A stretch of DNA of 38,295 bases from an uncultured Burkholderiales bacterium (GTDB lineage Bacteria; Pseudomonadota; Gammaproteobacteria; Burkholderiales; Burkholderiaceae_C): the NCBI GenBank assembly GCA_903933115.1, contig CAIZIT010000081.1, positions 1 through 38,295 on the forward strand, written 5' to 3'. This document shows, in pieces, positions 1-38,295 of the stretch (the first letter of the stretch is position 1; every line of letters starts with the position of its first letter). A model generated the notes under the pieces. It was not told the DNA's origin. It was given only the letters and a program-made list of their open reading frames with translations, and searched no databases. The position numbers and the translations under genes are program-made.

Positions 1-65
1 AGGCCAAGGTCTTGCCATGGAGGCGCCAGGCGTGAGGAGATGAAGGTGGGCTGTAAAGGCTTTGT

Positions 66-195
66 ATGAGAGCTATGCATGAGAGCTATGCATGAGAGCT
101 ATGCATGAGAGCTATGCATGAGAGCTATGCATGAGAGCTATGCATGAGAGCTATGCATGAGAGCTGTGTATGAGGGCTGTGTATGAGGGCTATGC
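66..195. repeat. 13-bp tandem repeat, 10 copies
   Basis: Ten head-to-tail copies of atgagagctatgc. The first seven are identical (66-156) and the last three carry one to four substitutions (157-195). The unit is not a multiple of three, and every frame on both strands meets a stop inside three units (tga on plus, tag on minus), so the block is non-coding. Each junction between perfect units creates the palindrome atgcat. It lies downstream of the 3' end of the minus-strand tRNA-Pro. Confidence 0.95.
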
Positions 196-221
196 ACACA
201 CGCCGTTGCCCCCCAACGAAC

Positions 222-252
222 AAGGGCTAGCATTTTAAAAATGCTAGCCCTT
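222..252 (-). terminator. hairpin downstream of tRNA-Pro
   Basis: A perfect 14-bp inverted repeat (222-235 with 239-252, arms aagggctagcattt and its complement) has a 3-nt loop and lies 8 bp beyond the CCA end of the tRNA. There is no U-run after the stem, because the A/T-rich part sits at the stem top. It could also act as a processing structure. Termination is inferred from position. Confidence 0.55.
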
Positions 253-260
253 TGATGTAT

Positions 261-337
261 TGGTCGGCGTGGCGGGATTCGAACTCGCGACCCCTTGCAC
301 CCCATGCAAGTGCGCTACCAGGCTGCGCTACACGCCG
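261..337 (-). tRNA. tRNA-Pro (GGG anticodon)
   Basis: A complete 77-nt cloverleaf with encoded CCA. The acceptor strands are CGGCGTG and CACGCCG followed by A-CCA. The D-arm contains agcctggtagc. The anticodon stem cttgc/gcaag encloses loop atggggt, which gives anticodon GGG. The T-arm carries gttcgaatc. The sequence closely follows the E. coli proL-type tRNA. It is the last gene of the minus-strand pheST-ihfA-merR group, a position this tRNA often holds in betaproteobacteria. Confidence 0.97.
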
Positions 338-389
338 AAGAAACTTATTATACAGAGGTTCAGGCCATATTTGAAGACCAGACGCCTCA

Positions 390-833
390 CTAGACCAATA
401 ATTGTCTGATTTCTCTGAGCTCTTTCATGAGCATCTTGAGCTGAGGAGGGTCAGACAAGAGGCCGCTTGCGCTCCAAGTGTCCACAATGCTCGACTCATC
501 CAGGCCGGGCTCCTCATCAAAGACTTCGACGCCTTCGAGCATCAATTCGCCCGAGCGTTTCTTGTCCTTTTCGATCTGAACAATCTCTTGGAGCTTGTTT
601 CTCGCTCCACTGATGGTGAAGCCTTGGTCGTAGAGCAAATCTCTGATGCGCCTGATCATCAACACCTCATGGTGCTGATAGTATCTTCTGTTGCCTCGCC
701 GCTTCATGGGGCGCAATTGTGTGAACTCTTGCTCCCAGTAGCGAAGCACATGAGGTTTGACGCCGCACAAATCACTCACCTCACCTATGGTGAAGTAGCG
801 CTTGGCGGGAATATTGGGTAAGGAGGGCTCCAT
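390..833 (-). CDS. MerR-family transcriptional regulator
   Basis: A 147-residue protein with a MerR-type winged helix-turn-helix at about residues 13-82. The motif KRYFTIGEVSDLCGVKPHVL is followed by LRYWEQEF and the wing RRGNRRYY. The C-terminal 60 residues are acidic and then helical, with no cysteine pair for metal sensing, so this is not a classic metal-responsive member. It starts 93 bp after ihfA and is probably cotranscribed with it. This small MerR-like gene between ihfA and tRNA-Pro is a conserved neighbour in beta- and gammaproteobacteria, but its target is not established. The family call is secure; the function is unknown. Confidence 0.9.
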   Translation of the reverse strand: MEPSLPNIPAKRYFTIGEVSDLCGVKPHVLRYWEQEFTQLRPMKRRGNRRYYQHHEVLMIRRIRDLLYDQGFTISGARNKLQEIVQIEKDKKRSGELMLEGVEVFDEEPGLDESSIVDTWSASGLLSDPPQLKMLMKELREIRQLLV

Positions 834-926
834 TGGGGGAAATGCTTCAATCTCAAAAACGGAGGGTTGAGATTACACCAATCAAGAAAAAAAGCTAGTA
901 GGGATTTGAATTTATTTGCAGGACGA

Positions 927-1271
927 TCAGACCGCTTTGGGGGCAACTGGATGAGATGCACTGTCTTGGATCATGTCTTTGAGCTTTTGACTGGCGTGAA
1001 AGGTGACGACACGCCTGGCCTCAATGGTGATGGCCTCCCCCGTCCTGGGGTTCCTGCCCGGGCGGGGTGTTTTGGTGCGCAGTTGAAAATTGCCAAATCC
1101 AGAAATCTTGACGTCCTCGCCCGCCAAAAGTTTTTCAACAATCAAGTCAAAGAACGCATCAATCATGTCTTTGGACTCGCGTTTGTTCAGACCGATTTGC
1201 TCAAAGAGCAACTCTGCCAACTGCGCCTTGGTCAAAGCAGGCGACTCCAAAGAGTTCAAAATCAATTCCAT
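927..1271 (-). CDS. ihfA: Integration host factor subunit alpha
   Basis: The alpha subunit of the DNA-bending heterodimer IHF, 114 residues. The HU/IHF fold covers about residues 12-105. The arm motif [10 protein letters not shown], which inserts its proline into the minor groove, is intact, and GFGNFQLR precedes it. It begins 27 bp after pheT, as in most proteobacteria, so it is very likely part of the phenylalanyl-tRNA synthetase operon. The N-terminal ~11 residues and the C-terminal tail are slightly longer than in E. coli IhfA (99 aa), as is usual in Burkholderiales. The ATG start at 1271 is used. Confidence 0.96.
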
Positions 1272-1298
1272 CCCAGTCTCCTCTTGTCTTCTTGTCTT

Positions 1299-3725
1299 TT
1301 ATGCCCTGAGGCGAGCCTCAACAGTGTCCACCAAGCTCTTCAAAATGGATGCAACAGCGCTCTCAATTTGTTGCTCCGACAAGGTGGCCTCATCAGAGTT
1401 CAAAATCAGTCGAATGGCCAAGCTTTTCTCGTTGTCGGCCAAATTGGCAACCGCCTCTTTGGGACGATAAATATCAAAGAGCACCACATCCCTCAAATGC
1501 CCCTCGCTCGGCGCACTCCAAATGGCCTTCATCAAGTCTGCATGACTGACGCTCGATTTGACCACCACAGCCAAGTCTCTCTCGACCGACTGGAATTTGC
1601 TCACCGCGCTGAAGGAGGCGACCGCCTTTTGGTTCACCGCCTCCAAATCCAACTCAAACACCAAGGGAGACTGTGTGAAGCCCCACTTCTGTCTCCACTG
1701 GGGATGCAACTCGCCCACCCAACCCAAGCTCTGGCCGTTCAAGAGCACTTGAGCGCATCGACCTGGGTGAAGTGCCGCGTGATGAGCAGGCACAAAGCTT
1801 GCCACATGGGGGTGCAGCAGCGCTTCAACATCGGCCTTGATGTCAAAGAAATCAAAGGGCCTGTCTTTGCTTGACCACTGTAAGGGCGACTCCCGACCAG
1901 AGATCAAACCCGCAACGCGCATGGGTTGGTGAATGCCTTTGACGGTGGTGTCGGAGTCCTCTACCTTAGCGTCTTTCAAAAAGACGCGCCCGATTTCAAA
2001 AACGCGCACATCGGCCAGTTTTCGGTCCACGTTGAATTTCAAGACTTGGAGCAAACTGGGAATGAGCGTGGTGCGCATCACGTTCATCGAGCTAGCAATG
2101 GGGTTCAAGAGCGCGATCGCTTCGTGCTCAGGCGCCATGTCCTTGAGCCACTCTTGCTCCACAAAGCTGTAATTGATGGTCTCTTGATAGCCCAAACCTG
2201 CCAATTGATGCCTCAAGGCGTAATCGCCTTGGAGACTTTCTTTCATCAGTTTTCCGGTGATGGGTGCCAAAGGGGCAGTGGTGGGCAATTGATCGTAACC
2301 AATGCAGCGGATCACCTCTTCAATCAAATCCTCCTCGATTTGGAGATCAAATCGGAAACTGGGAGGCGTCACGTGTAAAGCATCCCCACTCTCCACGGGC
2401 GCCAAACCCAAAGAGGTCAAGGCTTCCATCATTTGTGCATTGCTCAAATCCATGCCGATCACTTTTCGGGCTCGATCAAAGCGCATCTTGAGGGCTTGGG
2501 GTTGGGGCACGTTGATGTGCTGGTCGCTGATGGGGCCACAAGTTGAACTGGGTGTGCCGCAAATGTCCAAGACCAGTTGCGTGATGCGCTCAATCATTGG
2601 CACGGTGAGCTCTGGGTCCACACCGCGCTCAAAACGGTGTCCTGCATCGGTTGCAAAGTTAAAGCGTCTTGAGCGCCCTGCTACGGCTTGTGGCCACCAA
2701 AAGGCCGCCTCGATGTAAATCGCTTGCGTGCTGTCACTGACCGCGGTGGAGAGTCCACCCATGATGCCAGCCAAGGATTCGATGCCATTGGTGTCGGCAA
2801 TCACCCCCACCTCACCATCCACGGTGATGGCTTGCTCATTGAGGAGCACAATTTTCTCATCCGGCTTGCCCCAGCGAACCGTCAAAGGCGCTTGGATTTT
2901 ATCGAGGTCAAAGATATGGGTTGGCTGACCGTACTCAAACATCACGTAGTTGGAGATGTCGACCAATGGGCTCACGCCTCGCTGTCCACACCGGGCCAAA
3001 CGGTCGAGCATCCACTGAGGTGTTTGCGCCTGAGGGTTCAAGCCCCTCAAGACCCGGCCGCTGAAGCGTCCACACAAATCGGGCGCTTGAACCTTCACCT
3101 CCAAATGGTCCTTGGAGCTGACTTCCACAGACTTGACCGCAAAGGGCTTCAAGGGCGTTTTGGTGATGGCCGAGACCTCTCGGGCGACACCATAAATGCT
3201 CAAGCAGTGCGCCAAATTGGGGGTCAATTTGAGCGTAAAAAGCACATCATCCAAATGAAGCACATCGCGCACATTGGCGCCCACGGGCGAGTCGACTGGC
3301 AAAGCGTAGAGGCCACCGTGCTCATCACTGATCTTCAACTCCTTGGCCGAGCACAGCATGCCCAAGCTCTCCACCCCCATCAGCTTCACCGGTTTGATCT
3401 CAAAGGGCTTGCCGTCTTCACCGGGAGGCAGTTTCGCACCCAAGGTGGCACAGGGCACTTTCATGCCCACAGCAGCGTTGGGCGCACCACAAACGATGCT
3501 CAAAGGACTCGCCTGGCCCACATCCACTTGGCAAATGCGAAGACGATCTGCCTTGGGGTGCGCTTCAATCGCGGTGATGTGGCCCACGACCACATTCGTA
3601 AAGGGTGGCGCGACGGGCCTTAACTCCTCCACTTCAAGACCCGCCATGGTCAACGCATCGGCCAAAGCCTGCGTGCTCAAAGCAGGATCACAAAATTCTC
3701 TCAACCAAGATTCTGGAAATTGCAT
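1299..3725 (-). CDS. pheT: Phenylalanyl-tRNA synthetase beta subunit
   Basis: Beta subunit of the alpha2-beta2 enzyme that charges tRNA-Phe, 808 residues, close to the usual ~795-810. Order of domains: an OB-fold tRNA-binding domain (about 40-150, with HPKADRLRICQVDVG), the B3/B4 editing domain (about 210-385), B5 (about 400-475, with RFDRARKVIGM), a core resembling a class II synthetase, and a C-terminal ferredoxin-fold anticodon-binding domain (about 715-807, with FQSVERDLAVVV). It starts 21 bp after pheS and precedes ihfA. It is complete and shows no sign of damage. Confidence 0.98.
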   Translation of the reverse strand: MQFPESWLREFCDPALSTQALADALTMAGLEVEELRPVAPPFTNVVVGHITAIEAHPKADRLRICQVDVGQASPLSIVCGAPNAAVGMKVPCATLGAKLPPGEDGKPFEIKPVKLMGVESLGMLCSAKELKISDEHGGLYALPVDSPVGANVRDVLHLDDVLFTLKLTPNLAHCLSIYGVAREVSAITKTPLKPFAVKSVEVSSKDHLEVKVQAPDLCGRFSGRVLRGLNPQAQTPQWMLDRLARCGQRGVSPLVDISNYVMFEYGQPTHIFDLDKIQAPLTVRWGKPDEKIVLLNEQAITVDGEVGVIADTNGIESLAGIMGGLSTAVSDSTQAIYIEAAFWWPQAVAGRSRRFNFATDAGHRFERGVDPELTVPMIERITQLVLDICGTPSSTCGPISDQHINVPQPQALKMRFDRARKVIGMDLSNAQMMEALTSLGLAPVESGDALHVTPPSFRFDLQIEEDLIEEVIRCIGYDQLPTTAPLAPITGKLMKESLQGDYALRHQLAGLGYQETINYSFVEQEWLKDMAPEHEAIALLNPIASSMNVMRTTLIPSLLQVLKFNVDRKLADVRVFEIGRVFLKDAKVEDSDTTVKGIHQPMRVAGLISGRESPLQWSSKDRPFDFFDIKADVEALLHPHVASFVPAHHAALHPGRCAQVLLNGQSLGWVGELHPQWRQKWGFTQSPLVFELDLEAVNQKAVASFSAVSKFQSVERDLAVVVKSSVSHADLMKAIWSAPSEGHLRDVVLFDIYRPKEAVANLADNEKSLAIRLILNSDEATLSEQQIESAVASILKSLVDTVEARLRA

Positions 3726-3746
3726 CGCTCTATTGCTCCTGGCGAG

Positions 3747-4787
3747 TTACTGAAATTGATGAAGGAAGCGCAAATCGCCATCAAAGAAAAGGCGCAAATC
3801 GTTCACCCCATAGCGAAGCATGGTCAAGCGGTCTGGACCCATGCCAAAGGCAAAACCGATGTAACGCTCTGGATCCAAGCCCATGTTGCGAACCACATTG
3901 GGATGCACTTGCCCAGAGCCCGCCACCTCGAGCCATCGACCGGCCAATGGGCCTGAGGCAAATTGAATATCAATTTCCGCACTGGGTTCGGTAAAGGGGA
4001 AGAAACTGGGTCTGAAGCGCAAAATCAAATCATCGCTTTCAAAAAACATTTTGCAAAAGTTGGTAAAAACCACCTTCAAGTCTTTAAAGCTCACTTGCTC
4101 ACCAATCCATAAACCTTCACACTGATGGAACATCGGAGAGTGGGTCGCATCGCTGTCGACGCGGTAAGTTCTGCCTGGCGCAATGACCCGAATCTCGGGC
4201 ATGCTTTGTCCACTCTCGATCAAGGATTGATGTCTTTTGACATGCTGCACGGCATGCCTGATTTGCATGGGGCTCGTGTGCGTTCTGAGCAAATGACCGC
4301 CCTCAACGTAGAAGGTGTCGTGCATGGAGCGCGCGGGATGGTTTTGGGGCGTGTTGAGGGCTGTGAAATTGAACCAATCGGTTTCAATTTCAGGCCCCTT
4401 GGCAACCTCAAACCCCATGGAGGAGAACACCCGCTCGATTCTCTCCATGGTCATGCTCACGGGGTGCAGCCCCCCTTTGTGCTGGGCACGACCGGGCAAG
4501 GTGACATCGAGCGCTTCGGCTTGGAGTTGACGCTCCAACTCGGCGGCTTGCATTTGCATGCGGCGCGCTTGCAAGGCCTCTTCAATGCCTTGCTTGACTT
4601 TATTGATGAGCGCGCCTTGCGTTTTTTTCTCATCCACCGAAAGTGCCCCCAAGCCCTTCATGAGCTCGGTGATGCGACCCGTTTTACCCAAGTACACAGC
4701 CTTGGCGTTTTCCAAATCGGCCGGTGTGGTGGCCTGCTCAAAGGCCACCCGGGCTTGGGTCACCAAATCATCGATGGAGGCATTCAT
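3747..4787 (-). CDS. pheS: Phenylalanyl-tRNA synthetase alpha subunit
   Basis: Catalytic alpha subunit, 346 residues. An N-terminal helical coiled-coil (about 1-90) precedes the class II core. Motif 2 is seen around [18 protein letters not shown] and motif 3 as [17 protein letters not shown] near the C-terminus; both bind ATP and the aminoacyl-adenylate. The gene is the first of the pheS-pheT-ihfA-merR group. It is separated from rplT by 174 bp holding two hairpins, the second ending 15 bp before the start codon, which suggests control by transcription termination. Confidence 0.98.
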
Positions 4788-4802
4788 GAAGTAAAAGCTC
4801 TT

Positions 4803-4859
4803 TAAAAATAAAAAAAGAGGTCAAAGCGAGCACTTCTTGAGCACCTGCTCTAACCTCTT
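4803..4859 (-). terminator. Intrinsic terminator/attenuator before pheS
   Basis: On the minus strand the arms aagaggt (4853-4859) and acctctt (4815-4821) close a branched stem whose inner part also pairs (gagc/gctc elements between 4822 and 4850). The stem is followed by a long U-rich run (4803-4816). The U-run ends about 15 nt before the pheS ATG, so passing transcripts from rplT would stop unless the hairpin is prevented. E. coli has an attenuator at this place. Here no phenylalanine-rich leader peptide is visible. Confidence 0.7.
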
Positions 4860-4877
4860 GATTGAAACGCACCGCAT

Positions 4878-4914
4878 GTAAAAGGGACGTTGATTTGACG
4901 CCCTCTAACCCTTT
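4878..4914 (-). terminator. Upstream hairpin in the rplT-pheS gap
   Basis: Outer arms aaaggg (4881-4886) and ccctttt-side partner (4909-4914) pair. An alternative inner stem pairs ggg(a)cgt (4884-4890) with acgccc (4898-4903). On the minus strand the stem is followed by tttt. It may end the infC-rpmI-rplT transcript. Its 5' arm and that of the next hairpin share ggttagag, so mutually exclusive folds are conceivable. Confidence 0.45.
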
Positions 4915-4961
4915 GCTTTATTCAAGCATCAGCCATGCGATGGGTTCAAACGCGTGGACCC

Positions 4962-5321
4962 TTAAATGGCCAGCTTGGCTTTCACCTGCTCCACAATACT
5001 GCCGAAAGCGGCCTTATCGTGAACAGCCAAATCAGCGAGCATCTTGCGATCGATCTCGATCATTGACTTTTTCAGGCCATTGGCAAACTGGCTGTAGGTC
5101 AGGCCACACTCTCTGGCTGCTGCGTTGATACGAGCAATCCAAAGTTGACGAAATACCCTCTTTTTGGTTCTGCGGTCACGGTATGCGTATTGACCTGCCT
5201 TCATCACCGCTTCTTTAGCGACTCTGAAAACATTACCACGACGACCACGGAAACCTTTTGCAAGGACCAGTACTTTTTTATGACGAGCTCGAGCCGTCAC
5301 ACCACGTTTTACGCGAGGCAT
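4962..5321 (-). CDS. rplT: 50S ribosomal protein L20
   Basis: Early-assembly large-subunit protein that binds 23S rRNA, 119 residues, the normal length. The basic N-terminal tail ([19 protein letters not shown]) and the globular half with [16 protein letters not shown] are typical. It begins 26 bp after rpmI. In E. coli, L20 also represses its own operon by binding a leader structure. No comparable structure was resolved here by eye. Confidence 0.98.
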
Positions 5322-5347
5322 ATTGCTTCTCCTGGTTATTCGTTAAA

Positions 5348-5551
5348 TTAAAGACCCGCGGTGGGCAACATTTGCGCCATATGACCCATATTGGTCTCAT
5401 GAACTGCAACTGCTCCACGCAAATGGCGTTTGTTCTTGGTTGTCTTCTTGGTCAAAATGTGACGTTTGAAGGCTTGACCACGTTTAACGGTACCACCAGG
5501 ACGAACTCGAAAGCGCTTTTTAGCGCTGCTTTTTGTTTTCATTTTGGGCAT
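5348..5551 (-). CDS. rpmI: 50S ribosomal protein L35
   Basis: A 67-residue, highly basic protein with the family start [16 protein letters not shown] and internal K-rich [17 protein letters not shown] good ribosome-binding site (aaggag, about 8 nt upstream of the ATG at 5551) supports the start. It lies between infC and rplT in the canonical order. It is part of the large-subunit core and has no known separate role. Confidence 0.97.
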
Positions 5552-5650
5552 TTTGAATGCTCCTTACTTCAATTGCGCTCGTGAGGCGTTTACGAAACAA
5601 TTCGTAACCTTGTTGGCCCCGAGACACTTCTTTTTTGCGTTACCTTTGGT

Positions 5651-6250
5651 TTAAGCCGAGGCCACTGGCGTGGTCTCTGCAACGGGTTTGGTCACGCTAC
5701 CCGGTTTTTTCTTGCCTGGAGCGATCATCATGATCATCTGTCGGCCTTCCAGTTTGGGGAACTGCTCGACCACGATGGAGTCGGCCAATTCATCCCTGAT
5801 TCTATTGAGCAAGGCCATGCCCAGCTCTTGGTGAGTGATCTCACGTCCTCTAAAGCGAAGTGTGATTTTACACTTATCTCCCTCATCAAGAAAGCGCCTG
5901 ATATTGCGCAACTTGATGTTGTAGTCACCATCGTCCGTGCCGGGTCGAAACTTAATTTCCTTGACCTCGATCACTTTTTGTTTGGATTTGGCCTCAGCAG
6001 CCTTCTTTTGCTCTTGGTACTTGAACTTACCGTAGTCCATCAAACGACAAACTGGCGGTATAGCAGTCGCAGCAATCTCAACCAAATCAACGTCCAAATC
6101 TCCAGCCATTCTCAACGCTTCAGCGATGCTCACGATCCCAATGGGCTCGTTGTCTTGACCGGTTAGACGAACTTCCGGGGCCATGATTTCCCGGTTCAGG
6201 CGGTGTTTGCGCTCCTCACGAAGGCGGCGATCACGAAATTCAGTAACGAT
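5651..6250 (-). CDS. infC: Translation initiation factor IF-3 (AUC start)
   Basis: IF-3 checks start codons and keeps 30S subunits free. The N-terminal domain (about 10-85, with [12 protein letters not shown]), the linker and the C-terminal domain (about 90-180, with [13 protein letters not shown]) are intact. The longest frame opens at a TTG (6265). However, the best ribosome-binding site, gagga (6259-6263), lies inside that extension and is placed 8 nt before an ATC at 6248-6250. ATC gives the family-typical beginning (I/M)VTEFRDRR and 199 residues. Rare AUU/AUC/AUA starts on infC are known and let IF-3 repress its own synthesis. I therefore place the start at 6250 by inference. Confidence 0.93.
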
Positions 6251-6329
6251 GGTGTCTATCCTCAAAAAAATCTACCCCGAAATGGGCAGGGAAAAAAGCT
6301 TGATCAAAGCTCACAAGAAGGAACTCCAA

Positions 6330-8237
6330 TCACTTTTTGTGATCGATTTCTTCATGGAGTTTTTGCACAAATTCAGCCGTACTCATCACCCCCAAGTCAA
6401 CATTGCCTCGGGCACGAACGGCGACTGAACCAGACGCCTTCTCAGAGTCACCAATGACCAAGAGAAAGGGAAGCTTACGCATAGAGTGAGAGCGTATTTT
6501 ATACGTAATTTTCTCATTGCTCACGTCCAAAAGAACCCTAAACCCTTGATTTTTCAGCATTTTGGCCACATCTTGGGCATATTCTGACTGGGATTCGGTG
6601 ATCGTCAGAATGGCCACTTGCACTGGAGCCAGCCAAGTTGGGAGGGCGCCAGCGTGCTGCTCGATCAAAATACCAATGAAACGCTCCAAGCTGCCCACAA
6701 TGGCTCGGTGAAGCATCACGGGGCGTTGCCTGGAGCTGTCCACATCCACATACTCCGCATCCAAACGCTCAGGCATGGAGAAATCCACCTGAATGGTTCC
6801 ACATTGCCAATGTCTGCCAATGGCATCCTTGAGGGTGTATTCGATCTTGGGGCCGTAAAAAGCACCGTCTCCTGGGGAGACTTCATACTCGCAGCCCGAG
6901 ACGTCCAAGCTGTGCTTCAAGGCCGCTTCTGCCTTGTCCCAGATCTCATCGCTTCCGATGCGCTGCTCGGGCCTTGTCGCCACCTTGTAGATGATGTCCG
7001 TAAAGCCAAAGTCCTTGTAGACGCGCTGCAAAAGAGTCGTGAAGTCGGTGCACTCTTGAAGAATTTGATCTTCCGTACAAAAAATATGGCCATCATCTTG
7101 GGTGAATCCGCGAACACGCATGATGCCATGCAAGCCTCCGGAGGGCTCATTGCGGTGACATTGGCCAAATTCTCCATAGCGAAGGGGTAAATCACGGTAG
7201 CTCTTGATGCCTTGCTTAAAAATCAAGATGTGCCCAGGACAATTCATGGGCTTTAAGGCGTAGTCCCTTTTCTCACTCTCCGTGGTGAACATGTTGTCGC
7301 GGTACTTGTCCCAATGGCCTGTTTTTTCCCAAAGCGTTTTGTCAATCACCTGGGGACCCTTGACCTCCAAGTAACCGTTGTCCCTGTAGACTTGACGCAT
7401 GTACTGCTCAACACCTTGCCAAACCGTCCATCCGTTGGGGTGCCAAAAGACCAGGCCTGGGGCATGCTCATCGATGTGGAACAAATCCAACTCACGGCCA
7501 AGTCGGCGGTGGTCTCGCTTTTCAGCCTCTTCGAGCATGGACAAATAACCTTGCAAGGCGTCCTTGGACTCCCAAGCTGTGCCGTACACGCGCTGCAGCA
7601 TCTCATTGCGGTGGTCCCCCCTCCAATAAGCGCCAGCCACCTTCATGAGTTTGAAAAACTTGAGTTTTCCAGTTGAAGGGACATGGGGGCCACGGCACAG
7701 GTCCGTGAACGCGCCCTCGCTGTACAAGGAGACGTCCTCGCCCGCTGGGATGCTTTGAATGATCTCTGCCTTGTAGTGCTCGCCTTGCCCTTTGAAGAAA
7801 GCCACCGCCTCATCCCTTGGCATGACTTGGCGCTTGACAGGCTCATCCTTGGAGGCCAACTCGGTCATTTTCTTTTCAATGCTGACCAAGTCCTCAGGCG
7901 TGAATGGACGACTGTAAGAGAAGTCGTAGTAAAAACCATTTTCAATCACAGGACCGATCGTGACTTGTGCTTCTGGGAAAAGCGTCTTCACAGCATAGGC
8001 CAACAAATGAGCCGTTGAATGGCGAATCACTTCAAGCCCTTCGGGATCCTTGCTGGTCAAAATGGCAAGCGTGCTGCTGCTCTCGATCACATGACTCGTG
8101 TCCACGACTTGACCATTCACGCGTCCCGCAAGCGCCGCCTTTGCTAGACCAGCGCCAATGGAAGAGGCGACATCGAAAACGCTCAGGGGCCCTGGATACT
8201 GCCTGACGGAGCCATCCGGTAAAGTAATTTCTAACAT
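6330..8237 (-). CDS. thrS: Threonyl-tRNA synthetase
   Basis: Charges tRNA-Thr and edits mischarged serine; 635 residues, near the usual 640. Order: TGS domain (1-60, starting [10 protein letters not shown]), editing domain with HSTAHLL and CRGPHV, the class II catalytic core with zinc-ligand motif [10 protein letters not shown], and a C-terminal anticodon-binding domain (last ~100 residues). The frame is open up to 8405, but the added residues are not family-like. The ATG at 8237 gives the conserved N-terminus, and an ATG at 8261 is a weaker alternative. Stop to infC start is 79 bp, so it probably leads the thrS-infC-rpmI-rplT operon. Confidence 0.96.
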
Positions 8238-8660
8238 GTTTGATTGGATCGGTTGATGCATTGAACGACAAGTAAAAAAAAGATGCTGTTCAAAGCTTTT
8301 AAGAAAGAAAACAATTTTCCCACATTTTACGTGCCGCCTTTTGCACCTCCAGATGAAGCCTTCAGTGAACACTTTTTTGGGCATGCCCCTGATGACATCC
8401 AACACAGGTGCAAAGGAGCTTTTTGAGGGTAAATGAGCCTCTTCATCGCCAGAGATGAATGACCCCCTTCAGAGGTGAAAATGAAGCAAAACTCAACGCC
8501 AGAGGCAGGAAAACACACTTTTATCCAAAAAAAACAACATTTACCAGTGAAAAAAGTACTTTTCCCCTTGGAAAGTCGTATTTTTCGCTATAGCATCACA
8601 CCACTGATGGAAAACGCAGATTTCATTGGTTTTTTTATACTTCAAGAAGGAACATCAAAA
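8238..8660. promoter_or_regulatory. Divergent intergenic region, thrS / H1-like gene
   Basis: About 420 bp between the thrS start and the start of the plus-strand SWIB gene. It must hold both promoters. On plus, ttggaa (8568-8573) and tatagc (8589-8594) are a weak candidate pair with a short 15-bp spacer. No clear riboswitch or tRNA-like operator for thrS was recognised. Frames run through this region on both strands, but they are extensions of the two genes upstream of their likely starts. Confidence 0.35.
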
Positions 8661-9113
8661 ATGGCAACTGCAAAAAAAGCTCCGGCAAAAAAAGCTGCTA
8701 AAAAAGCGGCACCCGCCAAGAAAGCACCCGCAAAAAAAGTAGTCGCTAAAAAAGCGGCACCTGCTAAAAAAGCAGCTCCAGCGAAAAAAGTAGTCGCTAA
8801 AAAAGCTCCTGCTAAAAAAGTAGTGGCTAAAAAAGCACCCGCGAAAAAAGCTCCTGCTAAAAAGCGCACCCCCAACGCAGCATTCATGAAGCCTTTGACA
8901 CCCAGCGCCGCATTGGCAGCTGTCATTGGTAGCACACCCAGCCCACGTACAGAAGTCGTGAGCAAATTGTGGACATACATCAAAAAGCACAACTTGCAAG
9001 ACAAGGTCAACAAGCGCAACATCAACGCTGATGACAAGCTCAAAGCCGTATTCGGTAAAGCTCAAGTCACCATGTTTGAATTGGCTGGCTTGATCGGCAA
9101 ACACTTGTCATAA
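8661..9113 (+). CDS. Histone H1-like protein with SWIB domain
   Basis: A 150-residue protein in two parts. Residues 1-75 are almost only lysine, alanine, proline and valine in AKKAP and AKKVV repeats, like the tail of eukaryotic histone H1 and a strong nonspecific DNA binder. Residues about 76-150 form a SWIB/MDM2-type domain (KPLTPSAALAAVIG, KLWTYIKKHNLQ, FELAGLIGKHLS). The frame is open from 8475, but agaagga lies 8 nt before the ATG at 8661, which gives the natural start. Related proteins occur in Burkholderiales and Chlamydia. A nucleoid role is inferred. The gene stands alone with its own terminator. Confidence 0.9.
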   Translation: MATAKKAPAKKAAKKAAPAKKAPAKKVVAKKAAPAKKAAPAKKVVAKKAPAKKVVAKKAPAKKAPAKKRTPNAAFMKPLTPSAALAAVIGSTPSPRTEVVSKLWTYIKKHNLQDKVNKRNINADDKLKAVFGKAQVTMFELAGLIGKHLS

Positions 9114-9126
9114 TTTTTGACATGTG

Positions 9127-9158
9127 TCCCCCTCAAGCGATTGAGGGGGATTTTTTTT
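9127..9158 (+). terminator. Rho-independent terminator of the SWIB gene
   Basis: The 10-bp perfect stem tccccctcaa/ttgaggggga (9127-9136, 9141-9150) has loop gcga and is followed by eight T. It starts 13 bp after the stop codon. This is a textbook intrinsic terminator, active on plus only. Confidence 0.95.
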
Positions 9159-9219
9159 GTCCAAAATTGACTGTTGGCATCGATACCCTGTCCTTTCGAT
9201 CTTCAATCGAAGGCATCTC

Positions 9220-11274
9220 TCACGGTGAAGCCATCGGCTCAAGCGCAAAGAGGGTCATCAAATCTGAGCGAACGCGCTCAATCACCGGCCCCCAGTCATC
9301 GAGCCGCTCTTGCCTGTAGATTTTCATCGTCGGGTACCATGGCGAGTCGGTGCGCTCGAGCTGCCAACGCCAGCAGGTGTCAAAGCGGTTGAGTAACCAA
9401 ACGGGCTTGCCCAAAGCCGCCGCCAAGTGAGCACTCGACGTATCAACGCTGATCAACAAATCAAGCTGCTCCATCAATGCTGCAGTTTGCGAAAAGTCGT
9501 CCACCTCGTCCATCCAGTCGATCATGGATGGCCCCGTCCACGCGCTGGCCTTTAAGTGCACCAACTCTTGCTGGGCTTGGGCTCCTTTTTGTAGCGAAAC
9601 GAATTCAACGCCAGCGTGACCCAAGGACCTCAATTGCGACAAAGGGATGTTTCTTCGCTGATTCACGGCCCATGTCCAAGGCTGCTCCAAGCGCACTCCT
9701 CCCGACCAAACCAGACCTACCCTTGGCCTCGTTTTGGTGCCCAATTGGTGTCGCCACTTTTCTTGCTCCTCGACTGGCGCTTTCAAATAGGGCACCCTAT
9801 TTGGAAGAGAAGTCACCACCGAACGCAAGGCCAATGGCAAGCTCATCATCGGCACATGAAAATCACACTCAGGCCAAGGCTCTTGAGTGGAGAGCACTTG
9901 CGACACATCGTCAAGGGTTTCAAAAAGCACCTTGAGGGCTCGGGGCACTTGAAGAAGCACACTTGCACCCAAGTCCTTTAAATAAGACGCATACCTCACG
10001 AACTGAATACTGTCACCAAGCCCCTGCTCAGACACCACCAAAATTCGCTTGCCCACCAACGACTGCTGACCCAACCACAACGGCATGGGGGGAGTGTGAG
10101 CTTGATTTCTATGCGACAAATAGGCATTTTCATACTGTCGGCGCCACTCAAACAGTGGCCAAGCCCTTTCATATTGGGCATCCAGTAAGCACGATAAACT
10201 CAAGTGATACTTTGCTCGAACCGAATCGGGGTCCAAGCTCAAGGCTTTCTCGTAGCATTCGATGGCTCTCTTGGGATCTTGCAGATCATGAAAGACATCA
10301 CCCAAATTGCACCAAGCATTGAGATGGGTGGGATCCAAGAGCAGCACTTGCTCGTACATTTGGGCACTGGCGGCAAGCTCGCGCTGATCCTGTAAAACCG
10401 TTGCCAAATTGAAGGAGATCAAGGTGTTGGCGGGCTCCAAAGCCATGGCTTTCTCGAGCGAAGCTTGCGCAAGCTCGAATGCCTTTAACTTCTGCAGTGC
10501 AAGCGCCTTGTTGAGGTAGGCCATTGGCATCTTGCTGTCCAAGGCCAAAACGCGATCAAAGCATTGAACGGCTGATTCATACTCGTCTTGGTGAATGTGC
10601 AGCAAACCCAAGTTGAAAAAGGCATCCCGATATTGATCATCTTGCACAATCGCCAACTCATAGCAAGCCTTGGCCTCTAGCCAACGCTCGAGTTTCTCTA
10701 AGGAGACCGCCTTGTTGAAACTCAGCTGCGCATTCTTGGGGTCCAAAAGCTGGGCTTGGGTGTAATGATCAATCGCCAATGCGTGTTCCGCCATTTGATA
10801 AAGCAGTAGACCCATGTTGTTTTGAACGTCTGCAGACTGAGGCAAAAGACGACTCAAAGTCCTGAAAGTTTGTAAAGCTTCATTCAACTGCCCAAGTTGG
10901 GTCTGAATTTGAGCCAACAAAGCCAACCCGTCCGAGGATTCTTGATCTTCCTCGACCCTTCTAGCGGCAAAGACCTGAGCTTCCTCCAACCGATTCAGCT
11001 GGAGCAAGACCCAAGCTAGATTTCTCAGGCTCGGCAAGTGTTTGGGCTGTAAATTCAAGGCCCTCATCAAAAGAGGAATTGAATCCTCATATCTTTGAAG
11101 CCTTAGTAACGCCAGGGCACTCAAATGAATGGCTTCAAAGTGCAAGGGCTCTCGCTCTAAGAAACGATGGAGAACGTCGATGGATAAAGACCACTCATTT
11201 GACGCATACAACGAGCAGCCTTCTTTAAAAAGAGACTCCGAGGACATATCCGAATTCAAGGGTGGCTGCGTCAT
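9220..11274 (-). CDS. TPR protein with glycosyltransferase family 9-like domain
   Basis: A 684-residue cytoplasmic protein. About residues 10-385 are ten or so tetratricopeptide repeats of 34 residues with the usual pattern (for example YDEALRLDP-like units such as AIECYEKALSLDPDSVRAKY). The C-terminal ~280 residues resemble GT9/heptosyltransferase folds: SEQGLGDSIQFVRYASYLK for the first nucleotide-sugar half and LLISVDTSSAHLAAALGKPV for the second. Such TPR-GT fusions are common in betaproteobacteria and are thought to glycosylate proteins or surface polymers, but donor and acceptor are unknown here. The frame opens at TTG 11286; ATG 11274 is preferred although no clear Shine-Dalgarno is seen. 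Confidence 0.85.
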   Translation of the reverse strand: MTQPPLNSDMSSESLFKEGCSLYASNEWSLSIDVLHRFLEREPLHFEAIHLSALALLRLQRYEDSIPLLMRALNLQPKHLPSLRNLAWVLLQLNRLEEAQVFAARRVEEDQESSDGLALLAQIQTQLGQLNEALQTFRTLSRLLPQSADVQNNMGLLLYQMAEHALAIDHYTQAQLLDPKNAQLSFNKAVSLEKLERWLEAKACYELAIVQDDQYRDAFFNLGLLHIHQDEYESAVQCFDRVLALDSKMPMAYLNKALALQKLKAFELAQASLEKAMALEPANTLISFNLATVLQDQRELAASAQMYEQVLLLDPTHLNAWCNLGDVFHDLQDPKRAIECYEKALSLDPDSVRAKYHLSLSCLLDAQYERAWPLFEWRRQYENAYLSHRNQAHTPPMPLWLGQQSLVGKRILVVSEQGLGDSIQFVRYASYLKDLGASVLLQVPRALKVLFETLDDVSQVLSTQEPWPECDFHVPMMSLPLALRSVVTSLPNRVPYLKAPVEEQEKWRHQLGTKTRPRVGLVWSGGVRLEQPWTWAVNQRRNIPLSQLRSLGHAGVEFVSLQKGAQAQQELVHLKASAWTGPSMIDWMDEVDDFSQTAALMEQLDLLISVDTSSAHLAAALGKPVWLLNRFDTCWRWQLERTDSPWYPTMKIYRQERLDDWGPVIERVRSDLMTLFALEPMASP

Positions 11275-11300
11275 GGTTGAGGTCAATAAGCCCTAAGAAG

Positions 11301-11324
11301 CTCTGATGAATGATTTCATCAGAG
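11301..11324. other. 10-bp perfect hairpin upstream of the TPR gene
   Basis: ctctgatgaa (11301-11310) pairs with ttcatcagag (11315-11324) around loop tgat. It lies 27 bp upstream of the ATG at 11274, where a promoter or leader is expected, and has no U-run on either strand. It could be an operator or an mRNA-leader stem; the sequence does not decide. Confidence 0.5.
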
Positions 11325-11346
11325 ATGGGGGCCTGCTGTCATTATT

Positions 11347-11511
11347 ATGCAATCATTCGACGCGCCAGTGAACGCAGTCTTCGATAAACTCTCCAAAATG
11401 AAATTTCGTGTTCCTTTTGAAGTTCAAACGCAAGTTTGCATTGAAGGAAACTTAAGGGGACTTGGTAAACACTTAGACCGAGAAGTTACAAGGTTTTCTA
11501 AAATCCCCTGA
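11347..11511 (+). CDS. Possible small protein, 54 residues
   Basis: An ATG-initiated frame of 54 codons that fills the gap between the TPR gene and the Bug receptor gene and does not overlap either. It would start MQSFDAPVNAVFDKLSKMKF and end VTRFSKIP. Composition is protein-like (mixed charged and hydrophobic residues, one cysteine), but no good ribosome-binding site and no family are recognised. It could be a small gene, the remnant of a longer one, or chance. Confidence 0.3.
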   Translation: MQSFDAPVNAVFDKLSKMKFRVPFEVQTQVCIEGNLRGLGKHLDREVTRFSKIP

Positions 11512-11537
11512 AATCCAACAACAAGCTGAGCACCCCG

Positions 11538-12665
11538 ATGAACACTTGTCAAAGCCCATGGCCTCCCCTTTTGCTCTCTCAACAACAACGCCAGGACCAA
11601 CAAGCTCGACTTCGCTTACGAGCCATGTCATTCGGTCAAGTTTTAGGTTTTTTTCAGCGTCAACGCTTGGTCACCCTCTTGACGGGCTTGAAGTTGGGCT
11701 TGAAGTTGGGCTTGATGTTGGGCTTCTTGATGGGCTTCATGAGCACCCTCTCTCACGCTCAAAATGCCACCCCCTATCCCACTCGGCCCATCAAATTCAT
11801 CGTACCGATCACCCCTGGGGGCAGCAACGATGTGGTGGCCAGGGTGATTGCTCAAAAACTCAGTGACAGTTGGGGGCAAGCGGTGGTGGTGGAGAATCGA
11901 CCTGGTGCAGGCATGAATTTGGGCGCAGACATGGTGGCCAAAAGCGCACCCGATGGCTACACTTGGCTTTTAGGGGCCAACAATATTTTTGTCACCAATC
12001 CGCACGTGAGCAAAGTCCCCTTTGATGTCTTTAAGGACTTCTCCCCTGTGGCCCAGGTGGCAACCGTGCCTTTTGTTTTGGTGACTCACCCGTCGGTGAG
12101 CGCGAAGAATGTGGCCGCGCTGGTCGATTACGCCAAAAAGAATCCTGGAGTTTTGAACTACGGATCCTCTGGCGGGGGCTCACCCCAACAGCTCGCGACC
12201 GAAATGCTCAACTATGCAGCGGGCATTCAAACCCAACACGTACCCTACAAAGGTGCTGTTCCAGCCATCACCGATTTGCTTGGCGGGAGAATTCAAATCT
12301 TCATCGGTGCAGTGAACTCCCTTATGCCTTACATCAAGGACGGCAAACTCAAACTATTGGCTGGCGCAGGCAGCAAACGCTTTGCAGCTTTTCCCGATCT
12401 GCCCACCATCGCCGAAACCGTTCCTGGTGTTGCGGTTGATGTCTGGCTTGGTGTTTTCATGCCCGCGGGTGTCTCCAAAGAGGTCATCAATAAAGTCCAC
12501 TCCGATATCTCAAAGGTCTTGATGCAAAACGACGTCAAAACCAACTTGAGCAATCAAGGCATTGAAGTGTCCATGGCCACGCCTGAAGCATTGAGCGCCA
12601 CCATCCGAGAAGACTATGCACGCTGGGGCAAAGTGATTCAAGAAGCCAATATCAAAGGCGAATGA
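11538..12665 (+). CDS. Bug-family (TctC-like) substrate-binding receptor
   Basis: Periplasmic binding protein of the tripartite tricarboxylate transporter type, 375 residues from the first ATG, or 346 from the ATG at 11625. A long hydrophobic signal sequence ends at about LSHAQ (residue ~76). The mature part shows the Bug hallmarks YPTRPIKFIVPITPGG, VVENRPGAG and HVPYKGAVPAI. No membrane subunits (TctA/TctB) lie nearby, which is normal for the many orphan Bug genes of Burkholderiales. Its position just before a TPP enzyme and an aldehyde dehydrogenase suggests it binds their carboxylate substrate; this is inference. The signal sequence contains a 12-bp tandem repeat. Confidence 0.92.
   Translation: MNTCQSPWPPLLLSQQQRQDQQARLRLRAMSFGQVLGFFQRQRLVTLLTGLKLGLKLGLMLGFLMGFMSTLSHAQNATPYPTRPIKFIVPITPGGSNDVVARVIAQKLSDSWGQAVVVENRPGAGMNLGADMVAKSAPDGYTWLLGANNIFVTNPHVSKVPFDVFKDFSPVAQVATVPFVLVTHPSVSAKNVAALVDYAKKNPGVLNYGSSGGGSPQQLATEMLNYAAGIQTQHVPYKGAVPAITDLLGGRIQIFIGAVNSLMPYIKDGKLKLLAGAGSKRFAAFPDLPTIAETVPGVAVDVWLGVFMPAGVSKEVINKVHSDISKVLMQNDVKTNLSNQGIEVSMATPEALSATIREDYARWGKVIQEANIKGE
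11684..11731 (+). repeat. 12-bp tandem repeat inside the Bug signal peptide
   Basis: Four 12-bp units, gggcttgaagtt twice, then gggcttgatgtt and gggcttcttgat, encode the repeated hydrophobic GLKL/GLML/GFLM stretch. Copy-number change would keep the frame and shift the hydrophobic core by four residues per unit. Confidence 0.85.
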
Positions 12666-12726
12666 CATCGCGCCCAGCCAACAGTTTCAATTTTTTTTAG
12701 CCCGACAAACCGAAGAACCTTTCAAC

Positions 12727-14505
12727 ATGATCAAGCGAGAAATTCCCATTCCCACACCTGCCCAAGATACCGTTTGGGGCAGTGACAGCATTGCGCAATG
12801 CTTGCGTTCCATGCAAGTTCCCTTTTTGGCCTTGAACCCAGGCGCCAGCTACAGAGGCTTGCACGACAGCTTGGTCAACCATTTGGGCAACGAAGCTCCG
12901 CAAATGCTGCTGTGTTTGCATGAAGAAGTTGCCATCTCGATCGCTCAAGGCTATGCCAAAGCCTCCGGCAAGATGATGGGCGCCGTGGTTCACTCGAACG
13001 TGGGTTTGATGCATGCCACCATGGCCATTTTTAACGCTTGGTGCGACAGAAGCCCCATGCTGATCTTGGGCGCAACAGGTCCCTGGGATGCAGCCAAGAG
13101 AAGACCATGGATCGATTGGATTCATACTGCAGCCGATCAAGGCGCATTGGTCAGAGACTACACCAAATGGGACAACCAACCCGGCTCCGTCACGGCCGCT
13201 GTAGAGTCTTTGCTCAGAGGCTCACAAATTGCTCAGACAGCGCCCAGAGGGCCGGTTTATATCAACTTGGATGCAGCACTTCAAGAGGCTCCACTTGAAA
13301 CCCCTGCCACCATCCCAGATGTGAGCAGGTATTCGGCCCCCCAGTCGCCACTGCCCAGGCTTGAAGACATCGAAAAAAGTGTAGCTCTTTTGAATGAAGC
13401 CTCGAAGGTCACCCTCTTATTTGGCCGCATGTCACGCTCCAAGGAGGACTGGAACTTGCGGGTGAAATTGGCTGAGAAATTAAATGCGGAAGTCGTCACC
13501 GATTTAAAGAATGCCGCTGTCTTTCCAACCGATCACCCCCAGCACTGCTCCTCGCCCGGGTACTTCATGAGCCCAGCAGCCTGTCAAGCGGTCAGAGAGG
13601 CTGAAGTGGTCGTTTTATTCGACTGGGTCGACCCAGGTGGCGCGTTCAAGCAAGCCTTGCAAGGAACTGCTTTGAATGCCAAAGTGATTCACATCTCACT
13701 TGACATGCACATTCACCGTGGATGGAGCATGGACATGGGCAGCTTGCCTGCAGCCGATGTGTTCATGCTGTGCGAACCCGATGATGCAGTCTCTGCGCTC
13801 TTGAGTGGTGTAAAAGAAAAACCCAAATCCAATTGGCCGGCAAAAGACCCTTTGGCGAAAGCGCAAGAAGATGATGTGGTGAGCCTTAGAGCCATTGCCG
13901 ACATCATGCAACAGCTCACAAAGTCGCAGGACCTTTGCATTGCTCGTTTGCCTCTTGGCTGGAATGGAGCTTACCTACACTGGACGCATCCCATGGATTA
14001 TTTAGGCGCCGATGGAGGGGGCGGTATTGGGGCGGGTCCAGGCAACGCGGTTGGCGTTGGACTTGCCTTGAAGGAAATGGGATCTGATCGCATCCCTATG
14101 GCATTGATTGGCGACGGTGACTTTTTAATGGGTAACACCGCAGTTTGGACAGCCGTGCGGTACGCCATCCCGATGCTGATTGTGGTTTGCAACAACCACT
14201 CCTTCTTCAACGACGAGTTGCACCAAGAGAGAGTCGCCAAGGAGAGGTCTCGCCCCGTAGAAAACAAGTGGATTGGTCAACGCATTTCTGAGCCAGATAT
14301 CGACATTGCCCAAATGGCGGCCTCTATGGGGGCCAAAACACTGGGTCCCATCAAAAGACGCCAAGACCTACAAGCCGCCTTTGATCAAGCACTAGTATGG
14401 GTCAAGCAAGGCCACACTTGCATCATTGATGCTTGCGTGGCACCTGGCTACGACGCCAACATGAGCGGACAAACCGTGACCAATTCAACTGCCCACAAAC
14501 GCTAA
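12727..14505 (+). CDS. TPP-dependent decarboxylase (benzoylformate decarboxylase-like)
   Basis: A 592-residue thiamine-diphosphate enzyme of the acetolactate synthase/2-oxoacid decarboxylase superfamily. The N-terminal domain has the catalytic glutamate that activates TPP (CLHEEVAISIAQGYA, about residue 60). The C-terminal domain carries the TPP-binding motif beginning GDGDFLMGN and ending NN about 28 residues later. Followed after 13 bp by an aldehyde dehydrogenase, it most resembles the benzoylformate decarboxylase/benzaldehyde dehydrogenase pairing: a 2-oxoacid would be decarboxylated to an aldehyde and then oxidised. The true substrate is not evident, and the protein is longer than BFD (~528). 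Oxalyl-CoA or acetolactate enzymes are less likely. Confidence 0.85.
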   Translation: MIKREIPIPTPAQDTVWGSDSIAQCLRSMQVPFLALNPGASYRGLHDSLVNHLGNEAPQMLLCLHEEVAISIAQGYAKASGKMMGAVVHSNVGLMHATMAIFNAWCDRSPMLILGATGPWDAAKRRPWIDWIHTAADQGALVRDYTKWDNQPGSVTAAVESLLRGSQIAQTAPRGPVYINLDAALQEAPLETPATIPDVSRYSAPQSPLPRLEDIEKSVALLNEASKVTLLFGRMSRSKEDWNLRVKLAEKLNAEVVTDLKNAAVFPTDHPQHCSSPGYFMSPAACQAVREAEVVVLFDWVDPGGAFKQALQGTALNAKVIHISLDMHIHRGWSMDMGSLPAADVFMLCEPDDAVSALLSGVKEKPKSNWPAKDPLAKAQEDDVVSLRAIADIMQQLTKSQDLCIARLPLGWNGAYLHWTHPMDYLGADGGGGIGAGPGNAVGVGLALKEMGSDRIPMALIGDGDFLMGNTAVWTAVRYAIPMLIVVCNNHSFFNDELHQERVAKERSRPVENKWIGQRISEPDIDIAQMAASMGAKTLGPIKRRQDLQAAFDQALVWVKQGHTCIIDACVAPGYDANMSGQTVTNSTAHKR

Positions 14506-14518
14506 CCATCAACCCATC

Positions 14519-15997
14519 ATGACCTCATCCAACAACATCAAGGATCTTCAAATTTCCAACATTTTGCCCCAACACAGGGATTTGTATTACGGAGGGGCTT
14601 GGCACAAACCTCTGGGCGGCTACTTGGACACGTTCAATCCTGCAACGGGAGAAAATTTAGGCCCCTGTGCTGAAGCCAATCAAGAGGACATTCAACGGGC
14701 GGTTCAATTGGCGAAAGAAGCGCAATTGGGTTGGGCCAAGCTCAAACCCCTGGAGAGAGCGGGTTTACTGAAAAAAGTCGCTCAAATCCTCAGAGACAAC
14801 GCTTTTGAGCTCGCCTTGCTCGATGCGGCCAATTGCGGCAACCCCATCAGTGAAATGCAAAGGGACGCGCTGATCGCGGCGGCTCAAATTGACTACTATG
14901 CTGGATTGGCAACGGAGATCAAGGGAGAAACCATCCCCATGGGAGATGGTGTTTTAAATTACTCTGTTCGAGAGCCCTATGGGGTATGCGCAAGGATCGT
15001 GGCTTACAACCACCCCATCATGTTTACCGCATCCAAAATGGCACCTCCCTTGATCACCGGCAACACGGTCATCATGAAGCCCCCCTACCAAGCGCCACTC
15101 TCTTCATACCGAATGATGGAGCTCTTGGATGGTGTCTTGCCACCAGGTGTGCTCAACATCGTCACCGGCAACTTGATTGCTGGTCAAAGCTTGGTCAAAC
15201 ACCCCGATATACCAAGAATTGCCCTGATTGGAAGTGTTCCAACGGGACGTGCTATTGCCAAAGCAGGTGCAGATCAACTCAAACACATCACCCTGGAGTT
15301 GGGTGGCAAAAATGCATGCATCATCTACCCCGATGCAGATCTGAAGAAAGCCATTCCTGCAGCCATCAACGGCATGAATTTCACATGGTGTGGGCAAAGT
15401 TGTGGTTCGACTTCAAGGCTGTTCATTCACACCTCTGTTTATGACGAGGTGATGGCAGGCGTTTTGGAGCAGGTTAAAAATTACGTACCCGGTATTCCCA
15501 CAGACATGAGCACCACCATGGGGAGCATCGTCTCCAAAGCGCAGTGGGACAAAATCATGAGCTACATTGAAATCGCCAAAAATGAGGGCGCCACCTTGGT
15601 GCATGGAGGTCATGCACCGAGTGACCCGGCTTTGGCCAAGGGGTGGTTCATCGAACCCACGATTTTCACCAATGTCACGCAAAAGATGCGTATTGCCAAT
15701 GAGGAGGTCTTTGGGCCTGTGTTGTCTGTGCTTCGTTGGGAGAATGAAGATGAGCTCTTCGATCAAGTCAACTCGGTTGAATACGGACTTACAGCATCCA
15801 TATGGACGCAAAATTTAAAAAGTGCCCACGTGGCTGCTTCAAGGGTTCAGTCAGGCTTTGTTTGGGTCAACCACGTCAGCAGTCACTTCATTGGGGCCTC
15901 TTTTGGTGGCTACAAACAGTCCGGTATCGGACGGGAGGAAGGTTTTGATGAAATCTACTCCTACACCCAACACAAAAATATTCACATGGTTTTGTAA
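14519..15997 (+). CDS. NAD(P)-dependent aldehyde dehydrogenase
   Basis: A 492-residue member of the aldehyde dehydrogenase superfamily, of normal length. The general base glutamate lies in ITLELGGKNACII and the nucleophilic cysteine in WCGQSCGSTSRLF (the CGQSC motif). The C-terminal segment SGFVWVNHVSSH and the final KQSGIGREEGFDEI are family-typical. It follows the TPP enzyme by 13 bp and is surely cotranscribed. It most likely oxidises the aldehyde that enzyme releases. Benzaldehyde- or betaine-aldehyde-like specificity cannot be told from sequence by eye. Confidence 0.92.
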   Translation: MTSSNNIKDLQISNILPQHRDLYYGGAWHKPLGGYLDTFNPATGENLGPCAEANQEDIQRAVQLAKEAQLGWAKLKPLERAGLLKKVAQILRDNAFELALLDAANCGNPISEMQRDALIAAAQIDYYAGLATEIKGETIPMGDGVLNYSVREPYGVCARIVAYNHPIMFTASKMAPPLITGNTVIMKPPYQAPLSSYRMMELLDGVLPPGVLNIVTGNLIAGQSLVKHPDIPRIALIGSVPTGRAIAKAGADQLKHITLELGGKNACIIYPDADLKKAIPAAINGMNFTWCGQSCGSTSRLFIHTSVYDEVMAGVLEQVKNYVPGIPTDMSTTMGSIVSKAQWDKIMSYIEIAKNEGATLVHGGHAPSDPALAKGWFIEPTIFTNVTQKMRIANEEVFGPVLSVLRWENEDELFDQVNSVEYGLTASIWTQNLKSAHVAASRVQSGFVWVNHVSSHFIGASFGGYKQSGIGREEGFDEIYSYTQHKNIHMVL

Positions 15998-16374
15998 GAA
16001 CACCAGAAAACCACTAAATTTGAAAAATTTTTTGGCACCAAGGATTTCACAATGATCTTCTTGGTTTCAGTTCGAACAAGGTCTTGGTTCTACTTGGAAT
16101 TTCATTGCATTGCCAGATGCACGCTAAAGAAGAGTAACTGACCATTAGGTCAACGAATTGCAACCTTCAATACGCTTAATCTGTGCCTCAACATCAAATG
16201 GATTCATATCAAAATGGTGGTAGCATGAAACCCACTGATGCCCGATGATGAGCAAGGTTCTCAATGCATTGGAAAGCACTGCTTACTGGGCACGATGATA
16301 ACTTTTATTTTTTTGATACGTTCTTGACAATTTTGATGCGCTGACAAATGATGTTGCACTCGTAAAAGGGAGGC
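15998..16374. other. Intergenic, no gene recognised
   Basis: About 380 bp, A/T-richer than its neighbours. It has no long frame and no clear terminator after the aldehyde dehydrogenase; the weak stem accaag/cttggt around 16043-16069 is the only candidate. A ttgaca (16324-16329) precedes the next gene, but no good -10 follows at the right distance. Confidence 0.4.
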
Positions 16375-16377
16375 ATG

Positions 16378-16641
16378 ATGAAAAAAATAATGGTCACTCA
16401 CAGAGTCAAAGACGTCGACTGGTGGCTTGCCAACAACTCTGTTGAATCCGTGTGGGGGAAAATGGGCGTCAAGTTTGAGATATTTACTCAGAAAAATAGC
16501 GACATTGTTGCTATCGTTGCTGAAGCGCCATACGATGGATTTATTGACTTTGTGTTAACCAATACGACATTGGCTACAAACTCAATGAGAGCAGATGGCG
16601 TGCTGACAGAAACCCTTCAAATATTTGAACAGTTCGAATGA
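16378..16641 (+). CDS. Small hypothetical protein
   Basis: An 87-residue soluble protein of unknown family. Two ATGs are adjacent. The gggagg at 16368-16373 is too close to the first (16375), so the second at 16378 is preferred. Residues 2-12 (KKIMVTHRVKD) and 33-50 look like beta strands separated by helices. This is compatible with a ferredoxin-like (dimeric alpha/beta barrel) fold, as in cyclases or ABM-type proteins, but the match is only impressionistic. It stands alone between the dehydrogenase and the MntA/HepT module. Confidence 0.6.
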   Translation: MKKIMVTHRVKDVDWWLANNSVESVWGKMGVKFEIFTQKNSDIVAIVAEAPYDGFIDFVLTNTTLATNSMRADGVLTETLQIFEQFE

Positions 16642-16780
16642 ACAGTGGCGTCAAAAGCAGCCATAAGGACGCCCCATAAAGCAACGAACTTTAAATCACA
16701 AGTTGTGGCTCTAGGAGAATTCCAAAAATTAAAAAAACGCTAACTCTTTTACCGATCACTTATGCGAAAAAATCATCTAC

Positions 16781-17257
16781 TCAATTTGATTTATTTTTGT
16801 AGTGACTTACAAGCTCATTCCGTGCTTTTATGAGCATATCACTCAGCTGAATAACTTTTTCAAGAGCAAATAATAGTTTTTCTGGTGAGGTCATGTATTC
16901 ATGAACAAGACTATTTCGAAGTCCGCGAAGTTCAATCCAATGGTCAGCCGAATCAATCCAACCCAATTTTTCAGCTTTGAATAAATTATCTAATTGAGAG
17001 CCAACTGATTCCAAATTAAGTTTCAAAATAGCGGGCAAAAGCTTGTCACCTATGGTGTCTTGAAGCCTACTGAATCTGGCAACAAAAGCGACTAACATCT
17101 CACTGTGTTGAGGGTTCTGATCAAGAGCTTCAATCCATTCAATGTCAATATTTGAATTGGTGACACGAGTTTTAGATTGTTGAAAATACATGACTTCTTT
17201 CCCAGTTATATCTAGAAGTCTTTCAATAATGAAGGTATTGTTATCGGGAGATGTCAT
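16781..17257 (-). CDS. hepT: HepT-like toxin (HEPN RNase)
   Basis: A 158-residue all-helical HEPN protein. The diagnostic motif R-x4-H-x-Y is present as RNSLVHEY near residue 113; the arginine and histidine form the RNase site, and the tyrosine is the residue AMPylated by MntA in the characterised type VII system. The gene overlaps mntA by 4 bp (ATGA), so both are made together. It is slightly longer than typical HepT (~130-150). Family membership is secure; toxicity here is inferred. Confidence 0.85.
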   Translation of the reverse strand: MTSPDNNTFIIERLLDITGKEVMYFQQSKTRVTNSNIDIEWIEALDQNPQHSEMLVAFVARFSRLQDTIGDKLLPAILKLNLESVGSQLDNLFKAEKLGWIDSADHWIELRGLRNSLVHEYMTSPEKLLFALEKVIQLSDMLIKARNELVSHYKNKSN

Positions 17258-17553
17258 AAAACAATACCCGTTTCAAGTGCTTGGTTATGGATGGGTTGAA
17301 CTGGTGTCAAGTCATCCATTAAAAGAACATCAACTTTTCTACCGCCTAGTCGTATATAAAGACGGGCAGCAAGCTTACTTTCCAGGTCAAATCGATTCGT
17401 AAGTGTATGGCGAGTCTCTATGAGAAGATCAATATCCCCGCCTTTTTGAGTATCGTCCACACGACTACCAAATAATCGAATGACAACGTCCGATCCCAGT
17501 TGATCAGTGACTTCTTTCTTTATGAGTTCTTGTATTTTTGGATCTAGTCGCAC
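17254..17553 (-). CDS. mntA: MntA-like antitoxin (minimal nucleotidyltransferase)
   Basis: A 99-residue minimal nucleotidyltransferase of the pol-beta fold. The signature GSRVDDTQKGGDIDLLIE (G-S-x10-D-x-D) and a third aspartate in KVDVLLMDD are intact, so it should be catalytically able. In the described MntA/HepT systems this enzyme adds AMP units to the HepT tyrosine and blocks its RNase activity. It is first in the two-gene unit, about 87 bp from the 3' end of tRNA-Leu on the same strand, and might be partly read from it. cgattaatcg (17569-17578), a palindrome just upstream, is a candidate operator. Confidence 0.85.
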   Translation of the reverse strand: MRLDPKIQELIKKEVTDQLGSDVVIRLFGSRVDDTQKGGDIDLLIETRHTLTNRFDLESKLAARLYIRLGGRKVDVLLMDDLTPVQPIHNQALETGIVL

Positions 17554-17568
17554 AACGATACCCTTACG

Positions 17569-17578
17569 CGATTAATCG
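17569..17578. promoter_or_regulatory. Palindrome upstream of mntA
   Basis: The perfect 10-bp palindrome cgattaatcg is followed by a partial copy cgatta (17580-17585). It lies 16 bp upstream of the mntA start and could be an autoregulatory operator. A second dyad, gaggat-ac-atcctc (17620-17633), lies between it and the tRNA-Leu end. Confidence 0.35.
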
Positions 17579-17639
17579 TCGATTAGAAGTACTGGACTTA
17601 TACAAGCTTTAGCTAATGGGAGGATACATCCTCAATAAT

Positions 17640-17732
17640 TGGTGCCCGAAACCGGAATCGAACCGGTACGCCCGCTATTAACGAAGCGGCGGATTTTAAG
17701 TCCGCTGTGTCTACCAATTTCACCACTCGGGC
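17640..17732 (-). tRNA. tRNA-Leu (UAA anticodon)
   Basis: A complete class II tRNA of 93 nt with encoded CCA. The 5' acceptor strand GCCCGAG pairs with TTCGGGC (one G-U). The D-arm holds aattggtagac. The anticodon stem gcgga/tccgc encloses loop cttaaaa, which gives anticodon TAA. A long variable arm follows (cgcttcg...agcggg), and the T-arm has ggttcgattcc. The sequence parallels E. coli leuZ. The mntA-hepT module lies immediately on its 3' side. Confidence 0.96.
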
Positions 17733-17798
17733 CCCACGAACATTATATCTTAGTAATGTCCTCCTTTTTGAGGCCCAACTTTCCTAAGAAAAGCTGTT

Positions 17799-18149
17799 TT
17801 AACCTGAAATCAACAAGACAGCGCAAGCTTTTGTGGTTTCCGAATCCAAATCATTGGCTCCTGCCAACTTACCCCACCCACCCTTTTCTATGAAAGTGCC
17901 TTGGGCCCATTCGTCAGCTTTTTTCAGCTCAGCCAAGTTTTGTTTGAATTTAGGGTCTCTCTTGAACATATCCGCACAGACTGGAGCCAAGGCACCCTGA
18001 AGTGCTATTGCCACCTTTTGGTTTGCATATTCCTCTGTTTTGCCCTGTGTTCGCCATCCGCCCCAGACAAATCCAAATACTGTTATCGCTACCGCGCCTG
18101 CCACTGCGCCCCAAATGGCATTTTCTGTATAGATTGGAAACTTGATCAA
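17799..18149 (-). CDS. Small membrane-anchored hypothetical protein
   Basis: A 116-residue protein with one clear membrane segment at about residues 11-30 (AIWGAVAGAVAITVFGFVWG). It is followed by a charged, helical periplasmic part with two cysteines (in APVCADMF and TKACAVLL) that could form a disulfide. Similar short proteins (signal anchor plus GGW..G and a C..F-K pattern) are conserved in betaproteobacteria without known function. ATG at 18149 is a suitable start. It is a single gene upstream of tRNA-Leu on the same strand. Confidence 0.7.
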   Translation of the reverse strand: MIKFPIYTENAIWGAVAGAVAITVFGFVWGGWRTQGKTEEYANQKVAIALQGALAPVCADMFKRDPKFKQNLAELKKADEWAQGTFIEKGGWGKLAGANDLDSETTKACAVLLISG

Positions 18150-18240
18150 AATTGACTTTCAAAAACGGATCAAACCTTCCGTTGTAGGCCGTCTAATGTA
18201 CGACCTATCAAGAACAATAGCGACCTATTATTCACTTTTA

Positions 18241-19989
18241 TTATTGTCCTAAAGCCAAACCCGTGTTTCTCCTTGGATCGTTGGCACCAAAATAAAGTCG
18301 CGATTGAGGTTTGACCTCACTCAATCTGGCCCCACCCACCATGATCGCAGCCATGTGGTTGGCCAATCTAGACGGCTTGATGGTGTAACCCGAGGCCTCC
18401 AATTGCTCTTTGGCATCTGGAGGCAAAGCATAATCCTCAGCAAACACGACATCGGGAACCCATTGATGGTGGAATCTGGGGGCATCGACTGCCTCTTGAA
18501 TGGTCATGTCGTAATCGATCGTATTGATCAATGTTTGCAACACCGCCGTGATGATTCGACTCCCCCCCGGCGTGCCCAAGACCATCACAATTTGGTCGTT
18601 CTTCAATACGATGGTGGGACTCATGGATGACAAGGGCCTCTTTGATGGCTCAATTTGATTCACACGCCCCTGTAACAATTGGAACTGATTGACCACACCC
18701 AATTTGATGGTGAAGTCATCCATCTCATTGTTCAATAAGATCCCTGTTCCTTTCGCAACGACCCTTGCACCAAACCAATCGTTCAATGTGTATGTCATCG
18801 AGACCGCATTTCCAAATGAATCAATGACAGAGAAATGGGTTGTATTTTCACCTTCTTGAACCATCCCTGCAGGCATCAATTGAGCTGAGGGTGTAGCTAT
18901 GACGGGATCGATGCTTGAACGCAAATGATCGAGATGCGAGGGGCTCAATAAATAATCAATGGGGTTGTCATGAAACTCTGGGTCACCCAGAGAAGTGTTT
19001 CTATCGACATATGCTCTTCTGATCGCTTCAATTTGATAATGCAAAGACTTTGCAGAATGAAAGCCCCACTCATTGAGTGGATAAGGCTCCAATATTTTCA
19101 AGATCTCACAAATCGTGACCCCACCCGAACTCGGCGGAGGTGCTGACAAGATGCGGTAAGCTCTGTAATTGCAACCGATCGGGCGCATTTCACGAGTTTG
19201 ATATTGCCGCAAATCTTGAGTGGTGATGATGCCCCCATTCTCTAAACTGGAGATCGAAATTGATTTTGCTGTTTGTCCAATATAAAAATCTTCAACGCCT
19301 TGATGTTGGATTCTTTTAAGAGTTTTAGCCAATTGTTTTTGTACCAATCGGTCACCCACTTCAAAAGGTTTGCCCTTTTTTAAAAAAATGTCTTTGGCTT
19401 CAGGGTCTTTCTTGAAGTCCTCGGTGGCCACGTGAAGCATCTCCACATCCCCTGCCTCAAGTACAAACCCATTTTGCGCCAATTTCACAGCAGGGTCCAT
19501 CAACGCTTGACGGCTCATGGTGCCATATTTTTTTCTTGCATACTCAAGTCCAGAGACAGTACCTGGAACACCAACGGCCAAGTGACCCCTGGTGCTTAAA
19601 CTTTTGATCACTTGCCCTTCGGGATCGAGAAACATGCCTTTGGTGGCAGCCAAAGGCGCTTTTTCTCGAAAGTCTAAAAAAGTCTCACGTCCGTCTTCAA
19701 GCTTGAGGGTCATAAACCCTCCTCCCCCAAGATTACCCGCAGCGGGATATACAACGGCCAAAGCGTATGCAACTGCTACAGCAGCATCGACAGAATTGCC
19801 TCCTTTTTTTAAGATTTCGACACCTACTTTGCTGGCCAAGTGTTGAGCGCTCACGACCATGCCTCGACTGCTTTGCACAGGAGCCATGGAAGCCGCAAAA
19901 AGTTGTGTATTGATCATCAAACCCAAGGCCATAAAACCCAGAGGTTTAACTCCTAAATAAAACTTCTTCATAAAAGCCATTGAACGCAT
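18241..19989 (-). CDS. ggt: Gamma-glutamyltransferase
   Basis: Periplasmic Ntn-hydrolase that cleaves glutathione and transfers its glutamyl group, 582 residues. A hydrophobic signal peptide covers roughly the first 33 residues and ends near LFAAS. The autoprocessing/catalytic threonine is in GENTTHFSVID (residue 384 of this frame), which would cut the precursor into large and small subunits. PLSSMSPT supplies the conserved serine pair and GTPGGSR the glycine loop. ATGs at 19980 and 19971 are alternative starts. It is monocistronic, divergent from the PQQ dehydrogenase. Confidence 0.95.
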   Translation of the reverse strand: MRSMAFMKKFYLGVKPLGFMALGLMINTQLFAASMAPVQSSRGMVVSAQHLASKVGVEILKKGGNSVDAAVAVAYALAVVYPAAGNLGGGGFMTLKLEDGRETFLDFREKAPLAATKGMFLDPEGQVIKSLSTRGHLAVGVPGTVSGLEYARKKYGTMSRQALMDPAVKLAQNGFVLEAGDVEMLHVATEDFKKDPEAKDIFLKKGKPFEVGDRLVQKQLAKTLKRIQHQGVEDFYIGQTAKSISISSLENGGIITTQDLRQYQTREMRPIGCNYRAYRILSAPPPSSGGVTICEILKILEPYPLNEWGFHSAKSLHYQIEAIRRAYVDRNTSLGDPEFHDNPIDYLLSPSHLDHLRSSIDPVIATPSAQLMPAGMVQEGENTTHFSVIDSFGNAVSMTYTLNDWFGARVVAKGTGILLNNEMDDFTIKLGVVNQFQLLQGRVNQIEPSKRPLSSMSPTIVLKNDQIVMVLGTPGGSRIITAVLQTLINTIDYDMTIQEAVDAPRFHHQWVPDVVFAEDYALPPDAKEQLEASGYTIKPSRLANHMAAIMVGGARLSEVKPQSRLYFGANDPRRNTGLALGQ

Positions 19990-20136
19990 TGGTCAGCACT
20001 TTCAGGTTGTACACGCCAGCAAGTCGCTTGCTCGCTGGCTCGCTGGCTCAATACTATCAGGTCTTCCCCTAGTCATTTGAAATCAAAAACCTTGCTACCC
20101 TAAGAATTCAAAAAAACAGTTAAAAAGTATTTTTTT

Positions 20137-21966
20137 ATGCATTTATCTCTTCGAATCTTTGTTTCACTCACCTTAAGCTTCTTTGCAACTCATCTTGTTT
20201 TAGCTCAAGATGGCGCAAAATTATTCAACACCTTTTGCGCCACTTGCCATGTGGAGGATGCACAATCCAGAGCACCCAATTTGAACCTTTTGCGCCAACT
20301 CAACCCAGAAAACGTTTTATCTGCACTTGAAAAGGGCTCGATGATCAAAGTCGGTGCTGAGCGGAGTCGCAAAGAGAGAATCGCTCTTGCTGAGTATTTG
20401 ACGGGGAAACCTTACGACCCTCAGCACCATGACCCCATCAATCAGGATGCTTTTTGCAGCAACTCCACGACAAGGGGTGGTACTTCGCAGAAAAATCTCA
20501 GCTGGAACAACTGGGGCGCCAACAATGAAAACACGCGATATCAAAGTGAAAAGAACTCAGCGCTCAACCTCAACAATGTGGAGCGGTTGAATCTCAAGTG
20601 GTCCTTTGGTTTTCCCGGCGCAGCATCAGCAAGTACTCAGGCTGTCATCAATTCAGGCCGTGTTTATGTAGGCAGTTGGGAAGGCGATGTTTTTTCTCTG
20701 GATGCACAAACCGGTTGCATACATTGGAGAGTGGAGGCCGAAGCAGGTGTTCGTGCTGGATTGGTGATTGATGATCAAACTCAAACCGTTTATTTCGCAG
20801 ACTTGGCTGCAAACGTATACGCTGTTGATGCCAAAAAGGGAAAAGTACTTTGGAAATCTAAAGTAGATGACCATCCACTTGCCCGCATCAGTGGAGGTCC
20901 CAAACTTTATAAAGGTCTGATCTACATTCCAGTGTCCTCAAGAGAGGAGTCCATGGCGGGAGACCCTAGGTATCCATGTTGTAAATTTAGAGGCAGCGTT
21001 GTCGCTCTCAAGCAAAACAATGGCTCACAGGTCTGGAAGACCTACATGATTGATGTGGCGGCCCAATCCAAAGGCGCCAACGAACTGGGTGTTCAATCCT
21101 ATGGTCCTTCAGGCGCAGCGATCTGGAACTCTCCTGCCATAGACACCAAAAGAAACGCGCTTTACGTGGGTACTGGCAACTCTTACACTTCACCCAATGC
21201 CACTCTCTCAGACGCTATTGTGTCCATGGATTTGAAAAATGGAAAAATTCTTTGGTCCCAACAATTTACGTCCAACGACATGTGGAATGGCAGCTGCCCT
21301 GAGACAGCACTGAACCACAGCAACTGTGCCAATTTGGAGGCACCTGATTTCGATTTTTCTGCGCCCCCTATGATTGTTCATACGACTGAGGGCGACAGAA
21401 TCATTGCCAGTCAAAAGTCCGGTGTTGTCTACAGCCTGGATCCCGACAAAAAGGGATCTGTCGTTTGGCAAAAGAAAATCGGAGTGGGAGGCACTTCAGG
21501 CGGCATCATGTTTGGTTCATCCGCTGATAATCAAGCCATTTATTCAGCGCTCTCTGATGCCGTTCGTGTTGGCAACAAGCTTGACCCCAATTCTGGTGGA
21601 GGGTTGGTGGCCCTTGATCAAAAAACTGGGCAAGAGCTGTGGCGCACCGCACATCCACCTTGCGGTGAGCGAAAACTGTGTAGCCAAGCTCAGACCGCAG
21701 CCGTATCGGTTTCGGGTGATCTTGTTTTCTCCGGATCGATTGACGGTTTTTTAAGAGCTTACTCCACCAAAACAGGTGAAATCGTTTGGAGTTATGACAC
21801 TGCAAAACCCTATACAACAGTCAACGGTGTCAAAGCCAAGGGAGGATCGATCAGCGACGCTGGAGTTGCTGTCGCCGGCTCGATGTTGTTCACCAATTCA
21901 GGCTACTCGCATCACTCAGGCATCAATCCTGGCAATGTGTTCTTGGCCTTTGAACTCTCCAAGTGA
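20137..21966 (+). CDS. Cytochrome c/PQQ-dependent dehydrogenase
   Basis: A 609-residue periplasmic quinohaemoprotein. A signal peptide (1-23, cleavage after VLA) is followed by a short cytochrome c domain with CATCH at residues 34-38 and a likely methionine ligand near residue 69. The rest is a beta-propeller of PQQ/WD-like blades (for example GRVYVGSWEGDVFSLDAQTG and KLYKGLIYIP). The adjacent cysteines in PRYPCCKFRG match the vicinal disulfide of PQQ alcohol dehydrogenases. The haem-first order is that of polyvinyl alcohol dehydrogenase, but the substrate is unknown, and no PQQ-synthesis genes are in the window. Confidence 0.9.
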   Translation: MHLSLRIFVSLTLSFFATHLVLAQDGAKLFNTFCATCHVEDAQSRAPNLNLLRQLNPENVLSALEKGSMIKVGAERSRKERIALAEYLTGKPYDPQHHDPINQDAFCSNSTTRGGTSQKNLSWNNWGANNENTRYQSEKNSALNLNNVERLNLKWSFGFPGAASASTQAVINSGRVYVGSWEGDVFSLDAQTGCIHWRVEAEAGVRAGLVIDDQTQTVYFADLAANVYAVDAKKGKVLWKSKVDDHPLARISGGPKLYKGLIYIPVSSREESMAGDPRYPCCKFRGSVVALKQNNGSQVWKTYMIDVAAQSKGANELGVQSYGPSGAAIWNSPAIDTKRNALYVGTGNSYTSPNATLSDAIVSMDLKNGKILWSQQFTSNDMWNGSCPETALNHSNCANLEAPDFDFSAPPMIVHTTEGDRIIASQKSGVVYSLDPDKKGSVVWQKKIGVGGTSGGIMFGSSADNQAIYSALSDAVRVGNKLDPNSGGGLVALDQKTGQELWRTAHPPCGERKLCSQAQTAAVSVSGDLVFSGSIDGFLRAYSTKTGEIVWSYDTAKPYTTVNGVKAKGGSISDAGVAVAGSMLFTNSGYSHHSGINPGNVFLAFELSK

Positions 21967-21974
21967 TCGAACTC

Positions 21975-22006
21975 GCATCAGAGTGAAATGCGCCTCACTC
22001 TGATGC
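21975..22006. terminator. Hairpin between convergent genes
   Basis: A perfect 12-bp stem, gcatcagagtga (21975-21986) with tcactctgatgc (21995-22006), has an 8-nt loop and sits between two convergent stop codons. It probably ends both transcripts, although neither side has a proper U-run. Confidence 0.6.
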
Positions 22007-22019
22007 AAAAATGACTGAC

Positions 22020-22628
22020 TTACATCGGAGGCTTGAAGCCATTGCGGCCAACGGTGATTCGGTTCACCACCCATGAATCGTTTTCTTTTGTGGCCACAAT
22101 CAAAGCATAAGCGCCAGGCAGCAAGAGAGTGGCATCCGCTGGACGAACCGAGACGATTGGTGTTTGTTCTGGAATCAAGATGGTTTTCTCTCCATCTTTG
22201 TACTTCAACTGCATTTCAGGTCCATTGGCACCCCATTTGAGCTGCTGAACGGTGGCGTTGGTCATGGTGCTGTCTTTTTGCAAATCCCACGGATAGTGCC
22301 CCTCACCCGTTCCTCTAGCAGCTTCAGGGAAAATCAATACCTCCAAAGCTGTCAGTCGACCATCTGGGCCAAGCACTGCTGCAGAGCCGATGTAGCTGTT
22401 GGCTTGGATCTTTTGAAGACTCTCAGGATAGGCTTCAGAAATCGGGACCTTGTCGCCCAATTTGAATTCAAGCGTTTCTCCACTTCGCTCTTTGAGTACG
22501 ATTTTTTGAGCGCTCACACTCTCAATCGCTCCTCTAAAGCGCTGAGGTGCATTCAAACTCTGCGACCAAGCCGTTACAGCTCCCATCAAGCCAACAACCC
22601 ATAAAACCAAGATGCGCTTAGCGACCAT
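22020..22628 (-). CDS. Periplasmic hypothetical protein
   Basis: A 202-residue exported protein. The signal peptide is residues 1-22 (ILVLWVVGLMGAVTAWS). The mature part is beta-rich with two similar halves: FRGAIESVSAQKIVLKERSG and a later QLKYKDGEKTILIPEQTPIV. This is reminiscent of small DUF5666/OB-like domains that carry a metal- or nucleic-acid-sized fold. Related proteins in Alpha- and Betaproteobacteria are often annotated as a metal ABC transporter permease, which this protein clearly is not (it has no membrane segments beyond the signal). It converges on the PQQ dehydrogenase. Confidence 0.7.
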   Translation of the reverse strand: MVAKRILVLWVVGLMGAVTAWSQSLNAPQRFRGAIESVSAQKIVLKERSGETLEFKLGDKVPISEAYPESLQKIQANSYIGSAAVLGPDGRLTALEVLIFPEAARGTGEGHYPWDLQKDSTMTNATVQQLKWGANGPEMQLKYKDGEKTILIPEQTPIVSVRPADATLLLPGAYALIVATKENDSWVVNRITVGRNGFKPPM

Positions 22629-22777
22629 TTTTATCCCTTTTGAATCAAGTGAACCGTTTTAAACCTGTGCTCGAGTACAGCAAACATTAGAACTCAAAAC
22701 ACACCAGATACGTTGAATTTAATCGACGCCATAAGTAACACTTAATTACTCATTTAAAATGACGGGTTTGTTACTTG

Positions 22778-22809
22778 GTCATTGACAAAAATGACGTTTA
22801 CGTAATAAT
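22778..22809 (+). promoter_or_regulatory. Candidate promoter with overlapping dyad
   Basis: TTGACA (22782-22787) and AATAAT (22804-22809) are spaced 16 bp, a near-consensus sigma70 promoter, with the start of the small exported protein 33 bp further. A dyad, gtcatt-6-aatgac (22778-22795), covers the -35 box and is a candidate operator. Confidence 0.6.
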
Positions 22810-22842
22810 TAAAACACCAACATTTGACCTTAAATCATACTC

Positions 22843-23109
22843 ATGAACAAAATGAAGATTTCGACAAGACTTTTCCTTGCTTTGATCATGTCGATTTTGT
22901 CTTCGAGTGCCTTTTGCTCGATCTCGGATCCGTGTAAGGCTGAGTCGGTGGAAAGTAAGCGCTTGTTTTGCCAAGCCATTAATCACCTCGATGCGAGCAA
23001 ATGCGCTCAAATCACCAACTTTGACATGCGACAGCATTGCGTGCTTCAAGTCAAAGACGGTCAACGTGGAACCACATGGGGTCTTGCACCCAAAAAACCA
23101 GCCAGTTGA
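22843..23109 (+). CDS. Small exported cysteine-containing protein
   Basis: An 88-residue protein with a basic, hydrophobic signal peptide (residues 1-25, KISTRLFLALIMSILSSSAF). The mature part has four cysteines spaced about 11 apart (in SDPCK, LFCQ, SKCAQ, QHCVL), fit for two disulfides. An open frame on the opposite strand covers the same DNA, but the signal peptide and the promoter just upstream favour this one. The family is not recognised. Confidence 0.65.
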   Translation: MNKMKISTRLFLALIMSILSSSAFCSISDPCKAESVESKRLFCQAINHLDASKCAQITNFDMRQHCVLQVKDGQRGTTWGLAPKKPAS

Positions 23110-23229
23110 GCACTTAGGCCTCAAAGGCACGTGGCAGCAGTTTTTGCGCGCAACTTTAAAAATCACATGCCCTAAAGTTCTAATCGGGGTTTTAGGATGC
23201 TAGGATGCATTCAATTCTAAAGAGAGTTG

Positions 23230-23661
23230 ATGCAAGAATTGTCCCCAACCCCATATAGTGAACAACAGTGGCACATCGCCGTGCGGTCACTTGAAAATGA
23301 ATTTGATATCACTTTCGAAAAAATTCAAGTCAAAGACCAGGTTAAAAAGCTTTTCTTCACCTACGTAGACCGCCATCAGTTCAGCTGTGAAGCTTGCATT
23401 GCACTTTATTACCGGCTGTTCTTTTTCTCAACCCTGGTTCTTGTGCAAATTCTTGAACAAGAAGGATTTGAAATGGATCACTTCGAATTGAAGGACCTCC
23501 ATCCCGTCTTCGAAGCATCCAAGAAAAGATCATCCATGGCCTTGGACAGTCGAAAGCTTGAAAAAGTCCTGGAAAACATCAATCAATCCCTTGAACTTTT
23601 GGTCTTTGATTTGATTGAAAACAAAAACACTGGCCCCAAAAAAACAGACCCTGAGTTGTGA
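23230..23661 (+). CDS. Hypothetical cytoplasmic protein
   Basis: A 143-residue, mostly helical protein, acidic overall, with cysteines at about 52 and 55 (FSCEACIALYY). No signal peptide. A predicted hydrophobic stretch LFFFSTLVLVQILEQ (about 63-78) may be a buried helix. ATG at 23230 is preferred over the TTG at 23227, with agagag upstream. The end of the gene is shared with the stem of a minus-strand terminator. No family recognised. Confidence 0.6.
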   Translation: MQELSPTPYSEQQWHIAVRSLENEFDITFEKIQVKDQVKKLFFTYVDRHQFSCEACIALYYRLFFFSTLVLVQILEQEGFEMDHFELKDLHPVFEASKKRSSMALDSRKLEKVLENINQSLELLVFDLIENKNTGPKKTDPEL

Positions 23662-23674
23662 GCAACTCAGGGTC
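23638..23674 (-). terminator. Intrinsic terminator of the TerB-like gene
   Basis: A perfect 12-bp stem, gaccctgagttg (23647-23658) with caactcagggtc (23663-23674), and loop tgag. On the minus strand it is followed by tctg and then seven U (23638-23644). It ends the gene at 23722-24138. The stem contains the stop codon of the convergent plus-strand gene. Confidence 0.85.
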
Positions 23675-23721
23675 AAAGGCCGTCTAAAGATTCAGCCCCT
23701 TTGGGCTATTGGCTTTAGGGT

Positions 23722-24138
23722 TTAAGCATTGAAAACTGCGCGGTTATTTTTGGTCAATATGACATCGAAATAAGGCTTGAATGCGTCTTGACTCACTGAA
23801 AATGCATTGAGCATCGAGTGAAAGAGTTGTTGCTCACTGGGATCGGCACGTCCATCGGCCAGCAACAAATCACAAACATTGATCAACAAACATAATTTCT
23901 GAGCTTCGTTGACCAAAGCAGGTGCATCGACCAAAAATTGATCCAACTTGACCGTGCGAACATATTTGATCGCCGTCTGAATCAGTGCCACATCCCCACC
24001 AACGACCGATTGAATATGACCCAACTCCTCTTCTTCAATTTGTCCGTCTGCAGCCATCATGTAAATCAAGCCCACTGCAAGCGTCAGGCGAGGTGTTAAT
24101 TTAATTGGCTCACTTTTAAAAACATCAAATAAACCCAT
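23722..24138 (-). CDS. TerB-like protein
   Basis: A 138-residue helical protein of the TerB/tellurite-resistance-like fold. The acidic signature YMMAADGQIEEEELGHIQ (about 26-43) and a second DLLLADGRADPSEQQLFHS (about 89-107) are the paired D-G-x motifs that bind divalent cations in TerB. No other ter genes are near, so tellurite resistance should not be assumed; stand-alone TerB proteins are widespread with membrane-associated or stress roles. Monocistronic, with its own terminator. Confidence 0.85.
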   Translation of the reverse strand: MGLFDVFKSEPIKLTPRLTLAVGLIYMMAADGQIEEEELGHIQSVVGGDVALIQTAIKYVRTVKLDQFLVDAPALVNEAQKLCLLINVCDLLLADGRADPSEQQLFHSMLNAFSVSQDAFKPYFDVILTKNNRAVFNA

Positions 24139-24359
24139 GAAAGTCTCCTAAAAAAATGTAGAGTGGAATTTAGCATATATTTATGACAAAAAAATACCTT
24201 GATGGCTATTTCACCCAAGTTCAAAGTTTTGGCGACTTGGGGACTTAAGAACCTCAGTGCAAAGCAAGGACAGGCCCCTTTTTGATAAAATCCGAGCGTC
24301 GTTTGCCTCACAAGGCACCGCAATAAAAACAGGCAACTTAACTTTAAAGAGACATCAGA

Positions 24360-24929
24360 TTGAGCAACATCGAAATAGACAACAACGCCAACGAAAATGG
24401 TTTTAAATCCAAAGCGGCCCTGGTGGTCTCGATCTTTGCGATGGTACTGGCTTTATCCAATATTGGCAGCTCCAACGCCTCTGGAGAAGCCACCGAACAA
24501 AACATATTGGCTTCCAATGTCTACTCATTTTTTCAAGCGAAGAACATTCGACAAACTCAATTCAAACTATCCGCTGATAGCTTAGAGATCGCTCTTTCCA
24601 ATTCAGAAAAACTCAATCCAGCGACCAAAGCTGTGATGGAAAAGAAATTGGAAGCTTACAAAAAAACCATAGAGCGCTATGAGAGTGAGCCTGAAACGGG
24701 TGAAGGCAAGAAAGAACTGCTACTCAAAGCCAAAGAGCATGAAAAGCTTCGTGACAAAGCGGTCCTGAAAGATCCCTGGTTTGACTATGCAGAGGGACTC
24801 TTACAAGTGAGTATTGTTTTGGCTTCTGTCGCCATCGTCACCTCCACACCGGTCATGCTGGTGGGCTCTGTGATTTTGGGTATTTTAGGAACCCTCTCAA
24901 CACTGAACGGTTACTACCTTTTTTTCTAA
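24360..24929 (+). CDS. DUF4337-like membrane protein (TTG start)
   Basis: A 189-residue protein. An N-terminal membrane helix (about 18-37) is followed by a charged coiled-coil region (about 60-135, rich in K, E) and two C-terminal membrane helices (about 147-188, ending YYLFF). This layout matches the DUF4337 family, of unknown function. An in-frame stop 15 bp upstream leaves TTG at 24360 as the only reasonable start before residue 33, with aaagaga about 9 nt before it. taaaat (24286-24291) is a possible -10 box. Confidence 0.75.
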   Translation: MSNIEIDNNANENGFKSKAALVVSIFAMVLALSNIGSSNASGEATEQNILASNVYSFFQAKNIRQTQFKLSADSLEIALSNSEKLNPATKAVMEKKLEAYKKTIERYESEPETGEGKKELLLKAKEHEKLRDKAVLKDPWFDYAEGLLQVSIVLASVAIVTSTPVMLVGSVILGILGTLSTLNGYYLFF

Positions 24930-24943
24930 TTGGTTTTTTCTGA

Positions 24944-25540
24944 TCAAGCCCGCTTCTTCAAGAGGGCATCATTTTGATCTTTGATGGATAGTTTTCTAGG
25001 TCCTGGAACAACTTTGATGGGGTCACCGGCCTTGATTTCACCCTCCTTCAACACCTTCAAATACCATCCAGATTTGGCTGTTTTGAGCATGGTTTTACCT
25101 GCGTCGGGGTCGTCCATCTTGGCATTGAATTTAAAGCAAGGCTCACGCAACTTGGTCACCCTCAACTCCAAGTCACCGATAAACCAAAGGTCTCCAACCC
25201 AAACATCATGCTCCAAGAGGCCTGAGACGGTCAAATTCTCCCCCAAGTGACCATATTCAAGAGACGTGGGGGCCTGATCAAGAGATTGAGCCTGAACGAG
25301 GGCTGTCCAAAACGAATAATGTTCGAAAGGGTATGCATAAATGGCCTTATCGCTTCCACCGTGGACCCTTTGGTCAGCCTGCTGGTCTCCCTCTAAACCC
25401 ATATAACGGGCGCAGAGCACTTTCGGCTTTTCCAATGAACTCACTGGCAACTTATGAATTGCAGAGGGATAGGCCTTTCTAGGAGAGAAAGGGTCTTTAT
25501 GAAGAGCGATTTGCCCAATGTTGATCGAGATGATTTTCAT
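24944..25540 (-). CDS. MOSC domain protein (YiiM-like)
   Basis: A 198-residue single-domain MOSC protein, the sulfur-carrier domain of molybdenum cofactor sulfurases. YGHLGENLTVSGLLE and DLELRVTKLREPCFKFNAK are present; the cysteine in REPC is the putative sulfur-carrying residue. Family members such as YiiM and YcbX use Mo-cofactor to reduce N-hydroxylated compounds. It begins 3 bp after the P-II gene on the same strand, so the two form a tight operon, an unusual partnership. Confidence 0.9.
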   Translation of the reverse strand: MKIISINIGQIALHKDPFSPRKAYPSAIHKLPVSSLEKPKVLCARYMGLEGDQQADQRVHGGSDKAIYAYPFEHYSFWTALVQAQSLDQAPTSLEYGHLGENLTVSGLLEHDVWVGDLWFIGDLELRVTKLREPCFKFNAKMDDPDAGKTMLKTAKSGWYLKVLKEGEIKAGDPIKVVPGPRKLSIKDQNDALLKKRA

Positions 25541-25543
25541 GAA

Positions 25544-25882
25544 TTACAAAGCCTCAGGACCTATTTCACCACTTCTGATGCGATGTGCTTGATCGAGCGA
25601 GGTGATAAATATTTTTCCATCACCTATTTTCCCTGTTTTTGCAGCATGAGTGAGCACGTCGACCAATAGAGGTAAGCGGGCAGCCTCAACAGCAATTTCA
25701 AGTTTCACTTTGGGAACATAGTCGTAGAGGTATTCCGCACCGCGATAAAGCTCCACACGGCCCTTTTGACGACCAAAACCCTGCACATCCGATACAGTGA
25801 TACCAATAAACTCATGCTCAATCAGAGCTTGCTTGACGACCTCTAATTTATGAGGCTGAATCATGGCAATCAGCATTTTCAT
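25544..25882 (-). CDS. P-II family signalling protein
   Basis: A 112-residue homologue of GlnB/GlnK, which senses ATP/ADP and 2-oxoglutarate. GFGRQKGRVELYRGAEY covers the start of the T-loop, and the tyrosine uridylylated by GlnD is present in RGAEY. The ATP-binding stretch TGKIGDGKIFI and the C-terminal RIRSGEIG are intact. A longer frame begins at GTG 25900, but agga lies 7 nt before the ATG at 25882, which gives the canonical length. The neighbour is a MOSC protein, not amtB or glnA, so this is likely a specialised paralogue. The N-terminal MKMLIAMIQPHKL departs a little from GlnB. Confidence 0.92.
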   Translation of the reverse strand: MKMLIAMIQPHKLEVVKQALIEHEFIGITVSDVQGFGRQKGRVELYRGAEYLYDYVPKVKLEIAVEAARLPLLVDVLTHAAKTGKIGDGKIFITSLDQAHRIRSGEIGPEAL

Positions 25883-25900
25883 CTTCTTATCCTGACTCAC

Positions 25901-26215
25901 AAAATCAAAACATTTCGACTTGACTGAATCGAATCAACCCAGTAAAACAGCTCTTTCAAAAAAGAAAATTCGACATTCACCAAATTGCATCAGATGCCTT
26001 ATTTTTGAGCCTCTCATGCGCTTTTCAAATCAATCATTGGACTGCATAAAACATGCCTGAATTCACCTGAAAAACTCCCCATGTTGGTGCAAACATATGA
26101 ATTTCTCCAACCAGAGAGCACGTTGATGGACCAGACACCTTGAGTTGGGCCATCTAGGCAAGGAGAAAATTCAAGCCACCAGACATAAGCTTTGGCAACA
26201 AGATCTTGTTGTGAG
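25901..26215. other. Intergenic region upstream of the P-II gene
   Basis: About 315 bp with no frame. It must contain the P-II/MOSC promoter; I find no clear sigma54 or sigma70 boxes. At 26196-26211, 4 bp past the stop of the amidotransferase-like gene, is the perfect 16-bp palindrome caacaagatcttgttg, without a U-run. Confidence 0.5.
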
Positions 26216-26878
26216 CTAAAAAAGAGTGAATTGAGGATCAGGAGCTAAAAAGTCATTCACAAAATTGAGTAGCATGGAATGATGCTGGCCTTGATGCCAA
26301 TGCGCTTGCATCGTTTTTTTGGTGTACCAGTTGCCCTCACTCTCGAGATGACAGCCGATCAAGGCAATTTGATTTTGAATGATGGCCATAGGGTCACCGT
26401 TGAGATAGCTGGCCACAACTTGGAACTTACCGCCTACAAAAGTTGGCCCGTCGTAAAAGTACATCTGATGCGTTTGACCTTGCCAATCGATAGAGATGGT
26501 GGTTCCATATGAAGTTCTCACCTGAGCCTTGGGGCGTTTGATGTGTTGAACCACTCTAGTGCCTTTTAAAAAACCAAAGAAGTACTTATCAGCCCAATAA
26601 GCCCCCATACAAATACCCAAATACTTTCCTCCGCGAGCAACGAACTGACATACGTCATTCATATTGAGTTTCATTTGTGCATGAAAAACACTGGCTTCAC
26701 CCGTACCGCCCGGAAAGATGACCAGCTGTACATCATCAAAAAACCCCAAAGGCACCTTTTGCTTTGTAAAGATCTTGATCTTGTAATCAGGTGAGAGCGA
26801 CGCCAAAACTCCGTTCACAGAATCAACCGAGCAAGTGGGATGCTGAAGATAGATGGCGATGGTTTTGCTTTGATGCAT
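26216..26878 (-). CDS. BPL_N-type class I amidotransferase-like protein
   Basis: A 220-residue protein resembling the N-terminal domain of eukaryotic biotin-protein ligase (BPL_N), a class I glutamine-amidotransferase-like fold. VIFPGGTGEA begins the fold and GICMGAYWADKYFF holds the nucleophile-elbow cysteine. GCHLESEGNWY supplies the histidine and glutamate expected for the triad. No biotin-ligase catalytic domain is attached. Function in bacteria is unknown. It lies 59 bp after the YoaK-type gene on the same strand. Confidence 0.8.
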   Translation of the reverse strand: MHQSKTIAIYLQHPTCSVDSVNGVLASLSPDYKIKIFTKQKVPLGFFDDVQLVIFPGGTGEASVFHAQMKLNMNDVCQFVARGGKYLGICMGAYWADKYFFGFLKGTRVVQHIKRPKAQVRTSYGTTISIDWQGQTHQMYFYDGPTFVGGKFQVVASYLNGDPMAIIQNQIALIGCHLESEGNWYTKKTMQAHWHQGQHHSMLLNFVNDFLAPDPQFTLF

Positions 26879-26937
26879 TTTTACACAAGGGCAAAAGGGC
26901 TTTTAAGACGGAGGCAATGGAGTTGATCCACCACGAC

Positions 26938-27693
26938 TCATTTGAATGCTGGATCCAACTTCTCTCGCGCATCTTTGTACAAATGAGGTAGAGCCAAGGA
27001 GAGAAGCAGCAAAGCAAAGGGCACGGTAGCCATGAAACCTAAACGGCTGAAACTGATGGCCCCGACCACACCACCGAAGAAAAATAAAAATAAAACAGCT
27101 GCATGGATCGACAATTTTTCACGATCCGCCAAAACAAAATGATTTTTATTTTTTTCTTTTGATTTATTCCAATAGAAAAGTCGACCCAGTTCAACACCTA
27201 AATCCGTCACAACTCCTGTCATGTGAGTTGTACGTATCTCCGCTTTTGAGATTTTGGTCAAAATGGCATTTTGAAGGCCCATGATGAAGCAAAGCATCAA
27301 AACCGCAGTTGGCATCAAAGACTGGGGATGGACGTCTAAATTCGCCCCCAACAGTCCAAACATCAAAAGCAACAAGGACTCTAGCAATAAAGAGGCAGCA
27401 AATTCACTGTGAAGCCTCCTACGCCTTGCCCAGTTGATCAAAATAGCCGTTGTCGCCGCACCCATAATAAACGCACTCAAACTGATCAAACCTGAGACGG
27501 CCAATACGACATTTCCAAGCACCAAGTCATCGGCAATGGAAGAGACAATGCCGGACATGTGGGAGGTGTAACGATGCACAGCCATGAATCCACCAGCGTT
27601 AACAGCTCCAGCAACAAAAGCCAAAACTGCACCAAGTTGACGATTGGCAATTTTCGACCTTTCGCGATGACCTAAACTAAAAAAGAGCCCCAT
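26938..27693 (-). CDS. DUF1275 (YoaK-like) membrane protein
   Basis: A 251-residue inner-membrane protein with about six hydrophobic segments. The family marks are LGAVLAFVAGAVNAGGFMAV and the histidine/methionine stretch YTSHMSGIVSS, and later MGLQNAILTKIS followed by RTTHMTGVVTDLG. The two THMTG-like repeats are typical of DUF1275/YoaK. Role unknown. About 60 bp separate it from the next minus-strand gene, so cotranscription is likely. Confidence 0.9.
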   Translation of the reverse strand: MGLFFSLGHRERSKIANRQLGAVLAFVAGAVNAGGFMAVHRYTSHMSGIVSSIADDLVLGNVVLAVSGLISLSAFIMGAATTAILINWARRRRLHSEFAASLLLESLLLLMFGLLGANLDVHPQSLMPTAVLMLCFIMGLQNAILTKISKAEIRTTHMTGVVTDLGVELGRLFYWNKSKEKNKNHFVLADREKLSIHAAVLFLFFFGGVVGAISFSRLGFMATVPFALLLLSLALPHLYKDAREKLDPAFK

Positions 27694-28006
27694 TTGACCA
27701 TCTTTCTAAAACGCGGTTGATTTGAACACCACGGTGCTGAAGTCTTGAAAACCTGGATGCATTCATCAAAAAGCAATGAAATGCAATAACAAACGACTGC
27801 AAGCCTATTGAGTTCATTTTAGCGCTCAAATTTTTTACTGCTTCTAGGCTCCAAATGAACTGCTTTGAAAGCAAATCTAACTCTTTAAAACACATGGGAA
27901 ATTACTGATGTGAACGAAACTGGGCTTCGTTACAGTTAAAGCATGTTTTGCCTGGCCAGCACCAATCCCGCACCTATCAATTTCTAAAAAATAGAGAAAT
28001 CAATCG
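27694..28006. other. Divergent intergenic region, nothing firm
   Basis: About 310 bp between the divergent DUF1275 and isochorismatase-like genes. A 72-codon minus frame (27677-27895) overlaps the DUF1275 start and does not look like a real protein. No convincing promoter or operator is seen. Confidence 0.4.
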
Positions 28007-28648
28007 ATGATGACCACCTCCTTAAAATCCATTTTCACCCTCTCACTCGCATTGGTTGGTTTACCTGTAGTACTTCACGCACAAGGCATTTTGGATGAGT
28101 GGTCTAAGGTTCAAGTGCCTGCACCCCCCCAATTGCAAAGAGTCAATATAGACCCTAAAAACACAGCCGTCTTGGTCCTTGATGTTGCAAAGCATACCTG
28201 CAACAGTGAGGTGCGTCCAAGGTGCATCGGCATGCTGCCTAAGGTTAAAATTTTGATGCAGAAAATGAGATCAAAAGGAGTTCCTGTTGTATACGCACTT
28301 GGGCTTCAACCGACTCCTGGAGTACCGTCAGATATTTGGCCTGAAGCAGCAATGGTGGGAGAGGAACCTTGGGTTCGCTCTGGACCCGACAAGTATTACA
28401 AAACCGAACTGGAAAAGATACTCAGCGACAAAGGCATAAAAACCGTGGTGGTGACTGGAGCAGCATCTCATGGCGCGGTCCTCTACACCATTGGTGGATC
28501 TGTGTTTAGAGGCCTTAAAGTCATTGTTCCAGTGGATGTGATTGCCGCTGAGAGCCTATATGCTGAGCAATATACCGTTTGGCATCTTCAAAATGCACCA
28601 CGAATGGCAGCCAATGTCCAATTGACCTCTGTGGATCTGATTGAGTAA
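28007..28648 (+). CDS. Exported isochorismatase-like protein lacking the catalytic cysteine
   Basis: A 213-residue protein. A signal peptide (about 1-26, ending VVLHAQG) precedes a cysteine-hydrolase (isochorismatase) fold. The catalytic aspartate (AVLVLDVAKH) and lysine (KYYKTELEKIL) are in place, and VVVTGAASHGAVLYTIGG aligns with the usual GxxTxxCVxxTA motif. Alanine stands where the nucleophilic cysteine belongs. Periplasmic members are uncommon. It may be non-catalytic or use other chemistry. Its stop is 2 bp from that of the convergent membrane protein. Confidence 0.8.
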   Translation: MMTTSLKSIFTLSLALVGLPVVLHAQGILDEWSKVQVPAPPQLQRVNIDPKNTAVLVLDVAKHTCNSEVRPRCIGMLPKVKILMQKMRSKGVPVVYALGLQPTPGVPSDIWPEAAMVGEEPWVRSGPDKYYKTELEKILSDKGIKTVVVTGAASHGAVLYTIGGSVFRGLKVIVPVDVIAAESLYAEQYTVWHLQNAPRMAANVQLTSVDLIE

Positions 28649-28650
28649 TT

Positions 28651-29181
28651 TTATTCATCGTGATGCATGTGTTCTGAATGCATACCATCGTTCATATCAA
28701 GCGCTGGCGGCGCTTGATAACCAAACACCACTGGATCCAACATCCCAGAAATCATCGCGATGTGACCCAATACAAGAAACAAAGCCACACAAATTGAATG
28801 AACCTTCAATTTCCCTTCCCTAGACAAGCCCCTGTTGACCCAACTCAGCTCTTGTAAAGCAATCCAAATCAACGGTAAACCGGCAACGAGATAGCTCCCA
28901 ACTGCAATCATATCGATGAAGGTTCGCCACTCGTTGGCTTGGGTAATGGGGATCACCGCGTTGATCATGACGTAGACGATCACACCTAAAAAATAAAGAC
29001 CTACCGCCAAACCGACAAAGCGATTGAGATTGAAAATGAAACCTTCATGTTTTCTCGTAAACAAGAGGTACAACTCCGAAATGGCCAAAGTCTCGGCCAA
29101 AACGATAGGTATGGCCATGAAGATCAACAAATTCCAAGGTTGATTAACGGCCAGCAACTCCATGTAATGGGTCATGTTCAT
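28651..29181 (-). CDS. Membrane protein with histidine-rich tail (DUF6803-like)
   Basis: A 176-residue inner-membrane protein with about four hydrophobic segments (near 18-40, 52-76, 88-108, 125-145). The start MNMTHYMELLAVNQPWNLL is highly characteristic of a family I recall as DUF6803; the name is from memory. The tail DMNDGMHSEHMHHDE, rich in histidine, methionine and acid, suggests metal binding. A good ribosome-binding site (aaggag) precedes the ATG at 29181. It follows the TetR gene by 51 bp and may be in the same operon. Confidence 0.7.
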   Translation of the reverse strand: MNMTHYMELLAVNQPWNLLIFMAIPIVLAETLAISELYLLFTRKHEGFIFNLNRFVGLAVGLYFLGVIVYVMINAVIPITQANEWRTFIDMIAVGSYLVAGLPLIWIALQELSWVNRGLSREGKLKVHSICVALFLVLGHIAMISGMLDPVVFGYQAPPALDMNDGMHSEHMHHDE

Positions 29182-29232
29182 ATCAACTCCTTAAGTAAGC
29201 TTTGATCTTAACTCTTTTTAATTTTTTAGATG

Positions 29233-29841
29233 TTAGTTTTCACAATGACTGCTTAACGCCAAGCCTATCATTTTCATCGAAAACGCTCTGGCTTCGTCTT
29301 GAACGCCATTTGAGAGCACCAAATGGTTCATGACATTGGACTGCTCTATCGTGGCCATTCCGTGGAGTGATGACCAAATGAACATCGCTTCGAGTTCCGC
29401 TTTTTTTTTGTGCTCCGGAGATGTGCCATGTACTTGGATGAGGTGCTGCCTTAAAAGATCAAAAGCGTGCACCGCATACTTGATCACCTCCGGATGCACC
29501 GCGGGGTCAGGCCAAGGCGTTCCGAACATGAGCCTATACTCAAGGGGCTTGGTTGACGCGTAAGTCATATAAGCTTGTCCCATGGCTCTTAATTCATCTT
29601 GCGGTTCGACCTTGGATTTTTCATCTAAAAAGGCCGCAAAATCAATAAAACACCTCTTGACGATTTCAGCGAGCAAATGATCCCTATTGGGAAAATGTCT
29701 GTAGGGCGCTTGATGCGATATTTCCAGCTTTCTGGCCACATCTCGCATGCTCCATGCTTCCACACCCCTCTCGGCGATGACCTCTCTTGCGGCCTGGACA
29801 CATGCTTCCTTCAGCTTCAGTTCATTGATTGATTTGGACAT
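29233..29841 (-). CDS. TetR/AcrR-family regulator
   Basis: A 202-residue repressor-type protein. The N-terminal helix-turn-helix (about 12-58, GVEAWSMRDVARKLEISHQA then PYRHFPNRDHLLAEI) is typical. The C-terminal domain (PLEYRLMFGTPWPD, IWSSLHGMA) resembles the WHG-type ligand-binding domain. It begins 5 bp after the SDR gene, so the two are one operon. The large palindrome in front of that operon is its probable operator, making it autoregulated and controlling the divergent membrane gene; this is inference. Confidence 0.92.
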   Translation of the reverse strand: MSKSINELKLKEACVQAAREVIAERGVEAWSMRDVARKLEISHQAPYRHFPNRDHLLAEIVKRCFIDFAAFLDEKSKVEPQDELRAMGQAYMTYASTKPLEYRLMFGTPWPDPAVHPEVIKYAVHAFDLLRQHLIQVHGTSPEHKKKAELEAMFIWSSLHGMATIEQSNVMNHLVLSNGVQDEARAFSMKMIGLALSSHCEN

Positions 29842-29846
29842 AAAAA

Positions 29847-30650
29847 TCAGCTTGGAAGTCGCTTTGTCATCTCTTTCATCACCATACCCATGACTTTGAC
29901 TCTAATCGACCTGGGCGTTATGGATAGGCCCAAACTCATGACCTTGGCCAACCAACCTGGGTGCACCAGTCTTTGACGTCCTAAAGCGTTGATGGAGTCA
30001 ATGGCAACCACATCGGGCGTTGTCGTGAGTCCAAATTGCATTTTGGAGCGCTTTGAAAAACCCGTTTCTACTGGACCCGGGGCAACAATGAGTAGGTCAA
30101 CACCACTTCCCCTCCATTCCTCATACAAAGCCTCGCCTAAGGCTTGAACATAGGCCTTGGTCGCAGAGTAATGCGCTGATCTTGGAACACCTTGTGTCGC
30201 GATGATGGAGCTCAACAAGATGATTGCACCACGACCTCTCTCCTTGAACTTTGCACCATACGCATGGGTCATCCTTGTCAGAGCCTCGCAGTTCACACTC
30301 AACATGCTCATCTCGTTGGACAAATCATTGTCTAAGAAATTACCTGCCGTCCCAAAACCAGCGTTACAAACCACCAAACCCACATCGAAGCGAGCTGAAA
30401 AAGCCATAACCCTTTCAACCTCTTCTTGCTGAGCCAAATCTGCCGAGAGCACTTGGCACTGAACGCCGTGATGGGTTTGAATTTCTTCAGCCAATTGCTT
30501 TAAAACAGCCTCACGCCTTGCGACAAGAATCAGATCTAAACCTTTTTTGGCCAATTCAACAACAAAGGCACGCCCAATCCCCTCAGAAGCCCCCGTCACC
30601 AATGCATAAGAGCCATAACGAACTGCGAAAGAACCACCTGAATCGTACAT
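29847..30650 (-). CDS. Short-chain dehydrogenase/reductase
   Basis: A 267-residue classical SDR. The dinucleotide motif TGASEGIGR is near residue 20. VVCNAGFG is the NAG motif. The catalytic serine lies in LLSSIIA and the Y-x3-K in YSATKAY, with PGPVETGF after it. The frame opens with two GTG codons (30656), but the ATG at 30650 has aagggg 5 nt upstream. Its C-terminus (about 50 residues after the catalytic core, rich in basic residues) is longer than minimal SDRs, as in acyl-lipid or fatty-acid ketoreductases. Substrate unknown. First gene of the SDR-tetR unit. Confidence 0.92.
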   Translation of the reverse strand: MYDSGGSFAVRYGSYALVTGASEGIGRAFVVELAKKGLDLILVARREAVLKQLAEEIQTHHGVQCQVLSADLAQQEEVERVMAFSARFDVGLVVCNAGFGTAGNFLDNDLSNEMSMLSVNCEALTRMTHAYGAKFKERGRGAIILLSSIIATQGVPRSAHYSATKAYVQALGEALYEEWRGSGVDLLIVAPGPVETGFSKRSKMQFGLTTTPDVVAIDSINALGRQRLVHPGWLAKVMSLGLSITPRSIRVKVMGMVMKEMTKRLPS

Positions 30651-30663
30651 CACCACCCCTTAT

Positions 30664-30708
30664 GTTGACAATGTCTACATTTTAGACCAAAATGTAGACA
30701 CCGTCAAC
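30664..30708. promoter_or_regulatory. 45-bp palindromic operator with two overlapping divergent promoters
   Basis: The sequence reads GTTGAC-aa-TGTCTACATTTT-agacc-AAAATGTAGACA-cc-GTCAAC. It is symmetric over 36 of its 45 positions, with centre 30686. On plus, TTGACA (30665-30670), a 17-bp spacer and CAAAAT (30688-30693) form a promoter. On minus, TTGACG (30707-30702), a 17-bp spacer and TAAAAT (30684-30679) form another. Both are in the same 45 bp, facing each other. Predicted leaders are about 22 nt on each side. It lies between the SDR-tetR operon and the divergent membrane gene. Confidence 0.85.
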
Positions 30709-30722
30709 TCAAACACCTCAAA

Positions 30723-31511
30723 ATGCCTCACCTCAATGCCAATGAAATTCAAAATGCGCTCTCACTGGAGTGGAACACGTTGGCATTTCCGTCCAAGTTT
30801 CTCATCAGTTATGGCGTATTCATGGTTCTTGCCTTGGCTTTGACCTATCTTTACTCGCTCACGGACGAACGCACCATCCGTGAGGTGGGCGTATGGGTCA
30901 AACCCATGAAGTTCATGGCAGCAACGGCCTTGTTCGGATTCAGCACCGTTTGGGTTCTCAAAATTGCCAACTCCAATGTCGAACAAGCAGACGTCTTCAG
31001 ATGGATCTCGGCTTTGATCGTCTTGACTTCATTTTTCGAAGTGGCGTACATCAGTCGCCAGGCGTCGCTTGGCTTGGCCTCTCATTACAACAACAGCGAC
31101 ACCTTTCATGCTTTGATGTTTGCGCTCATGGGCTTGGCTGCAGTTGGACTGGTGGCGTCTCAAGCATGGCTCGCTTGGGAAATTTGGAAAGAACAAAGTG
31201 AAGCTGGCGTTAACGTGGTCACACTCGGGGTGATGGTAGGACTGATGCTCACCTTTGTGCTTTCTGTACTCAGCGGGTTTCTTCTGGGTGGCCACCAACC
31301 GCCAGCGGGACAAGGCTTACCACTGGTAGGATGGCATTTTTACAAAGACTCCAGACCCGCGCATTTCTTGGGCGTCCATGCACAGCAAGTCATTCCACTA
31401 ATGGGGCTATTGGCAGCGAAATTTTTGGGCTCGTACGCAAACCAAGGCTTGATCCTTGGCTCAGCTCTATACACCCTGGTATGGGCGGTCTTGGCATGGC
31501 TCAGTTTTTAA
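30723..31511 (+). CDS. Polytopic membrane protein, unknown function
   Basis: A 262-residue inner-membrane protein with about seven hydrophobic segments (near 25-45, 58-78, 90-108, 130-150, 165-190, 215-232, 238-260). Conserved-looking soluble motifs are VWVKPMKFM after the first helix and GGHQPPAGQGLPLVGWHF and RPAHFLGVHAQQVIPLMG later. The histidines in the last two, next to helices, could bind metal or haem, but no family is recognised. No ribosome-binding site is evident, and the predicted leader is only ~22 nt. It is controlled from the shared palindrome opposite the SDR-tetR operon. Confidence 0.8.
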   Translation: MPHLNANEIQNALSLEWNTLAFPSKFLISYGVFMVLALALTYLYSLTDERTIREVGVWVKPMKFMAATALFGFSTVWVLKIANSNVEQADVFRWISALIVLTSFFEVAYISRQASLGLASHYNNSDTFHALMFALMGLAAVGLVASQAWLAWEIWKEQSEAGVNVVTLGVMVGLMLTFVLSVLSGFLLGGHQPPAGQGLPLVGWHFYKDSRPAHFLGVHAQQVIPLMGLLAAKFLGSYANQGLILGSALYTLVWAVLAWLSF

Positions 31512-31580
31512 ACCAAAGAAGTCGCCATCAAAAAATGAGCTCGCAAGTTTTAGCCTTCGCTCAAATGATCGAACTTTGAC

Positions 31581-31979
31581 TCAAAACAACAATTTAAAGA
31601 TGGACCAACCCACATTCAAAACGATCAAACTCATCAAGGTATAAAAGGTGAACTTCATGCCTAAAATGCGCTGGCGAAAATCGGGGGGTGGCGCATTGAT
31701 CCCCTTTGCATGCATGACTCGCCCCACGATCAATGCAACACCGGGAAGTGCAACCAGCCACCAAGGAGCTGCATTGAGCTCCAAACAAGCCAACAAAATA
31801 ATCCCGAATGGCACATATTCGGCAAAGTTACCGTGAGCGCGAACAGCCCTCTCCAACTCCTCAAAACCGCCCGTTCCCAAAGAAACTTTGTTTTTACGCC
31901 TCAGCCCAATGATGACCAAAGACAGCTTGATGAAAATGGCGGTTAAGATGGATGCAACGATGGATGTGACGATCAGCAT
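31581..31979 (-). CDS. MAPEG-family membrane protein (YecN-like)
   Basis: A 132-residue protein with four hydrophobic segments. The family motif is plain: ERAVRAHGNFAEYVPFGI between helices 1 and 2, and later GRVMHAKGI. MAPEG proteins are trimeric glutathione-dependent enzymes or relatives; the bacterial YecN-like group is uncharacterised. The frame starts at TTG 31985, but ATG 31979 is equally placed and preferred; neither has a strong ribosome-binding site. Confidence 0.85.
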   Translation of the reverse strand: MLIVTSIVASILTAIFIKLSLVIIGLRRKNKVSLGTGGFEELERAVRAHGNFAEYVPFGIILLACLELNAAPWWLVALPGVALIVGRVMHAKGINAPPPDFRQRILGMKFTFYTLMSLIVLNVGWSIFKLLF

Positions 31980-32099
31980 GAGCAAAAAGGGTAAATATTA
32001 AAAAAGACCATCCATTAAAATCAATGAACAGAAAAAAATTATTGTAATCATCAGCAGTTGCATTTAGCTGAAAATTTTCCAAAAGCTGAAGAACATCCA

Positions 32100-32963
32100 A
32101 TGACGTTTGATCTCAAAACCATTAAAAGCCCAATCAGAAATACAGAGATTGTGGTCAATGCGAAAAAGCATCTTGATCTTTACCACACCATTTTGAGTCT
32201 CGCTTGGATTGAATTCAACATCCTTTTTGTCGTTATTTTTATCGTCATCAACCTTGTATTTGGACTGCTGTATTTTATCAACCCAGACTCGATTGGTGGA
32301 CTAGATCACCCGACGTATTGGAATTACTTTTTCTTTAGCGTTCAAACCCTAGCAACCATTGGTTATGGAAATATGTTTCCGCAGGGTCTTTACGGAAATA
32401 TACTCGTCACCTCAGAAGCCATGGTGGGCTTGTTGAGTCTGGGTTTATTTGCTGCAGTTGCCTTTTCTCGTCTTTCGCTACCGCGATCGTTGATCGCTTT
32501 CAGTGATAAAGCTGTGATATCCAATCACAATGGCGTACCCACCCTGATGATTCGTCTCGCCAACAACAGAAACAACTCCGTCATCGATGCAAAAATATCG
32601 CTAAGTCTTTTCAAGCAAGAAACCACTACTGAAGGCTCTAGCATCATGCGAATTCATGATTTGAATTTACTGAGAAGCGCATCACCCATGTTGCTACTGA
32701 CATGGCTTGTCATGCATCCTATTGACAAGGAGAGTCCACTTTATGGAATTAACGAGTCCAGCTTGAAAAAATCCAACATCACCATCATTGCCACCGTAAC
32801 AGGCCTGGATGAAACGCTATCACAAACCATCCATGCCAAAGCAAGTTACCAAAGTACTGATATTTTTTTAAACAAAAGATTCAAAGATTTATTCAAAGTC
32901 CGACAAGAAACAAACACTCAGTTCATTGATTTGAGCGAACTCAACACCATTGAAGATGTTTAG
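32100..32963 (+). CDS. Inward-rectifier-type potassium channel (KirBac-like)
   Basis: A 287-residue channel subunit. Transmembrane helix 1 (about 38-60), a pore helix (about 75-85), the selectivity filter TIGYG (86-90) and helix 2 (about 98-122) are followed by a ~165-residue cytoplasmic immunoglobulin-like IRK domain (with GVPTLMIRLANNRNNSVIDA). The frame opens at TTG 32058, but ATG 32100 starts the family-like sequence. The gene lies alone, followed at 195 bp by a KefF-like flavodoxin reductase that may be functionally linked to potassium transport. Confidence 0.92.
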   Translation: MTFDLKTIKSPIRNTEIVVNAKKHLDLYHTILSLAWIEFNILFVVIFIVINLVFGLLYFINPDSIGGLDHPTYWNYFFFSVQTLATIGYGNMFPQGLYGNILVTSEAMVGLLSLGLFAAVAFSRLSLPRSLIAFSDKAVISNHNGVPTLMIRLANNRNNSVIDAKISLSLFKQETTTEGSSIMRIHDLNLLRSASPMLLLTWLVMHPIDKESPLYGINESSLKKSNITIIATVTGLDETLSQTIHAKASYQSTDIFLNKRFKDLFKVRQETNTQFIDLSELNTIEDV

Positions 32964-33157
32964 GATGAACAAACAATGGCTGACCCATCGCTCTAGAGTC
33001 TAGAAAATAATTGATCAATGCTCAAAGCTCGATGGCAGAAGACTTTCGGTAACTTCGAAAAAAAAGAGACTTATCGCCGCAGATGCTTCGAATTTTGATC
33101 CGGGGTGAACCAAGATTCAAAGAACATTAAAACAATTGCAAAGGTTTAATTTTTATC

Positions 33158-33682
33158 ATGAAAACAACTCTATTGATTAACGGACATAGAAATCCAGATG
33201 ATTCGAAGTATGGCAAAGCCCTATTTCTTAAAGCATCTGAATTAAAGGAAGTCACAACCCATACCTTGATTGAAGAATATCCAAACTTTCAAATTGACGG
33301 CGAACGTGAAAGAGCCTTACTGACAGAGCACAAAAACATCGTTCTTCAATTTCCACTTTATTGGTACTCCAGTCCAGCCATTCTTAAGGAATGGATTGAT
33401 GAGGTATTGGCAAGGGGATGGGCTTATGGTGGCGGGACTGCATTAGCAGGGAAAAAAATCATGGTCGCCGTGACAACGGGCGGCGCAGAAAAAGTTTACC
33501 AACATGATGGCGCCAACAGATTCACGATCAATGAATTCTTAAGGCCTTTCGAACAAACTGCAGCCCTTTGCGGGATGACCTGGATTGAACCCTTCATCAT
33601 GTATGGGGTCAGATACCTTGATCAAAGTCAAATCGATGCAGCTTGCGAGCAATATTTACAAGCCATCAATGAACTTCAATAA
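33158..33682 (+). CDS. NAD(P)H oxidoreductase, KefF/MdaB-like
   Basis: A 174-residue flavodoxin-fold protein of the NAD(P)H dehydrogenase (quinone) 2 family. The N-terminal INGHRNPDDSKYGKAL binds FMN phosphate. IVLQFPLYWYSSPAILKEWIDEVL is the hallmark FP.YW.S.PA.LK.W.D segment, and GWAYGGGTALAGKK follows. KefF, the ancillary subunit of the KefC potassium efflux system, is the closest well-known relative, together with MdaB-type quinone reductases. KefC itself is absent, but a Kir-type channel gene is just upstream. Confidence 0.88.
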   Translation: MKTTLLINGHRNPDDSKYGKALFLKASELKEVTTHTLIEEYPNFQIDGERERALLTEHKNIVLQFPLYWYSSPAILKEWIDEVLARGWAYGGGTALAGKKIMVAVTTGGAEKVYQHDGANRFTINEFLRPFEQTAALCGMTWIEPFIMYGVRYLDQSQIDAACEQYLQAINELQ

Positions 33683-33767
33683 CGAAAGTTCACGTACAAA
33701 AAAAATTGCTCTATTGAAAAATTGCAACCATTAAAACTGAAGGATCATGGCGTCAGTTGAAATGGTC

Positions 33768-33805
33768 GCTTGGCCAAGCTGGCCTCAGACAAGCCTGAGG
33801 CGCTT
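33768..33805. terminator. Inverted repeats between convergent genes
   Basis: A 12-bp palindrome, gcttggccaagc (33768-33779), is followed by gcctcag-6-ctgaggc (33782-33801), whose arms extend with aagc/gctt. It lies between the oxidoreductase and the LysR gene, 23 bp past the LysR stop. No U-run is seen on either side, so termination is a guess from position. Confidence 0.45.
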
Positions 33806-33827
33806 ACCCAAAAAGACATGCCCGTCT

Positions 33828-34724
33828 CTATCTCCATTTCTTGGCTTCATCTGTCAAATGTGTTTTAAAGATCGTTGCGATAGGTGAGAGTTTTTTGCCA
33901 CGAGGGCTCACGATGTGCCAACTTGAATCAATGGGGAAACCTTTGCATTTCAAAACCGCAACATGATCTAGATCTGAATTCTCCCCCAAAGAGTATTGAG
34001 AAAGCACTGCAAGACCTAATTCTCCAATAACAGCCTGTTTGATGGCTTCATTGCTGCCCAATTCCAATCTGACATCGGGCTTGAACTTCAGTTTTCTAAA
34101 GTGAGCGTCAGTGGCCATTCTGGTGCCGGACCCTTTTTCTCGAAAGATGAACTTTTCATTTTTTAGCATTGAAATATCAAGATTCTTTTTCTTGGCGTAA
34201 GCGTGATTGGATGAGGAAATCAACAACAACGGATTTGGCATCAACACTTCATTATCGATCTCTAAATGAAGAGGGGGTTGAGACATGATGTACAAATCGT
34301 CAAGATTTTCCTCAAGTCGCTGAACAACGCCATCACGGTTCAGAACCTCCAATGAAATTTCTATTTGGGGAAATTTTGCACAAAAGCTTCCTAATATTCT
34401 AGGGATGAAATATTTTGCAGTGCTCACGACTGCAACCCTCAGTTTTCCGCGTCTCAACCCTTTGATGCCATCCACCTCCTGCTCAAAAGACTCCCACTGA
34501 TCGGAAATTGCTCTTGCGGCTTTAGCAAGCTCATGACCCATTGGAGTCAAGTGAACTTTTCTAGCAACAACTTCATATAGCGGTACCCCAATGCTTTGCG
34601 TTATCTCTTTCAATCCTATAGAAGCAGTCGGTTGGGTAACATGAGTCTTTCTTGCCGCCGCACTTACACTCCCAGTCTCAGCTAGAGCCAGGAACAAACG
34701 CAGCTGCCTAAAAGTAATATTCAT
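33828..34724 (-). CDS. LysR-family regulator (CbbR/CmpR-like)
   Basis: A 298-residue LTTR. The winged helix-turn-helix (1-60) includes FLALAETGSVSAAARKTHVT, and the effector domain (about 90-295) includes FREKGSGTRMA and IGELGLAVLSQYSL. It resembles CbbR/CmpR, which regulate carbon-fixation and bicarbonate-uptake genes. Its divergent position to an SbtA-like transporter supports that assignment. The T-N11-A box at 34741-34753, 16 bp upstream of its start, is the expected binding site. Confidence 0.9.
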   Translation of the reverse strand: MNITFRQLRLFLALAETGSVSAAARKTHVTQPTASIGLKEITQSIGVPLYEVVARKVHLTPMGHELAKAARAISDQWESFEQEVDGIKGLRRGKLRVAVVSTAKYFIPRILGSFCAKFPQIEISLEVLNRDGVVQRLEENLDDLYIMSQPPLHLEIDNEVLMPNPLLLISSSNHAYAKKKNLDISMLKNEKFIFREKGSGTRMATDAHFRKLKFKPDVRLELGSNEAIKQAVIGELGLAVLSQYSLGENSDLDHVAVLKCKGFPIDSSWHIVSPRGKKLSPIATIFKTHLTDEAKKWR

Positions 34725-34740
34725 TGATTTATACCTATAT

Positions 34741-34753
34741 TAAGTGATACTTA
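34741..34753. promoter_or_regulatory. LysR-type T-N11-A box
   Basis: taagt-gat-actta is a perfect 5-bp inverted repeat of the LTTR T-N11-A kind, in the 85 bp between the divergent LysR gene and the transporter start at 34810. Its location supports the 34810 start, since the longer frame (ATG 34744) would run through it. Confidence 0.65.
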
Positions 34754-34809
34754 TTTTAATTTTACTAAATACACGGATTTCCCTAGAATATTTTCAAGAG
34801 GAAATAGAC

Positions 34810-35769
34810 ATGAACAACTTACTGGACCCATCCATCCTATTTTTTATTTTTGGTATCTTTGCTGGAATCGTCAAATCTAATCTAGAAATTCCTCAGCCCA
34901 TCTCCCGCTTTCTTTCTCTTTACCTCCTCATGGCTTTGGGATTAAAAGGAGGATTTGCTCTTAATCAGTCTGGCTTTACCTCTGAAGTCGCTGTTGGACT
35001 TGGGCTTGCAATTGGTCTAGCCATTGCAATTCCACTACTTGGCTATAACTTACTCAAGTACAAATTAGACAAGCTCGATGCAGCGGCGGTTGCCGCCACC
35101 TATGGCTCCATTAGCGCGGTGACGTTTATTACCACCACACAGGTTTTGGATCAAAGCGGTATCGCTTACGGCGGCCATATGGCAGCGGCGATGGCGATGA
35201 TGGAGTCACCTGCCATCATCATTGCAATTGTGCTAACCAATCGCATCAGGCAAGAATCACAATGTGCTAATGCACCTCAAGCATCATTTGGAAAAATACT
35301 GCATGAATCCTTTACAGATGGAGGACAACTACTTTTATTGGGATCATTGCTCATAGGCTTGGTATCGGGTGAATCAGGTCACAAAGTCATGGCACCATTT
35401 TCCATTGATTTATTCAAAGGATTGTTGGCTTTCTTTTTGTTGGATATGGGCTTGGTTGCAGCAAGAAGTATTGCTGAAATTAGAGGAAAACCACCCATCG
35501 CGCTGGCTTACGCAATAATCGCTCCACCTACTCACGCGCTGATCGCTCTTGCATTGTGTCATTTATTCCATGTAGCTCTTGGCGACACGATTCTCTTAAT
35601 GATTCTGAGTGCTAGTGCATCATATATTGCTGTACCAGCTGTTCTACGCCACGCAATACCTGAGGTCCAGCCAGCACTTTATATGGGCATGTCGCTTGGC
35701 ATCACATTTCCATTGAACATTATTCTTGGTATTCCAATTTATAGCCACATAGCGAAGTACTTGTTTTAA
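34810..35769 (+). CDS. sbtA: SbtA-type sodium/bicarbonate symporter
   Basis: A 319-residue transporter with about ten hydrophobic segments in two inverted halves. KSNLEIPQPISRFLSLYLLM, AATYGSISAVTFITTTQVL and MMESPAIIIAIVL in the first half, and LLDMGLVAARS and LSASASYIAVPAVLRHAIPE in the second, are family signatures of SbtA (Na+-dependent HCO3- uptake). agagga 7 nt before ATG 34810 sets the start. The divergent CbbR-like LysR gene is the probable regulator. The usual partner gene sbtB (a P-II-like protein) is not adjacent. Confidence 0.9.
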   Translation: MNNLLDPSILFFIFGIFAGIVKSNLEIPQPISRFLSLYLLMALGLKGGFALNQSGFTSEVAVGLGLAIGLAIAIPLLGYNLLKYKLDKLDAAAVAATYGSISAVTFITTTQVLDQSGIAYGGHMAAAMAMMESPAIIIAIVLTNRIRQESQCANAPQASFGKILHESFTDGGQLLLLGSLLIGLVSGESGHKVMAPFSIDLFKGLLAFFLLDMGLVAARSIAEIRGKPPIALAYAIIAPPTHALIALALCHLFHVALGDTILLMILSASASYIAVPAVLRHAIPEVQPALYMGMSLGITFPLNIILGIPIYSHIAKYLF

Positions 35770-35781
35770 AGCATATATGCT
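35770..35781. repeat. Palindrome at the edge of the cassette region
   Basis: The perfect 12-bp palindrome agcatatatgct begins 1 bp after the sbtA stop codon, at the border between the ordinary chromosome and the tRNA-Cys/TA region. It could be an end or a weak hairpin of sbtA. Confidence 0.4.
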
Positions 35782-35820
35782 CGGGCTGTCTAAGCAAATC
35801 TAAGTGATAGCGACATTGGG

Positions 35821-35851
35821 CGGAGTCGAAGCGACCTACAAGGATTTACAA
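35821..35851 (-). pseudogene. tRNA-Cys remnant 1 (most degraded)
   Basis: On the minus strand this covers anticodon loop to T-arm of a tRNA-Cys-like sequence. It matches the remnant at 38071-38101 at 28 of 31 positions. The loop corresponding to TTGCAAA reads TTGTAAA (anticodon GTA). The acceptor and CCA end are no longer recognisable, so it cannot be functional. It lies 38 bp past the truncated AbiEii frame. Confidence 0.75.
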
Positions 35852-35889
35852 CGTATATGCGTCAAAATTTAACTATATAAATCAATAAT

Positions 35890-36537
35890 TTAAGTCGCTA
35901 TTTTTTGATCTAAGTCTGCATTGCGCAGCAACACCCACAAGTCAAAGTAATCCTTCATGCGACTGTTAGCCATACCCAACGAAACAATAGATTCAAATTT
36001 TTCCGCAATCACTGTGTACTGCGGATAGACACGCAACTCAGGTGCTGGCATGTCTTCAAGCATGACTGGGTATGTTGCCATTTCTGGTGCAGGCGTAACC
36101 GCATCACCATAGCCAACATCAACTTGGACTTTGCATTTAGCGCCGTCAATCGTGCCTACGACTGTGACTCGTGTGCCGGAGTAATTTGCGTCTTTGCGAA
36201 TTTCTTCTGCAGTAATGCTTGACGACTCAAAGCTAATTCCATATTCAACCTCAATGGCGCATAAGTCTTCAAACACATTGATCAGGTGTTGAATCTCTGC
36301 CATGCCAAAACCCAACAAGTCGATGTCTCGTGTTGGTCTTAGTGGCACGTCGTACCAAATATCAAATAGCAATGCTTCCTTGAGCAAGAAACTGTCACGA
36401 TGCTCAGACACAGCCAATCGATACTACATCCGCTCCAATGCATAGCGCGTTAACAGGAACTGTGTATTGACCTTGTCTGCTTTGGCATTGTTGTTGATAC
36501 GCGCTCGAACAGAAGCGCCAATGTTCTTGACCGTCAT
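35890..36537 (-). pseudogene. AbiEii-like toxin, broken (in-frame TAG, truncated C-terminus)
   Basis: AbiEii is a nucleotidyltransferase toxin of the type IV AbiE system. Starting at ATG 36537 (overlapping the AbiEi stop by 4 bp), the product is family-like: an N-terminal VNTQFLLTRYALERM, then a TAG at 36424-36426, then YRLAVSEHRDSFLLKEALL and the NTase motif RPTRDIDLLGFG. Family members read KGALL where this one has KEALL. The reading frame is the same on both sides of the TAG. The protein also stops at about 215 residues, where relatives continue with another ~80 after FDLW. A restart at TTG 36417 would give 175 residues. It is a decayed gene, by inference. Confidence 0.8.
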
Positions 36538-37133
36538 ACCAAGCTCTCCATATAGGGGCGCATGACGTTGGCAACTCGGCATTGCTCAGCCGCTTGCCAT
36601 AGTTCGTCCATCGTGACCTTCTTTTGCTGCCAAGCATCTCTCAGTGCTTCAAGTGCAACATCAAGACCTACCTTGCTTCTGAACTTAAAACTGTCTGCAA
36701 TTGTCTTAGCAACATCAGTCACAGGGATACGTACCACCCCATCGACTGACATAGTCGTAACTCCGTACTCCACATCACTCATACGCACAACATGCAGTGG
36801 TGGGTGTTCGATGTTTGGGGTACGCGCCTTCTAAGCAACAGCAACCCGCACTTCATGTGGAGACTGCGTTGTTAGTCCATGCAACTGCAATGCGGTAAGC
36901 AAACAAAAAACCAAGCGCGGATATTTGATTGCAATTGAGCCTAGGCCGTCTAGCTCAGTTTGTTTACGGCCTGCATTTGCGTAGACACCTCGCGCTACTT
37001 TGACCAAGGTGCCTGTCTTAAGGAACTGTTGAAGGGTTCCCCCAGTTGCGCAGACTAGCGCCAGTTCACGCGCACGAACAAAGCCCTGCTTCATTGCAAG
37101 GTCGAGGGCTGGGTGTTGACTTGTCGAGTTCAT
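36534..37133 (-). pseudogene. AbiEi-like antitoxin, broken (in-frame TAG)
   Basis: AbiEi is the winged-helix antitoxin and repressor of AbiEii. Codons 1-100 (ARELALVCATGGTL, VARGVYANAG, HGLTTQSPHEVRVA) are followed by TAG at 36831-36833. The same frame then continues with KARTPNIEHPPLHVVRMSDV through TIADSFKFRSKVGLDVALE to MRPYMESLV, the usual AbiEi end. Without the TAG it would be a normal ~199-residue protein. A single base change from a sense codon (CAG, AAG or TGG) explains it. tgtac elements upstream (37156-37174) may be its operator. Confidence 0.82.
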
Positions 37134-37235
37134 GCGTGCATTTTACGTTTTCGTCTGTACTTGTAAATATGTACCTGCATTTTCATAAAAATGGGAGAGG
37201 AGGGATTTGAATTTCAAAGTGCAAGTGTACGGACG

Positions 37236-37269
37236 AAAAAAAAAGCAACTACCCTGAGACAGTTGCTTT
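37236..37269 (-). terminator. Intrinsic terminator after tRNA-Cys remnant 2
   Basis: Stem aaagcaact (37242-37250) with agttgcttt (37261-37269), followed on minus by nine U (37236-37244). It is 8 bp past the CCA end of the remnant, the place and style of a genuine tRNA terminator. Confidence 0.85.
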
Positions 37270-37276
37270 AATTTGA

Positions 37277-37341
37277 TGGAGGCGCGACCCAGAGTCGAAA
37301 TGGGCTAAACGGATTTGAAATCCGGTGCATAACTGCTTTGC
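37277..37341 (-). pseudogene. tRNA-Cys remnant 2 (3' 65 nt)
   Basis: On minus it holds the D-arm (gcaaag...), an anticodon arm ggattTCAaatcc, the T-arm ttcgact and the end gcgcctcca with CCA. The loop TTTCAAA gives anticodon TCA instead of GCA. The 5' acceptor strand GGCGCG is missing, replaced by aacttcgaa-type sequence, so it cannot fold fully. It corresponds base for base to remnant 3, exactly 781 bp away, with about 80% identity by eye. Confidence 0.85.
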
Positions 37342-37347
37342 AAGTTC

Positions 37348-37373
37348 GTACTTTTTATTATATTTAAAAGTAC
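37348..37373. repeat. GTACTTTT/AAAAGTAC inverted repeat, copy A
   Basis: An 8-bp perfect inverted repeat with a 10-nt A/T spacer, between the hicB stop and tRNA-Cys remnant 2. The same element occurs at 38129-38154 in the next unit. Confidence 0.75.
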
Positions 37374-37402
37374 TCAGATACAAGATTCCCAAATCTATTA
37401 AG

Positions 37403-37822
37403 TCAAGCGATCTCAATATTTATTTGCTTACCTAAAACGTGAGCTGCTGCTTCAATTTGATCTAGTTTTGAAGCATGTCTCAAATCAAATAATCGATCCA
37501 CTTGGGGCATATGCCAACCTAAACGCCTAGCCAATTCCGCCTTTTTGATGCCTTGCTCAGTCATTGCTTTATAGATGCCAAGTTTTGCACATTCCAACGC
37601 AGAAGGGGTTACTGTTTTCTGCCCTTTTTTAGCCTTACTGGGTAATGGCAAAACCTTACGTTCGTCAACATAAAAGGATAATCCAGTTTCAAGTGCGTCA
37701 ATAGCGTTTAAAAGAGCCTCATCCTCATCCGCTCCAAAAGTAATGGCTTCAGGAACGTCTACAAACATTGCGATAACAGTACCGTTATCGTCTTTGGTAA
37801 GTGTTACTGGATACTCAAACAT
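37403..37822 (-). CDS. hicB: HicB-like antitoxin with HTH domain
   Basis: A 139-residue antitoxin. The N-terminal HicB fold (1-70, with YPVTLTKDDNGTVIAMFVDV and AITFGADEDEALLNAIDA) neutralises HicA. The C-terminal XRE-type helix-turn-helix (about 85-135, KKAELARRLGWHMPQVDRLF) binds DNA, so the module is autoregulated. It starts 10 bp after hicA on the same strand, the normal hicA-hicB order. The last 112 bp recur at the window's right edge. Confidence 0.93.
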   Translation of the reverse strand: MFEYPVTLTKDDNGTVIAMFVDVPEAITFGADEDEALLNAIDALETGLSFYVDERKVLPLPSKAKKGQKTVTPSALECAKLGIYKAMTEQGIKKAELARRLGWHMPQVDRLFDLRHASKLDQIEAAAHVLGKQINIEIA

Positions 37823-37832
37823 AACTGTCCTT

Positions 37833-38012
37833 TCACTTTAACCCAAGTTGACGTTTAATTGCTGCTTCGATACCTTTACCCAACTCCTTGGTGCCGTGCA
37901 TAGGCAAACTTGAGTGCCTGCCATTTAAAACAACTTTAAGATGTGAGCCTTTGCCTTGGGAGAACGTGGCTCCTTGTTGCTCAAGCCATTTTTTGAGTTG
38001 TTTTGAATTCAT
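37833..38012 (-). CDS. hicA: HicA-like mRNA interferase toxin
   Basis: A 59-residue double-stranded-RNA-binding-fold toxin that cleaves mRNA. It begins MNSKQLKKWLEQQGATF and carries the catalytic histidine in GKGSHLKVV and the typical SLPMHGTKELGKGI. The length is normal. The stop TGA is 10 bp before hicB. The upstream ~45 bp (38013-38057) must hold the promoter and abut tRNA-Cys remnant 3. Confidence 0.92.
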   Translation of the reverse strand: MNSKQLKKWLEQQGATFSQGKGSHLKVVLNGRHSSLPMHGTKELGKGIEAAIKRQLGLK

Positions 38013-38057
38013 CCATTTCAGTTTAACAGAAATGTTGTATTTTCAAAATTAGTATAT

Positions 38058-38122
38058 TGGAGGCGCGGGCCGGAGTCGAACCGACCTACACGGATTTGCA
38101 ATCCGGCGCAAAACCGCTTTGC
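38058..38122 (-). pseudogene. tRNA-Cys remnant 3 (3' 65 nt, best preserved)
   Basis: On minus: D-arm gcaaagcggttttgc, anticodon arm ccggaTTGCAAAtccgt with the true Cys anticodon GCA, T-arm gtcggttcgactccggc, and the end ccgcgcctcca with CCA. It matches tRNA-Cys throughout, but the 5' acceptor strand GGCGCGG is absent (acaatctt stands there). The sequence is therefore a 3' fragment, as left by integration or recombination at a tRNA gene. Confidence 0.88.
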
Positions 38123-38128
38123 AAGATT

Positions 38129-38154
38129 GTACTTTTTATTACATACAAAAGTAC
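38129..38154. repeat. GTACTTTT/AAAAGTAC inverted repeat, copy B
   Basis: The same arms as at 37348-37373, with the spacer changed (tattacatac). It lies between remnant 3 and the partial hicB, at the same 781-bp offset. Confidence 0.75.
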
Positions 38155-38183
38155 TCATATAAAAGTTTCGCGAATCTGATAAC

Positions 38184-38295
38184 TCAGGCGATCTCAATAT
38201 TTATTTTCTTGCCTAAAACGTGAGCTGCTGCTTCAATTTGATCTAGTTTTGAAGCATGTCTCAAATCAAATAATCGATCCACTTGGGGCATATGC
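38184..38295 (-). CDS. hicB: Second HicB-like antitoxin, C-terminal part
   Basis: The last 36 codons plus stop of another hicB, cut by the window edge. It begins HMPQVDRLFDLRH and ends GKKINIEIA. It differs from the first copy at 3 of 112 bases, giving one amino-acid change (Q to K) and two silent ones. It belongs to the next unit to the right, which presumably also has hicA. Confidence 0.9.
   Translation of the reverse strand, partial: HMPQVDRLFDLRHASKLDQIEAAAHVLGKKINIEIA

Follow-up and report, generated by a model that had tools for sequence, protein, structure and literature searches.

How does a bacterial chromosome come to carry toxin-antitoxin (TA) modules in a row, each divided from the next by a piece of a tRNA gene? 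The question is raised by the window analysed here, a stretch of 38,295 nt from an uncultured Burkholderiales bacterium (GTDB lineage Bacteria; Pseudomonadota; Gammaproteobacteria; Burkholderiales; Burkholderiaceae_C), comprising positions 1–38,295 of the forward strand of contig CAIZIT010000081.1 in assembly GCA_903933115.1. The region 35,770–38,295 was followed up in the setting of freshwater Limnohabitans-type bacteria, with 84 genomes of the genus as the comparison set. The contig itself has 38,295 bases, i.e. it is identical with the window, and the array stops at the contig end.

The original prediction was of three 3′ remnants of tRNA-Cys on one strand, and these are real: all lie on the minus strand, and the tRNA-Cys core pattern, with up to three mismatches allowed, is matched exactly three times across the 2.82 Mb assembly, each time in the array. 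Chance similarity was ruled out, the pattern being present at these three places only and a backward control pattern having 0 matches in the 2.82 Mb assembly. The remnant at 38058..38122 covers tRNA positions 10–74 with a v1-type 3′ half, is 95% identical to an intact tRNA-Cys and joins a cut-off hicAB unit to a complete one. The remnant at 37277..37341, also covering positions 10–74 and having a v2-type 3′ half, is 83% identical to an intact tRNA-Cys, links the hicAB unit with the AbiE unit; behind it stands the same terminator as at v2-type tRNA-Cys genes. The one at about 35818..35851 forms the end of the AbiE unit and has a class (i) left arm which also ends islands of G001 and G027. Since the Rfam tRNA scores obtained for two of the matches, 27.3 and 20 bits, both lie under the 29-bit cut-off, these two are regarded as remnants.

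Between the remnants an AbiE pair, a HicAB pair and a further hicB had been proposed, of which the HicA and AbiEii assignments were confirmed, but the AbiE pair turned out to be broken and the last hicB runs off the contig end. The complete hicAB unit contains the hicA toxin gene (37833..38012, minus strand, 59 aa; PF07927, E = 4.8e-11) and, beside it, an ORF of 139 aa taken as the hicB antitoxin gene (37403..37822, minus strand), so a HicA domain stands next to a HicB-type antitoxin, the latter recognized below the cut-off (PF15919 only, E = 0.0012, 19.4 bits against 27, plus weak HTH matches). The 3′ end of the second hicB (38184..38295, minus strand) belongs to a second hicAB unit, as the stretch 38049–38295 repeats 37268–37514 at 87% identity, giving two hicAB copies in a row. 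A recent tandem duplication was ruled out, the copies differing by 13% over 247 nt.

Neither gene of the AbiE pair, a type IV TA system, is intact in the window. The abiEi antitoxin gene (36534..37133, minus strand) is broken in two (36831–37133 and 36534–36788) by an in-frame stop, with one piece scoring 21.6 bits against a Pfam cut-off of 25, and the abiEii toxin gene (35890..36537, minus strand; PF08843, 3.6e-32) is interrupted close to its start by an in-frame stop and is truncated at the joint, where its product, about 68 C-terminal residues shorter than the G051 copy, runs directly into the class (i) island end. The AbiE joint bears the v2-type 3′ half and terminator, with 90.7% identity over 1442 nt to a G051 stretch that starts inside an intact v2 tRNA-Cys. 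G027 has AbiE within an island of about 48 kb at tRNA-Cys, some 8 kb short of the island end. The AbiE unit of the window thus looks like a broken, eroded remnant of a larger element and not like a compact cassette.

The first chromosomal gene past the array (34744..35769, plus strand) is one that we take to be an sbtA-like permease, and next to it lies presumably a LysR-type regulator (33828..34724, minus strand); both neighbours are shared with G044. Sequence searches, Rfam (32 matches) and ARAGORN on the 30 of these with loci turned up no intact tRNA-Cys in this assembly, and Rfam and ARAGORN on the same matches no tRNA-Gly; a further weak tRNA match is the tmRNA. The left (head) part of the array is therefore missing here, and the window probably preserves the right side of a tandem array in which small integrative units with no recombinase lie behind tRNA-Cys. 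An intact tRNA-Cys, expected from the original prediction, was thus not detected in this assembly but does head the array in relatives: in G044, G036 and G060 it is followed by units and displaced 3′ remnants, as in tRNA-targeting islands, the window having the remnants only. The order in G044 is lon, tRNA-Gly, intact tRNA-Cys, DUF433/DUF5615, remnant, hicAB, remnant and sbtA, and in G036 it is intact tRNA-Cys, DUF433/DUF5615, remnant, MntA/HEPN, remnant and a decayed DUF433.

Module content and order between the tRNA copies are therefore not fixed, as G044 and G036 illustrate, and relatives carry variable cassettes at one chromosomal position. In the genus, 11 of the 14 units shorter than 2 kb and bounded on both sides contain a TA module, the 14 including as non-TA a second match in G043 (77%; by eye like the T-arm of another tRNA) and a gene-free 286 bp unit in G069. 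The modules are HicAB, DUF433/DUF5615, MntA/HEPN, Phd/YoeB and AbiE in varying order, and the MntA/HEPN and DUF433/DUF5615 units recur with similar ends; an NCBIfam search gave only a weak MntA match below the cut-off. Deletions also shape the arrays, because the AbiE unit resembles what a deletion leaves behind and the Phd/YoeB unit of G037 ends in a DUF5615-type arm. The TA arrays are known mostly from fragmented draft genomes, and of 53 intact tRNA-Cys loci, 10 have a contig break at most 250 nt downstream and 5 have one at most 250 nt upstream, which would fit a hypervariable site.

A hicB at least 90% identical to that of the window occurs in 5 of the 84 genomes and lies between tRNA-Cys remnants in all five. 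The ends and length of these hicAB units are nearly constant (233–235 nt between the remnant end and hicB, 77–82 nt between the hicB stop and the core) at two kinds of genomic site, as in G040 and G060 hicAB stands together with a damaged MntA block between gpsA and its neighbour, where there is no tRNA. The hicA of G044 has an in-frame stop. A general link of the hicAB family to tRNA fragments was ruled out: among 86 loci (80 kept of 114 related ones found plus 6 more, some of them duplicates), compared with 32 tRNAs, only 4 are flanked by tRNA-Cys remnants (L058–L061), all from the genus and at least 90% identical. Five other loci show similarity to another tRNA in the 550 nt upstream or the 300 nt downstream of hicAB (L062, L064, L069 and L118 to a whole tRNA, L102 to a part), and no displaced 3′ tRNA copy was found at L062, L064, L069 and L118. 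In G002, G074 and G022, whose hicB genes are about 80% identical, the surrounding stretch compared contained no tRNA match.

At least two tRNA-Cys matches (E ≤ 0.001) were found in 22 of the 84 genomes, including as assembly effects G038 and G049, where the tRNA is split over contig ends, and perhaps G024. Eight of the 84 have two matches on one strand within 3 kb, with TA units in G000, G036, G044, G060 and G081 and none in G002, G069 and G076. Outside the genus, at least two matches at the same threshold occur in 10 of 158 genomes, a family-wide set at least 90% complete set beside a genus set with no completeness limit; two matches lie within 3 kb in three of the ten (G160, G213, G226) and two remnants within 3 kb in none of the ten, the query being from this genus, so that diverged remnants in other genomes are under-detected. 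A HEPN match is present in 9 of the 84 genus genomes, the remnant check of HEPN loci leaving out five with 46–55% identity (G033, G024, G005, G068 and contig 11 of G044). Plasmid records gave 38 matches to the window stretch, the best 20 of which cover tRNA-Cys or AbiE pieces only, and none among the matches listed covers more than 80% of it.

Each joint is a hybrid: the sequence before the anticodon loop tracks the upstream unit, and the leader past the tRNA piece tracks the downstream unit. Joints that share the upstream unit are 0.74 alike in their left 50 nt, against 0.50 for the rest (12 joints); joints that share the downstream unit are 0.86 alike in their right 110 nt, against 0.62 for the rest (14 joints). 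With the unit labels taken from genes only, none of 10,000 label shuffles was as good for either side. Grouping each side by the unit on the opposite side had no effect (−0.015 and −0.019, in a 13-joint version). Earlier versions used 15 left and 21 right joints, and then 13 after removal of L158, a near-duplicate of L193, and of intact tRNAs; four of their right labels (L138:3337, L155:465, L157:2216, L154:352) had been taken from the leader and were circular. Taken alone, the 44-nt tRNA half shows weak grouping (0.88 with the same downstream unit, 0.84 otherwise; 265 of 10,000 shuffles did as well), which leaves the position of the switch within the remnant, and the membership of the half in the unit, loosely defined. 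The tRNA similarity begins at varying positions, from 10 to 40, and left-arm identity stops at the anticodon region, where island remnants in the genus start too (position 27 or 31). That each unit carries its own tRNA half seems clear for AbiE and may hold as a weak general trend.

Some units are much more alike between genomes than the chromosomal gene gpsA. The hicAB units of G000 and G044 share 0.934 nucleotide identity against 0.640 for gpsA, with the flanking sbtA–LysR region at 74% to G044; the MntA/HEPN units of G036 and G060 share 0.971 against 0.754, and the DUF433/DUF5615 units of G036 and G044 share 0.850 against 0.629. The hicAB of the window compared with G060, G040 and G081 is only slightly closer (0.80 against 0.73–0.75). 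Judged from these identities, some units have evidently been transferred between genomes, giving mosaicism at the level of units, and because of this excess over gpsA and the hybrid joints the units appear to move singly, most likely by means of a tyrosine integrase that would act in trans.

Candidates for such an enzyme, the search for which the original prediction had proposed, are present in other genomes of the genus. Integrase genes (called by Pfam PF00589 or by similarity to a PF00589 protein) adjoin tRNA-Cys or a remnant in G012, G042 (cut by the contig end), G045, G068 and G078, and a candidate further type with sub-threshold Pfam matches occurs in G001, G027 and G038. Together with the headed, variable arrays, these same-site integrases support the predicted repeated insertion at one site. 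No integrase gene was found among the ORFs and Pfam families of the hicAB, DUF433/DUF5615, MntA/HEPN, Phd/YoeB and window AbiE units, so that, unlike same-tRNA islands elsewhere in the genus, the TA units lack an integrase of their own; they have attachment-type bounds, as predicted from sequence, and neither recombinase nor transfer genes. Compared by eye, the hicAB, DUF433 and MntA units have arms unlike those of the integrase islands observed; matches to such island arms are limited to the AbiE end (class i) and, in G081, the joint before hicAB (class ii).

The reading we consider probable is that of tandem units, each made of a tRNA-Cys 3′ half and a TA module, stacked at tRNA-Cys with an integrase provided in trans. 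A unit would consist of the 3′ half, a short leader, one TA module and a right arm ending at the anticodon stem. Circular units, which presumably exist, would insert at the anticodon loop, the joining being carried out by a tyrosine integrase encoded elsewhere; the incoming 3′ half would replace that of the resident tRNA, which would keep its function, and the old half would be pushed downstream as a remnant, with repeated rounds giving stacked units. The TA module may help a unit to persist. A bolder version, which we advance tentatively and would not favour as it stands, makes these TA modules a class of their own: minimal non-autonomous cassettes of about 0.7 kb with no recombinase, in which half a tRNA gene would serve as attachment site and repair patch, and which several unrelated tyrosine integrases for one tRNA would mobilize in trans into integron-like TA arrays, also landing as blocks at a non-tRNA site.

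It may be objected that the units are eroded leftovers of large integrase islands at tRNA-Cys, of which only the TA module nearest the attachment site was kept. The truncation of AbiEii straight into a class (i) island end and the position of AbiE in the G027 island speak for this, as do G076, where a remnant is followed by a MazE-like/PIN pair and an integrase piece and another unit contains an integrase start, and the broken TA genes (both abiE genes of the window, hicA in G044). Independent erosion, however, would not yield the same ends, and is disfavoured for that reason by the near-constant hicAB units of five genomes and the similar ends of the MntA/HEPN and DUF433/DUF5615 units; we regard it as unlikely.

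Still less probable is that RecA-dependent recombination between short tRNA repeats, following natural transformation or by unequal crossing-over, both shuffles and duplicates the units with no site-specific recombinase. The repeats of 34–65 nt at the window joints and the two adjacent hicAB copies would suit it, and the loosely placed switch point would also fit it, but the divergence of those copies does not point to recent duplication, and left-arm identity ending, and genus island remnants starting, at the anticodon region speak against it; tyrosine integrases of tRNA islands cut at this region. The comparison with integron cassettes, also made in the original prediction, holds as an analogy of layout, with genes followed by a recombination joint and one module in each unit. 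That the 3′ remnants are actually attC-like single-strand sites for an integron integrase is very improbable, as the three window joints lack a GTTRRRY/RYYYAAC core-box pair and an intact tRNA heads the array in relatives.

Returning to units stacked by an integrase in trans, parts of the arrangement have precedents. That known tRNA islands leave a single 3′ fragment, as had been stated, was too strong, since tandem tmRNA or tRNA 3′-end repeats are described in passages of PMC3146451, PMC10872708 and PMC7771536. The Dehalococcoides ssrA islands, as presented in the part of PMC3146451 compared, resemble the arrays in being tandem downstream of one RNA gene and bounded by repeats of its 3′ end, and 15 of them have no integration module, a finding that the authors propose to explain by cis-mobilizable elements and accretion. 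They involve tmRNA, a 20 bp repeat, a serine recombinase and reductive dehalogenase cargo, whereas the window has tRNA-Cys, remnants of 34–65 nt and units of 0.7–1.5 kb that each hold one TA module. Additive flexible islands, described for Ca. Methylopumilus (PMC10872708, with sizes from 330 bp), Ca. Actinomarinales (PMC7771536) and Alteromonas (PMC5217437), likewise have variable cassettes at one position, which in the first two is at tRNA genes with tRNA repeats; their cargo is metabolic, resistance, envelope or unknown, with no pattern of one TA module per cassette in the passages compared, and the Actinomarinales are described there as having no identifiable TA systems. With cis-mobilizable elements (the term of PMC3146451, as used in the part compared) the units share attachment-type bounds, the lack of a recombinase and tandem stacking. 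They differ in their repeated minimal TA format with similar ends. Known cis-mobilizable elements are larger and are mostly deleted conjugative elements. Integron gene cassettes also form one-module arrays with a recombination joint, TA cassettes included, but here the attC box pair is missing from the window joints and a tRNA is the entry site. Tandem islands at tRNA or tmRNA repeats are thus already known, and what is new is the recurring recombinase-free format of 0.7–0.8 kb with one TA module.

On this sequence evidence the arrays, shuffled between species, appear to be a pared-down form related to the known genomic islands that target tRNA genes. Single TA modules on chromosomes often seem to be orphans whose arrival is obscure, and here the unit of movement becomes visible as a TA pair between tRNA pieces. 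If mobilization in trans is true, the smallest tRNA mobile element would consist of an attachment half-site and an addiction module, the order of the remnants would record the order in which units arrived, and TA arrays could enter chromosomes through tRNA genes with no need of an integron.

The window, of 38,295 bases, is one entire contig of a 119-contig, 2.82 Mb assembly. Its minus strand holds three displaced 3' parts ("remnants") of the tRNA-Cys gene with other genes between them. Going leftwards from the right end of the window, which cuts a hicB gene and leaves its last part, the order is the first remnant (38058-38122), the pair hicA-hicB (38012-37403), the second remnant (37277-37341), abiEi and abiEii, both broken, and the third remnant (about 35818-35851); past it stand genes for a permease and a LysR regulator. 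The gene names sbtA, LysR, lon and gpsA used here are presumed from the sequences. The original prediction had three tRNA-Cys remnants separating an AbiE pair, a HicAB pair and a further hicB. The remnants hold: with three mismatches at most, the core pattern of tRNA-Cys matches the assembly at these places and nowhere else (backward control, 0). The AbiE pair proved broken and the further hicB cut. No intact tRNA-Cys was found anywhere in this assembly. Elsewhere in the window, a 13-base tandem repeat (ten copies, 95% matches) lies at 66-196, near the contig start and tRNA-Pro, and overlapping A-rich arrays with repeats of 15-66 bases occupy 8668-8875, which, read by eye, perhaps code for a lysine/alanine/proline-rich protein.

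The search of 84 genomes of the genus, mostly draft metagenome assemblies, with an intact tRNA-Cys from one lineage as the query gave matches in 69 genomes at E≤1 and in 56 at E≤0.001, 22 of the latter having at least two matches and eight having a same-strand pair no more than 3 kb apart; 72 regions around the matches (L138-L209) were taken. Several carry arrays of units, each consisting of a tRNA-Cys 3' half, a leader, usually one toxin-antitoxin (TA) module and a right arm. The order in genome G044 is lon, tRNA-Gly, intact tRNA-Cys, DUF433/DUF5615, remnant, hicAB, remnant, sbtA and LysR, the last two being right-hand neighbours of the array common to G044 and the window. An intact tRNA-Cys is followed in G036 by DUF433/DUF5615, a remnant, MntA/HEPN, a remnant and a decayed DUF433, and in G060 by MntA/HEPN and a remnant. 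G037 has Phd/YoeB between two remnants, and G081 a Gp49/HTH pair, remnant, hicAB, remnant and ParE-like toxin, with an intact tRNA-Cys, MntA and part of HEPN on a second contig.

A TA module is present in 11 of the 14 units shorter than 2 kb and bounded on both sides, or in at most 10 of 13 independent ones, because the hicAB units of G040 and G060 represent one ancestral event. The others are the start of an integrase with a further gene (G076), a 286-bp unit without genes (G069) and one doubtful as a unit (G043). Half-bounded TA cases occur in G052 (two contigs), G032, G014 (DUF433 directly behind tRNA-Cys), G051 (AbiE) and G076, where a tRNA-Cys remnant precedes a MazE-like/PIN pair and, at the contig end, the end of a tyrosine integrase gene (L188, 6674-7770). 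In two records outside the genus, a same-strand gene for tRNA-Ser or tRNA-Lys stands immediately upstream of hicAB of the window's family (L062, 5596-5685; L069, 5546-5622), and no displaced tRNA 3' copy was found at these two loci. Another genome outside the genus (G160:C10:905660-992279) has two intact tRNA-Cys about 86 kb apart, with a remnant of positions 29-74 lying 2.6 kb from one of them.

Some of the modules are far more alike between genomes than gpsA: base identity is 0.934 for hicAB of the window and G044 (gpsA, 0.640), 0.971 for MntA/HEPN of G036 and G060 (0.754) and 0.850 for DUF433/5615 of G036 and G044 (0.629). In the chromosomal stretch from sbtA to LysR, next to the array, the window and G044 share 74% identity. 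Genes of hicB with at least 90% identity were found in five of the 84 genomes, in all five between tRNA-Cys remnants; close DUF5615 (three genomes) and HEPN of at least 94% identity (three) all adjoin remnants, the half-bounded G052 being counted among these carriers. Between the window's genome and G060, G040 or G081, hicAB is only slightly closer (0.80) than gpsA (0.73-0.75), so these copies could be long-standing residents.

When aligned, the hicAB units of the window and G044 resemble each other over the tRNA 3' half, hicAB and the stretch as far as the following remnant; past that remnant, each copy runs into its own next unit. Joints (remnants between two units) were typed, with units labelled from genes only and 10,000 label shuffles. 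Over the 50 nt that precede tRNA position 31, identity was 0.74 among joints with the same upstream unit vs 0.50 otherwise (12 joints); over the 110 nt that start at position 31, it was 0.86 with the same downstream unit vs 0.62 otherwise (14 joints), and on neither side was any of the 10,000 shuffles as good. When joints were grouped instead by the unit on the other side, no signal appeared (-0.015, -0.019; 13 joints). A caveat to placing the switch sharply is that the tRNA half by itself (positions 31-74) follows the downstream unit only weakly (0.88 vs 0.84; 265 of 10,000 shuffles as good), because the halves are much alike in any case. Together, the grouping of both flanks and the weak grouping of the tRNA half place the switch between units somewhere within the remnant, no earlier than the anticodon loop.

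The clearest apparent case of a unit carrying its own tRNA half is the window's AbiE joint, which has a v2-type 3' half and terminator, as found in G051 immediately after its intact tRNA-Cys. By eye, the terminator-like sequence directly behind intact tRNA-Cys varies among many genomes of the genus and reappears behind remnants in others (L138-L209), as if brought in by earlier insertions. The AbiE unit matches the stretch of G051 that begins in the tRNA at 90.7% identity over 1442 nt; the likeness breaks off inside abiEii, where an island end with a class (i) left arm is attached, and both abiE genes contain in-frame stops. The cut and the stops mark this unit as what erosion has left of a larger element. 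The window thus combines compact hicAB units with a decayed island remnant.

Integrase genes adjoin tRNA-Cys or a remnant in other genomes of the genus. Type B was found in G012 (PF00589, 1.4e-9), G045 (5.6e-5, below the cut-off), G078 and G042 (incomplete at the contig end), and truncated in G076; in G068 a 13.5 kb island has type C (PF00589, 1.2e-13) at its distal end, and G066 has a partial integrase. A 463-aa protein directly behind tRNA-Cys in G001, G027 and G038 probably represents a third type, although its integrase-domain matches are below cut-offs (best 0.0076). Islands of about 34 kb (G001) and 48 kb (G027) finish in remnants that start at tRNA position 31 and share their left arm with the window's third remnant, arm classes having been compared by eye. 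The main gap is an integrase with arms matching the hicAB, DUF433 or MntA units, none being found among the integrase islands compared. The presence of integrases and islands at the same tRNA-Cys makes it plausible that an integrase acts in trans on the TA units.

Like the window array, the islands at ssrA in Dehalococcoides are described as tandem and bounded by repeats of the RNA gene's 3' end, 15 of them lacking integration genes and being, as the authors suggest, possibly cis-mobilizable (PMC3146451). Additive islands with tRNA-Lys 3' repeats, with sizes from 330 bp, are described in Ca. Methylopumilus (PMC10872708), and Ca. Actinomarinales are described as having cassettes that carry repeats of a tRNA (PMC7771536). 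Among the literature matches listed, by titles and the beginnings of abstracts and with subscription papers mostly outside the scope, none described arrays with a TA module per unit at a tRNA, or a tRNA-Cys site in Limnohabitans.

A second site is occupied in G040 and G060, by a block that comprises a hicAB unit, a damaged MntA/HEPN unit and tRNA-Cys remnants. It separates gpsA from the gene that follows, at a distance from any tRNA gene (L193, 11874-12989, and L158, 9008-10118, respectively). The aligned flanks are about 1.35 kb apart there vs 44-50 bases in the window's genome, G081 and G036. Units can thus also come to rest off the tRNA, as a block.
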